The notes under the pieces: model-generated | Database searches by the model: none | What the model saw: the letters and a program-made list of their open reading frames with translations, nothing else | What the model was told of the DNA's origin: nothing | Source: Bdellovibrio bacteriovorus | GTDB taxonomy: Bacteria; Bdellovibrionota; Bdellovibrionia; Bdellovibrionales; Bdellovibrionaceae | Length of the DNA: 64,000 bases | Direction: 5' to 3' | Assembly: GCF_001592745.1 (NCBI RefSeq) | Contig: NZ_LUKD01000001.1 | Coordinates: 1,446,848-1,510,847, forward strand | Shown here: one piece after another, positions 1-64,000 of the stretch | Numbering within the stretch: the first letter of the stretch is position 1 | Layout: each line of letters opens with the position of its first letter | Made by a program: the position numbers and the translations under genes

Positions 1-564
1 GCATTTGCAAATCTATACAGAAAAAATCCTTCCTTGCCGTCTTTGACTCAAGGACTGACGTTAACCTCGAAAGATTATTCTGAAGTAGAAGCAAATATCC
101 TTGATCAGAATCTTCGCACAAGTTTAATTCCGCGATCATTGCCCGGCAAGAAAGAGCCACAAAAAAGAAAAGTCGCCTCGGTTCATAAAGTCTGCGTCCT
201 TGCACCTTCAAGCGCCTTCATTGCCTCATTCAAAAAATCTGCAGGAAGATCGGTGTCTTCCAAATACCTCACCGGTGATTTCAGCAAAGATCTTGCAGCC
301 GAATGGATGACTTCAACGAAGTGCCCTGTGTCCGTGATCGCCATCACCGGCCCAAAAACCGCAGCTCTGGTAAAATCGCTTTCGCCACAAGAAAAGAAAT
401 CCGTCATCGTAGTAAACCTTGGCGCACCAAAACTATTAACGAAAGAAAAAGGCTATCTCCGAGTCCTTCAGCTTTACTTCAACCACACAGACTCCGGCCA
501 AAAAGTCGCTCAACACCTCGACGACATCTTAGCCTCCTCCACCACATCCTACGTCCTCCGCTAG
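1..564 (+). CDS. C-terminal part of a protein cut by the window edge; possibly a GH3-type C-terminal domain
   Basis: The reading frame is open from base 1 to the TAG stop, so the start lies outside the window and only about 187 residues are visible. They show no transmembrane stretch. A segment near the end reading VIVVNLGAPKLL, then a short alpha-helical tail, is reminiscent of the C-terminal domain of family 3 glycoside hydrolases (NagZ-like, peptidoglycan recycling), but the catalytic barrel would lie upstream and cannot be checked. The stop codon overlaps by two bases the dispersed 36-base repeat described next. Function is therefore tentative; the coding assignment is firmer. Confidence 0.5.
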   Translation, partial: AFANLYRKNPSLPSLTQGLTLTSKDYSEVEANILDQNLRTSLIPRSLPGKKEPQKRKVASVHKVCVLAPSSAFIASFKKSAGRSVSSKYLTGDFSKDLAAEWMTSTKCPVSVIAITGPKTAALVKSLSPQEKKSVIVVNLGAPKLLTKEKGYLRVLQLYFNHTDSGQKVAQHLDDILASSTTSYVLR

Positions 565-598
565 GTACCTGCTTCCCTTTCTGTCTAAAAGGTACCAG
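563..598 (+). repeat. Dispersed 36-base intergenic repeat, copy 1
   Basis: This 36-base segment starts with AGGTACCTGCTTCC and ends with AAAAGGTACCAG. The self-complementary GGTACC at each end can form a six-base-pair stem. A second copy of identical length lies at 30695-30730 on the other strand; 29 of 36 positions match without gaps. In both places the repeat begins at the stop codon of a gene and runs in the same direction as that gene. Confidence 0.7.
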
Positions 599-800
599 AT
601 TACCCTAATCCCCTAGCACCTTTTGGGTGACTAAACTTTAGACAGTGAGGGCGCGGGATGTCGCTCTGGGTGCTTACGTTTCGGGATGGCTTAATCTGCA
701 TCGGTTGGAGACGAATTTAATTCGTCTTCAGGAGCCTAAATCTCGGCATGAATGGGTCTGATTTTGCATTGTCTCTTTATAGATTTAGAGAGGCGGTAAC
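599..800. other. Intergenic region upstream of the metallopeptidase gene
   Basis: No convincing open frame is seen here. A perfect nine-base inverted repeat (AGACGAATT/AATTCGTCT) lies at 709-727. A purine-rich ribosome binding site (GAGAGGCGG, about 787-796) precedes the GTG start at 801. The promoter of the next gene must lie in this stretch, but no clear -35/-10 pair was identified. Confidence 0.4.
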
Positions 801-1763
801 GTGTCTGGAATTAAACTAGTATCAAAAGGTCTTTTGGCATTAGCGCTACTTCTTTCTGCGGGCCTAACATTTCACACGGTGGAATCCGAAGCAGCTCGCA
901 AACAAACACGTAAATCGGCGGCCAGGGCTGTACGTAATAAGGGAACTCCGGCAGGAGTATTCGCCCTTTATCAAAATCCTGTGTTTGGATACGGGAAATG
1001 TTTACCTCGCCTGGTTGAATCTGCAGACACGATTCTAAATCGCAACGGAATTGACACAGTAAAAGCTAACGATAAAGAAAAAATCGCGCTAGCTAAGGGT
1101 GTTGCTCAAGTCGAACGCCTTTTAGGTCAACCGATTCCTCGTGATTATCAGTATGACTATCAATGGATCGAAGCTTCGGGTCCTTGGAACTCGGGAATTT
1201 CTCGTCGCGGTTTCGTGACCGTGAAGCGCCCCCGCGGATCTCTTAAAGGTCAGCTTACAGGCCGCATGATGCATGAGTTGGGTCATCGCTTTGGTCATGC
1301 TAACAATAACGAAAACTACAACGAATACCGTCAACACATGCGCGGTAAGAAGTGCATGATCACAACTTACTGTGGAAAAAGCTTGAATGAAGAATTCGCT
1401 GAAGTTTTCGAAGCCTATGTTGTAAATCCTGATTTCTTGGCTAAGCACTGCCCTGATTCTTATGCTTACTTTAAGAATAAACTATTCAGAAATTCTGAAG
1501 ATTTGAATGTATCGTGTGAAGATCCAGATTCTATCTTAGAGCATGATGAAGAAGATGATATCAACGCGGTCGAAGATTCAGATGAAGAACAAATTGATGA
1601 AAGCAATGATTTCAAAATGCTTCTTCCAGAGTTAGGTCCAATTCCTGCGGCGAACCCACGCTTCACGAATATCGATTATACTCTGACTCCACCAGAGCCG
1701 ACAGTTCCCCTTTCGGAAATGAAGATTCCTGCCCCAACAGCTCGTCCTCGCGGATTGAGATAA
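801..1763 (+). CDS. Exported zinc metallopeptidase-like protein with HELGH motif
   Basis: The 320-residue protein starts at GTG with a good upstream purine-rich site. Residues 1-32 look like a signal peptide (basic start, hydrophobic run, then SEAA). The zinc-binding motif HELGH lies at about residues 158-162, within HELGHRFGH, and a likely third ligand or structural glutamate occurs in EEFAEVF at about 197-203. This layout is that of gluzincin-type peptidases; the EEFAE segment resembles the anthrax lethal factor-like group. The C-terminal third (from about residue 245) is very acidic and probably disordered, and it ends in a Pro-rich tail. It stands alone between an intergenic region and a bidirectional terminator. 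An exported peptidase acting on prey or cell-envelope protein is plausible but is inference. Confidence 0.7.
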   Translation: MSGIKLVSKGLLALALLLSAGLTFHTVESEAARKQTRKSAARAVRNKGTPAGVFALYQNPVFGYGKCLPRLVESADTILNRNGIDTVKANDKEKIALAKGVAQVERLLGQPIPRDYQYDYQWIEASGPWNSGISRRGFVTVKRPRGSLKGQLTGRMMHELGHRFGHANNNENYNEYRQHMRGKKCMITTYCGKSLNEEFAEVFEAYVVNPDFLAKHCPDSYAYFKNKLFRNSEDLNVSCEDPDSILEHDEEDDINAVEDSDEEQIDESNDFKMLLPELGPIPAANPRFTNIDYTLTPPEPTVPLSEMKIPAPTARPRGLR

Positions 1764-1780
1764 TCATAAGGATTAAAAAG

Positions 1781-1811
1781 AAAAAGGCCCTCTTTTCAGA
1801 GAGCCTTTTTT
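1781..1811. terminator. Bidirectional rho-independent terminator
   Basis: The stem AAAAAGGC-CTCT / AGAG-GCCTTTTT has one internal mismatch and a TTTC loop, with A-runs on one side and T-runs on the other. It separates the convergent metallopeptidase gene and atpC and can stop transcription from both sides. Confidence 0.8.
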
Positions 1812-1833
1812 ATTTTCGAATTTGAAATTTCGA

Positions 1834-2247
1834 TTACTTCTTAGCCTGAGAAGCAACTTCGATTTTCGCTCTTGCGCGAGCCCATTCACGTTGGAACTCT
1901 GTCCAGTCTTCGTCAGTGATGACTTCGTTCATCACTTTCTTTTCTGATTCCGCAAGGTATGCTTTAGTCATTTCAAGGTCGATCTCTTCTGGCAAATCAG
2001 CGATATTCGCTAAGATGTTCACGCCTTCAGGACTTACTTGGCAATAGCCCCAGCTGATAACAGCGGTTTCTTGCTTTTCTTTTCCTTTAAGTTTCCATTT
2101 CATCACGCCTGTTTCCAAAGTCGTGATCAAAGGCGCGTGACCAGGAAGAATATTAAGCTCTCCCTTAAATGCTGGAACAGTCACCTCTTCAACCTCTTGG
2201 CCTACGAGGATGCGCTTTTCCGGAGTCACGATCGTTAATTTAAACAT
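1834..2247 (-). CDS. atpC: ATP synthase F1 subunit epsilon
   Basis: This 137-residue protein is the epsilon subunit, part of the central stalk that couples rotation to catalysis and can inhibit ATP hydrolysis. The N-terminal beta-sandwich starts MFKLTIVTPEKRIL and contains the family-typical LPGHAPLIT near residue 36. The C-terminal helical hairpin (about 85-137) is rich in Glu, Arg and Lys. An in-frame ATG lies 15 bases further upstream, but the ribosome binding site AAGGGCGAG sits between the two, so the inner start was chosen. It is the last gene of the F1 operon and is followed by a terminator. Confidence 0.93.
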   Translation of the reverse strand: MFKLTIVTPEKRILVGQEVEEVTVPAFKGELNILPGHAPLITTLETGVMKWKLKGKEKQETAVISWGYCQVSPEGVNILANIADLPEEIDLEMTKAYLAESEKKVMNEVITDEDWTEFQREWARARAKIEVASQAKK

Positions 2248-2305
2248 ATCTCGCCCTTTCAAGCGGCAGACGCTTTAGGCAGCCTGCCGATGGGAAGTGC
2301 AGGTA

Positions 2306-3715
<1,410 letters not shown>

Positions 3716-3723
3716 TCAGCTCC

Positions 3724-4611
3724 CTATCCTTTAAGCGCTTCAGCGCCAGATACGATTTCAATCAATTCTGTAGTAATTTTTTCTTGTCTCAATTTGTTGT
3801 ACGTCAGAGTGAGTTTATTGATCATCTCTTTCGCATTGTTTGTCGCGTTTTCCATCGCGCTCATACGAGCACCATGTTCACCCGCAACAGACTCGGACAT
3901 ACATCTGTAAACTTGAAGGTCGAAATGCTTCTCAAGCAACTCTTTAATGATTTGCTCTGGAGCTGGTTCGAAAATCATATCTACAGAAAAGTTCGCTGCA
4001 GTCTCAGCTTCAGTGTTGAAAGTCGTCAATCCAAGATCAATTGGAAGAAGAGTTTCAGCCGTTACAACTTGAGAAATTGCAGATTTGAATTCGTTGTGAA
4101 TCACACGCACTTCGTCGTATGCACCTTCGAGGTAGTCATTCATCACACGATTCGCAACTTTAGAAGCCAACTCATAAGAGATGTCTTTATCAAGCTTCGT
4201 GATGTAATCAACCGGCTTAATACCTCTTCTGGCGAAGTAGTCATGACCACGACGACCCACGAAAAGGAAATCGATCTTCTCAAGGTTTGCTTTATTACTA
4301 TTATAATAAGCTTCAGTGAATTTATTGATATTGCTGTTGAAGGCGCCACAAAGACCGCGATCTGAAGTGATAACAACAAGCAAAACTTTCTTTACTTGTT
4401 CTTTCTTCTCCATCAACGGATGCGTCACCTTGTTTGTCACAGCGATATCCGCAATCACCTTACGCAAAGTCAGAGCATAAGGACGCATATTAACGATGTT
4501 ATTCTGCGCCTTTCTCAACTTCGCAGCAGACACGAGCTTCATCGCTTTCGTGATCTGCTGGGTGTTTTTAGTGGACTCAATCTGAGCCCGGATATCCTTC
4601 AAGCTTGCCAT
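3724..4611 (-). CDS. atpG: ATP synthase F1 subunit gamma
   Basis: The gamma subunit is the rotating central shaft of F1. The 295-residue protein begins with the typical helix (MASLKDIRAQIESTKNTQQI) that reaches into the alpha/beta hexamer, contains the SDRGLCGAFN core motif near residues 83-92, and ends with the conserved long helix (KLRQEKITTELIEIVSGAEAL). It lies between atpA (12 bases) and atpD (11 bases) in the usual order. Confidence 0.96.
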   Translation of the reverse strand: MASLKDIRAQIESTKNTQQITKAMKLVSAAKLRKAQNNIVNMRPYALTLRKVIADIAVTNKVTHPLMEKKEQVKKVLLVVITSDRGLCGAFNSNINKFTEAYYNSNKANLEKIDFLFVGRRGHDYFARRGIKPVDYITKLDKDISYELASKVANRVMNDYLEGAYDEVRVIHNEFKSAISQVVTAETLLPIDLGLTTFNTEAETAANFSVDMIFEPAPEQIIKELLEKHFDLQVYRCMSESVAGEHGARMSAMENATNNAKEMINKLTLTYNKLRQEKITTELIEIVSGAEALKG

Positions 4612-4623
4612 TTAAGCACCAAA

Positions 4624-6147
4624 TTACTTGTTAGAAGGTTGGAAGATAGCTTTGAACTCTTCAAGAGCTGCTAACAACGCTTTTTTAGTGTCGTCGCCAA
4701 TAGCTTTCTTCTCGCTAATAGTTTTGATGATGTCAGAGTGCTTGTTTTTCAAGAACTCGATCATCTCTTTTTCGTATCTCTTAACGTCTGTTTCTGGGTA
4801 AGCATCAACGAACGCGTTTCCAGCCGCGAAGATCATAACGATTTGCTCTTCAACTTTTACTGGAGAGTACTGAGGTTGTTTCAACACTTCGATCAAACGA
4901 CGACCACGAGCCAACTGTTGTTGAGACGCTTTATCCAAGTCAGATGCGAACGCAGCGAATGCTTCCATAGAACGGAACTGAGCAAGCTCAAGTTTCAAAG
5001 AACCTGCAACTTGTTTCATCGCTTTAATTTGAGCGGCACCACCCACGCGAGAAACTGATTTACCTACAGAGATAGCTGGACGCACACCTTTGTAGAATAG
5101 ATCTGATTCAAGGAAGATCTGACCGTCAGTGATAGAGATCACGTTCGTTGGGATATATGCAGAGATATCGCCCGCTTGTGTTTCGATGATTGGCAATGCA
5201 GTTAATGAACCGCCGCCTTTATCAGCTGACAATTTAGAAGCACGCTCAAGAAGACGGCTATGGCAATAGAACACGTCGCCTGGGTAAGCTTCACGTCCTG
5301 GAGGACGACGAAGAAGAAGAGACAATTGACGGTAAGCTTGAGCTTGTTTCGTCAAGTCATCGTAAACGATCAATGCATGTCTGCCAGTATCACGGAAGTA
5401 TTCCGCCATTGCCGTACCAGAGTAAGCAGCAAGATATTGAAGTGGAGCTGGATCAGATGCATTCGCCGCGATAACAGTCGTGTACTCAAGAGCGCCCGCT
5501 GCACGCAATTTTTCAACTACTAGAGCAACAGTCGATTGTTTTTGACCGATAGCTACGTAGAAGCAATGAACGTTTTGACCTTTTTGGTTGATGATAGCGT
5601 CAACTGCGATAGTCGTTTTACCAGTTTGACGGTCACCGATGATCAACTCACGTTGACCACGACCGATTGGTACTAGAGCGTCGATAGCTTTGATACCTGT
5701 TTGAAGAGGTTCTTCAACTGGGTGACGGTATACGATACCAGGTGCTTTTGTCTCAACGATACGAGAGTGAGGCGTGTTGATAGGACCACGACCGTCGATC
5801 GGGTTACCAAGAGCGTCTACTACGCGACCAAGAAGAGCTTCACCAACTGGAACGGAAACGATTTTTTTAGTTCTTTTAACAGTGTCGCCTTCTTTGATTT
5901 GGCGATCTTCACCAAACAAAACGGTACCAACGTGACCTTCTTCAAGGTTCAATACCATTCCGTATACTTCACCTGGGAACTCAACAAGTTCACCAGCCAT
6001 TGCGTTTTCAAGACCGTAGATACGAGCAACCCCGTCCCCTACTGCAAGAACGCTACCTGTTTCACTTACTTCAATCTTTTTATTGTATTGATTGATTTGC
6101 TCTTTGAGAACGCGACTGATTTCGTCGGCACGGATTTGTGTTTCCAT
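4624..6147 (-). CDS. atpA: ATP synthase F1 subunit alpha
   Basis: The 507-residue alpha subunit forms the hexamer with beta and binds non-catalytic nucleotide. The P-loop GDRQTGKT lies at about residues 171-178, and the alpha/beta signature with [15 protein letters not shown] lies in the C-terminal third. Length is normal. It starts two bases after the atpH stop, which suggests translational coupling. Confidence 0.97.
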
Positions 6148-6149
6148 TT

Positions 6150-6698
6150 TTAGTTGGCTCTCCTGTTTAATTCTTCATTCAATTTTTTTAAGTGCGTGTC
6201 GATACTGTCATCAAAAGTCCATCCGCCAACTTGAGCAACAACGCCGCCCAAAAGCTTTGGATCTTGCTGGTAAGTCAATACGATCTTCTTATTAAGGACC
6301 TTATTGATTTTTTGTTCGATTTCTTTTTGTGCATCAGCTGACAGCGGCTGAGCAGAACGAATCACGCCACGAGTGATACCCTCTTCAAGGTCCAACATTT
6401 CTTGGAATGCGTGAACAACTTGATCAAGTGCCTCAAGACGGCCTTTTTCGCCCATCAATACCAATGTATTAAGCACTTCCTGAGAAACGCCTTTACCAGT
6501 CAAAGCCGCTTTTACTGCAGTGACTTTTTGGTCAGATGAAATCATCGGATTTGCAAAATAACTTTTTACAGAAGCGTCCATTTTGAAAGCCTCAGAAATC
6601 GCTTTCAATTCACCGAACACTTTTGAGTGTGTGCCTTGTTGTTTTGCTACGGCCAAAAGGGCTTTCGCGTAACTTTTTGCTACTTCACTAGTTCTCAT
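6150..6698 (-). CDS. atpH: ATP synthase subunit delta
   Basis: The delta subunit joins the top of the F1 hexamer to the peripheral stalk. The 182-residue protein begins with the helical bundle ([19 protein letters not shown]) and ends with the typical [27 protein letters not shown] segment of the family, quoted here in part only for orientation. It lies three bases after atpF and two before atpA. Family assignment is firm from the C-terminal motif and position. Confidence 0.94.
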
Positions 6699-6701
6699 CG
6701 G

Positions 6702-7250
6702 CTACACTCCAACGTGGTTGATAAAATCTTTTTGAAGTTTTTGTTGATCAGCGGAACCAATGTCTTTTGTCAAAACAGTGCGAGCCGCCTCCATAGAGTC
6801 TTTCAAAAGTTGATTGCGCAATTCGTTTTGTGCGCGCTGAACTTCAAGCTTTGCCGTCAACTCTGCATCTTGACGAATGCGCTTAGTAACTTCGTTAGCT
6901 TCATCCAAGATTTGTTTTTTCATGTCGTCAGCATGAGCTTGAGCTTTACGAAGAGACTCTTCGCGAGTCGCATCCAAGTTCGCAAGTTTGTTTTTGATAT
7001 CAACAAATTCTTTTTCTGCTTGCTCGCGAGCAAATGCAGATTTTTGAGCCGCCTCTAGGTAAGCCGCTTTTCTTCCAGAGAAGAAAGATACGATGCCATC
7101 TTTAGTGAAATAGATAAGACCCGCAACCAAGATAGCTACGTTGATCGCCTGGTACATAACCGCTGATGGAATACCATCATGGTGACCACCGCCAGCCGCA
7201 AGTGCTAGCGCAGGAGCTGTGATAATAAAAAGTGATACAAGCAACTTCAT
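6702..7250 (-). CDS. atpF: ATP synthase FO subunit b with N-terminal signal-like segment
   Basis: This is one of two b-type peripheral stalk subunits. Residues 1-19 look like a cleavable signal peptide (MKLLVSLFIITAPALALAA), followed by a His/Gly-rich spacer, one membrane segment at about 31-48 (YQAINVAILVAGLIYF), and a long charged coiled coil to residue 182. The signal-like extension is not present in the classic E. coli b subunit. It lies ten bases after the b' gene and is followed directly by atpH. Confidence 0.9.
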   Translation of the reverse strand: MKLLVSLFIITAPALALAAGGGHHDGIPSAVMYQAINVAILVAGLIYFTKDGIVSFFSGRKAAYLEAAQKSAFAREQAEKEFVDIKNKLANLDATREESLRKAQAHADDMKKQILDEANEVTKRIRQDAELTAKLEVQRAQNELRNQLLKDSMEAARTVLTKDIGSADQQKLQKDFINHVGV

Positions 7251-7260
7251 GTCTGCCCTC

Positions 7261-7692
7261 TTATTTTAACAACTTAGTAGTGATTGCCATCGCCACAGCA
7301 CTTGTTTGAGTTTTCAACTCAGACGCCGCTGCTTGAACTGCAGATGTGATTTTTGTGCGATTGGATTGAACAAGCTGCTCAGATTCAGAACGAGCTTTAG
7401 CAACAAGAGCTTCGTAGTCTTTGTTTGCTTGAGATTTCGCGGCATCAACGATGCTTTTAATCTGAGAGTTCAAGTCACGAGTTTTGGTTTCGTACTCAGT
7501 TTGCAACTCTACGGATTTATTTTGATATTCAAGAGCTAGATCTTCGCCCCCCTTTGTTCTTCTTTGTCTTTCATCCAAAGCGTGCGCATATGGTGCGAAC
7601 ACGACTTTGCTTAGAAAGATCAAAGCAATAGCAAAAAGAACAAACTGAAAGGCCGCTGTGGTATTGATACCTAATTGTCCAAAAATGTCCAT
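7261..7692 (-). CDS. atpF': ATP synthase FO subunit b' (second b-type subunit)
   Basis: The 143-residue protein has one N-terminal membrane helix (about residues 12-35) and then a charged coiled coil (KGGEDLALEYQNKSVELQ and on). Paired with atpF it would form a heterodimeric peripheral stalk, as in photosynthetic bacteria and several former deltaproteobacteria. It is the first gene of the b'-b-delta-alpha-gamma-beta-epsilon operon, with a possible promoter about 35-65 bases upstream. Confidence 0.9.
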   Translation of the reverse strand: MDIFGQLGINTTAAFQFVLFAIALIFLSKVVFAPYAHALDERQRRTKGGEDLALEYQNKSVELQTEYETKTRDLNSQIKSIVDAAKSQANKDYEALVAKARSESEQLVQSNRTKITSAVQAAASELKTQTSAVAMAITTKLLK

Positions 7693-7726
7693 TTGGTTGA
7701 AATCCCTACTGATTTTTTGAGCTTTG

Positions 7727-7756
7727 GGATTAGCATCCGTGCTTGGAACTGGTCAA
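7727..7756 (-). promoter_or_regulatory. Possible promoter of the ATP synthase F1 operon
   Basis: On the minus strand TTGACC (7756-7751) is followed after 18 bases by TAATCC (7732-7727), upstream of the b' start at 7692. The -35 box matches the vegetative consensus well, the -10 box only partly. Confidence 0.35.
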
Positions 7757-7786
7757 CGTAATTTTACTACTTGATAATGTTAGTGC

Positions 7787-8152
7787 CTAAGACTTAGGCA
7801 TATAGGACGCACCCTCGAAAACAACCCCTTCATCAATGCGCAAACTAGGGCTTGTCACCGTGCCTTTAAACACAGCAGGTGGGTGCATAATAACTCTGCG
7901 GCGGGCAAAGAGATTTCCCTCAACCCGGCCACTAATAACTATAGTATCAGCCTCAATTTGGGCGGTCACAAAGGCGCCCTCATTAATAACGATGGTATCT
8001 TTAGTAAAGATTTCCCCCTTAAAATCCCCGCCGATTTGCACGGTGCCTTCGAAGCTGAGCTTTCCTTCGAAATGCGTCCCCTGGTCAAGGATTGCTGTCA
8101 CATGACCAGAAAGGAGATCTTCTTGTAATGATGGAGGAAATGCTACTGCCAT
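7787..8152 (-). CDS. Bactofilin (polymer-forming cytoskeletal protein)
   Basis: The 121-residue protein is a small bactofilin: short hydrophilic ends around a series of beta-strand repeats (FEGKLSFEGTVQIGGDFKGEIF, then TIVISGRVEGNLFARRRVIM, quoted in pieces). Such proteins form filaments at the membrane that organise cell-wall synthesis, stalks or chromosome segregation. Its start overlaps the end of parB by ten bases. A link to ParABS positioning, as known for Myxococcus bactofilins, is suggested by this context but not shown. The last codons lie in a GCCTAAG/TTAGGC palindrome. Confidence 0.88.
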   Translation of the reverse strand: MAVAFPPSLQEDLLSGHVTAILDQGTHFEGKLSFEGTVQIGGDFKGEIFTKDTIVINEGAFVTAQIEADTIVISGRVEGNLFARRRVIMHPPAVFKGTVTSPSLRIDEGVVFEGASYMPKS

Positions 8153-9168
8153 CCTTCTTTAAGCCTATCTACTAAGTTAGTAAGTTCATCGTCCGAATAG
8201 AAGTGAATACTAATCTTACCTTTTGAGTTGGAATAATCAATGTTCACTTTCGTGCCCAGGATCTTTTGTAGCTCGTCGCCAAGCCCCGCGATCAAGCGTT
8301 GTGTAACATTAGAATCAAAGGAGACTGGCTCCTCTTTTTCGTCCGCTCCCTTTACAACGGCCTGCACCATTTTTTCGAGCTTACGAACCGCAATTTTTTC
8401 GTTCACAACTTTTTTCGCGAACTCAAGCTGCTTCTTTGGATCCGGCAAAGCCAAAAGAACTTTTGCGTGTCCCACGGATAAAGTGTTTTCAGAAATCATG
8501 TTTTTAATTTCTTCAGACAAAGAAAGAAGGCGCACGGCGTTTGCGACTGTCGCACGATCCTTACCTACTTTTTCAGCCACTTGCTGTTGAGACAATTTAA
8601 ACTCTGTGATGAGGCGAGAATAACCCTCTGCCTCTTCGATCGGATTCAAATCTTCACGCTGAATATTTTCAACAATCGCCAATTCAAGTGCTTGTTTGTC
8701 ATCGTAATTCTTAAGGATAACTGGAACTTCATGAAGTCCCGCAAGCTGAGCCGCTCTCCAACGACGTTCCCCGGCTACGATTTCAAGTTTCCCTGCGGTC
8801 GTACGACGAGCCACGATCGGCTGAAGAATTCCGTTCTCTTTAATAGACTGAGACAGCTCTTGAAGCGGCTCTTTTTCAAAGGACGTACGTGGTTGGTACT
8901 TACCCGGAGAAAGCTTATCAATTCCCACTTTCCAGATTTTGCTCTCAGGATCTACGGGAGGGGCGACGGGTGTCGCTTGTTGAGAGCTCACAGGAGCAGT
9001 GGGAGTTGATGGAGTTGCTACATTATTAGATGCTGTTGCGCCAGTCGGAGCCGACGCAGAAGGAGCCTTGGTTGGAATTTCTGCCGGAGCAGGTCCGCCC
9101 AATAAAGAGCCTAGGCCGCGACCCAAACCCTTCTTTTTGTTTGAAGATTCAACAGCAAAATCAGACAT
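8143..9168 (-). CDS. parB: Chromosome partitioning protein ParB
   Basis: The 341-residue ParB is a CTP-dependent clamp that loads at parS and spreads along DNA. The N-terminal 75 residues are Ala/Pro/Thr-rich and likely flexible, longer than in many ParB proteins; they begin with the Gly-rich KKGLGRGLGSLLGG that usually contacts ParA. The ParB/Srx domain with GERRWRAAQLAG lies near residues 138-149, and the helix-turn-helix follows (about 190-230). The start overlaps the parA stop by eight bases (ATGTCTGA). Two perfect parS sites lie just upstream of parA. Confidence 0.95.
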   Translation of the reverse strand: MSDFAVESSNKKKGLGRGLGSLLGGPAPAEIPTKAPSASAPTGATASNNVATPSTPTAPVSSQQATPVAPPVDPESKIWKVGIDKLSPGKYQPRTSFEKEPLQELSQSIKENGILQPIVARRTTAGKLEIVAGERRWRAAQLAGLHEVPVILKNYDDKQALELAIVENIQREDLNPIEEAEGYSRLITEFKLSQQQVAEKVGKDRATVANAVRLLSLSEEIKNMISENTLSVGHAKVLLALPDPKKQLEFAKKVVNEKIAVRKLEKMVQAVVKGADEKEEPVSFDSNVTQRLIAGLGDELQKILGTKVNIDYSNSKGKISIHFYSDDELTNLVDRLKEGWQ

Positions 9169-9994
9169 TTACTTCCCCTTCGTAAGCATTTTGTTGTGTC
9201 TGCGGAGCTGCTTCCGAAGTCGTTTTTTGCACTGAACGCGCAATAACCTCTTTAGCTAATTCCAGATATCTTGTCGCGCCGATGGATTTGCTGTCGTATT
9301 CGAAGATGGATTGACCATGGCTCGGTGCCTCGCTGAGGCGTACATTTCTTGGGATGATGGCGTTAAATACTTTATCGCCAAAGTGATTCTTGATCTCGGT
9401 CACAACTTGGTGACTTAGATTATTACGACTATCGAACATCGTTAGAACGATGCCTTCGATGTGCAATTGCGGATTCAAATTCTTTTTGATCAAACCTGCT
9501 GTATTTAGAAGTTGGCTCAATCCTTCCAGCGCATAGTATTCACATTGAAGTGGTACCAAGAAACTATCTGCCGCATTCAAAGCATTTAAAGTAATTAGAC
9601 CCAATGATGGTGGACAGTCGATGATCACGAAGTCATATTGATCAGCTACTGTCGCGATCGCTTGTTTAAGACGATATTCACGATGCGGCATATCAACAAG
9701 CTCAATCTCTGCTCCGACTAGATCAGGATTAGCCGTGGATACCTTTAAGTTTCCATTTGCTGTGTTTTGAGTAGCCTCGGCCAAAGTTTTTTCGCCGATG
9801 AGTACGTGGTAGCTGTTCGCATCCTGGCTTTCGTATCTTTTGATACCCAAGCCGCTGGAAGCATTCCCTTGAGGATCCATATCGATCAAAAGAACTCGTT
9901 TTCCGAGGGTAGCCAGGGCAGAAGAGATGTTAACAGACGTCGTTGTCTTGCCTACGCCACCTTTTTGGTTAGCTATACAGATCGTTTTTGCCAT
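9161..9994 (-). CDS. parA: Chromosome partitioning ATPase ParA
   Basis: The 277-residue ParA/Soj ATPase moves ParB-parS complexes over the nucleoid. The deviant Walker A motif KGGVGKTT starts about residue 10, and the Walker B-like stretch VIIDCPPSLG lies at about 121-130. The frame is open 48 bases further upstream, but AAGGAGG just before the ATG at 9994 fixes the start. Transcription is divergent from the lipoprotein gene at 10116, with a parS site in the shared upstream region. Confidence 0.95.
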   Translation of the reverse strand: MAKTICIANQKGGVGKTTTSVNISSALATLGKRVLLIDMDPQGNASSGLGIKRYESQDANSYHVLIGEKTLAEATQNTANGNLKVSTANPDLVGAEIELVDMPHREYRLKQAIATVADQYDFVIIDCPPSLGLITLNALNAADSFLVPLQCEYYALEGLSQLLNTAGLIKKNLNPQLHIEGIVLTMFDSRNNLSHQVVTEIKNHFGDKVFNAIIPRNVRLSEAPSHGQSIFEYDSKSIGATRYLELAKEVIARSVQKTTSEAAPQTQQNAYEGEVNV

Positions 9995-10096
9995 TTTTCC
10001 TCCTTGAGATTCAAAAATCAGACTTTTTGGAAAAACTTGCAAGAATAAAGACTAGTTTTTCGCGCCACACCTTATGATTTTTTGAAAAACAGCCGA

Positions 10097-10112
10097 TGTT
10101 CCACGTGGAACA
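10097..10112. promoter_or_regulatory. parS site 1
   Basis: TGTTCCACGTGGAACA is a perfect 16-base palindrome that differs from the common parS consensus TGTTTCACGTGAAACA at two symmetrical positions. It lies in the parA upstream region and ends three bases before the start codon of the neighbouring lipoprotein gene, where a Shine-Dalgarno site would be expected. Confidence 0.92.
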
Positions 10113-10115
10113 ACC

Positions 10116-10616
10116 ATGTTTTTACGAATTGTCTGCCTAATCATTCTTTCTTTCGCGCTTTCCGCGTGCAATAAGCCGGATCCAAACCCCGAGCTGAAAG
10201 ATCCTATTTATTCAGATCTATCTGCAACTCTCGCGGCGACAACTCAAGCGATTGAGGCAGAGAAAAAAGCTCTTGAGGGATTCCAAAAGGAATTGTCAGA
10301 AGTAGTTCCGCAAACAGGACAAATTAAGTATGCGCAAAAGAGAGTTTTCGACTCCCAACAAAAGATCGCGCGCCTTGAACAAGAAAAGCAGTATTATGAG
10401 CTGAAAATTGAGGCTCGAAAGAAGTCTTCGAAGAAATCCTATATGGCGGCCTTCAAGAAGGGTGAATCCTGGCCGAATCCAAAAGAATTCGAGGACTATC
10501 AAGCAGAAAAGAAGTTTAGGGAAGCCAAAAGAACCTGGGATGTGAAACAACGCATGCAGGAGCTGGGTGTAGGAGACGAAAAAGCCCCAGCGGCACCGGC
10601 TGAGGCTCAACATTAG
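10116..10616 (+). CDS. Small coiled-coil lipoprotein between two parS sites
   Basis: The 166-residue protein has a lipoprotein signal with lipobox LSAC (Cys about residue 18), then a Gln/Glu/Lys/Ala-rich coiled-coil region from about residue 45 to 100 and an Ala/Pro-rich tail. No family is recognised. The gene fits almost exactly between the two parS sites and is divergent from parA. No normal ribosome binding site is visible because parS occupies that place, so expression could be weak or affected by ParB. Role unknown. Confidence 0.8.
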   Translation: MFLRIVCLIILSFALSACNKPDPNPELKDPIYSDLSATLAATTQAIEAEKKALEGFQKELSEVVPQTGQIKYAQKRVFDSQQKIARLEQEKQYYELKIEARKKSSKKSYMAAFKKGESWPNPKEFEDYQAEKKFREAKRTWDVKQRMQELGVGDEKAPAAPAEAQH

Positions 10617-10618
10617 AA

Positions 10619-10634
10619 TGTTCCACGTGGAACA
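10619..10634. promoter_or_regulatory. parS site 2
   Basis: A second copy of TGTTCCACGTGGAACA lies two bases after the stop codon of the lipoprotein gene and nine bases before the end of the convergent rsmG. It is identical to parS site 1, at a distance of 522 bases. Confidence 0.92.
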
Positions 10635-10643
10635 TTGAATGAT

Positions 10644-11309
10644 TTAGGCGATTTTCTCTGTTTTAACGACTGAAAACTTCACGGCACCTACCGGAAGCTT
10701 GTATTCTCCCACAAGTGATGGCGTCCAGATGGAACAAAGCTGTGTCGGAATTTCTCCAACTTCAATCCCCCACTCCTCGCTCTTAAGATGGAATAGAAGA
10801 CCGCCCTTTGGCATAAACTTACGTGCCACTAGAATTGTGCGGGATATATTGGAAAAACCACGAGTCATAGCAAAGTTCACGCTGTTCTCAGGCAATGATT
10901 CCACATTCTTATTTTCAATAGACACATTTGAAAGCTTTAACGATGCGGCCACGTGGTTTAAGAACTCACACTTCTTTTGATCCGTATCAACCAAAACAAC
11001 GTTCACCTGCGGGTACAAGATCGCAAACACCAAGCCCGGGAACCCATTGCCGCTGCCAAGATCAAATATCTTATCGATCTTCGCATTGGATTTATGAATG
11101 GCCTGTGAAGCTAAAATAGAATCAGCAAAGTGAATCGCGTCAGCTACAAAAACCGTCTTAGGAGAGATCAAACTCAGAGTGCGATTAAACTTCAGAAGTT
11201 CTTCGTGGTAAGCCTTAAGTCGAGTCTTAATCTCAGGACTTAAATCCGGAAACCATTCATCAATTCGCCAATATATGGTCGGAGCGTCCTGTTGATCCTT
11301 GTTGTTCAA
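10644..11309 (-). CDS. rsmG: 16S rRNA m7G527 methyltransferase RsmG
   Basis: RsmG (GidB) uses S-adenosylmethionine to methylate G527 of 16S rRNA. The 221-residue protein has the cofactor motif FDLGSGNGFPGLVFAI at about residues 82-97, preceded by the typical N-terminal helices (LKAYHEELLKFNRTLSLIS). The start overlaps the end of mnmG by 50 bases, the usual partner in this cluster. The N-terminal ten residues are less certain because other starts are possible. Confidence 0.93.
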   Translation of the reverse strand: MNNKDQQDAPTIYWRIDEWFPDLSPEIKTRLKAYHEELLKFNRTLSLISPKTVFVADAIHFADSILASQAIHKSNAKIDKIFDLGSGNGFPGLVFAILYPQVNVVLVDTDQKKCEFLNHVAASLKLSNVSIENKNVESLPENSVNFAMTRGFSNISRTILVARKFMPKGGLLFHLKSEEWGIEVGEIPTQLCSIWTPSLVGEYKLPVGAVKFSVVKTEKIA

Positions 11310-13188
11310 GTCCCATCTCCTTGATCTTTTTGTGACCTTTTAGATGGATCATTATAGCCTGAATTGCAGATGGATTGACACCACTTATGCGTTGAGCTTG
11401 GCCTAAGGTACGTGGCTTAACGCGTTGCAGCTTATCTTTTTCCTCGTTAGAGAGGCCGCGAATATCTGCATAGACCAAGCCTTCCGGAAGAACCATTTCT
11501 TCTAATCTTTTCGATTGATTGATGAGCTCCATCTGTCTTTTCACGTAGCCAGAGTACTTCACTTCAATTTCAACTGGTTCACTGACATTTGGATCAGCAT
11601 CCACGCTAAAATTAAGCTGTTCTAAGTGAGAACAGGAAATCTCAGGTCGGCGCAGCAACTCTTCGAAAGTTAAAGACTTTGTTAATTCTGGAGTCGGAAA
11701 TGTCGCTAACAACTCCTGAACATCTTTGGTTGGATAAACCTTTTCTGAGCGCAGTCTTTCAAGCAAGTTTTTACGTTTCAACTGAAGATCACCCAAGATT
11801 TGCAAAGAAGCTTCAGAAACAATACCGATCTTTGAAGCAATAGCCCCTAACCTGTCGATAGTATTATCTTCTCTCAGAACCAAACGATGTTCTGCGCGTG
11901 ACGTGAACATGCGATAAGGTTCGCGCGTTCCTTTTGTCACAAGATCGTCGATAAGAACACCAATATAGGCTTCATCGCGATTCAAAATAAACTCATCACG
12001 ACCTAAAATACTGTGAGCCGCATTTATGCCGGCAACAAAACCTTGAACTGCTGCTTCTTCATATCCGGAGGTTCCGTTAATTTGTCCAGCCAGGAAGAGC
12101 TGACGAATTGTGCGGGTTTCAAGACGATGCCAAATTTGAGTTGGTTCAATATAGTCATACTCAACCGCATAGCCGTAGCGAACGACTTTAACATTTTCCA
12201 AACCCGGAATCGTTTTCAAGAAAGCATCTTGAACATCTTCAGGCAGGCTTGTTGAAATCCCCTGAAGATAAATAAGATCCGTATTTAATCCTTCGGGCTC
12301 TAAGAAAGTCTGATGACTGTTTTTTTCTGCGAAACGAGTGATCTTATCTTCGATCGATGGACAATAGCGCGGTCCTACACCCTCAATGATTCCGCAGAAC
12401 ATAGGTGATTTATCTAAGTTAGCACGGATAATTTCGTGAGTTTGTTCGGTCGTGCGAGTTAGGTAGCAAAGAATTTGCGGAAGCTTCAACTGATTGGAAG
12501 AGCGATAGCTAAAAGGATAAACCTTTTCATCACCCGCTTGAGGGGTCGTTTTAGCCCAATCAATACTGTCTTTATGAAGGCGCGCTGGAGTTCCCGTTTT
12601 TAGGCGCTTCACCTCGAAACCAAATTGTGCCAACTGATCTGATAAACCGATAGAGGGTTTATCACCCACGCGGCCGCCCGCCTCTTGGCGAAGACCGATG
12701 TGCATAACACCATTCATAAAGGTGCCTGTCGTGATGATCGTTGCTTTGGCGAAAATTTCAGATCCATCTTGAAGAACCACGCCAACACAAAGATCTTTCT
12801 CTAAAATCAGGCGCTTTACTTCACCCTCTAAAAGATCCAAGTTCGGTTGATTTTTTAAGGCGTCAGTTTGAAATTGAGAATACAGATGTTTGTCATTTTG
12901 AACACGGGTCCCACGAACCGCGGGGCCCTTGGAAGAGTTTAGGCGTTTGTACTGGATTGTGGTCTCATCAGCTGCCACACCCATTTGTCCACCCAATACA
13001 TCAAGCTCACGAACCATGTGGCCTTTTGCCAAACCACCGATAGAAGGATTGCAGCTCATGTAAGCAATGCGATTGATGTTGGAAGTAACCATTAATGTTT
13101 GAAGTCCAAGACGTGCTGATGCCAAACAAGCTTCAACGCCTGCATGTCCCGCGCCGACAACAATCACATCATATTTTTTTGAATTCAT
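11260..13188 (-). CDS. mnmG: tRNA uridine-34 modification enzyme MnmG
   Basis: MnmG (GidA) is the FAD protein that, with MnmE, adds carboxymethylaminomethyl to U34 of certain tRNAs. The N-terminus has the dinucleotide motif VIVVGAGHAGVEA, followed by CNPSIGGLAKGH and the GTFMNGVMHIG stretch. The protein is 642 residues from the ATG at 13188. This start lies two bases after the mnmE stop, and GGGAAG acts as ribosome binding site; a TTG-like extension further upstream is not needed. Confidence 0.96.
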   Translation of the reverse strand: MNSKKYDVIVVGAGHAGVEACLASARLGLQTLMVTSNINRIAYMSCNPSIGGLAKGHMVRELDVLGGQMGVAADETTIQYKRLNSSKGPAVRGTRVQNDKHLYSQFQTDALKNQPNLDLLEGEVKRLILEKDLCVGVVLQDGSEIFAKATIITTGTFMNGVMHIGLRQEAGGRVGDKPSIGLSDQLAQFGFEVKRLKTGTPARLHKDSIDWAKTTPQAGDEKVYPFSYRSSNQLKLPQILCYLTRTTEQTHEIIRANLDKSPMFCGIIEGVGPRYCPSIEDKITRFAEKNSHQTFLEPEGLNTDLIYLQGISTSLPEDVQDAFLKTIPGLENVKVVRYGYAVEYDYIEPTQIWHRLETRTIRQLFLAGQINGTSGYEEAAVQGFVAGINAAHSILGRDEFILNRDEAYIGVLIDDLVTKGTREPYRMFTSRAEHRLVLREDNTIDRLGAIASKIGIVSEASLQILGDLQLKRKNLLERLRSEKVYPTKDVQELLATFPTPELTKSLTFEELLRRPEISCSHLEQLNFSVDADPNVSEPVEIEVKYSGYVKRQMELINQSKRLEEMVLPEGLVYADIRGLSNEEKDKLQRVKPRTLGQAQRISGVNPSAIQAIMIHLKGHKKIKEMGLEQQGSTGRSDHILAN

Positions 13189-13190
13189 AG

Positions 13191-14633
13191 TTACTTCCCG
13201 ATACAAAACTCTTTAAACACACGATCCATGATTTGATCATCAAAGCGTTTGCCTAAAGTTTCTTGGATGGCGATCAAGGCTTCTTTAAATTCCAATGCTA
13301 GGAACTCTTCACCTAAGCCATCTTCAACAACACTCTTAGCGCGCTTTGTGTTCTCAAGAGCTCGCGAAAGATTTTCGAGATGACGAGAGTTGGAAATCAA
13401 AACAGTGTTTTCCATCTGCAAGTCTGCAAATTCATTCACGAGTTCATCAAGGACTTGGGCACGCACCTTTTTATCAAGAGCGCTTACAAAGAACACTTTT
13501 CTTTTGAAGAAGCCTTCTAAGTCCCCGATTTTTTGGAAAAATTTACTGTTTTTAAGGGCATTTTCGACACTTTTTCTATCAGGAGAACCCGATAGACGGT
13601 CTGTTTTATTAGCTAAAATATAGGTTCTTTGAGGATCTAAACCATCCAAAATGGTGACTTCTTCCGGAGAAATCCCCTTTTCAATATCAAAGACAAAGAA
13701 AACCACATCAGACTCACCTGTGGCCTCACGGCTTCTTTGAATACCGATCTTTTCAACTAGGTCTGATACGGATTCGCGTAGACCTGCCGTATCTAGGAAT
13801 GTGAATTTCACACCCTTAAAGCTAGTATCCCCATGAATCACGTCACGAGTGGTTCCTGGAATATCTGTGACGATAGCTCTTTCGTCTTCTAAGAAAAGAT
13901 TTAAAAGGCTCGATTTACCAACATTTGGAAGACCTGTTAAAACAACGCGGAAACCATCTTTTAAAAGGCGTCCCACTTTGAAAGTTGAAACCAACTCTTC
14001 AAGTCCGATTTGGATTTTTTCAAGACGTGCGATCACAACGCTGTCTTCAACAACCTGAATACCTTCAGTCGAAAAATCAATTCCCGCTTCAGCCAATGCT
14101 AGAACCCAAGTCATATCATCTTCGATGACTTCTAGTTTTTGCGATACGGAACCTTTAAGTTGACGAAGCGCCAGGCGCGCCGCTTGCTGACTTTGACTTT
14201 CGATCAAAGAAAGAACACTTTCCGCCTGAACTAAGTCCAATTTTCCATTCATAAACGCACGATAAGTGAACTCCCCACGATCTGCGGGACGCGCGCCTAA
14301 AAGAACTAATTGTTGAAGAATACTTTGGCAAATGACCGGGCTTCCATGGCAAGAAATCTCAATAACTTCTTCTCCCGTGAAAGAGCGACCGTGTTTAAAG
14401 TAAGTTGCCAAAACCTCGTCAATCTCTTCAGCTTCTTGGTTTCCTTGAGCAAGGGATTTCAAACTACCAAAATAAGCTTTATGAGACTCAGGATGTTCAG
14501 GCAAAAAAGAACAGATCTTTGAAACAATGGAATAAGTGCTGGGACCACTCACACGAATGACGGAAATACCGCCGACTCCGTGAGGAGTGGAGACCGCACA
14601 AATTGTGTCTTTATCACGATCCCCACGAAACAT
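13191..14633 (-). CDS. mnmE: tRNA modification GTPase MnmE
   Basis: The 480-residue GTPase partners MnmG. Its N-terminal tetrahydrofolate-binding domain covers about residues 1-120, a helical domain follows, and the G domain carries GLPNVGKS at 234-241 and DIPGTTRD at about 257-264. The protein ends in CIGK, the conserved C-terminal motif of the family. Upstream GAGGAG supports the start. A UUCG-type hairpin lies in the 71-base spacer to jag. Confidence 0.96.
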   Translation of the reverse strand: MFRGDRDKDTICAVSTPHGVGGISVIRVSGPSTYSIVSKICSFLPEHPESHKAYFGSLKSLAQGNQEAEEIDEVLATYFKHGRSFTGEEVIEISCHGSPVICQSILQQLVLLGARPADRGEFTYRAFMNGKLDLVQAESVLSLIESQSQQAARLALRQLKGSVSQKLEVIEDDMTWVLALAEAGIDFSTEGIQVVEDSVVIARLEKIQIGLEELVSTFKVGRLLKDGFRVVLTGLPNVGKSSLLNLFLEDERAIVTDIPGTTRDVIHGDTSFKGVKFTFLDTAGLRESVSDLVEKIGIQRSREATGESDVVFFVFDIEKGISPEEVTILDGLDPQRTYILANKTDRLSGSPDRKSVENALKNSKFFQKIGDLEGFFKRKVFFVSALDKKVRAQVLDELVNEFADLQMENTVLISNSRHLENLSRALENTKRAKSVVEDGLGEEFLALEFKEALIAIQETLGKRFDDQIMDRVFKEFCIGK

Positions 14634-14666
14634 TGAAAACTCCTCTTGGTTACTGCTTCAGCCTAT

Positions 14667-14680
14667 GCGCCCGAAGGCGC
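14667..14680 (-). other. GC-rich UUCG tetraloop hairpin between jag and mnmE
   Basis: On the minus strand GCGCC-TTCG-GGCGC forms a five-pair stem capped by the very stable UUCG loop. No T-run follows, so it is not a standard terminator. It may be a processing or partial pausing site between jag and mnmE. Confidence 0.5.
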
Positions 14681-14704
14681 TTTGGCTCTGCCGGCGTCCG
14701 CCGA

Positions 14705-15265
14705 CTAATCCTGTACTACTGCAGAGTCGTCTGCAGAGCCTTGAGATTGTCCTTTGGCTGGATAAATTTTGATCTTTTTGTAAAGGCCATCACCTAACGA
14801 ACGGCTTTTTACGCGTGGATCTTTCGCAAGATATTGATGAACAACTTTGCGATCTTTTGGTGGCAATGCACGGTAGTAAACTGATTTACCTTGCTCGATG
14901 CAGATAGCTTTCAAGTTTTCTGCACGCTCAATCAATGCATTTGCGGACTCATCACGATAACCACCACAATCTACTGTGATGTTCGTTTTGTCTTCTGGGA
15001 AATTGTGTTGAACGACGCGCTTAAGGAACAATTGGAAAGCGTCTAGCATCTGACCTTTTTTATCTTTAAGGATTTCTTCGTCAGCACCGTTGAATTCTAC
15101 AGCTAATGTAGATCCGCCGTCTTCTTCCTTCTCAGATTTGAGTTCGAAAGTAAGATCGAATTGTGCTTTCTCGATGATCCCCTCTAAGGTCTTTTGAATA
15201 AGTGCCTCAACTTCGCTGTTAGCACCTTTGCTTTTTCCCCCGAAAAGCTTGCTAAAAAAACCCAT
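14705..15265 (-). CDS. jag: RNA-binding protein Jag/KhpB
   Basis: The 186-residue protein has the short Jag N-terminal segment (MGFFSKLFGGKSK), a KH-like domain in the middle and a C-terminal R3H domain near residues 125-165 with the typical Arg...His pattern (DRKVVHQYL). KhpB proteins bind many small RNAs and mRNAs and influence cell division and wall synthesis. The gene sits directly downstream of yidC, as in many bacteria, with TAGGAGG as ribosome binding site. Confidence 0.88.
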   Translation of the reverse strand: MGFFSKLFGGKSKGANSEVEALIQKTLEGIIEKAQFDLTFELKSEKEEDGGSTLAVEFNGADEEILKDKKGQMLDAFQLFLKRVVQHNFPEDKTNITVDCGGYRDESANALIERAENLKAICIEQGKSVYYRALPPKDRKVVHQYLAKDPRVKSRSLGDGLYKKIKIYPAKGQSQGSADDSAVVQD

Positions 15266-15315
15266 TTTACCTCCTAGGTATAAAAATCTATTTCAAACGG
15301 AGCTTTAAAAAGCTC

Positions 15316-16953
15316 TTACTTCTTCGCCTTGGCAACAACTGCAGGTGCAGGAGCTGGCGACTTATCACGCATGATCAACCATTGCTGAATGATACCGAAC
15401 AAAGTGGAAACAACCATATAAAGAGTCAAACCACTTGGAAGCTGCAACATGAACAACGAGAATACCACCGGCAAGAACAACATGATTTTTGCCTGCATCG
15501 GATCCATTGTTGATGGCGTGATCTTTTGTTGAATGAACATGAACACGGACATCAATACCGGCAACACATAGAATGGATCATGCGCACTTAGATCGTGGAT
15601 CCATAGTACAAACGGAGAGTTATAAAGCTCAATACTTGAACCGATAACACGATATAGAGCGAAGAAAACCGGAATTTGTAAAAGCATGGGCAAACAGCCA
15701 CCAAGTGGGTTCGCGCCGTTTTGTTTCATCACGGCCATCATCTCTGTATTCAAACGCATTGGATCGTCTTTATACTTTTCACGAAGGTTTTGGATAATAG
15801 GTTGAACCTTTTGCATCGCCTTCATGGATTTGAAAGACATGATGTTGAAAGGAAGAACACACAGACGAACCAAAAGCGTCAGAAGAATGATCGCAAAACC
15901 CCAGTTACCCACCATTGAGTGGAAAGCCTTCATCACATAAAGAAGAGGGCGCGCGATAAAACCAAAGAAACCGAAATCAATAATCTGTGCAAGCTCAGGA
16001 TCTACAGCTTTTAAAGCGTCGATTGATTTAGGGCCCGCATAGAAAATTTCAGAGAAATTCATCTCAGATTTCAATTGTACCGGCTTATAAACCAGTTCAG
16101 CCAACGCCGATTTATTTGCTACTTCAGAAGAAACTTTCACCTCAGGGATGATTTCTGATTTATCAAGAATCGCTGCTGCAAAGTATTGAGAGCTTACTGA
16201 CAAGATAGAAGTAGATTGGAACTGCTGAACAACGTTTTCTTTTGCGTTGCTGAAGTTCACCGTCTCATGAGTCCCACCAGAATGAACGATGAAGAAATCT
16301 TGGTGCTCATATGATGGGAAGAAGAATGAAGAAGAACCTTTCACGTGAACTGTTTCAGGAATCAATAGTGAGAAGCCCTTTTTAAAGTCTTCAGTTGGAT
16401 TTGAAACAGTGATTGTATTTGTGAAAGATGAATTTTCTGGATTGAATTTTAATTCTCTTTTCACTGTTGTTGAACCGACCGCCGCAGTTCCAACATAGTG
16501 ACCAGGAGCTTCTTCAACTACGTTGAAAGTCACAGGTTTTTCATCCCCTGCCCAACGCATTTCGAACATCGCAAGTTTGTCAGATTGACCAATCTTGATG
16601 TTGTTCTTTTCTTTATCCTGGTAGTTATTCACTGTGAAGTTCTTAAGGCCCATCCCATGATTAGTCAGAGCGAAAGAGACTTTATCAGTTTTGAAATTGA
16701 AGATCTGTTCTTGAGCTTCAGGTGCGGCTACGACTTCAGATTTAGTTTCGATGGCGCTACCTGGAGTGGCAGTAGCTGCAGGAGTCGCATTTGATTCTGT
16801 TTTCTGAGCTTCAGTTTGCTCAGTTTTTGGTTGGTTATAGCCGGGATATTTTTTACCAAGATATGTCTGCCAACCGAAGTAAACAATAGCGACAGCAGCT
16901 ACGGCAATAAGTGTTTTGGGGTCAAAGGAGGGGTTGTCATTCTTTTGTTGCAT
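15316..16953 (-). CDS. yidC: Membrane protein insertase YidC
   Basis: YidC inserts proteins into the cytoplasmic membrane alone or with SecYEG. The 545-residue protein has an N-terminal membrane anchor, a spacer rich in Thr/Ala/Glu, a large periplasmic beta domain (about 70-320) and five C-terminal membrane segments starting near residue 345; the conserved hydrophilic-groove region includes LLVRLCVLPFNIMSFKS. The start at 16953 follows AAGGAAG; it overlaps the end of yidD by 17 bases. Confidence 0.95.
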   Translation of the reverse strand: MQQKNDNPSFDPKTLIAVAAVAIVYFGWQTYLGKKYPGYNQPKTEQTEAQKTESNATPAATATPGSAIETKSEVVAAPEAQEQIFNFKTDKVSFALTNHGMGLKNFTVNNYQDKEKNNIKIGQSDKLAMFEMRWAGDEKPVTFNVVEEAPGHYVGTAAVGSTTVKRELKFNPENSSFTNTITVSNPTEDFKKGFSLLIPETVHVKGSSSFFFPSYEHQDFFIVHSGGTHETVNFSNAKENVVQQFQSTSILSVSSQYFAAAILDKSEIIPEVKVSSEVANKSALAELVYKPVQLKSEMNFSEIFYAGPKSIDALKAVDPELAQIIDFGFFGFIARPLLYVMKAFHSMVGNWGFAIILLTLLVRLCVLPFNIMSFKSMKAMQKVQPIIQNLREKYKDDPMRLNTEMMAVMKQNGANPLGGCLPMLLQIPVFFALYRVIGSSIELYNSPFVLWIHDLSAHDPFYVLPVLMSVFMFIQQKITPSTMDPMQAKIMLFLPVVFSLFMLQLPSGLTLYMVVSTLFGIIQQWLIMRDKSPAPAPAVVAKAKK

Positions 16954-17221
16954 GGATACTTCCTTTTTGAGGAACCGGATCGTACCCATAAGGCCCGCCC
17001 GGACGACATTTACATACTCTCTTTGTGATTAACCAAAGAGCTTTATGAGTATGATGAGTTTGAATGGCCTCTAATGCGTAGGCGGAACAACTGGGTTCAA
17101 AGCGACAAGAACCACCCAAATGAGTAGTCCCTAATGTTCGATAAGCCCCGATCAATAACCAAAGCGCTGCCTTAGATATTTTTTCGAAGGACTTCCAAAC
17201 CGCGATCCAAAGCTTTGACAA
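16937..17221 (-). CDS. yidD: Membrane protein insertion efficiency factor YidD
   Basis: The YidD core reads IGAYRTLGTTHLGGSCRF and EPSCSAYALEAIQTH, then CRPGGPYGYDPVP, with the conserved cysteines of this amphipathic membrane-associated family. No ATG lies near the domain: the nearest is at 17311, deep inside rnpA. A TTG at 17221 preceded by GAGGAAT gives 94 residues, close to the usual family length, and was chosen. The gene overlaps rnpA by 50 bases and yidC by 17, so the three are translationally nested. Confidence 0.88.
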   Translation of the reverse strand: MSKLWIAVWKSFEKISKAALWLLIGAYRTLGTTHLGGSCRFEPSCSAYALEAIQTHHTHKALWLITKRVCKCRPGGPYGYDPVPQKGSIHATKE

Positions 17222-17531
17222 ATTCCTCGTGTGGGAGGCCTTTATAAAAGTTTGTATCAATAGGTTTAAAGATGATGTTGATGTCGGCTTCAATAGGTTT
17301 TCCCGCCACAAGTGAAGCCCTGAAATATTCCCGTGACCAACGTTTCAATTTATTTCGAACAACAGCCGAGCCGATTTTACGACTAGCAGTAACTCCGAAA
17401 CGCAACTGACCTACTGAGTTCTTCTGATAATTCAGAAGTAACCATTTAGTAGGCCAGTATCTTTTTCCCGTTTGTTTTAGAGAGAGAAAATCAGAACTTC
17501 GCTTAATAACTAGTGGAGAACTATTTTCCAC
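17172..17531 (-). CDS. rnpA: Ribonuclease P protein component
   Basis: RnpA assists the catalytic RNA in maturing tRNA 5' ends. The 119-residue protein carries the family signature [20 protein letters not shown] followed by RWSREYFR. The frame starts at GTG (17531), overlapping the last codons of rpmH by 11 bases; an alternative start a few codons further in cannot be excluded. Basic composition and position after rpmH fit the family. Confidence 0.93.
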
Positions 17532-17670
17532 CTGTAGAAACCGTCAAACGCTTTCTTCCTTTAGCGCGACGACGATTAAGAACTTCTTGGCCAGCTTTTG
17601 TAGCCATACGAGCGCGGAAACCGTGTGTAGTTTTACGACGTTTATTTGATGGTTGGTATGTACGTTTCAT
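17521..17670 (-). CDS. rpmH: Large ribosomal subunit protein bL34
   Basis: This 49-residue, very basic protein begins [20 protein letters not shown] and ends with [11 protein letters not shown], a clear L34. It is the first gene of the minus-strand cluster leaving the origin and overlaps rnpA. Ribosome binding site GGGGAGAAG precedes the ATG. Confidence 0.96.
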
Positions 17671-17854
17671 TACTCTTCTCCCCGGACAGAAAATTACGAC
17701 GCTAAATGACGTCAGTTACATCTATATATGTATGCCACAAAGTTGTTCACAACTAGATACGTGGGGCACTAATAAAGCACGTTGCGGCAATAAGGTCAAC
17801 TGTTGAAAACTTCAGCTCCCCTTGTTAAGACCTGCCCTGCTTGAGGGGAATCGC
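17671..17854. other. Divergent rpmH-dnaA intergenic region
   Basis: This stretch holds the promoters of both rpmH and dnaA; no clear consensus pair could be singled out. TTGTTCACA at 17743-17751 is a weak DnaA-box-like sequence with two deviations. GAGGGG at 17843-17848 is the ribosome binding site for the GTG start of dnaA. Confidence 0.45.
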
Positions 17855-19270
17855 GTGGAGTTAAACTCGTCTTTTTGGACACTAATCAAATCAAAGATGA
17901 AAAGCCGGAACGATAACAATAAGTTATTGGATACCTGGCTGGACCCTATTGAATACGTGAATACCGCGGGTACTCAAGAACGACCAAGAATAATACTTGG
18001 GGTCCCAAATGCTTTACATCAGTATTTTGTGATCGAAAATCTTCAAGATAAAATTTACACTGAGATTTCGGATACTTACGGGAAGCCTTTTGAGGTTGAG
18101 TTTAGTATTACGGGGAACAAAGTAAATGCTCATATTGAGACTTCTCATATCCCTGATGAAGTTATGGGTGGTACAGAAATCCTTCAGGCGCAATTAGCTC
18201 GTGCTCAGAATATCCAGATTACTCAACCAAGGTCTGGGCAGGATACTCTTAACCAAGAGCTTACCTTCTCCACATTCGTTGTGGGAAAAAATTCCGAGTT
18301 CGCGCATGCAGCTTGCTTCAATGTCGCCCGCAACCCTGGGGCCGACGATTACAACCCTCTCTATATATATGGACCGGTTGGAATGGGTAAAACGCACTTA
18401 CTTCATGCCGCTGGAAACCATATTCGCGAGCAATATCCGCAACTTAGAATTACCTATATTTCGGCTGAACGCTTTATGAATGAGTGTATTTCGGCGATTC
18501 GTCGCCACGAAATGGATAAGTTCCGCCAAAAATATCGCGAGAACTCAGACATTCTTTTAGTGGATGACGTGCAGTTCATCGCACGCGGTGAAGCGGTTCA
18601 AGAAGAATTTTTCCACACTATCAACAGCTTTATCGACAGTCGTAAGCAAGTCATCTTAGCCAGCGATCGTATGCCGAAAGATATCCATGGTTTAGAAGAC
18701 CGCAGTCGCACTCGCCTAGAACGCGGTTTGATTGCAGATATCACTATGCCGGATTTAGAGACTCGTATCGCGATCCTGCGTTATAAAGCCGAAAAATTTA
18801 ACGTTCGTTTACCTGAAGATGTTGTGAATTATATCGCAAGAATCTCAAAACGTTCGATCAGAGAGCTTGAAGGTAATCTTAAGAAGGTCAAAATGTTCTC
18901 TGAACTGCAAGGCCTTCCGATCGATCACGAGCTTGTTAAACGCATTCTTTCGCACCATGAAACGCAATCCACGATCTCTGTTGAAGAGATCATGAAGCTT
19001 GTAGCAGACCATTATAAAGTGCGCGTTTTGGATCTTAAATCCTCTACTCGCGCCAAGCCAATTGTCGTTCCACGTCAAATTGCGATGTATTTGATTAAGA
19101 AGTTCTTGGATAAATCTTTAGTGGATATCGGGAAGGCTTTTGGCGGAAAAGATCACACAACTGTGATGAATGCTCTAGAACGCGTCAAGAATCTACAATC
19201 CACGGATCAAGATATTTCCAAAGATATCGAAGATTTAGAACAGAGAATCCACAATATCACAGGCGTGTGA
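17855..19270 (+). CDS. dnaA: Chromosomal replication initiator DnaA
   Basis: The 471-residue initiator binds DnaA boxes and opens the origin. Domain III has the Walker A motif GPVGMGKTHLLHA and Walker B LLVDDVQFI; domain IV ends with the DNA-contacting signature GGKDHTTVMNALERV. Domain I begins MELNSSFWTLIKSKM. The frame is open 33 bases further upstream, but GTG at 17855, preceded by GAGGGG with a seven-base spacer, is the likely start. At the 3' end GAATCCACA (19245-19253) is itself a possible DnaA box. Confidence 0.97.
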   Translation: MELNSSFWTLIKSKMKSRNDNNKLLDTWLDPIEYVNTAGTQERPRIILGVPNALHQYFVIENLQDKIYTEISDTYGKPFEVEFSITGNKVNAHIETSHIPDEVMGGTEILQAQLARAQNIQITQPRSGQDTLNQELTFSTFVVGKNSEFAHAACFNVARNPGADDYNPLYIYGPVGMGKTHLLHAAGNHIREQYPQLRITYISAERFMNECISAIRRHEMDKFRQKYRENSDILLVDDVQFIARGEAVQEEFFHTINSFIDSRKQVILASDRMPKDIHGLEDRSRTRLERGLIADITMPDLETRIAILRYKAEKFNVRLPEDVVNYIARISKRSIRELEGNLKKVKMFSELQGLPIDHELVKRILSHHETQSTISVEEIMKLVADHYKVRVLDLKSSTRAKPIVVPRQIAMYLIKKFLDKSLVDIGKAFGGKDHTTVMNALERVKNLQSTDQDISKDIEDLEQRIHNITGV

Positions 19271-19278
19271 ATGTGGAC

Positions 19279-19287
19279 TGTGGATAA
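19279..19287 (-). promoter_or_regulatory. DnaA box (perfect)
   Basis: TGTGGATAA, read on the minus strand as TTATCCACA, is the perfect consensus DnaA box. It lies nine bases after the dnaA stop codon. Confidence 0.85.
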
Positions 19288-19314
19288 GGTTGAGGAAAAA
19301 TTTGGGGCTTAAAA

Positions 19315-19323
19315 TGTGGATCC
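19315..19323 (-). promoter_or_regulatory. DnaA box (near consensus)
   Basis: TGTGGATCC reads GGATCCACA on the minus strand and keeps the ATCCACA core. Confidence 0.6.
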
Positions 19324-19371
19324 GAGTTACCCCCAAAATCAACCAAGTTTAAGACGATTTATGCAGAGTCT

Positions 19372-19380
19372 TTATCCACA
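19372..19380 (+). promoter_or_regulatory. DnaA box (perfect)
   Basis: TTATCCACA on the plus strand, in the opposite direction to the box at 19279. It lies 43 bases before the box next to the CTA repeats. Confidence 0.85.
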
Positions 19381-19422
19381 AGTGTTTTTTAGTGTTTACA
19401 TGGGTTTAGGGGATTTGTTAGG

Positions 19423-19449
19423 TTTTCCACGCCCCTACTACTACTACTA
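19423..19449 (+). promoter_or_regulatory. DnaA-trio unwinding element
   Basis: TTTTCCACG (19423-19431, DnaA box with one terminal mismatch) is followed by GCCCC and then five consecutive CTA triplets (19435-19449; TAG on the other strand). This order of box, GC-rich cluster and trinucleotide repeat next to AT-rich DNA corresponds to the DnaA-trio basal unwinding system described in Bacillus subtilis. Confidence 0.75.
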
Positions 19450-19497
19450 GTTATTTATATTAATAGTAATAGTTAATAAGAGGGCTCAAGAGGTTGT

Positions 19498-20603
19498 ATG
19501 AAACTTGAAATTGATAAAAGAGATTTATTAAGCCTTATCGGAAAGACACAGAACATTGTTGAGAAGCGCAACACAATGCCCATTCTCATCAACGTCCTTT
19601 TGGAAGCTGATCAAAATGCTTTAAAAGTTTTTGCAACAGATTTGGAAGTCAGCCTGACAGACCAAACAAAGGTTCAAGTACATCAACCGGGAAAAGTGGC
19701 GGTCTCTGCAAAAAGTCTTTTCGAAATCGCAAAAGAACTTTCTGAAGGCCCAATCACTTTAATCAAAAAAGAAAACAACTGGTTGGAAATCAAGCAAGGG
19801 AAGTACACTTCAAAAATCGTCGGTATCTCTGCTGAAGAATATCCGATCTTCCCAACATACAACTCTCAAGGTTTTATCAGCATCAATGCCGGTGTTCTGA
19901 AAGAGATGATTGATAAAACAATCTACTCTGTTTCCAATGATGAAACTCGTTACCACCTGAACGGTGTGTTCTTTGAACTTTCACCTCAAGGTGGATTTAA
20001 GATGGTGGCGACGGATGGTCACCGTATGAGTCTAGTGAACAAACCGCTTTCTGAAGTGAAAGTGGCCGCTACTCAAGGTGTTATCATTCCTCGTAAAGGT
20101 CTTCACGAAATCAAAAAGATTTTGGAAGGCATTGATGGAAATGTGGAAATCGCAATCGAAGGTTCTCAATTCGTGTTGAAACATTCATCAACAATCTTGA
20201 TGATCCGTTTGATCGAAGGAAAGTACCCGAATTATCAACAATTTATTCCACAGAAACTTCCGCAAAAAGTAATGATCCACCGTGAAGCATTCTTAACTTC
20301 ATTGAAGCGTGTATCACTTTTAGCGAACGTAAAATCCAAAGCGGTGCTGTTAAATCTTTCTAACGGCCGTATGGAAATTTCTTCGAACAACCCAGAGCTT
20401 GGTGACGCGAAAGAAGAGATCGAAGTTGAATACGCAGGCGGAGAAATTAAAATTGGTTTCAACGCGAAGTATGTGACTGACATCTTGACGAGTATGAGCC
20501 AAGACAAAATTGATTTCGAATTGAACGATCATCTTTCTCCTGGATTGATCCGTCCTCACAACGACACGTCTTACACTTGCGTTGTGATGCCTATGAGAAT
20601 CTG

Positions 20604-20604
<1 letters not shown>
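19498..20604 (+). CDS. dnaN: DNA polymerase III sliding clamp (beta)
   Basis: The 368-residue clamp encircles DNA and tethers the polymerase. It shows the three-fold repeated clamp fold; recognisable pieces are the NTMPILINVLLEA segment at residues 25-37, the ATDGHRMSLV turn and the C-terminal YTCVVMPMRI. AAGAGG precedes the ATG. The TGA stop overlaps the recF start by one base. Confidence 0.97.
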
Positions 20605-24196
<3,592 letters not shown>

Positions 24197-24222
24197 TTTT
24201 AGTTTTTTAAGTTGGTGAAGTT

Positions 24223-26706
24223 ATGGAAAATAATAATGAAGAAAAAGGCGTAACCCGCGTCGATGTCAGTAAGGAAATGCGTGATGCCTACCTTCAGTAC
24301 TCGATGTCTGTTATCGTGGGTCGTGCCCTACCCGATGTTCGCGACGGTTTAAAACCAGTTCACCGCCGTGTCTTGTTTGCACAAAGTGAAATGAACAACC
24401 GACCTGGCAGACCTTACTTGAAGTCTGCCCGTGTTGTCGGGGACGTAATCGGTAAATACCATCCTCACGGTGACTCTGCGGTTTACGAAACTATGGTTCG
24501 TATGGCCCAGGATTTCTCTTTGAGATATCCACTTGAGGATGGACAAGGAAACTTCGGTTCTATCGACGGCGATAGCGCGGCAGCTATGCGTTACACTGAG
24601 ATCCGTATGACTCATCTTGCAGAAGAACTTTTGCAAGATATCGATAAAGAAACTATTCCGTTCGGACCGAACTACGACGACTCTTTGCAGATTCCTCTAG
24701 TTCTACCGGCGAAGTTCCCGAATCTTTTGGTGAATGGTTCTTCAGGTATCGCCGTTGGTATGGCGACAAATATTCCTCCGCACAACTTGGGCGAAGTCAT
24801 TGATGGTTGTATTGAACTTATCAATAAGCCGGACTGTACACTTGAAGACTTGATGGTTCACATCAAGGGCCCAGACTTCCCATCTTACGGTGTGATTGCC
24901 GGTCGTGAAGGTATCTTGCAAGCCTATAAAAAAGGCCGTGGTATCATCACATTGAAAGCCGTTGCGGAAATCGTACCGGGCAAAGACCGTGAAGAGATCA
25001 TCGTTACTGAGATCCCTTACCAAGTTAATAAAGCAAAATTGATCGAAAGCATTGCGGACCTTGTTCGCGACAAACAAATCGAAGGTATCTCTGATATCCG
25101 CGACGAGTCATCTCGTGAAGGTATGCGTATTGTGATTCAATTGAAACGCGGTGAAAACGCCAGCGTTATCTTGAATCGTCTATACAAATACACGCAAATG
25201 CAAATCAGCCTGGGCATCATCATGCTGGCTTTGGATGCGAAAAACCAACCGGTCACTTTCGATCTAAAAGGTATGCTTGAAGCATTCGTTGATCACCGTC
25301 GTGACGTTGTTACGAAACGTTGTATCTTCGAACTTAAAAAAGCCCAAGAGCGCGCTCACATCTTGGAAGGTTTGAAAAAAGCCTTGGATCACATTGAAGA
25401 AGTGATCAAAACGATCCGTGCTTCTAAGGAAGCGACGACGGCTCGTGAAGCCTTGATGGCGAAGTTTGAATTCTCTGAACGTCAAGCAGTCGCGATTCTA
25501 GAAATGCGTTTGCAACGTTTAACAGGCCTAGAACGTGATAAAATCATCCAAGAACTTGACGAGTTGATGAAACAAATCGACTGGTTGAAATTCGTTCTTG
25601 CCGATGTTCGCGAAATTTACAAAATCATCGTGGGCGAACTAGAAGACATCAAAAAACGTTACGCTGACCCTCGTCGCACTCAAATCCAAGGAAACCTTGA
25701 TGATATCGAGGATGAAGATTTGATCGCGGACGAAGACATGGTTGTGACTGTTACGAACACGGGTCTTATCAAACGTATGCCAACAGCTGAATACCGCGTG
25801 CAAAAACGTGGTGGTAAAGGCTTAAAAGGCATGGAAACGAAAGAAGAAGACTACGTAACAGATCTATTCTCTGCTTCGACTAAGACTATGCTTCTTGTCT
25901 TCACGGACAAGGGTAAAGTTTACTGGTGTAAAGTGCATAAACTTCCACTAGGAAGCCGCACTTCGAAAGGTAAATCTTTGGCGAACGTCGTTCAGCTAGC
26001 AAGTGGTGAAAGTGTTCGTGCGATTCTTCCAGTGGATGAATTCAGCGAAAACAAATACGTTGTTATGTTGACTGAAAAAGGTGTGATTAAGAAAACATCT
26101 TTGGATTCTTTCGCGAATCCAAGAGCAGCCGGTATTATCGCATTGACGACGGATCTTGAAGACGGAGTTATCGACGTTAAGATCTCTGATGGTCAAAGTG
26201 ATATCTTCATCGCGACTAAAGAAGGTATGTCGATCCGCTTCAATGAAGCTGACGTACGTGAAATGGGTCGTACTGCTCGTGGCGTAAAAGCAATCACGTT
26301 AGCTAAAGACGACATCGTCGTTGCTATGGAAGTGCTAGAAAAGAACACGAAAGACACGATTTTGATGGTGACATCAAAAGGTTACGGTAAACGCTCTGAA
26401 ACAGGCGAATACCGCATCCAATCTCGTGGTGGTGTAGGTATTATCACTCAGAAAACGACAGAAAAAGTGGGCGTTGTTATCGGTACGAAGAAAGTTTCGG
26501 AAAAAATGGAACTTATTCTTTCCACTGATAAAGGACAAGTTATCCGCATGAAAGTGACGGACATCTCTGTTCTAGGACGTAACACTCAAGGTGTTCGCTT
26601 GATCAATATCGATGAAAAAGAAGAAACCGTTACAGGTGTTGCAGTTGTTGAAGAAGATGATGCAACTGAAGAATCAACGCCGACTCCAGCAGGAGTCACG
26701 CACTAA
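24223..26706 (+). CDS. gyrA: DNA gyrase subunit A
   Basis: GyrA cuts and rejoins DNA. The 827-residue protein has the catalytic tyrosine in [11 protein letters not shown] near residue 125, the quinolone-region stretch [17 protein letters not shown] before it, and the GyrA box as [10 protein letters not shown] at the start of the C-terminal wrapping domain. The tail is acidic ([15 protein letters not shown]). Directly followed, after one base, by the next lipoprotein gene. Confidence 0.97.
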
Positions 26707-26707
26707 G

Positions 26708-27505
26708 ATGGTCAGAGGCCTTCTGATTGTCTTAGTGTTGGCCCTCACCGCCTGCTCTTCCCAAGAGGAGGCGGATTATAAGCAAGCCCAAAAAGAAATA
26801 GCTCAGGAACATTACCGTATTGGCCTGAGCTATTTAGATCGAGTCATCAAAAGAAATGCTCCAACGAAATATCCCTTAGAAGCTGCTCGCGAGGCCGCGC
26901 GCATTTCATTTTTTGAGATCAAAGATTTTAATAAAGCCGTTGATTATCATCACTTCATTGTTTTGCATTCGACAGACGAAAAAGAGCGCCTTGAGTCGCA
27001 AAAACAAATAGCTGCGATTTATTTTAATAATCTTCAGAACTATCAGCAGTCGATCATTGAATATAGCAAACTTCAACAGATGCCACACACGGATCTCGAA
27101 GCGGCTCAATATAAGATGAACATCGCGCGTGCTCAGTACTATCAGAATAATTTTTTTCAAGCTGAGTCCGAGATTGATTCACTCTTAAAACTGAAAGGCG
27201 ACGAGAACACTCGCTTTAGTGCTTTGATGTTAAAAGGAAATATCTTGGTCGCGCGCAAAGACTTCGCAAAAGCGGCAGAGATATTTAAAGAGCTGATTCA
27301 AAAATATCCAGAAAAGGCGATTCAAGAAAACGTCGCGCTGACGTTGGCTGTTTGTTATGAAGAAAATTTGGATTTTAAGAGTGCCATTGCCGTTCTTGAA
27401 GCCCATAAAGAAAAATACAATCCGCCTGAATACATCGAACTTCGAATCAAGCGCATGCAAGAGCGCATGAAAAATGCTCCGGGAGCGAAAGGCTTTAGGA
27501 AGTAA
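26708..27505 (+). CDS. TPR-like lipoprotein
   Basis: The 265-residue protein starts MVRGLLIVLVLALTACSS, a lipoprotein signal with lipobox LTAC (Cys about residue 16). The rest is all-helical with spaced Tyr/Ala/Leu motifs typical of tetratricopeptide repeats, such as AAEIFKELIQKYPEKA near the C-terminus. The ATG at 26708 follows the gyrA stop after one base; the stop overlaps the atpZ start (TAATG). Such proteins often scaffold envelope assembly (BamD is one example), but the specific role is unknown. The link to the gyrase and ATP synthase genes is positional only. Confidence 0.8.
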   Translation: MVRGLLIVLVLALTACSSQEEADYKQAQKEIAQEHYRIGLSYLDRVIKRNAPTKYPLEAAREAARISFFEIKDFNKAVDYHHFIVLHSTDEKERLESQKQIAAIYFNNLQNYQQSIIEYSKLQQMPHTDLEAAQYKMNIARAQYYQNNFFQAESEIDSLLKLKGDENTRFSALMLKGNILVARKDFAKAAEIFKELIQKYPEKAIQENVALTLAVCYEENLDFKSAIAVLEAHKEKYNPPEYIELRIKRMQERMKNAPGAKGFRK

Positions 27506-27729
27506 TGAAGAAGTATATAATTTTTGCATCCATGGGCTTTGAACTTGTCGGTTTGATCTTGGGGTGTTTTTACCTAGGGCAATTCCTCGATCAAAAGTAT
27601 CAAACAAAAGGCCTTATCTTTGTCGGTTTGACCTTTGCGGCTTTGATTGGCTGGTTATGGAGAGTCATCTGGCTTCTTCGTAAACTGCAAAAAGAGGATG
27701 AGAAGAATTCAGATTCCGATAAACCCTAG
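27505..27729 (+). CDS. atpZ: AtpZ-like membrane protein
   Basis: This 74-residue protein has two membrane segments (about 5-25 and 36-57) and the family-typical GFELVGLILGCFYLGQFLDQ stretch. AtpZ proteins are encoded before ATP synthase FO genes with AtpI and may act in magnesium or calcium transport or enzyme assembly. The charged tail is Glu/Lys/Asp-rich. Overlap with the upstream lipoprotein gene is one base. Confidence 0.8.
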   Translation: MKKYIIFASMGFELVGLILGCFYLGQFLDQKYQTKGLIFVGLTFAALIGWLWRVIWLLRKLQKEDEKNSDSDKP

Positions 27730-27735
27730 GAAGCC

Positions 27736-28092
27736 ATGAAACCTATTTTAATAGCGCAAATCTTCGTGATCGTTCTTGGCGGCCTGCTTTTGCATCTTTT
27801 TTCCGCACCGCAACATGCGCTTTCCTTTGTAGCGGGCTCCTCAACCATCTTTCTTAGCTTTTTATTACTGGGTTGGGGCTGGAGCCTTATCTTCCAGAAG
27901 AAATTGGTTGCCCTGTCTATCGGTATCATTGTATTTAAGTACGCGATTTTAGGGATTATTATCTTTAAGCTAACAGCCATGCCATGGTTCGATACCTTAT
28001 GGTTCGCAATGGGGGTTGCTAGTTTTATTCTTTCAGCGTTTGTGTATGCGGTGAAAGAAGCCTTACGAGAGGGAAAAGACCATGTCATTTAA
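27736..28092 (+). CDS. atpI: AtpI-like four-helix membrane protein
   Basis: The 118-residue protein has four predicted membrane segments (near 5-23, 29-49, 57-78 and 85-106). It lies between atpZ and atpB and overlaps atpB by 11 bases, the usual place of AtpI, an assembly factor for the c-ring. Sequence similarity to AtpI is weak by eye; position carries most of the assignment. Confidence 0.7.
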   Translation: MKPILIAQIFVIVLGGLLLHLFSAPQHALSFVAGSSTIFLSFLLLGWGWSLIFQKKLVALSIGIIVFKYAILGIIIFKLTAMPWFDTLWFAMGVASFILSAFVYAVKEALREGKDHVI

Positions 28093-28771
28093 CTGGACAC
28101 AACTCATTCCTGGTGTTGGTCACGAGTACGCACACGTTGCAACTCTTGGTGCCGCTACAGTAGCAACAATGGCTATCGGTATGGCAGCTCGCGCTTCACT
28201 TGGTAAAGGTGAAACGGCAGTTCTTCCAGCAAGCAAATTTTCTCTTCGTGGCATCATGGAAATGTTGACGGAAATGATGGATGGACTTGCAGAGATGGTT
28301 ATCGGTGAACACGGTAAACACTATGTTCCTTTCTTCACTTCTGTTTTCTTCTTTATTCTTTTAAACAACTTGATCGGGATGATTCCAGGGATGACTCCTG
28401 CAACTGAAAACATCAACACGACATTCGGTTTCGGTGTTTTGATGTTCTTGTTCTATAACTTCCAAGGTGTGAAAGAAAACGGCGTGTTCGCTTATCTTAA
28501 ACACTTCATGGGTCCGGTTCTTTTCCTTGCTCCTTTGATGTTCGTGATCGAACTAGTTTCACACTTTGTTCGTCCGTTCTCTTTGGGTCTTCGTCTTGCG
28601 AACGTTATGATGGGTGACCACACAGTATTGTCTGTGTTCTTGGATCTAGTTCCAATTGGTGTACCTATCCCATTTTACATCATGGGATTGTTCGTATGTT
28701 TTGTTCAGGCTTTTGTATTTACATTGCTTTCAATGGTCTACGTGGCATTCGCGATTGCACACGATCACTAG
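28082..28771 (+). CDS. atpB: ATP synthase FO subunit a
   Basis: Subunit a forms the ion half-channels next to the c-ring. The 229-residue protein has about five to six membrane segments; the essential arginine lies in FSLGLRLANVMMGDH near residue 170, which matches the conserved GLRL motif of the family. It starts inside the end of the AtpI gene and lies 37 bases before atpE. Confidence 0.95.
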   Translation: MSFNWTQLIPGVGHEYAHVATLGAATVATMAIGMAARASLGKGETAVLPASKFSLRGIMEMLTEMMDGLAEMVIGEHGKHYVPFFTSVFFFILLNNLIGMIPGMTPATENINTTFGFGVLMFLFYNFQGVKENGVFAYLKHFMGPVLFLAPLMFVIELVSHFVRPFSLGLRLANVMMGDHTVLSVFLDLVPIGVPIPFYIMGLFVCFVQAFVFTLLSMVYVAFAIAHDH

Positions 28772-28808
28772 AGAGCAAACTTAACCACTCATATTGAGGA
28801 GAAATCAC

Positions 28809-29129
28809 ATGAAAAAAATGATCGTTGCTATGGTTGCTTTGTTGGCTTCTGTATCTGCATTCGCACAAGAAGCTGCTCCAGCTGCTACTGAAGCTGCTGC
28901 TTCTGTTGCTACTGACCGCGGTTTGGTTGCTATCGCAGCTGCTATCGCTATCGCATTGTCTGTATTCGCAGGTGCAATGGCTCAAGGTAAAACAGCTTCT
29001 ACAGCTCTTGATGGTATCGCTCGTAACCCAGCAGCTTCTGGTAAACTATTGATCCCAATGATCTTGGGTCTAGCTCTTATCGAATCTCTAGTTATCTACG
29101 CGTTGATCATCGCTCTTCGTCTTGCTTAA
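28809..29129 (+). CDS. atpE: ATP synthase FO subunit c with signal peptide and sodium-type motif
   Basis: The 106-residue subunit c has an N-terminal signal-like segment ending AFA (cleavage near residue 19), an Ala/Glu spacer, then the two c-ring helices (about 38-62 and 80-104) joined by the RNP loop (residues 72-74). The ion-carrying acid is Glu92. Gln59, Glu92, Ser93 and Tyr97 stand at the spacing of the sodium-binding residues Gln32, Glu65, Ser66 and Tyr70 of Ilyobacter c; Thr67 is replaced by Leu. Start chosen after GAGGAG; an upstream ATG is five codons away. A structured region and a terminator follow. Confidence 0.93.
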   Translation: MKKMIVAMVALLASVSAFAQEAAPAATEAAASVATDRGLVAIAAAIAIALSVFAGAMAQGKTASTALDGIARNPAASGKLLIPMILGLALIESLVIYALIIALRLA

Positions 29130-29145
29130 TCGCGGTCGTCGCTAA

Positions 29146-29263
29146 GGACCCGATCGACTTCGTTGTCGGGTCTCGACTTGCTCTCCGGCGTACAAAAGTA
29201 CGCCTACGTGGCAGCCGAAACCCTCCGCCTTGCGCTCGGACCCTTATCGCCAACCTTAGTTGG
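29146..29263 (+). other. Hairpin-rich GC-rich segment downstream of atpE
   Basis: Several inverted repeats follow atpE: GACCCGA/TCGGGTC (29146-29171 region), a perfect GGCGTAC-AAAA-GTACGCC (29187-29204), and CCAAC/GTTGG (29250-29263). No reading frame with a start signal is seen. The segment has a higher GC content than its surroundings and could be a structured 3' UTR, a processed small RNA or a degenerate mobile repeat. Confidence 0.4.
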
Positions 29264-29284
29264 TTGGTAGAACGAACAAGAATT

Positions 29285-29317
29285 AAAAGGCTGGGATTTT
29301 TTCCTGGCCTTTTTTAT
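29285..29317 (+). terminator. Rho-independent terminator of the FO operon
   Basis: AAAAGGCTGGGA pairs with TCCTGGCCTTTT around a T-rich loop, with G-U pairs, and a T-run follows. It ends the atpZ-I-B-E transcript before the MerR-type gene. Confidence 0.7.
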
Positions 29318-29367
29318 TTTGTGGACCTTGACCCAAGGGTAAGCCTGAGATTCATCTAGAGGTTAGG

Positions 29368-30354
29368 ATGAAGAACTGGCTAACGATCGGACAATTTTCA
29401 AAAGCAGTTGGTGTTTCGGCAAAAGCTTTGCGCCTTTATGAGAAGATGGGACTGCTTAAGTCTCGCACTCGTGGAGAAAACGGCTATCGCTATTACGACG
29501 ACACACAGTTGGTTTTGGCAAAACGTCTTAAAGAATTTAAGGACTTGGGATTTAGTCTTGCGGAAATAAAAAGTCTTTTACAGTCCGATCATGCACTTGA
29601 TTCTGAAAAATTAAAAATCACAATGCGCACGCGACTTGATCTTATCAATCAGGAAGCCGAGCTTCTTAAAGAACAAAAGAAACAAATCGAAACCATCCTT
29701 TCCTCCATCGAAAAAAAATCAGAGCCGCTTAAGGCTGATGAGAGGAGAGTCATTATGAGTTTGTATGGCAAGGTTTCCATTGTTGTTACTGGCGTCAATG
29801 GTTTAGAAAAAACGGCTGAATATATTCAGAAACATTTTAAAAATGCTGGACAGAGTGTGCCTACTTTTAAGTGGCACGCTGAACTAGTATTACCTGAAGA
29901 AAAACCTTATATTCTTGTGGTTCCAGAGAAAGATCTTTTGTTCGGTGATATATCTAGAATTCAAGCAGATGTTGTTGTTATCAAAAACCTAAGTGAGCAC
30001 TCGGCGGAACTTGAAAAAAATTATTTAAAACTGTTCAGCGCTATCGGCCCTCACGTCAATACAGTGGTGAATGCTGATGATCGAGCTTCCGTTTCGTTAA
30101 TGGCAAATCCCCATATTCAAAAAGGACGAATCTTTTATTTTTCAAAAAATCGCGCGCTAGAAAAACAGATTAAATTTATCGGTGGTGTCTTAAGCAGCGG
30201 TGATGAACTTGATATCTACGGGTTTAATCTCAAATCACAGGTGCACGTGAAAATAGATAGAATCATGGCGCTGGAAGAAGAGATGGCATTGATCTCTTCA
30301 CTAGGTGCTGTACTCACTGTTGGGTTAGATCAAGAACAACTTCAGATTCGATAA
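29368..30354 (+). CDS. MerR-type regulator fused to a degenerate Mur-ligase-like domain
   Basis: Residues 1-70 form a MerR winged helix (LTIGQFSKAVGVSAKALRLY, then YRYYDDTQL and GFSLAEIKSLL). A coiled coil follows to about 118. Residues 133-328 resemble the ATP-binding central domain of Mur ligases and cyanophycin synthetase: TGVNGLEKTAEYI (141-153) aligns without gaps with the P-loop TGTNGKTTT but lacks the lysine, DVVVIKNLSEHSAELEK (201-217) aligns with the TNI.EDH segment, VVNADDRAS (233-241) with the LNADDP motif, and the last 30 residues with the helix after HN. The third ligase domain is absent. An enzyme is unlikely; sensing of nucleotide or peptidoglycan precursors is a plausible inference. 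Confidence 0.75.
   Translation: MKNWLTIGQFSKAVGVSAKALRLYEKMGLLKSRTRGENGYRYYDDTQLVLAKRLKEFKDLGFSLAEIKSLLQSDHALDSEKLKITMRTRLDLINQEAELLKEQKKQIETILSSIEKKSEPLKADERRVIMSLYGKVSIVVTGVNGLEKTAEYIQKHFKNAGQSVPTFKWHAELVLPEEKPYILVVPEKDLLFGDISRIQADVVVIKNLSEHSAELEKNYLKLFSAIGPHVNTVVNADDRASVSLMANPHIQKGRIFYFSKNRALEKQIKFIGGVLSSGDELDIYGFNLKSQVHVKIDRIMALEEEMALISSLGAVLTVGLDQEQLQIR
29742..29757 (+). promoter_or_regulatory. Possible internal translation start for the Mur-like domain
   Basis: GAGGAG (29742-29747 region) is followed after about seven bases by an in-frame ATG at 29755, codon 130 of the MerR fusion. This is exactly before the Mur-like domain, so a separate 199-residue product without the DNA-binding part could be made. 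Confidence 0.45.
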
Positions 30355-30371
30355 ATAGGGTCTGAAAAATG

Positions 30372-30407
30372 CAAAAGCGAATCAGGCCTTTGCCAGAATC
30401 GCTTTTG
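30372..30407 (+). terminator. Terminator-like hairpin after the MerR fusion gene
   Basis: CAAAAGCGA pairs with TCGCTTTTG, and TC/GA and GGC/GCC pair further in with symmetrical A-A mismatches. The T-run is only four bases and lies inside the stem, so termination may be partial, with read-through into the small gene. Confidence 0.6.
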
Positions 30408-30409
30408 GT

Positions 30410-30442
30410 GGATCTCCTGTCCGATAAAAACAGGAGGTATCC
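30410..30442 (+). promoter_or_regulatory. Hairpin that buries the Shine-Dalgarno site of the small peptide gene
   Basis: GGAT (30410-30413) pairs with ATCC (30439-30442) and TCCTGT (30415-30420) with ACAGGA (30430-30435). The optimal ribosome binding site AGGAGG (30432-30437) is therefore inside the structure. ACCTCC at 30558-30563, after the coding region, is complementary to GGAGGT (30433-30438) and gives an alternative long-range block. Confidence 0.6.
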
Positions 30443-30443
30443 G

Positions 30444-30542
30444 ATGCGTAAAAACACGTACTTACGTATTCGGCGTATTCTTGAGATTACTAAAGTAATC
30501 CTTGTGATTATTTTTCTGATCCTGACTATTTTTAAGTATTAG
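30444..30542 (+). CDS. 32-residue hydrophobic membrane peptide
   Basis: The frame starts at ATG six bases after a perfect AGGAGG site and encodes 32 residues: a basic N-terminus (MRKNTYLRIRR) and one uninterrupted hydrophobic helix of about 17 residues (ILVIIFLILTIF in the middle) ending in KY. It is too short for most gene finders. Basic start plus single membrane span is the form of type I toxins, small membrane regulators and leader peptides; nothing in the sequence separates these. The strong but sequestered ribosome binding site argues that it is translated under control. Confidence 0.6.
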   Translation: MRKNTYLRIRRILEITKVILVIIFLILTIFKY

Positions 30543-30544
30543 GT

Positions 30545-30655
30545 ATCTGAAGCAAGAACCTCCAACGTGTGCATAGCCTAAGGACCGGTGACTGGGAATC
30601 GGGCTGTTAACACGGTAGGAGTGAAACACGGACGAGTCTGGTGAAGGCTCAAATA
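30545..30655 (+). ncRNA. Structured RNA candidate downstream of the small peptide
   Basis: The segment folds into nested helices: AGCCT (30575-30579) with AGGCT (30645-30649), ACCGG (30584-30588) with CTGGT (30638-30642), and ACT/AGT next to it, enclosing a central domain. It ends at a strong terminator. It may be the 3' part of the peptide mRNA, an independent small RNA or a riboswitch-like element. The family is not recognised. Confidence 0.4.
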
Positions 30656-30684
30656 AAAAGCCCGCTCTTTTGGAACGGGCTTTT
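30656..30684. terminator. Strong rho-independent terminator
   Basis: AAAAGCCCG (30656-30664) pairs with CGGGCTTTT (30676-30684) and is followed by CTTTTTT. The A-run on the other side makes it usable from both directions, between the RNA candidate and the convergent phosphohexomutase gene. Confidence 0.85.
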
Positions 30685-30694
30685 CTTTTTTAAC

Positions 30695-30730
30695 CTGGTA
30701 CTTTTTTGAAACGATAGGAAGCAGGTACCT
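30695..30730 (-). repeat. Dispersed 36-base intergenic repeat, copy 2
   Basis: Read on the minus strand this begins AGGTACCTGCTTCC and ends AAAAAAGTACCAG. It matches copy 1 (563-598) at 29 of 36 positions without gaps. It starts one base after the stop codon of the phosphohexomutase gene. Confidence 0.7.
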
Positions 30731-30731
30731 T

Positions 30732-32102
30732 TTAGAGGTATTTGTTTACTACGGCTTCTACGCGGTTGCGGATTTTGTCCAGTCCGGCTTGAGTTGTGGA
30801 TTCGTAGCGAACGACGACAACAGGTTGTGTGTTTGATGAACGGCACAAAGCCCAACCATCTTCGAAAGACAAGCGGATGCCATCAGTGAAGTCCACTTTG
30901 TAGTCGACGCCTGGCTTGTTTGGGAAAGCTTCGATCATTTTTTCTACGATCAAAACTTTTTTCTCTTCAGTTGTGTCGATACGGATTTCTGGTGTGTTGA
31001 ATGCTGGTGGCAAACCTTCAAGCAATTGTGGAATTGTTTTTCCAGTTTTTGCCAAGATCTCTACCAAACGCAAAGCCGCGTAAGGAGCATCGTCGTAACC
31101 GTAGTTGCGATCTGCGAAGAAAACGTGACCTGACATTTCACCACCGAATGGAGCTTTTTCTACTTTGATTTTTTCTTTTACCAAAGAGTGACCTGTCTTC
31201 CACATGATCGGCTGGCCGCCGTGCTCAGAAACATCGTGGTACAAGCGATCCGAACATTTTACGTCGCCGATGATCTTTGCGCCTTTTTGTTCAGCTAAGA
31301 TTGAGCGAGCGATGATTACCATCAATTCGTCACCGTAAACCATGCGACCTGTGTGATCGACAACACCGATACGATCGGCATCACCGTCAAAGCCGATACC
31401 GCAAACGGCACCTTCTTTAGCGACTTGTTTTTTTAGATCTTCCAAGTTTTCTTCTACAGTTGGATCTGGATGGTGGTTCGGGAATGTTCCATCTGGTTGT
31501 TCAAATAGAATTGTTGGATTTAAACCAACAGCGTTGAATAGTCCGCGAACTACGGATCCACCAGCGCCGTTACCGCAATCAAGAACGACTTTCGTATTTT
31601 TGATGGTGCCGAATTCTTTTTTGTAGCGCTCGTAGTACATAGGCTTGATATCGAAATGTTCTTCAGAACCCTTTCCATCAATGTACTCACCTTTTTGAAT
31701 GATCTCGCGAAGTTTTTGAATTTCCGCACCGAAGATTGTGCCCTTGCCTACAGAAATTTTAAAGCCATTGTATTCAGGAGGATTGTGCGAACCCGTAACT
31801 TGAATCGCGCCATCGACGCCTTTCAACTCAAAAGTTGAAAAATAACAAACTGGGGTTGTCACAAGACCCAAGTGAATAACTTTAGCTCCGGAATCCATCA
31901 TCCCTTTTGCAAGATTCTTGATAATTGCTGGAGAACTTTCACGAGCATCACAACCCAAAGCGACTGTTGGATTTGTAAGGCCTTTATTTTGTTTCATGTA
32001 GACAACGTAAGCGCGGCCCAAGAGGTATGCGAAATTATCGTCGAATTGTCCGTTGTAAACTCCACGGATATCGTACTCTCTAAAAATAACCGGTTGAAAC
32101 AT
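30732..32102 (-). CDS. Phosphomannomutase/phosphoglucomutase
   Basis: The 456-residue enzyme moves phosphate between C1 and C6 of mannose or glucose phosphate, feeding nucleotide sugars for polysaccharide or LPS. The phosphoserine loop is TGSHNPPEYNG near residues 102-112, the metal site GFDGDADRIGVVD near 239-251, and the C-terminal phosphate loop RSSNTQPVVVVRYES near 415-429. AlgC/ManB-type enzymes are the closest match; substrate preference cannot be read from sequence alone. The gene is followed directly by the 36-base repeat. Confidence 0.92.
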   Translation of the reverse strand: MFQPVIFREYDIRGVYNGQFDDNFAYLLGRAYVVYMKQNKGLTNPTVALGCDARESSPAIIKNLAKGMMDSGAKVIHLGLVTTPVCYFSTFELKGVDGAIQVTGSHNPPEYNGFKISVGKGTIFGAEIQKLREIIQKGEYIDGKGSEEHFDIKPMYYERYKKEFGTIKNTKVVLDCGNGAGGSVVRGLFNAVGLNPTILFEQPDGTFPNHHPDPTVEENLEDLKKQVAKEGAVCGIGFDGDADRIGVVDHTGRMVYGDELMVIIARSILAEQKGAKIIGDVKCSDRLYHDVSEHGGQPIMWKTGHSLVKEKIKVEKAPFGGEMSGHVFFADRNYGYDDAPYAALRLVEILAKTGKTIPQLLEGLPPAFNTPEIRIDTTEEKKVLIVEKMIEAFPNKPGVDYKVDFTDGIRLSFEDGWALCRSSNTQPVVVVRYESTTQAGLDKIRNRVEAVVNKYL

Positions 32103-32147
32103 AAGTCACCTCTGTAAATAAGTGGAAGTATTTAGAAATATGATTTT

Positions 32148-33104
32148 TTAACGCGAGAGTCGAGCTAATTTTATAGCCCAGCGAATGGCATCAATCATCG
32201 AATGCGGATTGGCTTTATTTAAACCGAAAATATCCTTCGCCGTCCCGTGATCGACGCTGGTTCTAACAAAAGGAATGCCTAAGCTAATATGAACGCCGCT
32301 ATCCTGCCCGTGGATTGTTTTAAACGGGATTAGGCCCTGGTCATGGTAAAGAGCCACGTACATTGAATAGCGCTGCCAATTGGAAGGGAAAAATGCGGCA
32401 TCGGGGACCAAAGGACCTTCCACCGGGATTTTATTTTCTTTTGCAAAGGCTGAAAGCTGTGGGAACAGAAGGAGCTCTTCCTTTCCAATAAGGCCTTGTT
32501 CGCCCGCGTGTGGATTTAAACCTAAGACGGCAATCGGCCGCTTAGCTTGAGCCGCGGGAAGTTTTTTGCGAAGTTCATTGGCGTTTTTTAATGTTTCTGC
32601 AAGCACGGTGAAACTGAGGTGCTTTGTTACGTCTTTGATGGGTGTATGTGCGGTGGCAAGAACCACGCTGAATTTTTCTCCAACGAAACCCATGTTCACG
32701 TATTTGCTTCCGGAGAGTCTTTTTAAAATATCCGTGTGCCCAAGATCTTTAAAACCGGCCTCTTTAATGCTGGTTTTTGAAAGAGGAGCCGTCGCGATGC
32801 CATCTAGAACTTTTTCTAAGCAAGCTTCGGCACTTGTCTCTACCCATCGAGCGGGCGATTCATCGGAAGCAATATCGATTAGATAAGGCCCATCGATTTT
32901 TAAGGCTTCTTGAAGGGATTCGACGGTGATGCGTTCAAACTTCTTGTCGATGAGACGGAGATATTTTTTATCGGCCTCTTCCGGGCGCCACAAAATAAAT
33001 TGAACGGTTTTTTGTGGACCCAGTTTATGAAGGGCTTTGGCAGTGACCTCAAAGCCAATGCCGTCGACGTCGCCGGTGGTAAGAGCGATTCTAAGTCTAC
33101 TCAT
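32148..33104 (-). CDS. pdxA: 4-hydroxythreonine-4-phosphate dehydrogenase
   Basis: PdxA is an NAD-dependent enzyme of the DXP-dependent pyridoxal phosphate pathway. The 318-residue protein has the start LRIALTTGDVDGIGFEV, LGLNPHAGEQG and VALYHDQGLIPFK, all typical metal and substrate sites. The ATG at 33104 overlaps the stop of the upstream foldase gene by eight bases (ATGAGTAG), so the two are coupled. In E. coli surA and pdxA are also neighbours. Confidence 0.92.
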   Translation of the reverse strand: MSRLRIALTTGDVDGIGFEVTAKALHKLGPQKTVQFILWRPEEADKKYLRLIDKKFERITVESLQEALKIDGPYLIDIASDESPARWVETSAEACLEKVLDGIATAPLSKTSIKEAGFKDLGHTDILKRLSGSKYVNMGFVGEKFSVVLATAHTPIKDVTKHLSFTVLAETLKNANELRKKLPAAQAKRPIAVLGLNPHAGEQGLIGKEELLLFPQLSAFAKENKIPVEGPLVPDAAFFPSNWQRYSMYVALYHDQGLIPFKTIHGQDSGVHISLGIPFVRTSVDHGTAKDIFGLNKANPHSMIDAIRWAIKLARLSR

Positions 33105-34041
33105 TGATACGAACAAAGATCTCGTCGCGTTTGCTTTGCAACCATGTTTTAAGTTGGCGCTTAAAGCTCGCTTCTAAAAGTTGGGCCTTGATACGATCTT
33201 TGGCTCTTTCAAACTTTGGATCTGTCGTCAGTTTTTTTCCAGTGAGCTTCACGATATGATAACCCATACGCGATTTAACAACGGGAGTTGTTTCGCCTAC
33301 TTTTAAATTTGAAATGGCTTCTTCAATCTCTGGCAAGAATTCACCGGATTTGAATGTACCTAAGCTTCCGCCAGAAGAGAAATTCGGATCTTCACTGAAT
33401 TGTTGAGCCAAGGTTTCAAAATTATCACCGGCACGGACTTTACCGGCGGCAGCTTGTGCTCTTTGAAGTGCGGCTTCAGCGCCGCCTTTCTTTGGATTAA
33501 AAAAGATGTGTGAAACCGAAAATTCATCAATTGATGGACGGCTGCTGGGGCTTGTTTTCAAGTATTCGTTCAAAGCATCTTCATCAGAGATACGAAGTTT
33601 TGAAATGATCTCTGAATCCATTAAAGATTGTTTTTCGATACTGTGTTTAAGAAAAGTCTTATACTCCGACGCAGAGATTCCTTGGCCCTTGATGATGTTT
33701 AATAGCTCGGCCTCAGTGACGTTATTTCTTTTCGCCATGCTTTTAAGTTCAGACTCCACGCGGTCCGAAGTGACGGAAAGATTTAAACGTTTTACTTCAG
33801 ACTCTAAAATCTTTTCGTTAATAAGATAATCTAGCTGAGCTTTACGATCCCCTTTTAGACTTGTCGGTGCTTTATCAAATAACAACGCTTCGTCGATAAG
33901 GCCTGGTTTGCCGATACGATTTTGCAGTTCTTTAAAATCGGATTCCAAAACTAGCTCGGTATTCACGATAGCCACAGTTTTTTCCACAAGCTCGGCGTGA
34001 ACTGGTGTAGCAATCAAAAATGGAAAAAGAAAACTAATCAT
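33097..34041 (-). CDS. SurA-like periplasmic foldase (third of three parvulins)
   Basis: The 314-residue protein has a short signal peptide (MISFLFPFLIATPVHA), a SurA-type N-terminal helical chaperone domain (VEKTVAIVNTELVLESDF), and one parvulin domain (about 170-270) with SHIFFNPKKGG and a GSLGTFKSGEFLPEIEEAI stretch. SurA escorts outer-membrane proteins through the periplasm. Start M at 34041 was chosen because it gives a clean signal peptide; it overlaps the previous gene by eight bases. Being followed by pdxA strengthens the SurA relation. Confidence 0.87.
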   Translation of the reverse strand: MISFLFPFLIATPVHAELVEKTVAIVNTELVLESDFKELQNRIGKPGLIDEALLFDKAPTSLKGDRKAQLDYLINEKILESEVKRLNLSVTSDRVESELKSMAKRNNVTEAELLNIIKGQGISASEYKTFLKHSIEKQSLMDSEIISKLRISDEDALNEYLKTSPSSRPSIDEFSVSHIFFNPKKGGAEAALQRAQAAAGKVRAGDNFETLAQQFSEDPNFSSGGSLGTFKSGEFLPEIEEAISNLKVGETTPVVKSRMGYHIVKLTGKKLTTDPKFERAKDRIKAQLLEASFKRQLKTWLQSKRDEIFVRINE

Positions 34042-35002
34042 TGGGTCCTCGCGTATCAACCGTAATCGAGTTCATTAAATCGTAGTCCTTTAGGACTTTA
34101 CTACTTCTGAGCTGAGCATCAAGCCAAGCCACATACTCCGCCTGCTCGCGTTGAGCACGAAGAGCGCGAATAATCTGTGATTTGACCTCTTCTAGCGGCT
34201 GAGTCGTTGGTGGAGCCTTCTTTTCTACGCGAATAAGATGAACACCAAAAGGACTTTTAACGGTTTGTAGACCGGCACCGGCGCTAAATAACGGGTCAAA
34301 GTAATCCACACTGCCCTTTTCAATCCAACCGACAACACCACCTGTTTTACCTTCGGGAGTGATTGAAAACTTACGAGCGATCTCGCCGAAGTCGGAAGTT
34401 TTTAAATCAGTTCTAATGGCATCCGCTTTGGCGTCTTCATCAACAACGATCTGGCGGATATAAATACGCTCTTTACGTTTCCAACGGTCTTTATTGTCTT
34501 CGTAGTAGCGTTTGATTTCTTCGTCAGTCGGGGGCTTAATCTTTTCGTTTAGTTTCTTAAATACTTCTTTTTCTACCAAACCATAGCGGAGTTCTTCGCG
34601 CCACTCTGAAAAAGAAAGGTTTTCTAAAGCCAAAGCTCGACGAAATGAAAGATCATCGGGATAGTTGGCTCGAAGCTTATCAACTTCTTTATCCAGCATG
34701 TTTTCAGAGATCACGATGCTTTGGGAGCGGGCCCAATCCAAAGTTAGACTCTTTACTAAGAAGTCGCGCAAAATTTCTTCTTTAACACGATGGATATTGT
34801 TGGGATCTTTGGCCGCTAAAGCATCGAAGTTGCGAAGGCGACGTGCTAATTGGTTGGCGAACTGTTTTGAAGTTAAAACATGATCGTTCACCTTCTCTAC
34901 GGGCTTGGTAGAGATCTTTTGGTAACTGGAAGGACAACCCGCTAAGGTAAAGGCCATTAAAATAAAAAGCCCCGTACTTGCGGGGCTCTTTAGAAATTTC
35001 AT
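34034..35002 (-). CDS. Parvulin-type lipoprotein foldase (second of three)
   Basis: The 322-residue protein starts with a lipoprotein signal (lipobox LAGC, Cys about residue 23). A SurA/PpiD-like helical domain follows and a parvulin domain covers about 175-270, including GGVVGWIEKGSVDYFDPLFS. The signal-peptide codons contain a terminator-like hairpin (separate entry). It probably acts at the membrane face of the periplasm on outer-membrane or secreted proteins. Gap to the upstream foldase gene is 15 bases, overlap with the next eight. Confidence 0.88.
   Translation of the reverse strand: MKFLKSPASTGLFILMAFTLAGCPSSYQKISTKPVEKVNDHVLTSKQFANQLARRLRNFDALAAKDPNNIHRVKEEILRDFLVKSLTLDWARSQSIVISENMLDKEVDKLRANYPDDLSFRRALALENLSFSEWREELRYGLVEKEVFKKLNEKIKPPTDEEIKRYYEDNKDRWKRKERIYIRQIVVDEDAKADAIRTDLKTSDFGEIARKFSITPEGKTGGVVGWIEKGSVDYFDPLFSAGAGLQTVKSPFGVHLIRVEKKAPPTTQPLEEVKSQIIRALRAQREQAEYVAWLDAQLRSSKVLKDYDLMNSITVDTRGPND
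34961..34987 (-). terminator. Terminator-like hairpin inside the signal-peptide codons of the lipoprotein foldase
   Basis: On the minus strand AGCCCCG-CAAGTA-CGGGGCT is followed by TTTTTATTTT. Stem of seven pairs and T-run fit a rho-independent terminator, yet it lies about 15 bases after the start codon, within codons of the signal peptide. Translating ribosomes would prevent it; poor initiation would allow it to end the transcript. Confidence 0.65.
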
Positions 35003-35017
35003 AAGAAATATTCCTTA

Positions 35018-35827
35018 TTATTTTATCGCACTCTTATTTTCTTTAATTGAGTACGATCTTTTCAACTTATCGAAGTATTCGTTGAAGATCTGTTTTCTTT
35101 TTTCGTCGAAAACAGCAGCTCTGATTTGACGCTTATTTGCGTTCTCAAAGCTTCTACGTCCCGTAAGTTTAATGATGTGGAATCCGAACTGAGATTCGAT
35201 GAGCCCCTTGATTTCACCGACTTTCATGGATGCCGCAGCTTCATAATAACCTGGAACAAGAGTTACACGAGATTGCCAGCCGATGTCACCACCTGCTTGC
35301 TTAGAAAGAGCATCGTCAGAATAAAGTTTCACAAGCTCTTCAAATGGTCTTTTGCTTTTCTTAACTTCGTCAAAAATTTCTGTCGCACGTTTTTTAGCTT
35401 CAGCTACTTGCGCTGGAGTCGCGCCAGGTTTGAACTCAATCAAGATGTGGCTTGTGCGAAGTTCTGGGTTTTTAGCGTACCATTCTTGCATTTCTTTATC
35501 AGAAACTTGGATCTTTTGAATGCGAGGACCAAGATCTTTTTCAAGCAAAGCTTTGTACATTTCCTGGTTGAAACGCTCTTGAACCACAGGGTCTTTAGCC
35601 AAGCCACGTTTTTCAGCTTCTTGAAGTCCCGTTTCGTAGCGGATCAAGTCTTCAAGGAAAAGTTCTTTTGTTGGAGGGTTGATCGTCTGAGAACGAACCT
35701 CGTTGTACTTTTTGTTAAACTCTTCAACGGTGATAGATTTTTTTCCAACCTGAGCCACAACATCCGTGGATTTTTGCGCATAGGAGTTCACAGAGATGAG
35801 CATCAAGATGCTTAATAGAAGTTTCAT
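35018..35827 (-). CDS. Parvulin-type periplasmic peptidyl-prolyl isomerase (first of three)
   Basis: The 269-residue protein has a signal peptide (MKLLLSILMLISVNSYAQ), a short helical chaperone part, and a PpiC-type parvulin domain at about 122-225 with TSHILIEFKPGATPAQ and GGDIGWQSRVTLVPGYYEAA. The tail is Lys/Arg-rich. It heads a group of three related foldase genes. Extracellular or periplasmic folding of secreted proteins is the expected role. Confidence 0.9.
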   Translation of the reverse strand: MKLLLSILMLISVNSYAQKSTDVVAQVGKKSITVEEFNKKYNEVRSQTINPPTKELFLEDLIRYETGLQEAEKRGLAKDPVVQERFNQEMYKALLEKDLGPRIQKIQVSDKEMQEWYAKNPELRTSHILIEFKPGATPAQVAEAKKRATEIFDEVKKSKRPFEELVKLYSDDALSKQAGGDIGWQSRVTLVPGYYEAAASMKVGEIKGLIESQFGFHIIKLTGRRSFENANKRQIRAAVFDEKRKQIFNEYFDKLKRSYSIKENKSAIK

Positions 35828-35880
35828 ACTTTAAAAGTCCCTTTAAAAAGTTGAAGACAAGTCACCCTAAAACGCTAGCA

Positions 35881-36534
35881 CTAGGCATCATTATCCGCAA
35901 TGAATTTAAGAGCTTGCTGTCTCGCGTGGTGCAAAAGCCCTTCTAACTCTAGAGCAAGGTCTGGGTTTCGTGGATCGACTTCACGAGAGATCGCCGTCAT
36001 GGGACCCACCCAGTAAATGATCACTTTTGCGAAGGGTTTTGGAAGAAAAGTTTTATTCCAAGATTTTGGAAAATGAATCGCGCGGTCGCACGCAACACCG
36101 GCTGCGTAAATCGGGCCAGAAATCATGCGTGAGATTTCAAAAACTCCAGGCTTTACTTTGTGTAACGGACCTTTCGGGCCATCAACTGCAAAGCTGCAAT
36201 TTCCCCCGTCTTTTATCAAACGCAAGAGACCTTTCAGTGCTTGAACTCCACCACGCGTGGAGGAGCCTCGGCTGGTCTTTGCCCCCAACCATTTTAATAC
36301 CGTCGCCATCAACTCGCCGTCTTTGGATTGCGATGCGATTGTAGCAATGCGATAGCGTTTTACGATGGATAAAAGAGCAAGCTCATCCCCATGCCAGTGC
36401 GCGAGCACGACAGGATTCTGAGTTTCTAATGAATTTTTCAGGGAATCTGGTTCGATAAGCCGAACCCTCCATGTCCATGAGAGGGTTCGGTAGAAGACAA
36501 ATACAATAATCGGAAGAATGTATTTTCTAAACAC
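35881..36534 (-). CDS. DUF374-family lysophospholipid acyltransferase-like protein
   Basis: The 217-residue protein starts with a membrane helix and shows the acyltransferase-like motif LAHWHGDELAL near residues 43-53 (His and Asp/Glu pair), TSRGSSTRGG near 87-96 and AVDGPKGP near 116-123. These are hallmarks of DUF374 proteins, related to LpxL and PlsC acyltransferases, proposed to act in lipid A or phospholipid acylation. It starts two bases after the etfA stop. Confidence 0.8.
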   Translation of the reverse strand: MFRKYILPIIVFVFYRTLSWTWRVRLIEPDSLKNSLETQNPVVLAHWHGDELALLSIVKRYRIATIASQSKDGELMATVLKWLGAKTSRGSSTRGGVQALKGLLRLIKDGGNCSFAVDGPKGPLHKVKPGVFEISRMISGPIYAAGVACDRAIHFPKSWNKTFLPKPFAKVIIYWVGPMTAISREVDPRNPDLALELEGLLHHARQQALKFIADNDA

Positions 36535-36536
36535 GA

Positions 36537-37505
36537 TTAGTGGTGAAGAGCCTTTTTAAACTCTTCAGTGAGTTTCGGAACGATTTCAAGAGCGTCACCC
36601 ACGATACCGTAAGTCGCCTTTTGGAAGATCGGAGCATTGGCATCGTTGTTAATCGCAACGATAACTTTTGAACCACTCATACCTGCCAAGTGTTGAATCG
36701 CGCCCGAGATACCCACAGCGATGTACAAAGTGGGAGCTACTGTTTTACCAGTTTGTCCTACTTGCATGCCGTGACTAACCCAACCAGCATCAACTACGGC
36801 ACGTGAAGCACCTACAGTTGCACCCAAAACGTCCGCAAGATCATGAAGAACTTTGAAGTTCGCAGCCTCTTTCAAACCGCGACCACCACTCACGATGATG
36901 TTTGCTTCTGTCAAATCAAGCTTTTCACTAGCGCCTTTAACGATCTCTTTGATCAAAGTCTTAAGATCAGGTTTTACAACCGCTTGTTCAACAACGTTTG
37001 CAGATTTAGAAGTGTCCGCCGCCGCTACCGGAAGTTGATTTGCACGCATCAAAACAATCTTTACAGAGCTGTTTTCGAAGTTGGCTTTAGCAAAACATTT
37101 TCCAGAATACATTGGCTTCGTCGCTGTGACGTTATCGCCAGAGATATTAAGCTCTGTGCAATCGCTTGCAATCCCCGTGTTCAAACGAGCAGCTACGCGC
37201 GGGAACAAGTCACGACCCGTAGAAGAAGCAGAAGCAAGAAGGATGGAAGGTTGAACTTTTTCAACAACAGAAACGATGTTCGCAGTGAAAAGCTCTGGAT
37301 TGTATGAATCTAAAGAAGCGTCTTTAACAACGTGAACTTCATTCGCGCCGTTTTGAGCTGTCGCGGCTGTGACATCACCTGCGTGAGAACCGAAAACCAC
37401 CGCAACAACAGTGTTTCCAGACTTAGCTGCTGCTTGAAGAAGTTCAATAGAGCTGCGTTTTAGATTTCCGTGAGATTGTTCAGCAAAAACTAATACTTTT
37501 CCCAT
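36537..37505 (-). CDS. etfA: Electron transfer flavoprotein subunit alpha
   Basis: EtfA with EtfB passes electrons from acyl-CoA dehydrogenases to the quinone pool. The 322-residue protein carries the C-terminal FAD-binding signature: SRAVVDAGWVSHGMQVGQTG (about 234-253) and LYIAVGISGAIQHLAGM. Nine bases separate it from etfB. Shared operon with the acyltransferase downstream may be positional only. Confidence 0.95.
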   Translation of the reverse strand: MGKVLVFAEQSHGNLKRSSIELLQAAAKSGNTVVAVVFGSHAGDVTAATAQNGANEVHVVKDASLDSYNPELFTANIVSVVEKVQPSILLASASSTGRDLFPRVAARLNTGIASDCTELNISGDNVTATKPMYSGKCFAKANFENSSVKIVLMRANQLPVAAADTSKSANVVEQAVVKPDLKTLIKEIVKGASEKLDLTEANIIVSGGRGLKEAANFKVLHDLADVLGATVGASRAVVDAGWVSHGMQVGQTGKTVAPTLYIAVGISGAIQHLAGMSGSKVIVAINNDANAPIFQKATYGIVGDALEIVPKLTEEFKKALHH

Positions 37506-37514
37506 GATTTACCT

Positions 37515-38288
37515 CTATAGAACTTTCGCTTCGTCGCGAAGAAGTTTAACTAGTTCAGAAGCTTGCGCTGAAGAATCACCCGCTAGCATTTTTACTGGTG
37601 GTTTTTCCGCAGGAAGTGCGAAACCGGAGTATTTAACTTTGATGTCCGAAGCAGGAATGTTCAAAGAAGCAAATTCAACTTCTTTGATCACTTTTTTCTT
37701 CGCCTTCATGATGCCTGGAAGACTTGCGTAGCGAGGCATATTAAGGCCTTTGTTCGCTCCGACAACCGCTGGTGTCATCATTTGCACCACTTCTTTTGCT
37801 CCACCTTCGATATCGCGCTCAACGACAACATTTTCGCCGTTGAAAGCAAACTTCGATACCACAGTTGTATGAGGAACATTCAAGAACTCAGCAAGCATTT
37901 GGCTGACAGAAGAGGCATTATCATCGATCGCCAATTTACCAGAGAAGATAACTTTAGCTCCGCCTTCAGCCTTAATAACTTCGGCCAACGCTTTAGCTGT
38001 AGAAAAATTGTCTAGATTTTCAGCATTTACAACAATCGCTTCATCAGCACCCATTGCCAAAGCTGTTCTTAGAGATTCGATGACGCGAGTCTTAGGACCT
38101 ACGCTTAGAACCCACACTTGGGAGCCAGCATTTGCATCGCGAAGTTTCACAGCTTCTTCAACCGCATACTCGTCATAAGGGTTCAAAACCCATTTAATTC
38201 CCGCCGTGTCGATTCCGTTTTGGTCGGGAGTGATTTTAATCTTTGTTTCGGTGTCGGGCACCTGCTTGATACACACAAAAATCTTCAT
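37515..38288 (-). CDS. etfB: Electron transfer flavoprotein subunit beta
   Basis: The 257-residue protein begins MKIFVCIKQVPDTETKIKI and has the family-typical NPYDEYAVEEAVKLRD near residue 37 and the motif region around VVGANKGLNMPRYASLPGI, the conserved recognition loop for dehydrogenases. It is the first gene of the minus-strand group, divergent from sdhC. Confidence 0.95.
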   Translation of the reverse strand: MKIFVCIKQVPDTETKIKITPDQNGIDTAGIKWVLNPYDEYAVEEAVKLRDANAGSQVWVLSVGPKTRVIESLRTALAMGADEAIVVNAENLDNFSTAKALAEVIKAEGGAKVIFSGKLAIDDNASSVSQMLAEFLNVPHTTVVSKFAFNGENVVVERDIEGGAKEVVQMMTPAVVGANKGLNMPRYASLPGIMKAKKKVIKEVEFASLNIPASDIKVKYSGFALPAEKPPVKMLAGDSSAQASELVKLLRDEAKVL

Positions 38289-38471
38289 GTTTTTACCCCG
38301 TATTTTAGAGGTTTTGTTCTATCGCAAGTCTAGGAAAGGCAAAACTAAATTCCATATTTAACGTGTCGCGATACATGACGGGTGTCATAGACAAATCCAG
38401 CCCCCGAGGAGTAAGTTCAATTGTAAACTTATTGAGAAAATACAATGTAATAACACAAGGGGTTTTTCACC

Positions 38472-39131
38472 ATGTCTGGATTTCTCGGTTCAACCGTCGG
38501 GAAAAAATACATAATGGGAATCTCTGGTCTAGTTTGGGCGGGTTTTGTACTCGCTCACATGGCCGGAAACTTATTAATCTTCGTCAGTCACGATGCTTAC
38601 AATGCTTACGGACATGCGATCACAAGCGGCAACTTGCTTTATGTCGCAGAAGCGATTTTGGTTTTGGCCTTAATCACTCACGTGTACATGGCAGTTTCAT
38701 TGACCGCGCAAAACAGAGCTGCGAAATCTTCGCGTTATGCAGTGGCGGCTTCAGGGCAAAAACGAGTGAGTCTTGCTTCTCGCACTATGGCGGTTCAGGG
38801 TTCTTTGATTCTTGTCTTTATCATTCTTCACTTGATCACTTTCAAATATGGCACTCACTACGAAACAACCGTGAACGGTGTTGTGATGCGTGACCTTGCT
38901 AGATTGATGGAAGAAGTTTTCCAAATGCCAGGCTATGTGATCTGGTATGTGGTCGCTCTTATTCTTCTTGGCTTCCACTTAAGTCACGGCGTGGGTTCTT
39001 CATTCCAATCTTTGGGATTGATGGAAGGCTCTTACCGCGGTCTTTGGAAAAAACTAAGCTACACATATGGCATCATCGTAGCTTTGGGTTTTATCGCTCA
39101 ACCACTTTACCTTTTCGTGTTTGCACACTAA
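38472..39131 (+). CDS. sdhC: Succinate dehydrogenase cytochrome b subunit
   Basis: The 219-residue protein has five membrane helices and several histidines placed to bind haem b (for instance in LAHMAGNL and LITHVYMA, and FHLSHGVG). This matches the single large anchor of type B succinate:menaquinone reductases (SdhC of Bacillus and Wolinella FrdC). No sdhD is found, which fits a three-subunit enzyme. It is followed 11 bases later by sdhA. Confidence 0.92.
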   Translation: MSGFLGSTVGKKYIMGISGLVWAGFVLAHMAGNLLIFVSHDAYNAYGHAITSGNLLYVAEAILVLALITHVYMAVSLTAQNRAAKSSRYAVAASGQKRVSLASRTMAVQGSLILVFIILHLITFKYGTHYETTVNGVVMRDLARLMEEVFQMPGYVIWYVVALILLGFHLSHGVGSSFQSLGLMEGSYRGLWKKLSYTYGIIVALGFIAQPLYLFVFAH

Positions 39132-39142
39132 GGAGCAGATAA

Positions 39143-41059
39143 ATGGCTAACAAATTAGATAGCAAAATTCCTAGTGGCTCTATTGAAGACAAATGGACCA
39201 AATCGAAGTTCGATTACAAACTAGTTAATCCTGCCAACAAAAGAAAACACTCTATCATCGTTGTCGGAACAGGTCTTGCGGGTGCGTCTGCAGCGGCATC
39301 ACTAGGTGAGCTTGGATACAAAGTAAAAGCATTCTGCGTGCATGAATCTCCTCGTCGTGCTCACTCGGTGGCAGCTCAAGGTGGTATCAATGCCGCGAAA
39401 AACTATCAAAATGACGGTGACTCTACTTACCGTCTTTTCTATGACACGGTAAAAGGCGGCGACTTCCGCGCGCGTGAAGCCAACGTTTATCGTTTGGCCG
39501 AAGTGTCGGCGAACATCATCGACCAAATGGTGGCGCAAGGTGTTCCATTTGCTCGCGAATACGGTGGAACTTTAGCAAACCGTTCTTTCGGTGGAGCGCA
39601 AGTTTCTCGTACATTCTATGCTCGCGGTCAGACAGGACAACAGCTTCTTTTGGGTGCTTACTCAGAGATGATGAGACAAGTTGATGCGGGCACGGTTGAA
39701 CTTCGCACTCGTCGTGAAATGTTGGACCTTGTTATCGTTGATGGAAAAGCACGCGGTATCATCGTACGTAACTTGATCACAGGCGAAATTGAATCTCACG
39801 AAGCAGACGCTGTTGTTATCGCCAGCGGCGGTTACTCAAACGTCTTCTTCCTTTCAACAAATGCGATGGCTTGTGCCGTGACGGCGGCTTGGAAAGCCCA
39901 CAAACGTGGTGCTTACTTCGCCAATCCTTGTTACACACAAATCCATCCAACTTGCATCCCGGTTCACGGAGAAAACCAATCAAAACTAACTTTGATGTCT
40001 GAGTCTCTTCGTAACGACGGTCGCGTGTGGGTTCCAAAAGCCGTTGGTGACAAACGTCATCCAAACGACATTCCAGAAAACGAACGCGATTACTATCTAG
40101 AGCGCGTTTACCCTTCATTCGGTAACTTGGCTCCTCGTGATGTGGCTTCTCGTCAGGCGAAGTATCGTTGTGATGAAGGCCGTGGCGTGAATGAATCTGG
40201 TAAAGCGGTTTACCTTGATTTCGCAGATTCCATTAAACGTTTGGGTGAAGACAAAATTTCTGAGCGTTATGGAAACTTGTTTGAAATGTACGAAAAGATC
40301 ACAGGTCAAAATCCGTACAAACAACCAATGATGATCTACCCTGCTCCTCACTACACAATGGGTGGTTTGTGGGTTGATTACAACTTGGAATCAACAATTC
40401 CAGGCTTGTTCGTCGCGGGTGAAGCAAACTTCTCTGACCACGGTGCGAATCGTCTTGGTGCTTCGGCATTGATGCAAGGTTTGGCAGACGGTTACTTCGT
40501 TCTTCCATATACTTTGGGTAACTATCTTGGTTCAACGAAGCTTGAAAAAGTTTCGATCACGAACGATGCCTTTAAAGCGGCTGAACATGGTGTGAAACAA
40601 GAGATCTCTAAACTTATGAACATCAAAGGTAACCGCACAGTTGATAGCTTCCACAAAGAACTTGGAAATATCATGTGGGAATACTGTGGCATGGGTCGTA
40701 ACGAAGAAGGTCTTAAAAAAGCTCTTCAAGAGATTCCAAAATTGCGTGAAGAATTCTGGCAGAATGTGCGCATCCCTGGTGATGCAAACTATCTGAACGT
40801 AGAGCTTGAAAAAGCCGGACGCGTTGCAGACTTCATGGAGCTTGGCGAGTTGATGTGTCGCGATGCTTTGGAACGTAAAGAGTCTTGCGGCGGTCACTTC
40901 CGTGAAGAATACCAAGTTGACGGTGAAGCAAAACGTGACGACGCGAACTTCTGTCACGTGGCTGCGTGGGAATACACAGGCGAAAACAAAGCCTCTGTTC
41001 GCCACACTGAAGAATTGAAATTTGAAAACGTACATCTAGCAACTCGTAGCTATAAATAA
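39143..41059 (+). CDS. sdhA: Succinate dehydrogenase flavoprotein subunit
   Basis: The 638-residue flavoprotein oxidises succinate to fumarate. It has the FAD motif [19 protein letters not shown], the flavinylation-site sequence [15 protein letters not shown] near residue 73, and the catalytic stretch with [12 protein letters not shown]. Length and motifs fit type B enzymes that may also run as fumarate reductase. Ten bases separate it from sdhB. Confidence 0.96.
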
Positions 41060-41069
41060 GAGGCGTAAC

Positions 41070-41858
41070 ATGGCTGGAAAAACATTGAATCTGACTTTAA
41101 GAGTGTGGAGACAAAAAGGTCCTAAAGACCAAGGCGGCTTCGTAGATTTGCAAGCTAAGAATGTGTCTGAAGACGCTTCTTTCCTTGAGATGCTAGATGC
41201 TGTGAACGAAGAGCTTGTTTCTAAAGGTGACGAGCCTATCGCATTTGACCATGACTGCCGCGAAGGTATTTGTGGTGCGTGTGGTTTTGTGATCGACGGT
41301 GAAGCTCACGGTCCCATGAAATCAACAACCGTGTGCCAATTGCACATGAGAAATTTCACGGACGGCGCAACGTTGACGATTGAGCCTTTCCGCGCACAAG
41401 CTTTCCCGGTTATTAAAGACTTAATGGTGAATCGTTCTGCAATGGATAGAATTATCTCTGCGGGTGGTTACATCAGTCAAAATGCTGGCAATGCTGTTGA
41501 TGCAAATGCGATCCTGGTTCCAAAAGCAGACGCGGATGAGGCGATGTCATCTGCAACATGCATACAATGTGGTGCGTGTGTGGCTGCTTGTAAGAACGCT
41601 TCAGCTGCTCTATTCACTTCAGCAAAAATCTCGCACATGGCTTTGCTTCCGCAAGGTCAGGTTGAAAGAAAAGAACGTGCTCTTCGCATGGTGGCTGCGA
41701 TGGATGCCGAAGGGTTCGGTGCTTGTACGACAACAGGTGCTTGTGAGGCGGCTTGTCCTAAGGACATTCAACTTACAAACATCTCTCGTATGAACCGTGA
41801 ATTCCTAGTGGCGAACGCAACGAAGCGTGAAAAACACAGTGATGGCGGCGCGGGCTAG
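41070..41858 (+). CDS. sdhB: Succinate dehydrogenase iron-sulfur subunit
   Basis: The 262-residue subunit carries electrons from flavin to the quinone site. The [2Fe-2S] ligands lie in [11 protein letters not shown], the [4Fe-4S] and [3Fe-4S] ligands in [12 protein letters not shown] and [15 protein letters not shown]. The operon ends in a strong terminator 20 bases later. Confidence 0.96.
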
Positions 41859-41880
41859 TTTTTAAAATCAAATATGATGT

Positions 41881-41911
41881 AAAAAAGGGAGTCTAAAAGG
41901 CTCCCTTTTTT
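41881..41911 (+). terminator. Terminator of the sdh operon
   Basis: AAAAAAGGGAG pairs with CTCCCTTTTTT across a nine-base loop. Confidence 0.9.
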
Positions 41912-41975
41912 ATTTTTACCCAGCCCCTTCTTGTGCTGTCTTGTGTTTCAGGAATATCGACGGCAACATAAAGGA

Positions 41976-42725
41976 ATGAATAAGTCCGCTTTGGTTCTTT
42001 CATTATTAATTTCTACGACTTCGCTGGCGAACACTTTGATCATTGGCGATTCACACGTCGTGGGACCTTTTGGTGAAAATCTTCACAAATATTTCAGCGA
42101 AGTGGCGCAAGAGAATGTGCGCACCGTGGGTCTTGCGGGTGGAACGGCTCGCTCATTCACGGACTCATCCGAAGCAAAACGGACTTTGAGTTATGGTTTT
42201 GCGGACAGAAAAAACGACAAACAGAAGGTTGTTCCTGGCGGAACCAAAGCAACGGCCCCATTGCTATCTACCCTCTTAGATGAAGAAAAACCGCGAAGAG
42301 TTATTATCGAATTGGGCGATAACTTTGCCGATTACAAAAATCCCAATTCTCAGTCTGATAGAACCGTTGTTGCACAAGTTAAGCAGATCACCGAAGTGCT
42401 GAACAAAAACAAATTCAATGGCACTTGTTACTGGGTGACGCCAACGTGGACTGATAAAGCGCTCTCAAAACCCTATTTTAAGTCGAACATGCGCCTCGCT
42501 CGCGTAATTGAAATCATCAAGAATGAAGTGGCTCCCCGTTGTCAGGTCATCGACAGCACCACGGAAATCGGTATTAGTGAAAACGACATCAAGACAACTT
42601 CAGACGGTTTACATTTTGACGCTAAAAATGGCGCAAAATGGGCGCGCGGTGTCGCGGACCGCATTCGTGAAGTTGAAGCGAATACTGCAAAATCCCGCTC
42701 TAAAAATCCTGACGGTGTAAAATAA
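41976..42725 (+). CDS. Exported SGNH-type hydrolase or esterase
   Basis: The 249-residue protein has a signal peptide (MNKSALVLSLLISTTSLA) and the SGNH block I sequence IIGDSHVVGPFG with the catalytic serine at about residue 24; a block III-like ELGDN and the block V-like DGLHFD near the C-terminus supply the Asp/His. Family members remove acetyl or other acyl groups from polysaccharides or peptidoglycan; in a predator this could be deacetylation of prey or own wall, which is only a guess. An upstream frame extension of 15 codons lacks a ribosome binding site. Confidence 0.78.
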   Translation: MNKSALVLSLLISTTSLANTLIIGDSHVVGPFGENLHKYFSEVAQENVRTVGLAGGTARSFTDSSEAKRTLSYGFADRKNDKQKVVPGGTKATAPLLSTLLDEEKPRRVIIELGDNFADYKNPNSQSDRTVVAQVKQITEVLNKNKFNGTCYWVTPTWTDKALSKPYFKSNMRLARVIEIIKNEVAPRCQVIDSTTEIGISENDIKTTSDGLHFDAKNGAKWARGVADRIREVEANTAKSRSKNPDGVK

Positions 42726-42856
42726 TATTATAATTTTTAACCTTTAAACTCTGCATCTAAGGTCGTCTCATACAGAGACATCTTCGACATCACATCTTTT
42801 TTGATTTCTTCTAAAGCTAACGCAACAAACTTCCGAAACTAGACCAAGGATTGGCT

Positions 42857-43105
42857 ATGAAGAAGATTGATGTATTGATGCAAGAGTTAGGTTTCAACAA
42901 AGATGCTCCGGACAGTGTCAAAGAAGCATTTATTAAACACCTCATGAAAGCTTCTTATGGAGTCAATGTTACAACTCCTTCAGAGAAAAAAGAGATCGCT
43001 GCAAACCCACAGAAAATCGCGACACTCAAATCTCCACAACAGTTGAGTTTTGATTTTATCGAGCAAGAAACACGACCAACGTCCGGAAAAAAGGCCGTGT
43101 CTTAG
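42857..43105 (+). CDS. Small hypothetical protein
   Basis: The 82-residue protein begins MKKIDVLMQELGFNKDAPDS and has a short helical N-terminal part followed by a polar, probably unstructured tail. No known domain is recognised. AAGGA nine bases before the ATG supports translation. A GTCTC/GAGAC inverted repeat lies about 80 bases upstream (42765-42779). Confidence 0.6.
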   Translation: MKKIDVLMQELGFNKDAPDSVKEAFIKHLMKASYGVNVTTPSEKKEIAANPQKIATLKSPQQLSFDFIEQETRPTSGKKAVS

Positions 43106-43231
43106 TCTCGTCTATTAGAAGAATGGCTAGAAAATTCCTTGTCCTTCGTCTGGAAAAACACGACCTAGTGCTAAGAATTGGCCCCAAGTAATTCTCCTCT
43201 ACAAAATTTAATAACCAGCTCACCTTCACAT

Positions 43232-43245
43232 TGGTACCATTTTGG
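43232..43245 (+). promoter_or_regulatory. Sequence shared upstream of two secreted protease genes, copy 1
   Basis: TGGTACCATTTTGG lies 71 bases before the ATG of the subtilisin gene. The trypsin-like gene has TGGTTCCATTTTGG at 48738-48751, with one difference. It could be part of a common promoter, but chance matches of this length are expected in 64 kb. Confidence 0.25.
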
Positions 43246-43315
43246 AACTGGGCACGTTCAGGGAAAATTTTTCCTCGTTCGTTCGCTTGAAAATCACCCA
43301 ATGAAGGAGGGGATT

Positions 43316-44959
43316 ATGAAAAGGCTTATGGAAAGAGCCTCTAAAGCAGCCATGGTAGGCTTACTACTTATTGGTGCTAATGCGTTTGCGGCGCCAGCTG
43401 AATCAGTTCCAGGCGAATACATTGTTAAATTGAAAGACTCTGTTTCCGCGAAATCTTCGATCAATGTTCTTAGCGCGCAACTGGGGTCTTACGTAAAAGA
43501 CACTATTCCCGGACAAAACATTGTGGTTATCAAACGCCCGGTGTTTGAAATCCAGTCAAACGTAGTTAAATCCCTTTCTGAAAATCCAATTGTAGACATC
43601 GTAGAACCAAACTACATCTACAGAATTAACAAAACTCCAAATGACCCGATGTTGGGTCAACTGTGGGGATTGAAAAATAGCGGACAACAAGATTCTGAGC
43701 GTCGCGCAGGTATTGCAGGTGTAGATATCGGTGCAGAACAAGCATGGGATATCACAACAGGATCTAAAGACATTATCGTCGCTGTTATCGATACAGGTGT
43801 TGATTACAATCACCCGGATCTAGTTAGCAATATGTGGACGAACGAAGTTGAAGCGAATGGTAAACCAGGAGTTGACGACGACGGAAATGGTATCGTTGAC
43901 GATATCCACGGTGCGAATTTCGTTAATGCGAACGCTCCAACTGGTAATCCACTCGATGATCACGGTCACGGTTCTCACTGCTCGGGCACTATTGGTGGTA
44001 CGGGTGATGACGGCAAAGGTATCGTGGGTGTAGCTTGGAACGTTCGTATCATGGGCGTGAAGTTCCTTTCTGCAAGCGGTTCAGGCTCACTTGATGGCGC
44101 TTTAAAAGGAATCGACTACGCAACAAAAATGGGTGCGAAAATCATGTCGAACTCTTGGGGTGGCGGTGGTTACTCTGAAACTTTGAAGCAAGCTATCGAA
44201 AGATCGAATGCTGCTGGCGCACTTTTCGTCGCGGCGGCGGGTAACGAGTCTAATAATAACGACGCGAGCCCAACATACCCTGCTACATACGATGTACCAA
44301 ACGTACTTTCGGTAGCGGCGATTGATAACAGAGGCCAAATCGCTTCTTTCTCTAACTACGGCAAAACAAAAGTTCACGTAGGTGCTCCGGGTGTGAATAT
44401 CGTGTCTTCTATCACTGGTGGAAAATACGATTCATGGTCTGGAACTTCGATGGCGACTCCACACGTTTCTGGTATGGCGGTTCTATTGGCTTCTAACGAG
44501 CCGAACCTGACAGCGCTTGAAATGAAAGAAAGAATTATCGCGACCTCTAAACCAATCGCGGGACTTCGTGGTAAATCTAAAGGTGGCATGGTGAATGCTT
44601 ATGCAATGTTGACAAATACATTGCCGGCTCCAGATCCAAATGATCCGATCAACTGGCAAACTGTTCCTGTCAGCATTTCTTCGGCTCATCCATATAAAGA
44701 AAAAACGAAGGAAGAGTTTGAAGTTCGTGTTCCAGGAGCAAAACAGATCGCTTTGTACTTCTCTAAATTCGACACAGAAAGAGATTATGACAAAGTGGAG
44801 TTCTTCGATGCTAACGGCAAGAAGGTCTCTGACATGAGCGGTAAAAACGACGACTCGTTCTCAACAACAATTGACGGTGAGTACGTAAAAATCGTTTTCA
44901 CATCTGATGATTCTGTTCAACGCTACGGGTTTGATATCACGAAAGCGGCTTACAGATAA
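43316..44959 (+). CDS. Secreted subtilisin-family serine protease with CUB-like C-terminal domain
   Basis: The 547-residue preproenzyme has a signal peptide (to about residue 26), an inhibitor I9-type propeptide (GEYIVKLKDSVSAKSS to about 103), and an S8 domain with Asp159 (VAVIDTGVDYNHP), His218 (DDHGHGSHCSGT), oxyanion Asn310 (AAAGN) and Ser378 (SGTSMATPHVSG). The last about 85 residues resemble a CUB-type beta domain (FSKFDTERDYDKVEFFD and VFTSDDSVQRYGF). The ATG follows GGAGGGG; the open frame extends further upstream without a signal. Expected to be secreted and autoprocessed; prey degradation is plausible. Confidence 0.93.
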   Translation: MKRLMERASKAAMVGLLLIGANAFAAPAESVPGEYIVKLKDSVSAKSSINVLSAQLGSYVKDTIPGQNIVVIKRPVFEIQSNVVKSLSENPIVDIVEPNYIYRINKTPNDPMLGQLWGLKNSGQQDSERRAGIAGVDIGAEQAWDITTGSKDIIVAVIDTGVDYNHPDLVSNMWTNEVEANGKPGVDDDGNGIVDDIHGANFVNANAPTGNPLDDHGHGSHCSGTIGGTGDDGKGIVGVAWNVRIMGVKFLSASGSGSLDGALKGIDYATKMGAKIMSNSWGGGGYSETLKQAIERSNAAGALFVAAAGNESNNNDASPTYPATYDVPNVLSVAAIDNRGQIASFSNYGKTKVHVGAPGVNIVSSITGGKYDSWSGTSMATPHVSGMAVLLASNEPNLTALEMKERIIATSKPIAGLRGKSKGGMVNAYAMLTNTLPAPDPNDPINWQTVPVSISSAHPYKEKTKEEFEVRVPGAKQIALYFSKFDTERDYDKVEFFDANGKKVSDMSGKNDDSFSTTIDGEYVKIVFTSDDSVQRYGFDITKAAYR

Positions 44960-44982
44960 TCTTTAAGCTGAAAAGAAAAACT

Positions 44983-45011
44983 AAAAAGCCACCTTTTGAG
45001 GTGGCTTTTTT
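44983..45011. terminator. Terminator between the subtilisin and hydrolase genes
   Basis: AAAAAGCCACC pairs with GGTGGCTTTTT across a TTTTGA loop; usable in both directions for the convergent genes. Confidence 0.9.
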
Positions 45012-45038
45012 ATTTTCAGATAAAATAAAAATTAAGAA

Positions 45039-45920
45039 CTATTTTTTGGAAGACACTTCTTTTAAAAACTTTTCCATTTTTAAATTTGTATAATCAGGAA
45101 AATCCAACTGCGTGCAGTGTGAGCCATACGGCACAAGTACAAACTCAGAATGTTTGATCGTCTCTTTGAAATGATATTGGAAACGTAAAGGCGTCACCAT
45201 GTCTTTTTCGCCCGAGATGATGAGTGCGGGCACCTTGATATTTTCTAAAACTGATTCCCCGTTATATTCCATCAGCTCTTCAAATAAAGTGATGAAGACT
45301 TCAAGATTTAAGCGCGCCACGCCTCTTAAGTACACTTCGATATCTTTTATATGACTGACGCGAAGATTGAATCCACCAGCCAGAGCCGCGATATACACAG
45401 ACATAGGATTATCAACAGCCAATTTCCACAGAGTATTCCACATGTAGGGTTGCTTTTCGTATTGTTCTTTCACGAAATAAAAGAAGGGTTCGATCACATC
45501 CAGGCCAAACATTCCCTTAATAGGATTGCGAGCAAAGCCATTAATGAAAATCATCGATGCAAAAGCCTCCGGCTTTTCATCATAAGCTTTGAGCATGATA
45601 GGAGCGCCGAAGCTATGTCCTGCAAAATGAGCCTGTTTGATCTCTAAATGCTTCATCAAAGCAAAAACGTCTTTTGCCAAAGCTTCCATCGTTAACTGAC
45701 TCATGTCGGTCACTGGGTTGCTTTTTTGGTGTCCGCGAAGGTCGAAAGTGATGACTTTGTATTTGTGGGAAAAATATTCGATCTGGTGGTGCCAGTGGTT
45801 CATGATACAGGCAATACCGTAGATCAGAATTAAAGGCTCACCCTCCCCGCGCACTTCATAATAAATCGGAGTGCCGTCGAAGCTTTCAAAGCTGCCGGTG
45901 GTTTTGGGTGTTGTTAACAT
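45039..45920 (-). CDS. Alpha/beta hydrolase
   Basis: The 293-residue protein shows the alpha/beta-hydrolase core: FDLRGHQKS, the nucleophile elbow GHSFG (Ser near residue 100) and a late SGEKDMVTP with probable acid, then His in YGSHCTQLD. No signal peptide is seen, so it is cytoplasmic. Substrate is unknown. It lies nine bases after the FHA protein gene and probably shares its transcript. Confidence 0.85.
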   Translation of the reverse strand: MLTTPKTTGSFESFDGTPIYYEVRGEGEPLILIYGIACIMNHWHHQIEYFSHKYKVITFDLRGHQKSNPVTDMSQLTMEALAKDVFALMKHLEIKQAHFAGHSFGAPIMLKAYDEKPEAFASMIFINGFARNPIKGMFGLDVIEPFFYFVKEQYEKQPYMWNTLWKLAVDNPMSVYIAALAGGFNLRVSHIKDIEVYLRGVARLNLEVFITLFEELMEYNGESVLENIKVPALIISGEKDMVTPLRFQYHFKETIKHSEFVLVPYGSHCTQLDFPDYTNLKMEKFLKEVSSKK

Positions 45921-45929
45921 GAAGCCTCT

Positions 45930-46622
45930 CTACAAGTACGTCACTTTAATGAGCGTGTTTCCAAAAGAAATCAAGTCGCCATCTTTAAGCATTTCGGCAT
46001 CAACGGACTTATTGTTAAGAGTCACACGACCAGGAGCTTTGATTTTTAATTCAACCATACCTGGACCGGGATGAAGTTCGAAAGCCTCTTTGGGGGCATC
46101 TTCATCGTGAAGTTCGATATCTAAGGACTCGGAACCCGCTTTACGGGGCCCATAGCCTAAAATAATTTCCTCATCCGTCTGAATACCTTGGGTGAACGTG
46201 AGCTTTAACGCGGGGCTAAATCTTTGCAATACGAGGCTTTGTTCGGAGGGCTCGGGAGGTGTGACCTCTGACAGCTTGTCCTTTAAAATATTGCGCCACG
46301 TCACAAGTCGACTGAAATCGATCGCGATCTCTTCTTCGACCGAAATAACTTTAAACTGGGTGCGACCTACCTCAAAGATAACCCCTGGTAATAACGCCAC
46401 TTTTTTTACACGGCGACCACTAATATGGATGCCGTTGGAGGAGTCTAAATCCATCAAAACAAACTGCCCCTTCCCGTCGATAGAGATCTGGGCGTGGGTC
46501 CCCGAAACTTTGGGGTCTTTGATAATGATGTCGGCCTTGGAGCGACCCAGGGTGATTCCGTCTTCAACCTTGAAGCGGGAACCCTCATTGGGGCCATCAA
46601 GAATCTCAATAAAAGTGACCAT
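45930..46622 (-). CDS. FHA-domain protein with a second FHA-like half
   Basis: The 230-residue protein has a clear FHA domain at residues 1-95: GRSKADIIIKDPKVSGTHAQ and DLDSSNGIHISGRRV give the phosphothreonine-binding GR, SxxH and NG residues. The C-terminal part (VTLNNKSVDAEMLKDGDLIS, then FGNTLIKVTYL) looks like the final strands of another FHA-like domain without the binding residues. It probably acts in Ser/Thr phosphorylation signalling. Bdellovibrio relatives hold many FHA proteins, some needed for prey entry; no such role is shown here. Confidence 0.85.
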   Translation of the reverse strand: MVTFIEILDGPNEGSRFKVEDGITLGRSKADIIIKDPKVSGTHAQISIDGKGQFVLMDLDSSNGIHISGRRVKKVALLPGVIFEVGRTQFKVISVEEEIAIDFSRLVTWRNILKDKLSEVTPPEPSEQSLVLQRFSPALKLTFTQGIQTDEEIILGYGPRKAGSESLDIELHDEDAPKEAFELHPGPGMVELKIKAPGRVTLNNKSVDAEMLKDGDLISFGNTLIKVTYL

Positions 46623-46725
46623 TTAAGTATTCTAGGACCGGTTTATTCACTATTCAAATGCCTAATCCTTGTGCTTGGTCCTAAGCCGTGCTAAACCCTC
46701 TAAACATTTTAAAAAAGTCATCCTT

Positions 46726-46749
46726 GCTCCCGCTCACTATGGTGGGGGC
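46726..46749 (+). promoter_or_regulatory. Possible S6:S18 autoregulatory leader of rpsF
   Basis: A hairpin of GCTC/GGGC and TCAC/GTGG lies 22 bases before the rpsF start, with an asymmetric bulge that contains CCG. A CCG-containing bulge in a hairpin is the known binding motif of the S6:S18 complex in bacterial rpsF leaders. Confidence 0.45.
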
Positions 46750-46771
46750 TTAAACCGAAAGGATATAGTTC

Positions 46772-47224
46772 ATGGAAACTACTAAATCTGCGAAAAAGCC
46801 ATACGAAGTTGTGGTTCTTATGCACCCAGATGCAACTCTTGAAGAGCAAAAAGATTTGTTCAAAAAGAACAAAGCTACGATCGAATCTTTCAAAGGTTCA
46901 ATCAACTCTTTGGAAACTTGGGGTAAAAGAACTCTAGCAACTCCCATCGGCAAAATGAAAAAAGCTATCTACTTCCACTCTACGTTCGAAGCAGATACTC
47001 AAGCTATCGCTGAGCTTGAAAGAACTATGCGTATCAACGACAAAGTTCTTCGCTTTATGCACACTCGTTTGGACGAGCGTGTTTCTTTGGCTAAGTTCAT
47101 GGAAGGCTTCAAAAAAGGTCTTTCTGAATCTGCTGCTCGCGAAAAAGAGCGTGAAGCAAAAGCCGCTGCTCGTAAAGCTGCCTTCGCAGCTGCAAAAGCA
47201 GAACGTTTCGAAAAAGGCGAATAA
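46772..47224 (+). CDS. rpsF: Small ribosomal subunit protein bS6
   Basis: The 150-residue protein is S6: YEVVVLMHPDATLEEQ at the start, then TWGKRTLATPIGKMKKAIYF near residues 49-68 and a terminal tail. From about residue 110 it has an unusually long Ala/Lys/Glu-rich extension (EKEREAKAAARKAAFAAAKA), longer than in E. coli. S6 binds S18 and 16S rRNA; the partner gene rpsR, normally next, is absent here. Confidence 0.95.
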   Translation: METTKSAKKPYEVVVLMHPDATLEEQKDLFKKNKATIESFKGSINSLETWGKRTLATPIGKMKKAIYFHSTFEADTQAIAELERTMRINDKVLRFMHTRLDERVSLAKFMEGFKKGLSESAAREKEREAKAAARKAAFAAAKAERFEKGE

Positions 47225-47239
47225 TTAAGAGCGTAATCC

Positions 47240-48127
47240 ATGAAGAAGACCGCGACGCCACAGAAATTCATCACAATTTCATCTCTCTCGATTTTGTTGT
47301 CGATGTTGACTGTGGTTATGGGAGCGCCTCTTCTTCGTGTACTACGTAAAGCCTACGGTCCCCTCGCCTTTTGGATTTTGGGACTTGTGGCAACGGGAGC
47401 GGCGTGGCTCCTGAACGCACAACCTCTGGCGCTTTTCCTTGGCTCTGTTTGGATGACTTTAGGGGCCTACATGGAGTTAGAGCAAAAGGGTGTTGGGTGG
47501 TGGATCTCTGGACTTGCGAGTGTCGCAATTGGTTCTGCAGCCGCTGGCTTGGGACTTTTTGGAGCACTTCAAAAGAACGGAATCAACACGTATGCTGAAG
47601 TCCAAAAATTAATGGAGCAGTTTTCCGCTCAGGTTCAAAAAATGAATCCGGCGGTGAAATTGGATCCGGCAATTCTGGTGCAGCAGATTCCTTCAGCCAT
47701 CGTTATTCTTTTAATCATAACGTTGGGTGTGGGATTAATTTTTGAGAGAAGGGTTTTTTCATGGCTCAATTTGCCCCGTGAGAAAATTGCCTCTCAGCTC
47801 AAGTTGTTAGAATATCGCGTTCCGGATTTTGTGATTTGGGTTGCGATGACTGCCTTCCTTCTAACAATGGTGAGTTTTGGCGGTAAGGCCACTTCCATCC
47901 TCGCAGTGAATATTGTGAACGTTGTTATCGTTCTTTATTTCTTTCAGGGGCTGGCAGTGTTGGAGGTATTTCTGAATTCTATGAAAGCCGGTGTTTTCAT
48001 GAGAGTTCTGACGTACATAATTTTGGTCGGTCAGTTATTGCTTGTTTTGAGCGTGGTTGGCTTGATCGATTACTGGGTTGATTTCAGAGCTCGCCTGAAC
48101 AAGGTGAAGCCTGCTGAAAGCAACTAA
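47240..48127 (+). CDS. DUF2232 (YybS-like) multi-spanning membrane protein
   Basis: The 295-residue protein has about eight membrane segments and a conserved RVPDFVIWVAMTAFLLTM (near 190-207) and LYFFQGLAVLEVFL stretch, typical of DUF2232 proteins that are often encoded between rpsR and rplI. Function in the family is not established. It takes the place where rpsR is expected. Confidence 0.82.
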   Translation: MKKTATPQKFITISSLSILLSMLTVVMGAPLLRVLRKAYGPLAFWILGLVATGAAWLLNAQPLALFLGSVWMTLGAYMELEQKGVGWWISGLASVAIGSAAAGLGLFGALQKNGINTYAEVQKLMEQFSAQVQKMNPAVKLDPAILVQQIPSAIVILLIITLGVGLIFERRVFSWLNLPREKIASQLKLLEYRVPDFVIWVAMTAFLLTMVSFGGKATSILAVNIVNVVIVLYFFQGLAVLEVFLNSMKAGVFMRVLTYIILVGQLLLVLSVVGLIDYWVDFRARLNKVKPAESN

Positions 48128-48143
48128 CAAAAATGGAGATCAC

Positions 48144-48587
48144 ATGAAAGTTATTCTTCAAAAAGACGTTAAAGATGTAGGTCGTGTTGGTGAGTTGGTG
48201 AACGTTTCTGAAGGTTTCGCAAGAAACTTCTTGTTCCCACGTAAATTGGCAGCGGAAGCTACTGAAAAACGCGTAAAAGAGTACGAACACTTGAAACGCG
48301 TAGCTGAAGCTAAAAAGAAAAAAGCATTGGCAGAACGCCAAGAGCTTTTGAACAAAATCAACGGCACAACTGTAACATTCAAATTGGCTGCTGGTGAGAC
48401 TGACAAACTTTTCGGTACTGTTACTACAACAGATATCTCTAAAGAATTGCAAAAAATGGGTCACTCAGTAGACCGTCGTGACATTCACCTTGAAGAGCCA
48501 ATCAAAGTATTGGGTCAACACAAGGCAGTTGTTCGCTACGCAGAAGGTATGGAAGCAAAAATCCAGATCTCTGTTGAAAGAGCGTAA
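48144..48587 (+). CDS. rplI: Large ribosomal subunit protein bL9
   Basis: The 147-residue protein starts MKVILQKDVKDVGRVGELVN and continues with VSEGFARNFLFPRKLA, the L9 signature, a long central helix rich in Lys/Glu and the C-terminal domain. It ends the rpsF-DUF2232-rplI unit with a strong terminator. Confidence 0.96.
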   Translation: MKVILQKDVKDVGRVGELVNVSEGFARNFLFPRKLAAEATEKRVKEYEHLKRVAEAKKKKALAERQELLNKINGTTVTFKLAAGETDKLFGTVTTTDISKELQKMGHSVDRRDIHLEEPIKVLGQHKAVVRYAEGMEAKIQISVERA

Positions 48588-48620
48588 TAACGAGAAAGTT
48601 TCGGTAAATCGAAAGTTCTT

Positions 48621-48654
48621 AAAAGGGATCTCCGTCAAAAGAGATCCCTTTTTT
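48621..48654 (+). terminator. Terminator after rplI
   Basis: AAAAGGGATCTC pairs with GAGATCCCTTTT over an eight-base loop and is followed by more T. Confidence 0.92.
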
Positions 48655-48737
48655 TATAGTCATTTCACCTGCTTAAAAATGACGCACTTCCACTATAAGA
48701 CTTTGTTATCTTAAATATTTGAAAATTTGTATTGCAC

Positions 48738-48751
48738 TGGTTCCATTTTGG
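48738..48751 (+). promoter_or_regulatory. Sequence shared upstream of two secreted protease genes, copy 2
   Basis: TGGTTCCATTTTGG lies 33 bases before the ATG of the trypsin-like gene and differs at one position from the copy at 43232-43245. Confidence 0.25.
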
Positions 48752-48783
48752 GTGTTTAACGGCCCTCACTTTGGGGGGTCACT

Positions 48784-49632
48784 ATGAAATCCACAGTTTT
48801 TAAAGCAGCTCTAGTTACAGGTCTTTTGGGATCTTTGATTGCCTGCTCTCCTGCGAAACAGAACTCTGTTCAACTAGGCGCTGATAGCACATCTATAATT
48901 GGTGGCGTTCCTGTTGATTCTAAAGACGTTATTGCGAAGTCTACGGTGGCTCTAGTGGCTTCTGTGGTCACTCAAGATGGCCAAGAAGGTCAATTCATCT
49001 GCACAGGTTCTTTGCTAACTTCAAATATCGTTTTGACTGCAGGTCACTGCGTTCCTGAAGTGGGTTCCGAATATAAAGAGGTCGCTCTTTATGTGATCTT
49101 CAATACAGATCTAAATAACATGCAAAGAGGCGATATCCGTCTTGTTGTAGATTACGTTATTCATACAGAATACGGAAAAACGGGTGAGCAAGGTGAAGAC
49201 GCTCATGACCTAGCTCTTGTTAAATTCTCTGGCGCGATGGCTCCTGGTTACCAACTTGCGAAGTTCTTGGATGACGAGACACTTTTGACAGCGGGTAAAA
49301 AAGTGACTTTGGCTGGTTACGGTTTGATCGAAACTGATGGCGTGAATACAAAAAGCGATAACAAACTTCGCAAAGTCGACGTTGAGATCGTTGAAGATTT
49401 CGGTAAACACGAAATCCTTCTTGATCAAACTCAAGGTAAAGGTGCTTGCCACGGTGACTCTGGTGGTCCGGCTTTCCTTGAAGTGAACGGCACTCAATAT
49501 GTTTGGGGTGTTACTAGCCGCGGTGCTGGTAAAGACGGAAAAGATGACTGCTCTCTAGTAAGCGTTTACACAAAAGTGAAATCTGAATCTACTTTCGTAA
49601 AAGACGCTTTGAAAAAGCTTTCTGGAAAATAG
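48784..49632 (+). CDS. Trypsin-family (S1) serine protease lipoprotein
   Basis: The 282-residue protein has a lipoprotein-type signal (lipobox LIAC, Cys21), a trypsin-like activation sequence IIGG (38-41), and the triad His88 (LTAGHC), Asp142 (HDLALVKF) and Ser226 (CHGDSGGP). Being anchored by lipid, it probably acts at the outer face of the membrane or in the periplasm, if sorted to the outer membrane. The gene stands alone with its own terminator. It is one of two secreted serine proteases in the window. Confidence 0.92.
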   Translation: MKSTVFKAALVTGLLGSLIACSPAKQNSVQLGADSTSIIGGVPVDSKDVIAKSTVALVASVVTQDGQEGQFICTGSLLTSNIVLTAGHCVPEVGSEYKEVALYVIFNTDLNNMQRGDIRLVVDYVIHTEYGKTGEQGEDAHDLALVKFSGAMAPGYQLAKFLDDETLLTAGKKVTLAGYGLIETDGVNTKSDNKLRKVDVEIVEDFGKHEILLDQTQGKGACHGDSGGPAFLEVNGTQYVWGVTSRGAGKDGKDDCSLVSVYTKVKSESTFVKDALKKLSGK

Positions 49633-49654
49633 TTTTTAGATAAAAGCTAAAAAG

Positions 49655-49684
49655 AAAAGGCTCCCGATGAGGAGCCTTTTTTAT
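49655..49684. terminator. Terminator after the trypsin-like gene
   Basis: AAAAGGCTCC pairs with GGAGCCTTTT over a CGATGA loop and is followed by T-rich DNA. It also serves the convergent small gene. Confidence 0.9.
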
Positions 49685-49706
49685 TTTGTATTATCGAAGA
49701 TATTTT

Positions 49707-49901
49707 TTAAGCGCTCTGCTCGTCCTGCATTTCAAGGAAAACCAACTGAAGGTATTCAGCCATGACTTCACGCAACTCTTCAATGGTGAGCGTTTCTGGG
49801 CTTTTCCCGTACTTTTCTAACAGGGCATTGAATTCACGTTCGACAGGATCCTGAGGCAGTCCGGTTGCCGCAATCACTGTCTTTGCTAAAGTTTCTCCCA
49901 T
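49707..49901 (-). CDS. Small conserved-looking acidic protein of unknown function
   Basis: The 64-residue protein begins MGETLAKTVIAATGLPQDPV and continues with an amphipathic, Glu-rich helical region (LTIEELREVMAEYLQ). GGAGG six bases before the ATG supports expression. No domain is recognised. It is followed downstream by the bidirectional terminator and lies about 110 bases from the SDR gene. Confidence 0.7.
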   Translation of the reverse strand: MGETLAKTVIAATGLPQDPVEREFNALLEKYGKSPETLTIEELREVMAEYLQLVFLEMQDEQSA

Positions 49902-50009
49902 GATCAGCCTCCATGCTTAACAAGGGTCTCGCTTTGTAAGACGCTTTGACTAAATCAAGAGGTTAAAGAGAACTCAATTCCAAAAAACGGCTTTGGGCTT
50001 TGGTCTAGC

Positions 50010-50942
50010 TTACTTCTGTCGACGGTGGGAATGTTCCTTAGACCAAGTACGTGCCTTAGGCAGATTCCAATAGAGGAATGGCAAAAGGATACGTCGAGGC
50101 AGCAAACGACGAATGTAATAAAAGAGTGTCGCATCCAGGGTCGCTGGAATCCAGAGCGGCGGATTTTCTTGCTTCATCACTTTCAAAACCTGCTTCGCAA
50201 TTTTTTCTGGAGTGGTTAGCGACATGTTCATCATCTTTTCCACAAACGGAGTCATGTTCTGATAGAAGTCGCAATAAGGGCCGCTCCAATTGCGAGTCGG
50301 ATCCGACAATTCGGTGTGATACACGTTCTTGAAAGAATTGCTGTGAATAAAGCCTGGCTGCACGAGGGTGATAGTCACACCGAAGGGCCGCATTTCATAC
50401 CACAAGGCTTCGCTGGCGCCCTCTAACGCGAATTTAGAGGCTGAATAAGATGCCATCGTCGGCATGGCTAACATCCCACTGACCGAAGAAATATTTATGA
50501 TCTTACCACGGCCGGTGGCGCGCATGTGTGGCAGAGAAAGGCGAATCAGTCCCATCGGGCCAAAATAATTGGTGGCCATTTGCAGCTCTTCATCTTTTTC
50601 AGTCATGTGCTCAATGACCGAACGATACGAAATACCGGCGTTATTTATCAGGATATCAACTCCACCCCAGGTTTTTTGAATCTCGTTATAAAGGCGCACG
50701 CGGTCTTCTTCGATGGTCACGTCCAAAGGACGAATTATGAAGCGATCGTTTTCTAAAAAGTGCGAGCGCACTTTTTCAAGACTGTGCTCACGGGCGGTGG
50801 CTACGACACGATATTCTTGGCAGTGATAAAGAAGTTCGGCTAAGGCTAAGCCAATGCCAGCGGAACAACCCGTGACTAAGACCACGGGCTTAAACGCTTG
50901 AGGTTTTGATTTACGCTGAAAGAAGTAAAGTAAGGGCCTCAT
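50010..50942 (-). CDS. Short-chain dehydrogenase/reductase
   Basis: The 310-residue SDR enzyme has the cofactor motif VTGCSAGIGLALAELL near residues 23-38, NNAGISY and the catalytic block SVSGMLAMPTMASYSASKFA with Ser, Tyr and Lys. The preceding ten basic residues and a hydrophobic start (MRPLLYFFQRK) may touch the membrane. Substrate unknown. It starts 14 bases after the end of dnaB. Confidence 0.88.
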   Translation of the reverse strand: MRPLLYFFQRKSKPQAFKPVVLVTGCSAGIGLALAELLYHCQEYRVVATAREHSLEKVRSHFLENDRFIIRPLDVTIEEDRVRLYNEIQKTWGGVDILINNAGISYRSVIEHMTEKDEELQMATNYFGPMGLIRLSLPHMRATGRGKIINISSVSGMLAMPTMASYSASKFALEGASEALWYEMRPFGVTITLVQPGFIHSNSFKNVYHTELSDPTRNWSGPYCDFYQNMTPFVEKMMNMSLTTPEKIAKQVLKVMKQENPPLWIPATLDATLFYYIRRLLPRRILLPFLYWNLPKARTWSKEHSHRRQK

Positions 50943-50956
50943 AGAAGCCCATTATC

Positions 50957-52372
50957 TTAAACTGGTGCGCCTGGTGCAAAGTTTTTAGGTCTGCCGCCTG
51001 GCATCGGAGGTGGAGCTTGCGGTGGCGGCATCGGGTTGATGTTACGCTCTTCCGGCTCGGCATCACGGAATCTATTGTATTGGGCATCGAAACGCATTTT
51101 AACGGGGCCAGTGGCACCGTTACGCTGCTTACCCACGATCACTTCGGCGTGACCTTGTTTATCTGGATTTTCTTTATCATAGTAGTCATCACGATAAAGC
51201 ATCATGATAACGTCGGCATCTTGTTCGATCGATCCGGACTCACGCAGGTCAGAAAGCATTGGTTTTTTCTCTGTACGGCCTTCCACCCCACGATTCAGCT
51301 GGGCAAGAGCAATAACAGGAATTTTCAATTCTTTGGCGATGGCCTTCAAAGATTTAGAGATTTCTGCAACCTCTTGCTCACGTGAAGACATTTTTTGCTT
51401 CATGCTCATCAACTGCAAGTAGTCGATCATGATCAAATCTAATCCGTGTTCAGCTTTCAAGCGACGCGCCTTAGAGCGAATTTCAAAAGGTGAAACACCT
51501 GGCGTATCATCGATAAAGATGCTGGCTTCAGAAAGAAGACTAGCCGCATGAATCAAGCGAGGCCATTCAGAATCGCTGACTTTACCGTTACGAAGGGAAC
51601 CCAAGCCCACTTTCGCTTCGGCCGCCAACATACGCATCATCATGGACTCTTTACCCATCTCTAGAGAGAAATAGGCCACAGTCTTTTTAAGCTTTAAAGC
51701 CACGTGTTGTGCGATATTAAGAGAGAACGCTGTCTTACCCATGGAAGGACGAGCGGCAATGATTGTCATCTCGCCAGGGTGAAGTCCGGCAGTCATTTCA
51801 TCTAGGCGTTTAAAGCCGGTAGCAAGGCCCGTGACTTCGACCTGATTTTTATAAAGCTCTTCTAATTTCTTGATGGAAGCACGCACGATTTCCATAGAGC
51901 CAACAAGGCCCGTAGCAGCTTTGGCTTCACCGACTTTAAAGATTTCACTTTCAGCTTGATCGACAAACGATTCAACGTCCGCGAAATCCTGTTCGTACGC
52001 TTTTTCAATAAGAGAACTATTAACTTGAATCAACTTACGCAACGTCGCTTTATCTTTTACGATCTTTGCGTGAGTAACGATATTTGCAGAGGAAATTGTT
52101 TTATCTAAAAGGCTGACCAAATACTCGGGTCCGCCGGCCATCTCCATAGAGCCTTCACCTTGAAGAATATTCGTCACGGTGATGATGTCCACAGGTTGAT
52201 TTTTGCTGTGAAGCTCTTTGATGGCGTTAAAAATCTTCTGGTGAGACGGCTTGTAGAAGTCTTCAGCCACAAGGATATCACCCACTTGGTCCAAAGCTTC
52301 TCGGTCTAGCATGAGACCGCCCAAAATAGACTGTTCGGCCTCAATATTCTGAGGTGGAATCCGTGTACTCAT
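50957..52372 (-). CDS. dnaB: Replicative DNA helicase DnaB
   Basis: The 471-residue helicase has the N-terminal helical domain (IPPQNIEAEQSILGGLMLD), Walker A ARPSMGKTAFSLNIA at about 214-228 and Walker B LIMIDYLQLMSM. The C-terminal tail is Pro/Met-rich (MPPPQAPPPMPGG). It is placed 1.2 kb after the rplI unit; in many genomes dnaB follows rplI directly. Confidence 0.96.
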   Translation of the reverse strand: MSTRIPPQNIEAEQSILGGLMLDREALDQVGDILVAEDFYKPSHQKIFNAIKELHSKNQPVDIITVTNILQGEGSMEMAGGPEYLVSLLDKTISSANIVTHAKIVKDKATLRKLIQVNSSLIEKAYEQDFADVESFVDQAESEIFKVGEAKAATGLVGSMEIVRASIKKLEELYKNQVEVTGLATGFKRLDEMTAGLHPGEMTIIAARPSMGKTAFSLNIAQHVALKLKKTVAYFSLEMGKESMMMRMLAAEAKVGLGSLRNGKVSDSEWPRLIHAASLLSEASIFIDDTPGVSPFEIRSKARRLKAEHGLDLIMIDYLQLMSMKQKMSSREQEVAEISKSLKAIAKELKIPVIALAQLNRGVEGRTEKKPMLSDLRESGSIEQDADVIMMLYRDDYYDKENPDKQGHAEVIVGKQRNGATGPVKMRFDAQYNRFRDAEPEERNINPMPPPQAPPPMPGGRPKNFAPGAPV

Positions 52373-52532
52373 TGAACCCCTCTAAGAGTAACGAAGATTT
52401 AAAACAAAAGACTAAAAAAATTGCGGGGCTTCTACAAAGATGGTGGTTCTAAACGGGCCCGCCGGTGCACAAGTTTTCTGATAAATGCTTCGGTTCACTA
52501 GAATCCAAAGCATTCTTCCGAAAACTAATCTC

Positions 52533-52832
52533 TTAGTTCAGTTTTTTTACACGAATCTTATAGTTGTCAATTTTCTTCTTAAGTGTGTTGCGATTGATGC
52601 CAAGCATTTGCGCAGTTTTAACTTGATTTCCGTTATAAGCGCGCAAAGCCAGCTCTAAAAGAGGCTTTTCTACTTGTTCGATAACGACGTTGTACAAACC
52701 ATTCAACTCAACTTGAGCTTCTTTTTGTTGAGCAAATAAAACTTCTAGTTTGCTCTTCACAAGCTTTTCCAAGCTTACGGACTGAAGATTAGCGACAAAA
52801 AGATTATCGGAACTGTTTAGGTTCGGCGTCAT
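52533..52832 (-). CDS. fis: Fis-type DNA-binding protein
   Basis: The protein is 99 residues when started at 52832, nearly the size of E. coli Fis. Its C-terminus has the Fis helix-turn-helix: YNVVIEQVEKPLLELALRAY followed by NGNQVKTAQMLGINRNTLKKKI. The N-terminal half (to about 45) differs from Fis of enteric bacteria. GGGAG before the ATG supports the start. It bends DNA and may affect nucleoid structure or transcription. It lies upstream of queE on the same strand. Confidence 0.87.
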   Translation of the reverse strand: MTPNLNSSDNLFVANLQSVSLEKLVKSKLEVLFAQQKEAQVELNGLYNVVIEQVEKPLLELALRAYNGNQVKTAQMLGINRNTLKKKIDNYKIRVKKLN

Positions 52833-52873
52833 GGAACTCCCAAGAATGTTCAGCTTATTATTTTTGGAGTGGA

Positions 52874-53512
52874 CTACACTCCGCGTGTTTCGGGAGACCA
52901 AATATACTTATGCAGCTGCAATTGCAACCTCGCAGATGAATTTTGATGCAAAATTTTTTCTGCCAACCAGCGTTCAGACACTTGGCCGTATGATGGGCTG
53001 TATAAAACCACAAATTTTTCAAATAAATTGTGTTGACGACAGAATTCTTCGGACCATTCAAAATCTTTTTCAGAACAAATAACAAACTTGTATTCCGTGC
53101 TGGGCGTGGAAAAGCTGATGTTGTTCATCAAGAAAGAATCTGCGGCTCCACTATCAGGAGTTTTCACATCCAAAATTATTTTTACGCGCGGATCGACGTG
53201 CTCGATGCTTTTTGATCCGCTGGTTTCCAAAGAAACTTTGTAACTGCGATCACATAATGTCTTCATCAATGTGTGAACTTCTTTTTGTAAAAGAGGTTCT
53301 CCACCGGTGATGCAGACATACGGTGTTTTGTGTGTTTCGATTTCTTTTAGAATTGTTTCCAGGCTTTGCAACTCACCTTCATAATAAGAATATTTGGTGT
53401 CGCAGTAAGTGCAGCGCAGATTGCATGCCGTCAGGCGCACGAACACGGTGGGAAGTCCCACATACGTCGTTTCACCTTGAACACTATAGAAAATCTCGTT
53501 TATTTTTAGCAT
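52874..53512 (-). CDS. queE: 7-carboxy-7-deazaguanine synthase
   Basis: QueE is a radical SAM enzyme of queuosine precursor synthesis. The 212-residue protein has the typical start INEIFYSVQGETTYVGLPTVF and the radical SAM cysteines in CNLRCTYCDTKYS, then CITGGEPLLQ. An open frame extends 27 codons further upstream but lacks a ribosome binding site and family similarity, so the ATG at 53512 was chosen. queC and queD are not in the window. Confidence 0.92.
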   Translation of the reverse strand: MLKINEIFYSVQGETTYVGLPTVFVRLTACNLRCTYCDTKYSYYEGELQSLETILKEIETHKTPYVCITGGEPLLQKEVHTLMKTLCDRSYKVSLETSGSKSIEHVDPRVKIILDVKTPDSGAADSFLMNNISFSTPSTEYKFVICSEKDFEWSEEFCRQHNLFEKFVVLYSPSYGQVSERWLAEKILHQNSSARLQLQLHKYIWSPETRGV

Positions 53513-53658
53513 GCTAAACAGGCTCCTGGCGTTGACCCTGCGGGTCAGGCTCGTTGCAAGGATACGTGTATACGGCATTTTTCGAAACCGCACCAGTCTT
53601 AAGTCAAGGATGCGCCTGTTAGAATGACTAACTACGGGAAATTTCGTAAATTTTTTAA

Positions 53659-56040
53659 ATGAATCATTTTCTTAAGAAGTTTCGTCAGGACGTCATTGCA
53701 ATCAGCTTTTTAGGTTTAGGGCTTTTCCTCGCCCTGGCTTTGTTCAGCTACAATCCATTTGATCCCTCCATGAATTCTATTGGGCAAGGGCTTAAGGCCA
53801 CGAACTATTGCGGTATCGTGGGAAGTTTCCTTGCAGACATGCTTTATCAGGCTTTCGGGCTGGCGGCGTGGGTTGTCGTTGTGAGCTTTTTACGTATTGC
53901 GTACGCAAGCTTTCAGGGGGAGCCGCTCAATCTTAAGAATATTCGCTTTGTCTGGGCTCTTCTTTTGATTGTGAATATTGCGGCTCTTTTGTCGCTTTAT
54001 TTACCTACGACAAAAGTTTTCAAAGAGCAGATTTATCTGGGTGGTCTTTTAGGCTTGGGAGTCTCTCAGGCTTTGATGCGCGCCTTTAATTCAATCGGTG
54101 TGCAAGTTATTCTGCTTTCGTTAATGGCTGTGCTCATCGTGTTCTATTTCGAAAAATCTTTGCAAGAGCTTTCAGAAACTCCGCGCGGTTTTATGGCTTT
54201 CTTAAAGAAGAAGAAAATCATGGATAAGCTTGCGGGCTTTTTTGCCGGCATGTTTGTGAAAGAGAAAAAAGCCAAAGCTAAAAAGTTAGAGGCTAAAGAC
54301 GAGAAACCTAAAACTGTCTTCCCGCTATCAGACAAAAAATTTGTTGGAAAAGATGAAGAGGAAGAAGACGAGGATCTAAACGCGCTTCTTGAGGCAGATG
54401 CTGAAGCTGCAGAAGACGAAGAAGAAGAAGAAATCGAAGAGGAAGAGGAAGAAACGCCGGCCCTGAAGCTTGCGCAAAAGCGCAAAGTTGTTATGAAGGC
54501 GAAACCACCTCGTCGTATTGAAAATTGGGATATGCCGAAGCTGGCTCTTTTAGAAGACCCTCCAGCGTCCCGTATTAAAATTGATAAAGCTGAGATTCAA
54601 AGAAAAGCGGATTCATTGGTGGAAAAGCTTAAGAACTTCTCGATCGAAGGATCGATCCAGGATGCAAAGCCCGGCCCGCTTGTTACGATGTATGAGTTTA
54701 AACCAAATGCGGATGTTAAGATCAGTAAGATTTCAGAGCTTGAAGATGATTTGTCTTTGGCTCTTTCTTCTGAATCTGTCCGTGTCGTGGGTCATATCCC
54801 GGGAACAGATGTTGTTGGTATTGAAACAGCGAACTTAAAGCGTGAGACGGTTTATTATAAAGACTTGATCGCCGAAGATCAGTTCTGGAGTGAAGATCTT
54901 GCGTTACCGATGGCTGTCGGTCGCGCCGTGGATGGCGAACCTAAAGTGGTGGATCTTCGTAAGATGCCGCATCTTTTGATCGCGGGTACAACGGGTTCGG
55001 GTAAGTCGGTGTTCGTCGGCTCTATTATCACGGGTCTTTTGTTCCGCCATTCTCCAAAGACACTGCGTTTGGTTTTGATTGACCCTAAAATGGTCGACTT
55101 AGCTCCGTTTTCTACAGTGCCTCACTTAGTTCTTCCTCACGTGACGGAACCAAAGAAAGCCGCAACGGCTTTGAAGTGGGCGGTGCGCGAAATGGAAAAG
55201 CGTTATAAATCTTTATCGAAATTCGGCGTCGGTAAAATTGAAGCCTTCAATGAAAAAACCGGCGGGCTTTCAAAAGCGGAAATTGAAGAACACGAAAAAA
55301 TCAATTTGGAGCTCGAAGAAGGAAAAGCCAAACTTGAGCAGTATTACTATCAACCGCTTCCATTTATCGTGATTGTCGTGGATGAGCTTGCGGATTTAAT
55401 GATCGTGGAAAAACAAAACATCGAAGAGCCGATTCAGCGCCTGACGCAAAAAGCGCGCGCCTGCGGCATCCACTTGATTGTTGCCACTCAATCACCGCGT
55501 AAAGACGTTGTAACCGGTTTGATTAAAACAAATATTCCAGGACGCGTGGCTTTGAAAGTGGCGTCTAAAATGGATTCCCGTATCATCATTGATGATTCAG
55601 GCGCAGAACGTTTGCTTCCGAATGGGGATATGTTGTTCCAAGCTCCAGGCGTTGGAAAACCGACTCGCCATCATGGGCCTTATCTTTCCGATAAAGAAAT
55701 TGGCAACGTCGTGAAACACTGGGCGGCGCAAGCGGAACCAGAATATGATCCATTGGCGATGAAAGCTCTTGATGGATTTGCTGGTGGCGATGGTGCGGAA
55801 GCTGGCGATTCCGGCGGTGGCGGCTTTGGTGAAGAAGAATACGATGAACGTTACGATGAAATTTTATCGTGGGCTTCTGAACAGAAAGAAATTTCTGCGT
55901 CTTTGATTCAAAGAAAGTTTAGACTCGGTTATCCACGTGCTGCACGACTGATTGAAATCTTTGAAAAAGAAGGTGTCGTGGGCCCTGCGAACGGCAGCAA
56001 GCCGCGTCAAGTTCTCGTCAGTAGTTTTAGAGAACAATAA
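53659..56040 (+). CDS. ftsK: DNA translocase FtsK/SpoIIIE
   Basis: The 793-residue protein pumps chromosomal DNA through the division septum. Four to five N-terminal membrane segments lie within residues 1-180. A very acidic linker with long Glu/Asp runs covers about 230-275. The motor has Walker A GTTGSGKSV near 443-451 and DELADLM near 574. The C-terminal winged helix that reads orienting sequences (KEISASLIQRKFRLGYPRAA) is present. A Gly-rich insert precedes it. Likely single transcription unit. Confidence 0.95.
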   Translation: MNHFLKKFRQDVIAISFLGLGLFLALALFSYNPFDPSMNSIGQGLKATNYCGIVGSFLADMLYQAFGLAAWVVVVSFLRIAYASFQGEPLNLKNIRFVWALLLIVNIAALLSLYLPTTKVFKEQIYLGGLLGLGVSQALMRAFNSIGVQVILLSLMAVLIVFYFEKSLQELSETPRGFMAFLKKKKIMDKLAGFFAGMFVKEKKAKAKKLEAKDEKPKTVFPLSDKKFVGKDEEEEDEDLNALLEADAEAAEDEEEEEIEEEEEETPALKLAQKRKVVMKAKPPRRIENWDMPKLALLEDPPASRIKIDKAEIQRKADSLVEKLKNFSIEGSIQDAKPGPLVTMYEFKPNADVKISKISELEDDLSLALSSESVRVVGHIPGTDVVGIETANLKRETVYYKDLIAEDQFWSEDLALPMAVGRAVDGEPKVVDLRKMPHLLIAGTTGSGKSVFVGSIITGLLFRHSPKTLRLVLIDPKMVDLAPFSTVPHLVLPHVTEPKKAATALKWAVREMEKRYKSLSKFGVGKIEAFNEKTGGLSKAEIEEHEKINLELEEGKAKLEQYYYQPLPFIVIVVDELADLMIVEKQNIEEPIQRLTQKARACGIHLIVATQSPRKDVVTGLIKTNIPGRVALKVASKMDSRIIIDDSGAERLLPNGDMLFQAPGVGKPTRHHGPYLSDKEIGNVVKHWAAQAEPEYDPLAMKALDGFAGGDGAEAGDSGGGGFGEEEYDERYDEILSWASEQKEISASLIQRKFRLGYPRAARLIEIFEKEGVVGPANGSKPRQVLVSSFREQ

Positions 56041-56069
56041 TTTGAGCCTTGACTCTACCTCCTTAGGTC

Positions 56070-56086
56070 GGTGTGATTAAGACACC
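56070..56086. promoter_or_regulatory. Inverted repeat in the promoter region of the next gene
   Basis: GGTGT-GATTAAG-ACACC lies just downstream of a TTGACT at 56049-56054, in the space between ftsK and the next gene. It could be an operator; the -10 box, GATTAA, would lie inside it. Confidence 0.35.
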
Positions 56087-56114
56087 ACAATAAAAACCAT
56101 TCAAGGAGGAATTT

Positions 56115-56687
56115 ATGGTTAAGGCTCTTATCGCCGCTCTAGGTCTTGCGTTCTCAGTTAACGCTGTTGCTGCTCCAACTGCAGTTGAAGTTTTGGCTAA
56201 CATCCAAAACGCAGCGATCATGGATCAAGCTCAAACAATGGGTTTGGACTGGAAAGTTGGCGACAACGCTAACTACAACATCGACATGGGCTTCATTAAA
56301 GGTTCAATGTCTATGTCAGTTCGTTCTATCGGTGCTGATGGCATCTGGATGGATCAAAACATGGATCTTGGTTTCGCTGGAAAACAAAAAGTTGAAACTC
56401 TTCTTGATCCAAACACTGGCGAAATCAAAAAAATGCTAGTGAACGGTAAAGAACAACAAGTACCTAAACAAGACGTAGAAGTTATCGAAGTTAAAGAAGA
56501 CAGAATCACTGTTCCTGCTGGTACTTTCGATTGCATCCACGCTCGTCTTAAAGACAAAGAGCAAAATGCTGAAATCAACGCATGGATCAACCCACAACAA
56601 GTTCCACTTTCTGGTATGTTGAAACAAGTTGCTCCAAGCCAATTCGGTAACGTGACTGTTGTTTTGAAAAACTTCAAAAAGAATTAA
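56115..56687 (+). CDS. Exported protein of unknown function with VPAGTF motif
   Basis: The 190-residue protein has a signal peptide (cleavage after NAVAA near residue 20). A beta-rich domain follows, with ITVPAGTFDCIHARLKD (near 133-149) and INPQQVPLSGMLKQV, the pattern of periplasmic DUF3108-like and LolA-related proteins. AAGGAGG at 56104-56110 is an ideal ribosome binding site. The preceding sequence TTGACT and a -10-like hexamer suggest its own strong promoter. Function is unknown; export is likely. Confidence 0.75.
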   Translation: MVKALIAALGLAFSVNAVAAPTAVEVLANIQNAAIMDQAQTMGLDWKVGDNANYNIDMGFIKGSMSMSVRSIGADGIWMDQNMDLGFAGKQKVETLLDPNTGEIKKMLVNGKEQQVPKQDVEVIEVKEDRITVPAGTFDCIHARLKDKEQNAEINAWINPQQVPLSGMLKQVAPSQFGNVTVVLKNFKKN

Positions 56688-56690
56688 TCA

Positions 56691-57557
56691 ATGCAATTGA
56701 TCATGAAAAGAGCCGCAGTGATTGCGGCTCTTTCCTTTTTAGCACTGCCCGCTTTTGCTCAGACGAAGAATGGAAAGTCTGAGACCTACAAAGATATTAT
56801 TGAAAAAGCGTATAACTTAAGTTTGCAGCGCGATCGCCAGCAAGCTTTGAATATTCTTGCTACGGCCATTCAGCGCGAAACCCGTCCTCAAGCCATCTCG
56901 GAACTTAAAAAAACGACCTCAGAAGTCGCCAATGTGTTTTTTAGTGATAAAGCCCAACAGTTGTTTGAAAACGGTGTCTCTTTAAGAAAGACCGATTTGA
57001 ACCAAGCGTTGGATAAGGTTACCGAAGCCGCTCGTATCGAGCCCGACAACTTTTCAATCATCAACGAGCAAGCGCGTCTGCTTATCGCTAAAGGCGACTG
57101 CAAAAACGCCCAAGAAAACGTGCAAAAGCAGTTGAAGGTTGTGAGCTTTGATGAAGAACTAAAGCTCAGCCTGGCTCAAGCATTGATCTGTCAGAATCGT
57201 TGGTTGGATTATCAGAAAGTGGCCGACACTGTCGTGATAAAACGGTCCCCGCAGCAAAAATTCTGGCAGGCCCTAGAGGTTGAAAAGTCCCTAGGTCAGA
57301 AAAGTCTTACAAAAGCGCAAGATGCCTTAGCAAATCTTAAGAAGTCTGACGAAAAGTATCCCGAATTATACTACTGGAATTGGAAATACGGCCAAACCCT
57401 TAAGAAAAACAACCCGGAAGAGGCTCAGAAATACGTGATGAGCTGCAAAAACATTTCAGCGAATCAGTATAGACAGTATATGATAGACCCCATGCTTTGC
57501 CGCCGCCTTGTTGAGGTGGAAGGAGAGCTAAAGGGGATGAATGGAACACCTGAATAA
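56691..57557 (+). CDS. Exported TPR-like protein
   Basis: The 288-residue protein begins with a signal peptide (MKRAAVIAALSFLALPAFAQ starts four codons in, at 56703, which is the other possible start). The rest is helical with the regular spacing of tetratricopeptide repeats: ALDKVTEAARIEPDNFSI and NAQENVQKQLKVV. It lies three bases after the preceding exported protein gene and overlaps the LptM-like gene by 17 bases. Probably a periplasmic scaffold; no specific partner is visible. Confidence 0.75.
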   Translation: MQLIMKRAAVIAALSFLALPAFAQTKNGKSETYKDIIEKAYNLSLQRDRQQALNILATAIQRETRPQAISELKKTTSEVANVFFSDKAQQLFENGVSLRKTDLNQALDKVTEAARIEPDNFSIINEQARLLIAKGDCKNAQENVQKQLKVVSFDEELKLSLAQALICQNRWLDYQKVADTVVIKRSPQQKFWQALEVEKSLGQKSLTKAQDALANLKKSDEKYPELYYWNWKYGQTLKKNNPEEAQKYVMSCKNISANQYRQYMIDPMLCRRLVEVEGELKGMNGTPE

Positions 57558-57750
57558 AATCCTTCTCATTAGTGGACTGCTTTTGACGTTCGCAGGTTGC
57601 GGCGTGAAAGGCCGTCCGTTGCCACCACTCAATCCCGCACCATTAGGTCGTGGAGAACCCACGTACAAAGAATCGCAGAAAAAACCTTTGCCCAAAGTTT
57701 TGCAACAAGATCAAGAAGACACATCGGTGAACGAGCCGGAGGAGCGATGA
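57541..57750 (+). CDS. lptM: LptM-like small lipoprotein
   Basis: The 69-residue protein has a lipoprotein signal (lipobox FAGC, Cys about residue 20) followed by GCGVKGRPLPPLNPAP. This matches the lipobox plus G-KGPL-PP start of LptM (YifL), which helps mature the LPS transporter LptDE in E. coli, where it also lies beside dapF. The tail is polar and acidic. The start lies inside the end of the TPR-like gene and the stop overlaps dapF by four bases. Assignment rests on motif and neighbourhood. Confidence 0.72.
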   Translation: MEHLNKILLISGLLLTFAGCGVKGRPLPPLNPAPLGRGEPTYKESQKKPLPKVLQQDQEDTSVNEPEER

Positions 57751-58607
57751 AAAAGCTTCTTCCGATCTCCATCATGAAAATGTCCGGAGCGGGAAATACC
57801 TTTGCCCTCATTGATGCACGTGAAAAATCCGACTGGAGAGATGTGGAAAACTCTTTGGGAAAGTCGCGAGCAGAGTTTGCAAAACTTGTTTGCGATCGTG
57901 TTTTGGGTTTAAGCACAGACGGATTTCTGCTTATTGAAAATGGCAGCGAAGGTTTTGATTACGACTGGGATTTTTATAACTCTGATGGTTCTACAGCAGA
58001 AATGTGTGGAAACGCGGCTCGCTGTGCTGCCCGCTTCTGTTACGAGTATCTGGGAAGTTCTGAAAATAAAGCCTGTTTGAAATTTAAGACCGGTGCGGGT
58101 TTGGTAACGGCGCAAATTCTGGGTGACGATGAAGTGCGTGTGCAAATGCCGGAAGCTCGTTTTGTAAAAGAAAGTATCGAGCTAAAAACAAAATCTAAAG
58201 GTGTTCAAAAGTTTGCTCTGGTGAATACCGGCGTTCCACATTTAGTACAAAAAATTTCGAATCTTGCAGAAGCTACGACGCTAAAAGAAATGGCCCGCGA
58301 AGCCAGATCGCATGCGGATCTAAAACCTGCAGGCGCGAATGTAACTTTCTATGCGGAAGATTCAAAGGGCCACATCAATGCGGTGACCTTTGAAAGAGGC
58401 GTCGAAGATTATACGCTTGCTTGCGGTACCGGGGCCGTTGCGGCTGCTCTTGTTTATTCGCAGCTTAGTTCAGAGAAACAAATCAAAGTGCAAATGCCCG
58501 GAGGGCTTTTAAGTGTGGTTTTTGATGGTAAAGACACTCACCCACTTATGACCGGCGGAGCCGTTTTCGTCGGAGAATTTAAATACAATCTAGAGGTGGT
58601 AGGATGA
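57747..58607 (+). CDS. dapF: Diaminopimelate epimerase
   Basis: DapF interconverts LL- and meso-diaminopimelate for peptidoglycan and lysine. The 286-residue protein begins ISIMKMSGAGNTFALID, and the two catalytic cysteines lie in NSDGSTAEMCGNAARCAARF and ACGTGAVAAALV. The ATG overlaps the lptM stop (ATGA), which fixes the start; the frame is open 50 codons upstream. It is the first of three consecutive dap genes. Confidence 0.95.
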   Translation: MKKLLPISIMKMSGAGNTFALIDAREKSDWRDVENSLGKSRAEFAKLVCDRVLGLSTDGFLLIENGSEGFDYDWDFYNSDGSTAEMCGNAARCAARFCYEYLGSSENKACLKFKTGAGLVTAQILGDDEVRVQMPEARFVKESIELKTKSKGVQKFALVNTGVPHLVQKISNLAEATTLKEMAREARSHADLKPAGANVTFYAEDSKGHINAVTFERGVEDYTLACGTGAVAAALVYSQLSSEKQIKVQMPGGLLSVVFDGKDTHPLMTGGAVFVGEFKYNLEVVG

Positions 58608-59485
58608 AAAATTTTAAAGGGACCTTCACAGCATTAATTACCCCGTTTAAAAACGAAAAAGTCGATTACACTTCTTTAGATCGTCTTTTAAAGCAACAGC
58701 TTGACGGCGGTGTTGATGGATTTGTCGTGAATGGCACGACAGCGGAAAGCCCCACTCTTTCAACTCAAGAAGTGGGTGAGCTTTTTAAACATATTCGTAA
58801 ATTTGTGGGCGACAAAGTTCCTTTGATCATGGGAACGGGTTCCAATGACACCGCAAAGTCTATTGAAACATCTCGTAAAGCAGAAGAGATGGGTGCCGAT
58901 GCTATCTTGGTTGTTGTTCCTTACTATAACAAACCACCGCAACGCGGTCTTTTTGAGCACTTTAAAGCCGTGGCGAGTTCGGTAAAAATTCCGACTCTTC
59001 TTTACAATGTTCCGGGCCGTACAATCACCTCACTTGCAACGGAGACCATTCGTGACCTAGCAAAAGTTCCGGGTGTGATTGGAATTAAAGAAGCGACAGG
59101 AAAAATTGATTTAGCCCAAGACATTATCAAGGCATGTGGCAAAGAGTTTGTGATGCTGTCTGGTGACGACGGCACCTATGTTGATTTCTTAGGGGCCGGT
59201 GGGCACGGTGTGATCTCGGTAGCGACTCACGTAATTCCGGCGCAAATGGTGCAGTGGAAAAAATGGGTTTCTGAAGGTCAGATCGAAAAGGCGCGCGCTG
59301 ATATTAATAAGTATATGAATCTTATCAATCTTCTTTTTGTCGAAGCAAATCCGATTCCAGTAAAGAAGGCCTTACAGTTAATGGGCGTGATTGATTCTGC
59401 GTCTTTGCGTTTGCCACTGGTGGAATTGTCTGCGGAACATACGGAAAGTCTGAAAGCAGAAATGAAAAAAGTGGGTCTTCTGTGA
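58604..59485 (+). CDS. dapA: 4-hydroxy-tetrahydrodipicolinate synthase
   Basis: DapA condenses pyruvate with aspartate semialdehyde. The 293-residue enzyme has GFVVNGTTAESPTLS at the start, LYNVPGRT with the catalytic tyrosine and IGIKEATG with the Schiff-base lysine. Start overlaps dapF by four bases and stop overlaps dapB. Confidence 0.95.
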   Translation: MKNFKGTFTALITPFKNEKVDYTSLDRLLKQQLDGGVDGFVVNGTTAESPTLSTQEVGELFKHIRKFVGDKVPLIMGTGSNDTAKSIETSRKAEEMGADAILVVVPYYNKPPQRGLFEHFKAVASSVKIPTLLYNVPGRTITSLATETIRDLAKVPGVIGIKEATGKIDLAQDIIKACGKEFVMLSGDDGTYVDFLGAGGHGVISVATHVIPAQMVQWKKWVSEGQIEKARADINKYMNLINLLFVEANPIPVKKALQLMGVIDSASLRLPLVELSAEHTESLKAEMKKVGLL

Positions 59486-60168
59486 AAAAAATCAAAGTCG
59501 GCGTCATCGGCCCTGCGGGCCGTATGGGAAAAGAAATTGTTGGAGTTATTGATTCTAATCCCCGCTGTGAAGTGTTTTATCCACTGAATCGCGACGATAA
59601 GTTCGATGCTAAAAAAGCGAAACAAGTCGATGTGTGGATTGATTTTTCTTCGCCAGACGCCTTGAAGGATGTTTTAAAAAGAGCTGCCGAACATAAGACG
59701 CCTGTCGTTTGCGGCACGACGGGATTTTCTAAGAAAGAAAAAGATCTTCTGGCTCAATACTCTAAAAAGATTCCCGTTCTTTGGTCTTCAAATATGAGTT
59801 TAGGTGTTGCGGTCCTTAACGAAACTTTGAAAAATCTTTCTGCGATTTCACATTTTGATTTTCAGATTGAAGAAATTCATCACAATCGCAAAAAAGACAA
59901 ACCATCCGGAACGGCAATCACATTGCAAGAGAATCTAGAAAAAGCCGTTGGTAAAAAACTTCCAGAAGCCGTGGCCATTCGCGGTGGCGGCGTTTTTGGC
60001 GTTCATAAAGTTTATTCAATGAGCGATGAAGAGGTTTTGGTTTTTGAGCATTCCGCACTAAACCGGACGGTCTTCGCTAAAGGGGCCGTGATGGCGGCAG
60101 AGTGGCTGGTCAAACAAAAGCCGGGCCTTTACCAAATTCGTGATGTTTTATTTGGGAAACAAGCATGA
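59482..60168 (+). CDS. dapB: 4-hydroxy-tetrahydrodipicolinate reductase
   Basis: The 228-residue protein reduces the DapA product with NAD(P)H. It has GVIGPAGRMGKEIVG at the start, CGTTGFSKKE, and the catalytic IEEIHHNRKKDKPSGTA. It starts with GTG, overlapping the dapA stop, and its stop overlaps the next gene. It is shorter than E. coli DapB (273 residues) mainly in the middle. Confidence 0.94.
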   Translation: MKKIKVGVIGPAGRMGKEIVGVIDSNPRCEVFYPLNRDDKFDAKKAKQVDVWIDFSSPDALKDVLKRAAEHKTPVVCGTTGFSKKEKDLLAQYSKKIPVLWSSNMSLGVAVLNETLKNLSAISHFDFQIEEIHHNRKKDKPSGTAITLQENLEKAVGKKLPEAVAIRGGGVFGVHKVYSMSDEEVLVFEHSALNRTVFAKGAVMAAEWLVKQKPGLYQIRDVLFGKQA

Positions 60169-60674
60169 CGCCAATTCGGCATTCTGCTTTGATTCATGCC
60201 GCCCTCGACCTCGTCGGGGGCGCCGAAAAAGCCAAGAACCTTCTAAGAAAATTAAGTGAATGTGGCGAGGTCACCGCGATTTCGTCAGTCTATAAGCGGT
60301 ATTTAACAGCGGAGCGCTTAGATTTAAGTGCGTATCTTGAGTTTGTAATACGCTTTGAAACGCCGTTGAACGTGGATGCATTGCTGCACCTGGTTTTATC
60401 TTTATGTGAGGAAGGCAATCCTGGCCTAAGCCAGAAAAGTCATAAAGAGCTAACACTTCTTACCTATGATGACTTGATATTGATGTCTCCTCGATTAACG
60501 CTTCCCTATCCTCAGCTTCATCAAGACCCGCTCATCATCCGCTGTTCAGCGGAAGCATGGGGCCAATATGAGCATCCTATCTATCAGAAGAATCTGAGTG
60601 AAATTGCGCGTGCAGCCGCTCCTGCAAGACAGGCCGAGTTTTATATTCAGGGTAAAAGCCTGGTTGATTTTTAG
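60165..60674 (+). CDS. FolK-like protein lacking catalytic residues
   Basis: The 169-residue protein resembles 6-hydroxymethyl-7,8-dihydropterin pyrophosphokinase: AISSVYKRYLTAERLDLSAY near 38-57, FETPLNVDALLHLV, and LTLLTYDDLILMSPRLTLPY with PQLHQDPLIIR near 96-126, which align with the LDLDIML...LTVPHYDMKNRGF region. The LDLD aspartates are ELT here and the usual GSNLG start is absent. It is probably a pseudo-enzyme or a strongly altered relative. Coupled to dapB by a four-base overlap. Confidence 0.6.
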   Translation: MTPIRHSALIHAALDLVGGAEKAKNLLRKLSECGEVTAISSVYKRYLTAERLDLSAYLEFVIRFETPLNVDALLHLVLSLCEEGNPGLSQKSHKELTLLTYDDLILMSPRLTLPYPQLHQDPLIIRCSAEAWGQYEHPIYQKNLSEIARAAAPARQAEFYIQGKSLVDF

Positions 60675-60734
60675 CCTGCGCCAACGTACAAATTTGGGTG
60701 TTACATTTAATCCATTTTTCTTGCGGGAGATCCC

Positions 60735-61382
60735 ATGAAGTTTTTCATCGATACAGCTGAAATTGAAGAAATCAAACAGGCCAACTTACGTGGTTGGGTT
60801 GACGGCGTTACAACGAATCCTTCGTTGATTGCTAAATCTGGAAAACCATTTCATGACGTGATCAAAGAAATCTGCAAGGAGGTTTCTGGTCCTGTTTCCG
60901 CAGAAGTTATCAGCCTGCAAGCAGAAGAAATGTTCCGAGAAGGTAAAGAACTAGCGAAACTTGCTTCTAACATCGTTGTTAAAATTCCAATGACTGAAGA
61001 CGGTATGATCGCAGTTAAAAAATTAACTGCTGAAGGTATCAAGACGAATGTCACGTTAGTTTTCTCTCCGATGCAGGCGTTGCTAGCGGCAAAAGCGGGC
61101 GCGACAATGGTCTCTCCATTCGTTGGCCGTTTGGATGATATCGGACAAGAGGGCCTGACAATGGTTAACCAGGTTATCCAAATTTATCAAAACTATGACT
61201 TTGCAACGGAAGTCTTAGTAGCGAGCGTGCGCAGTCCAATGCATATTCAACTTGCTGCTGAAATGGGTGCGGATATCGCAACAATTCCGTTTAAGGTTAT
61301 GCAGCAAATGACTCATCATCCGTTAACTGACAAAGGCATTAAGCTTTTCATGGATGACTGGAATAAGGCTCAAAAGAAATAA
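60735..61382 (+). CDS. Transaldolase (TalC/fructose-6-phosphate aldolase type)
   Basis: The 215-residue protein is of the small transaldolase group: [32 protein letters not shown] near residues 22-36, the Schiff-base lysine in NIVVKIPMT near 87, and [13 protein letters not shown]. It acts in the non-oxidative pentose phosphate pathway or as fructose-6-phosphate aldolase; the two cannot be told apart here. GCGGGAG upstream supports the ATG. Confidence 0.93.
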
Positions 61383-61822
61383 TGATGAAATACATTTCTT
61401 ATCTTGTTTTGACTGGAACTCTTCTTTTGTCTGGGTGTCGTACCGGCGGGGTTATTCTTCGTGAAACTCCGCTCAATGTCAGCGAAACCCGTCGCGCCGT
61501 TATGAGCGTGATCGGTGAGCCTCGCTCGGTAAGTCAGAATGGACGAGAACTAGTTTCTCAGTTTTACGATAAGAAGAACAAACCTATCGAAAAAATGGAT
61601 ATGGCCCGTGAACGTTATTACACACACGTGACGGTCCTAGGTGATCAACGCCCTTATGATGTCCAGGTCGAGGTCCTAGTCGAAGGTCGTGATGAAAATG
61701 GCGGCTTTGAGCTGTTAGATCGAGATGATGACAGAGCCGGTGTGATCGCCGAAAAGATCCGCCGGGCGCTTAACCAAAGTCGCGACAATCGTAACGTGAT
61801 TGACGACTTCCGCTCCTTCTAA
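61382..61822 (+). CDS. Small lipoprotein of unknown function
   Basis: The 146-residue protein has a lipobox LSGC (Cys about residue 19) and a following GGVILRETPLNVSETRRAV. The remainder is an alpha/beta domain with many charged residues and acid-rich ends. The start overlaps the transaldolase stop (TAATG); a second ATG one codon on is equally possible. No family is recognised. Confidence 0.7.
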   Translation: MMKYISYLVLTGTLLLSGCRTGGVILRETPLNVSETRRAVMSVIGEPRSVSQNGRELVSQFYDKKNKPIEKMDMARERYYTHVTVLGDQRPYDVQVEVLVEGRDENGGFELLDRDDDRAGVIAEKIRRALNQSRDNRNVIDDFRSF

Positions 61823-61831
61823 ATACGATAT

Positions 61832-61857
61832 AGACTAGTCAATATGACTAGTCTTTT
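61832..61857 (+). terminator. Terminator-like hairpin
   Basis: AGACTAGTCA-ATA-TGACTAGTCT, a perfect ten-pair stem, is followed by TTT. It lies between the lipoprotein gene and the next gene. Confidence 0.6.
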
Positions 61858-61874
61858 CATTTGAAGAGGTTACG

Positions 61875-63977
61875 TTGCAAGGAATGCAGCTTAAACGGAT
61901 TCTTCCGTTCGCAGTACTAGCGGGATGCTTATGCTGGTCAAGCCAATTAAGTGGTTTGAAGTTCATTCCTATTTATGAAGCGCTGACGATCAAGGCGCAA
62001 AAAAATTCTCCGCCACATATTGCATTTGAAGAAGTCGTCGAATCAGAGCGCATCTCTGAAGAGTGGGCGCGACTTGCGAAAATCAAACCTGCAACATTGG
62101 CCGTTGAAAAAACCTCTTCCACGCCTCTTTTTGCTAAAAAAATTGAAGTGCCGGAAATGGTCTTAACAAAGAGGCCAGAGACCCTGATTACGTCGTCACA
62201 ACTTGAAGAGGTTAACGAGGGTGCTTGGGTTGAGCATTTACCAGTGGCTCAAGCCAAACGCCTGCAAGAAGCGCAAAGACGCAGCGAAGTTTTAAACCAA
62301 GATTGGACTGTCCCTACCTGGAGTGACATGGCCCGCGAAGTTTTAGAAAAATCGGGAGCTTTGGCCACGAGTCCTTCTTCCTCGAATGTTTATGTGGCGG
62401 GAACTTCTTCTTCTGGTCAAATAAGCACCCGTCCTTCACAGGCATCAGTTTCTATTCCAGATAGAGCCCCTCAAGGTGACCTCGATGAGCATGCGGACGG
62501 ATCCCAGTCCTTTGTTGAAGAAAAGAATCTTCGTCACTACATCCAAGGCCCACTTGAAATCACCGGCGGTCTTGCCGTTACAAATGAACACCATATCGAA
62601 ATTCGCCGCAATGACGAGGGGGTCTTAAAAGAACTCGGTCGCGTGGATTTACGCCAAGGTCTTTATAATATAGAAGTCGAAGATAAAAACGGGACGGTCG
62701 TTGCCCGCTTGGTAGATAAAGAAGGAAAAACTTTAGGTGAAGGTTCTTTCCGTTTAAATAGAGTTGCTGCAGCAAATGCTGGAACTCTTCAAGGACCAAA
62801 ACTTAAGATCGAACCGCATCCGGATTTTGCGGGTATCGTGACGAGTGCCTACAACCCAAAGCCTAACGATGTAGCTCCCGCGCAAACTCGCGCCACATTC
62901 GTAAAAGGGGCTAGTGAAGTTGCCGTAAAAAAAGATGACGGCTTGGTTGCGATGGATAATGTCACGAAAGGTTCGATGACGGTTATGCGAGCGGCAGCTC
63001 CGAAACATCTGCAAACCGCCGCAATCGTGATCTCTGGAAAAGAATTTAAATCTCAGCTTTATCCCGAATCTATGATCAGGGCGCTTCAAGATATCGTGGC
63101 TCAACAGCGCGCACAGTCTATTGATGGTTCTCCAACTGTTATTTGGGGTAAAGTGTCTCTGGATGGCAAAGCGCTGGCTGGAGCCGAAGTTGTGGTCGAA
63201 TCCGATGAAGCTTTAATTCCGGTTTACTTCAATTCATTCATGATTCCCGATCCGCAGCTGAAATCCACAAGCGAAAATGGCCTATTTGCGTTCGTGAACG
63301 TGGACCCCGGTTTTCATTCCATCTTAGCGACGCGATCTTCAGCCATCTTAGGTTACCAAAACGTGGTTGTCGAAGAAGGTTCAGTTGCCCAGGGGGACGT
63401 TGAGTCTACCATTAAAACTGAAGCGGTGCCTTTAAGAATTTATGATGCGTTTACCGGCGAAGCGCGCCCTGGTTTAGTCACGATGCAAAGCTTACAGGAA
63501 GATTTAGAGGTTTCGACAGGTTTAACAACCGTGACCTTACCGCATGTCAGTCGATTAGGACTGATGCGTGTTCAACCTGAGGGTGCCGACTACGTGTCTG
63601 CTCGTTACATTTACAATGACACCGATGAATTCATTCATGCTCCGCTAGTTCATTGGTCATGGCTGACTTCGATTAAGTCCTTCTTAAGACTTGATGATAT
63701 GCCAAGCACAGGCTTTGTTGTCGGATTCGTTCCAGATGAAGACTTTGAAGTTTACCTGGCAGCGTATGATAACTTTGACCCAAGACAGATCGTCTACTTT
63801 GATATGCAGGGACGTATCCTGCAAAATCGCAAAGGCATCGCTGGCGGCGGATTCATTCTGTTTAATGTTCCTGAAGACACCCATGAAGTGGTAGTATTAG
63901 GAGCAAGAACACGCAAAATGTATTCGCGCGTTCTTCCTGTAGATGCAAACTCGCTTTCAGTTTTAACTTTCCGCTAA
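61875..63977 (+). CDS. Large exported protein of unknown function
   Basis: The 700-residue protein begins at TTG (61875), after GAAGAGG, or at ATG three codons later. The N-terminus carries a hydrophobic stretch with LAGC (a possible lipobox, Cys about residue 18). A middle part (about 225-300) is beta-rich with repeated Glu/Val patterns, such as GGLAVTNEHHIEIRRNDEG and VDLRQGLYNIEVEDKNG. A carboxypeptidase-regulatory-like part follows (GKVSLDGKALAGAEVVVESD, then VNVDPGFHSILATR). No family as a whole is recognised. Surface or periplasmic location is likely. Confidence 0.72.
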   Translation: MQGMQLKRILPFAVLAGCLCWSSQLSGLKFIPIYEALTIKAQKNSPPHIAFEEVVESERISEEWARLAKIKPATLAVEKTSSTPLFAKKIEVPEMVLTKRPETLITSSQLEEVNEGAWVEHLPVAQAKRLQEAQRRSEVLNQDWTVPTWSDMAREVLEKSGALATSPSSSNVYVAGTSSSGQISTRPSQASVSIPDRAPQGDLDEHADGSQSFVEEKNLRHYIQGPLEITGGLAVTNEHHIEIRRNDEGVLKELGRVDLRQGLYNIEVEDKNGTVVARLVDKEGKTLGEGSFRLNRVAAANAGTLQGPKLKIEPHPDFAGIVTSAYNPKPNDVAPAQTRATFVKGASEVAVKKDDGLVAMDNVTKGSMTVMRAAAPKHLQTAAIVISGKEFKSQLYPESMIRALQDIVAQQRAQSIDGSPTVIWGKVSLDGKALAGAEVVVESDEALIPVYFNSFMIPDPQLKSTSENGLFAFVNVDPGFHSILATRSSAILGYQNVVVEEGSVAQGDVESTIKTEAVPLRIYDAFTGEARPGLVTMQSLQEDLEVSTGLTTVTLPHVSRLGLMRVQPEGADYVSARYIYNDTDEFIHAPLVHWSWLTSIKSFLRLDDMPSTGFVVGFVPDEDFEVYLAAYDNFDPRQIVYFDMQGRILQNRKGIAGGGFILFNVPEDTHEVVVLGARTRKMYSRVLPVDANSLSVLTFR

Positions 63978-64000
63978 TTGCCCGGCTTTAGCAAAATCTG

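Follow-up and report, generated by a model that had tools for sequence, protein, structure and literature searches.

We analysed a 64,000-nucleotide stretch of Bdellovibrio bacteriovorus DNA (the window) and found in it a gene whose product, as judged from its sequence, joins a MerR regulator to a dead domain derived from a Mur ligase; the fusion is conserved in relatives. The sequence shows three components: a MerR half, a tail derived from MurD that is dead but retains one patch, and, before the gene in every relative, a MerR-type promoter whose spacer measures 19 bp. The best explanation would be an autoregulated target-mimic switch, which senses something that docks on MurD outside the active site and titrates it. 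We give this reading a probability of roughly 40%.

Gene structure and the MerR half

The open reading frame is intact and has exactly the limits given in a preliminary description of this DNA (Table 1). According to the list of open reading frames, atpB and atpE lie upstream, atpE flanking the fusion gene on one side, and a phosphomannomutase gene read in the opposite direction flanks it on the other. The N-terminal MerR winged helix-turn-helix, which had also been described, was confirmed by Pfam over the first 73 residues (MerR_1, PF13411, E = 1.6e-17; MerR, PF00376, E = 1.1e-14). A Pfam match of the window protein to MerR-DNA-bind (PF09278) reached residue 109 and scored 23.3 bits, below the cut-off of 25.4. 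Searched with Pfam and NCBIfam, the window protein was recognised as MerR alone, and a back-translation search of the genome contigs with the fusion protein likewise returned generic MerR alone. We found no viral relative of the fusion protein, and an Rfam search at the locus gave nothing near gathering scores. A known defence system at the fusion locus was considered and rejected, as the PADLOC matches were a generic MerR HTH (mad1) and a weak LeoA.

Table 1. Features of the fusion gene and its upstream region (positions in the window)
Feature	Position	Strand	Remarks
Terminator-like hairpin ending the upstream ATP-synthase gene atpE and separating it from the fusion gene	29285..29313	+	
-35 hexamer TGGACC	29322..29327	+	TTGACC in most relatives
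Predicted MerR-type operator ACCTTGACCCAAGGGTAA	29325..29342	+	mostly within the 19-bp spacer; most conserved upstream block
-10 hexamer GAGATT	29347..29352	+	19-bp spacing; GATAAA, GATATT or TAGAAT in relatives
MerR-MurD fusion gene	29368..30354	+	328 aa plus stop; ATG at 29368, stop ends 30354
MerR winged helix-turn-helix, residues 1-73	29368..29586	+	Pfam; confident part of the AlphaFold model
Long helix at the place of the MerR dimerisation coil, residues 79-116	29602..29715	+	AlphaFold, low pLDDT of about 32-57
MurD central-domain-derived tail, residues 131-328	29758..30351	+	profile comparisons and tail tree
Degenerate P-loop TGVNGLEKT, residues 141-149	29788..29814	+	aligned to MurD TGTNGKTTV
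Retained MurD patch, residues 232-279 (TVVNADD..GRIFYFSKNRALEKQIKFIGG..)	30061..30204	+	includes the class-specific MurD insert; retention of MurD-invariant columns and alignment

The tail is derived from MurD

The preliminary description had compared the tail with the central domain of Mur ligases and cyanophycin synthetase and had suggested an HMM search against the Pfam family Mur_ligase_M. In Pfam-A, the window protein gave no match to this family; some relatives matched it below threshold (E = 0.011 for L074 and 0.018 for L008). PDB searches with the window protein did not reach MurD convincingly (E = 0.93), and in two single-sequence AlphaFold runs on the window sequence the tail had a pLDDT of about 30–50. 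Since Pfam and NCBIfam were blind to the tail and the PDB search was unconvincing, a profile-profile comparison was needed. The fusion-family profile aligned with a local MurD profile over MurD residues 112–317, with an hhalign probability of 99.3% and E = 3.7e-20. Run against 369 genomes of the phylum, the same profile matched MurD ORFs, starting at query residue 128–136, with E-values of about 1e-18 to 1e-23 in each genome; the matches listed are from genomes of the same order. In whole-genome searches of 66 family members, the tail alone matched an ORF of about 465 aa in nearly every genome. This ORF is MurD, with a MurD N-domain, middle domain (3.1e-29) and C-domain in the family library. 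The Mur ligase part of the earlier assignment thus holds, by profile-profile comparison and not by Pfam; cyanophycin synthetase is not needed as an origin, since MurD explains the tail. A chance match of motifs as the source of the Mur likeness was ruled out by the hhalign result, the phylum-wide MurD matches and the tail tree described below.

Catalytic residues are replaced and another stretch is retained

The tail corresponds to the central domain of MurD only. Domain 1, with the UDP site, and domain 3, for glutamate, are absent, and the fusion protein ends where the profile match ends. We compared the 18 intact members at the MurD residues that we take to be in contact with ATP, Mg or substrate (E. 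coli numbering): K115, S116, T117, N138, E157, H183, K198 and N271. The P-loop lysine, already reported as replaced, is indeed lost from TGVNGLEKT when set against MurD TGTNGKTTV; the position holds Leu in the window protein and Leu, His or Ile across all 18 members. In the alignment S116 has become mostly acidic or Gln, N138 mostly W, E157 mostly P, K198 mostly Y and N271 mostly A; H183 is missing, and T117 is replaced in all or nearly all members. Exceptions are one member with Asn in the N271 column and one with Glu in the E157 column, the latter being the least certain column, with a conserved Glu one column away in most members. At the old P-loop, a new motif, TGxxG[LH]xKTA, is conserved in most members.

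The mean proportion of MurD-invariant columns that were kept is 54% in MurD 221–268, 28% around the P-loop and 3–16% in the other segments. The retained patch is nearly invariant in the MurDs of the family. As aligned here, the tail is a catalytically dead, worn-down copy of the MurD central domain, and its conservation suggests that it uses a surface other than the catalytic site. Replaced catalytic residues together with a kept patch argue against sensing of UDP precursors or ATP and for a different surface, an argument that rests on sequence conservation.

A MerR-type promoter precedes the gene

When the fusion genes were aligned, the sole well conserved block upstream of the gene was TTGACCTTGACCCAAGGGCAACCTCGA. 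The best -10 match lies exactly 19 bp from the -35 hexamer in all 18 intact genes, and MerR-regulated promoters have spacers of 19–20 bp (PMC9909328). The palindrome typical of such MerR spacers is present as a partial dyad (6–9 of 11). From the start of the -35 hexamer to the ATG the distance is 46–48 bp in 17 of the 18 genes and 54 bp in the remaining one. By consensus, the two hexamers of the window promoter (TGGACC, GAGATT) are weak.

A search of 13 genomes with the operator pattern found the gene's own promoter in each. The remaining matches with at most one mismatch were at the level of the reversed-pattern control, in a search that would miss targets more than one mismatch from the pattern. 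The genes beside the fusion vary from genus to genus, which leaves no fixed target operon, and no adjacent transporter or detoxification gene stays beside the fusion gene across genera. A conserved partner operon was therefore rejected. A short ORF with a structured element immediately behind the gene was likewise rejected as a dedicated target, because it belongs to a dispersed multi-copy element. Taken together, the MerR-type promoter of the gene itself, the background level of operator matches elsewhere and the variable neighbours suggest autoregulation. The parsimonious reading would be a gene that stands alone and regulates itself, like those of TipA-class proteins. Many MerR proteins do so, and autoregulation by itself is no demonstration of titration.

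Distribution, origin and selection

Looking for the same fusion in other genomes, as had been suggested, recovered intact genes in 18 genomes from three families of the order; a 19th gene (G029) is split between two contigs. Full-length relatives in the searches of the 66 family members had 37–79% identity, and many genomes of the same genus were without the fusion gene. In the tail tree all 18 fusions form one group with support of 100/100. Among the sequences aligned, the fusions and the MurDs of their class have an insert in common, GRIFYFSRKPALEPQIMNIGG, which is absent from E. coli MurD and from one retained MurD outside the class within the phylum; this outside-class comparison consists of these two proteins, ten other MurDs having been dropped by the filter. 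MurD sequences from the PDB search output were also without the insert. Because of the single tail group and the shared class-specific insert, the tail is taken to be captured from the MurD of its own class or lineage, and this capture probably happened once. In one MurD (L033:1371-2759, − strand) the insert occupies residues 242–262, and it is nearly invariant within the family.

In unsaturated pairs, the tail has an omega of 0.096 (G008/G003) and 0.053 (G014/G022), that is, a dN/dS of about 0.05–0.1. The tail is under purifying selection in these pairs and therefore functional. In some pairs it changes more quickly than the MerR half: between the window and G023, identity is 68% in the tail and 95% in the MerR half. 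For the same pair, synonymous divergence over 29368–30351 is about 0.25 in codons 1–150 and about 0.75 in codons 151–325, and the flanking genes have 0.35–0.69. A recombination breakpoint at the MerR/MurD junction is possible, as if tails had been exchanged between strains.

Related MerR fusions carry pieces of other enzymes

At E < 1e-29, the same MerR profile matched almost exclusively fusions to enzyme pieces. Their tails were MurD, the DnaE core (about 500 aa; PF07733/PF17657) and, in one protein, the Lon substrate-binding domain (PF02190, E = 3.2e-24). The C-domain of the DnaB helicase forms the tail in a more distant group (PF03796, 9.9e-37; L162-L164). Comparable MerR-like operators lie directly upstream of DnaE-type and Lon-type genes, and the catalytic DxD region is altered in DnaE-type tails. 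In the MerR tree, which has limited resolution, the Lon-tailed protein groups with a MurD-tailed one (96/92), the DnaE-tailed groups are close by and the DnaB group is separate. Within that resolution, this mixing of Lon-, MurD- and DnaE-tailed proteins indicates that related MerR halves have changed their tails at least a few times.

The MerR-DnaE proteins have about 500 aa, and their tail is a degenerate core of DNA polymerase III alpha. They occur in several families of the phylum (L032:1761-3248, −; L035, L036, L038-L042, L057, L060-L062, L077, L085, L154-L157 and L168), and those examined are preceded by a MerR-like operator. One of their genes (L085:23-1619, +, in genome G034) adjoins genes for an FRG-domain protein and a REase-like protein, which match the PADLOC defence models PDC-S15 (1.6e-33) and Aga_REase (1.4e-20), respectively. 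The MerR-Lon protein (L034:2742-3827, +) has 361 aa and carries the N-terminal, substrate-binding domain. MerR-DnaB genes lie at L162:602-1747 (−), L163:469-1596 (−) and L164:1066-2187 (+); their tails appear to keep the Walker A motif and match PF03796 at 1e-37 (L163) and 1e-31 (L164). Further tailed MerR proteins of 270–335 aa were found at L158, L159, L160, L165 and L166.

Proposed mechanism and comparison with known systems

In the target-mimic switch that we propose, a dimer would sit on its own promoter and keep it weakly active. A ligand, most likely a protein or peptide, would dock on the retained non-catalytic MurD surface of the tail (MurD 221–268). Upon binding, the MerR half would twist the promoter into register, and the gene would induce itself. 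The extra mimic protein could then titrate the ligand away from the real MurD. This logic would be that of TipA-class MerR proteins, with the drug-binding pocket swapped for an enzyme copy.

TipA proteins are described as minimal resistance systems that regulate themselves (PMC7762955). Members of this class (TipAL/TipAS, SkgA, AlbA) resemble the fusion in joining a MerR half to a ligand-binding half and in standing under their own MerR promoter, which is the predicted target here too; if the mimic reading is correct, the fusion protein itself could sequester its ligand, as TipA-class proteins can. The sensing domains differ, as TipAS is an unrelated drug-binding domain, with no Pfam match in the fusion protein, whereas the MurD-derived tail copies a housekeeping enzyme. 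CarH/LitR proteins (MerR plus a B12-binding domain) are also MerR halves fused to a domain related to an enzyme cofactor domain; the B12-binding domain of CarH is akin to methionine synthase. CarH keeps its cofactor site, whereas the fusion lost the catalytic site and kept another stretch. With MurD itself, the UDP-MurNAc-Ala:D-Glu ligase and source of the tail, the fusion shares the class-specific insert, but it is without domains 1 and 3, the P-loop lysine, the catalytic Glu/His and the carbamylated Lys. The MerR-DnaE, -Lon and -DnaB proteins have the same order of a MerR half and an essential-enzyme piece, behind a MerR-like operator for DnaE and Lon; they differ in the enzyme captured and, for the DnaB type, in the apparently intact Walker A motif. 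In agreement with the earlier remark that no described MerR family was known to have this partner domain, we found no account of a MerR-Mur ligase fusion family in the open-access literature.

Several other readings were weighed against the target-mimic switch. It is somewhat unlikely that the hollowed-out MurD fold binds an unrelated metabolite or drug, in the manner of CarH with B12, and that the protein induces itself together with a few unseen targets. Most MerR effector domains do bind small molecules, the gene appears autoregulated, and the new motif at the old P-loop is conserved; however, the most conserved stretch is the 232–279 patch and not the old pocket, and no transporter or detoxification gene remains adjacent. 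The patch, nearly invariant in the family MurDs and including their insert, is also what would be expected of a docking site if the tail competed with MurD for a normal partner protein, reported the abundance of MurD or its partner and tuned wall synthesis during the predatory cycle. We find such a cell-wall feedback doubtful, as no second operator rose above background in 13 genomes and the gene is missing from many genomes of the same genus, which would be unusual for core wall control.

A tail that binds nothing, serving as a mere folding or oligomerisation module of a simple self-repressor, would agree with its faster evolution in pairs such as window/G023. It is improbable given the strong purifying selection, the sharply local retained patch and the existence of related fusions with other enzyme tails. 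The preliminary description had favoured a dead ligase fold that senses UDP-activated wall precursors or nucleotides. The fold does derive from MurD, an enzyme that acts on UDP-MurNAc-Ala and ATP. However, the UDP domain is missing, and all or nearly all members have other residues at the P-loop K, E157, H183, K198 and N271 positions, so this proposal was not borne out and has become very improbable.

A broader idea builds on the target-mimic switch. MerR-type decoy sensors might form a modular class in Bdellovibrionota, in which the sensing half copies an essential enzyme (MurD, DnaE, DnaB, Lon), binds agents that attack this enzyme, such as phage inhibitors or peptide toxins, and self-induces as guard and sponge. 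We rate this as rather unlikely. If true, it would be a bacterial counterpart of integrated-decoy immune receptors. The target-mimic switch itself would bring a further sensor principle into one-component regulation, where a dead copy of the watched enzyme replaces a small-molecule pocket. The related switches with essential-enzyme pieces hint at a sensor class built from copies of the cell's vital machinery, and since pieces of three or more other essential enzymes recur in this phylum, the idea can be tested for the class as a whole. A binder of the retained MurD stretch could reveal a way of attacking or controlling MurD away from the active site.

Repeated elements around the locus

Downstream of the gene, window positions 30370–30700 belong to a dispersed multi-copy element of the genus, with three matches in this genome and five in G023. 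It contains an ORF for a basic, hydrophobic peptide of 32 aa at 30444–30542 (MRKNTYLRIRRILEITKVILVIIFLILTIFKY), followed by a possibly structured stretch, and looks like a type I toxin-antitoxin gene or a gene for a small membrane peptide. Another repeated element lies in the intergenic sequence after atpE (29145–29245), with three other copies in the genome at 75–86% identity.

Follow-up and report, generated by a model that had tools for sequence, protein, structure and literature searches.

A candidate type I toxin-antitoxin-like element with predicted sigma54- and FliA-type promoters, dispersed among Bdellovibrio-like predatory bacteria

We analysed a stretch of 64,000 nucleotides (hereafter the window) from a 3.755 Mb genome of Bdellovibrio bacteriovorus, in which a short open reading frame follows the stop codon of a MerR-type gene (29368-30354, with a Pfam MerR_1 match) and precedes the minus-strand gene pgm. 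A preliminary description of this DNA had reported a 32-residue ORF, an AGGAGG six bases before its ATG, a hairpin burying this Shine-Dalgarno (SD) sequence and an ACCTCC further downstream. On direct reading all of these were found where they had been placed, with AGGAGG at 30432-30437, the six-base spacer TATCCG and the start ATG at 30444. The feature is larger than the extent then proposed, 30410-30563: it spans about 30359-30691 and carries signals on both strands. Its parts are as follows:

30359-30372, plus strand: sigma54-type promoter by motif comparison, with GG (-24) at 30359-30360, N10 and GC (-12) at 30371-30372
30365-30461, minus strand: predicted antisense (antitoxin) RNA of ~97 nt, spanning the start codon, the SD and the mRNA 5′ end
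30372-30407, minus strand: palindrome CAAAAGCGA..TCGCTTTTG, then ATTTTT on the minus strand; putative antisense-RNA terminator (covariation, T tail)
30384-30650, plus strand: predicted sense (toxin-like) mRNA, its ends deduced from promoter position and fold-back helix
30386-30400, plus strand: fold-back helix, 5′ strand, GCCTTTGCCAGAATC (RNAalifold, covariation, shuffles)
30411-30442, plus strand: predicted SD-sequestering hairpin GGATCTCCTGT / ACAGGAGGTATCC, enclosing AGGAGG
30444-30542, plus strand: ORF (including the stop codon) for the basic, hydrophobic 32-aa peptide, translation MRKNTYLRIRRILEITKVILVIIFLILTIFKY
30468-30494, minus strand: putative FliA/sigma28-type antisense promoter by consensus match, TTTAG (30494-30490), N16, CCGAAT (30473-30468)
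30558-30570, plus strand: ACCTCC (30558-30563), opening the conserved 3′ motif CUCCAACRUGU (pattern search)
30635-30649, plus strand: fold-back helix, 3′ strand, GAGTCTGGTGAAGGC (RNAalifold, covariation, shuffles)
30655-30691, both strands: terminator-like bidirectional hairpin separating the element from pgm (direct reading)

The last of these hairpins lies outside the conserved element, and the same hairpin is present at the element-free site of another genome (G009).

A DNA search recovered a partial second copy from the window genome and gave matches in 10 of the 24 genus genomes. From 19 copies of the 5′ module we built a covariance model (R1), which matched 16 of these 24 genomes and 34 of 66 family genomes, representing 10 of 20 genera. 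A second model, built from 76 copies (R2), matched at least 41 of 368 phylum genomes, all belonging to one order; this count is a lower bound because nine candidates were scored per genome, and with the same nine candidates scored the number of copies per genome ranged from 1 to 9. We extracted 84 of the 86 family matches, excluding an opposite-strand match at an already counted copy in G004 and the match G053:C53, which was added in a later set; the addition of 36 further copies gave 120 in total. The element is a dispersed unit of about 280 bases which recurs across an order of Bdellovibrio-like predatory bacteria. Three copies were found in the window genome: the window copy, an intact copy encoding 36 aa (L064) and a decayed copy (L002). 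Genome G001 gave no match to the element. The feature lies far beyond chance expectation, given its recurrence in 16 of the 24 genus genomes, the covariation of the SD hairpin and the predicted fold of the mRNA (30384-30650; minimum free energy -93.1 kcal/mol, z -4.5), which none of 200 shuffles equalled. Phages, plasmids and viral contigs gave no match when queried with the window's DNA or with one type-A pattern. Among the matches listed, the most copies outside the window's family were the seven in G199 (L114-L120), which belongs to another family of the order. At a further locus (L070, G011:C10:125500-132500) three related copies lie ~1.95 kb apart with unrelated genes around each gap.

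The neighbouring genes of 84 copies fell into 126 clusters, and the commonest arrangement was a pair of convergent flanking genes (40 of 78 copies). At the window's own site, between atpE and pgm, the element was found in G000, G005 and G021, while the site in G009 was empty. In G019 this site holds a promoter scar, in which the promoter joins the pgm terminator directly, as if the remainder had been deleted between short repeats. The MerR-type gene varies in presence at the same site independently of the element: G005 has the element without merR, and six genomes (G001, G006, G012, G013, G015 and G020) have merR without the element. A link to this MerR-Mur regulator, directly behind which the preliminary description had placed the peptide, was rejected on these grounds, the gene being an incidental neighbour. 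The decayed copy L002 lacks the hydrophobic half and the 3′ module, both of which are retained by L015 at the same site in G005. An apparent remnant of the 3′ module, CTAAGGTCGGGAC..CTTTGGCGGC, with no recognisable toxin half, was seen at the atpE-pgm site of G014 (L165, near 1400-1480).

Across the 120 copies, a peptide of 30-46 aa was found in 93, a peptide of another length in 12 and none in 15, so that 27 copies had no peptide of 30-46 aa by the finder used. All 93 peptides of 30-46 aa were distinct from one another, yet 92 carried a net positive charge and 92 contained a hydrophobic segment (Kyte-Doolittle maximum ≥ 1.6 over 15 residues). These 93 peptides, of which 92 are hydrophobic, lie within the size range by which type I toxins are recognised (< 60 aa). 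The dN/dS ratio was 0.49 in 21 type-A copies and 0.335 in codons 18-28, which encode the hydrophobic half; as judged from these substitution rates, the peptide is under purifying selection. The type-A copies showed a lower rate of synonymous differences over codons 2-17 (pS 0.36-0.38) than over codons 18-28 (pS 0.65), suggesting that further signals overlap the first half of the ORF. Five peptides matched no family in Pfam or NCBIfam, and PADLOC gave a weak match (E 0.0098) for one peptide among four.

Sigma54 promoters have a -24/-12 layout, with GG at -24, GC at -12 and ten bases between them. In 69 of 84 copies GG stands exactly N10 before GC, while GG at other offsets occurred in 0-12 of the 84. 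It was also in place in 33 of the 36 further copies, for which the model did not cover GG, giving 102 of 120 overall. As the genome also contains rpoN (E 6.7e-66), the sense promoter is probably of the sigma54 type, and the message would start at about 30384, which coincides with the beginning of the helix joining both message ends. In three copies (L066, L019 and L074) the GG-N10-GC promoter is replaced, upstream of the palindrome, by a different module with a CCCGAAGGG..GGCAGGA hairpin that ends in AAC.

This helix was predicted by RNAalifold from 15 copies as 15 pairs between 30386-30400 and 30635-30649, with 93.3% of cells paired and changes on both sides at 6 pairs; sliding the columns by 1-3 reduced pairing to 32-50%. 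When the pairing of each 5′ segment with the 3′ region of the same copy was compared with that of 100 shuffles, it surpassed 99 or more of them in 66 of 82 copies. The proportion passing this cut-off was 56 of 64 among copies with a peptide of 30-46 aa versus 10 of 18 among the others, and 16 of 35 copies passed in a second set. Failures numbered 16 of 82 and 19 of 35; a full-length peptide was present in 8 of the 16. The element thus shows a predicted long-distance pairing of the 5′ and 3′ ends, an architectural mark of the hok/sok and aapA/IsoA toxin messages.

The SD hairpin covaries across relatives, as does, more weakly, a hairpin at the start codon. In the predicted fold of the window copy the SD is paired with the leader arm at a probability of 0.96 and with the 3′ UTR at 0.02; over 77 copies pairing with the 3′ UTR had a mean of 0.20 and a median of 0.02. 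Equilibrium folding gave no release of the SD on removal of the 3′ strand (mean unpaired 0.20 in the full message and 0.15 in the cut one). The second lock that the preliminary description had assigned to ACCTCC is accordingly upheld in part: this stretch lies inside a conserved 3′ motif, and in copy L024 the SD is predicted to pair with the 3′ UTR about half the time, but in the window copy such pairing is at the 0.02 given above. The pattern TCCA.C.[AT]GT (CUCCAAC-GUGU type) was present in 15 of 73 copies (shuffled mean 0.24) and YYAAGG in 41 of 75 (shuffled mean 6.4). The 3′ module folded alone had no consensus structure. It should also be noted that the order-wide 3′ motifs CUCCAACRUGU and GGACYAAGGNNGGGACUUNAAAUCC (30558-30620 in the window, and in other copies) are explained by no predicted helix.

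The best-kept structure of the element is the palindrome, which flanks the putative sense start and the left arm of which would fall outside the sense message. All 10 of its pairs are changed on both sides, with 95.1% of cells paired in 76 copies, and it was the sole terminator-like site found in 30000-31000. Beyond the stem, 79 of 119 copies have a T tail (≥ 5 T among the next 8 nt) when read on the minus strand, compared with 6 of 119 when read on the plus strand. We counted mismatches in a manner favouring neither strand. In the palindrome, A.C outnumbered G.U by 36 to 6 in 104 different stems (p 2.8e-6, shared descent ignored), the A.C cases occurring at many positions and in 32 of 120 copies, whereas in the fold-back helix G.U outnumbered A.C by 53 to 5 (p 3.5e-11, shared descent ignored). 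For the SD hairpin, which would be part of both RNAs, the split was 8 versus 6. Because an A.C on the plus strand is a G.U in RNA of the minus strand, these biases suggest that the palindrome acts in a minus-strand RNA and the fold-back helix in a plus-strand RNA.

The attack-phase FliA consensus of B. bacteriovorus HD100 is TTAAG-N16-CCGATA (PMC3627812), and it matches over-conserved codons inside the ORF. We compared 91 copies with 200 synonymous-codon nulls. The mean best FliA-type score was 8.53 against 7.75 (sd 0.08) in the nulls, perfect CCGATA was found in 17 copies against 6.6, and a sum of ≥ 9 of 11 for the a-priori consensus was found in 37 of 91 copies against 16.9; none of the 200 nulls reached the observed value in any of the three comparisons. 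When the -10 was chosen alone, the match to the -35 peaked at a spacing of 16 (z 7.5). A relaxed antisense pattern, drawn up after the sites had been seen, was found in 74 of 91 copies against 17.8. Individual sites are degenerate, and the -10 of the window copy, CCGAAT, matches at 4 of 6 positions. The genome contains fliA (E 9.5e-84, over the cut-off). Taken together, these comparisons argue for an antisense promoter of the FliA/sigma28 type, with a motif conserved beyond coding constraint, and the antisense RNA would start at about 30461, ~7 nt after the -10. Its predicted fold (-37.4 kcal/mol, z -6.0, equalled by 0 of 200) comprises a pair of hairpins in the leader, then the terminator with a U tail. 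Promoter motif, minus-strand terminator and strand-specific mismatches all speak for an RNA complementary to the toxin-like message. A sigma70-type antisense promoter was rejected, as a broad high-scoring zone near ATG+60 fell below the synonymous-codon nulls (observed 6.63, null 7.10), and a minus-strand GG-N10-GC promoter showed no enrichment (at most 4 of 91 copies).

We consider the copies to form a hitherto unnamed family of type I toxin-antitoxin-like modules, with a probability of about three in four. A sigma54-type promoter would produce an mRNA of ~267 nt, the 5′ end of which would pair with its own 3′ end while a local hairpin would hold the SD, so that the basic, membrane-inserting peptide of 32 aa would normally go untranslated. 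A FliA/sigma28-type promoter within the ORF would produce an antisense RNA of ~97 nt, which would extend leftward across the start codon, SD and leader, stop at the palindrome, and block or destroy the message. Comparison of sequences demonstrates the selection on the peptide, the SD hairpin, the 5′-3′ helix, both promoter motifs, the minus-strand hairpin with its T tail, and the dispersal and decay of copies; both transcripts, toxicity, antitoxin action and membrane damage are inferred. The short membrane-type peptide, translational lock and type I toxin-like layout of the preliminary description are supported by the peptide selection, the SD hairpin, the fold-back helix and the antisense signals, and its claim survived a comparison of relatives for random codon drift and for stems lacking compensatory changes.

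The same RNA anatomy might serve an antisense-controlled small membrane protein that is not toxic, such as a regulator or membrane-active peptide of the predatory cycle that is useful to the cell. Purifying selection on the peptide and alternative-sigma promoters linked to the life cycle (PMC3627812) speak for this reading. Against it, the element's patchy presence, its 1-9 copies per genome among random neighbours, its truncated copies and the deletion scar are more typical of accessory TA loci than of a function that has become fixed, and G001 has no copy; we regard this explanation as rather unlikely. A leader peptide or attenuator acting on an adjacent gene, for instance the MerR-Mur regulator, is a reading for which an SD hairpin and short ORF near a regulator gene could be cited, but its likelihood is next to negligible: it was largely refuted by the neighbour clusters, which show unrelated genes across copies, by the independence of merR and element at the window's site and by the frequency of convergent flanks.

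A small non-autonomous mobile DNA element, with the complementary ends as terminal inverted repeats and the palindrome as a DNA structure, would account for the dispersal of copies in unrelated intergenic sites, about half of them between convergent genes, and for presence and absence at a single site. DNA pairing has no wobble preference and would give neither of the observed biases, whereas the ends tolerate G.U (53 versus 5 A.C) and not A.C, and the palindrome the opposite; the terminal-inverted-repeat model was rejected for this reason. Copies in one genome also differ in their end sequences, yet each pairs with itself, and both the codon-level selection and the two promoters would be left unexplained, which makes a mobile element highly improbable.

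The toxin-antitoxin-like reading also invites comparison with described systems, although searches of Pfam, NCBIfam and Rfam revealed no homology to any described family. Seven loci gave no Rfam match at gathering score, nor did the window at 29000-31000, where the sub-threshold matches were chiefly terminator hairpins. The hok/sok system of plasmid R1 has a fold-back of the mRNA ends with coupled nucleotide covariation, an antisense RNA over the leader, and dispersed, decaying chromosomal copies. The element resembles it in the predicted covarying fold-back of the mRNA ends, the dispersed and decaying copies and the predicted antisense RNA over the leader, but differs in its peptide of ~32-42 aa, which matches no Pfam family and hence not Hok, and in having no Rfam match.

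The aapA/IsoA systems of Helicobacter pylori occur in several copies on the chromosome and combine a cis antisense RNA with a 5′-3′ long-distance interaction and SD-sequestering hairpins (PMC6733600). The element shares with them a multi-copy chromosomal family, a small peptide and, as predicted here, a cis antisense RNA with its promoter within the toxin ORF, the long-distance interaction and the SD-sequestering hairpins (PMC6733600). It differs in that its promoters are apparently sigma54-type for the sense and sigma28-type for the antisense strand, and in that its SD stays closed in equilibrium models when the 3′ strand is cut away; the peptides are linked by no Pfam or NCBIfam family. What sets the element apart is this combination of a sigma54-type promoter and a sigma28-type one. 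No report of the element was found in open-licence PMC papers, nor was one of a type I toxin with sigma 54 and an antisense RNA, or of a FliA antitoxin promoter, in this arrangement (open-licence PMC papers, the FliA part by title and abstract).

According to PMC12390103 (2025), knowledge of type I systems was limited to Proteobacteria, Firmicutes and Tenericutes until that paper's own cyanobacterial case, msoT1/msoA1 of Microcystis, which the element resembles, by description, in being a candidate type I module from beyond the classical phyla; that paper makes no mention of Bdellovibrio. A type I family across an order of predatory bacteria would widen this range. The mismatch test, which assigns a helix to a strand by G.U versus A.C without RNA-seq, could also find other antisense-controlled peptides. 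Both RNAs are apparently under alternative sigma factors, one of which is the published attack-phase regulator of Bdellovibrio (PMC3627812). Whether the family is an order-wide type I family of Bdellovibrionota, with the antitoxin RNA made by attack-phase FliA and the toxin mRNA by sigma54, and with the balance of toxin and antitoxin thereby wired to the switch between hunting and growth in prey, seems to us evenly balanced; the pairing of sigma factors makes such a link between a self-poisoning module and the predatory life cycle directly testable.
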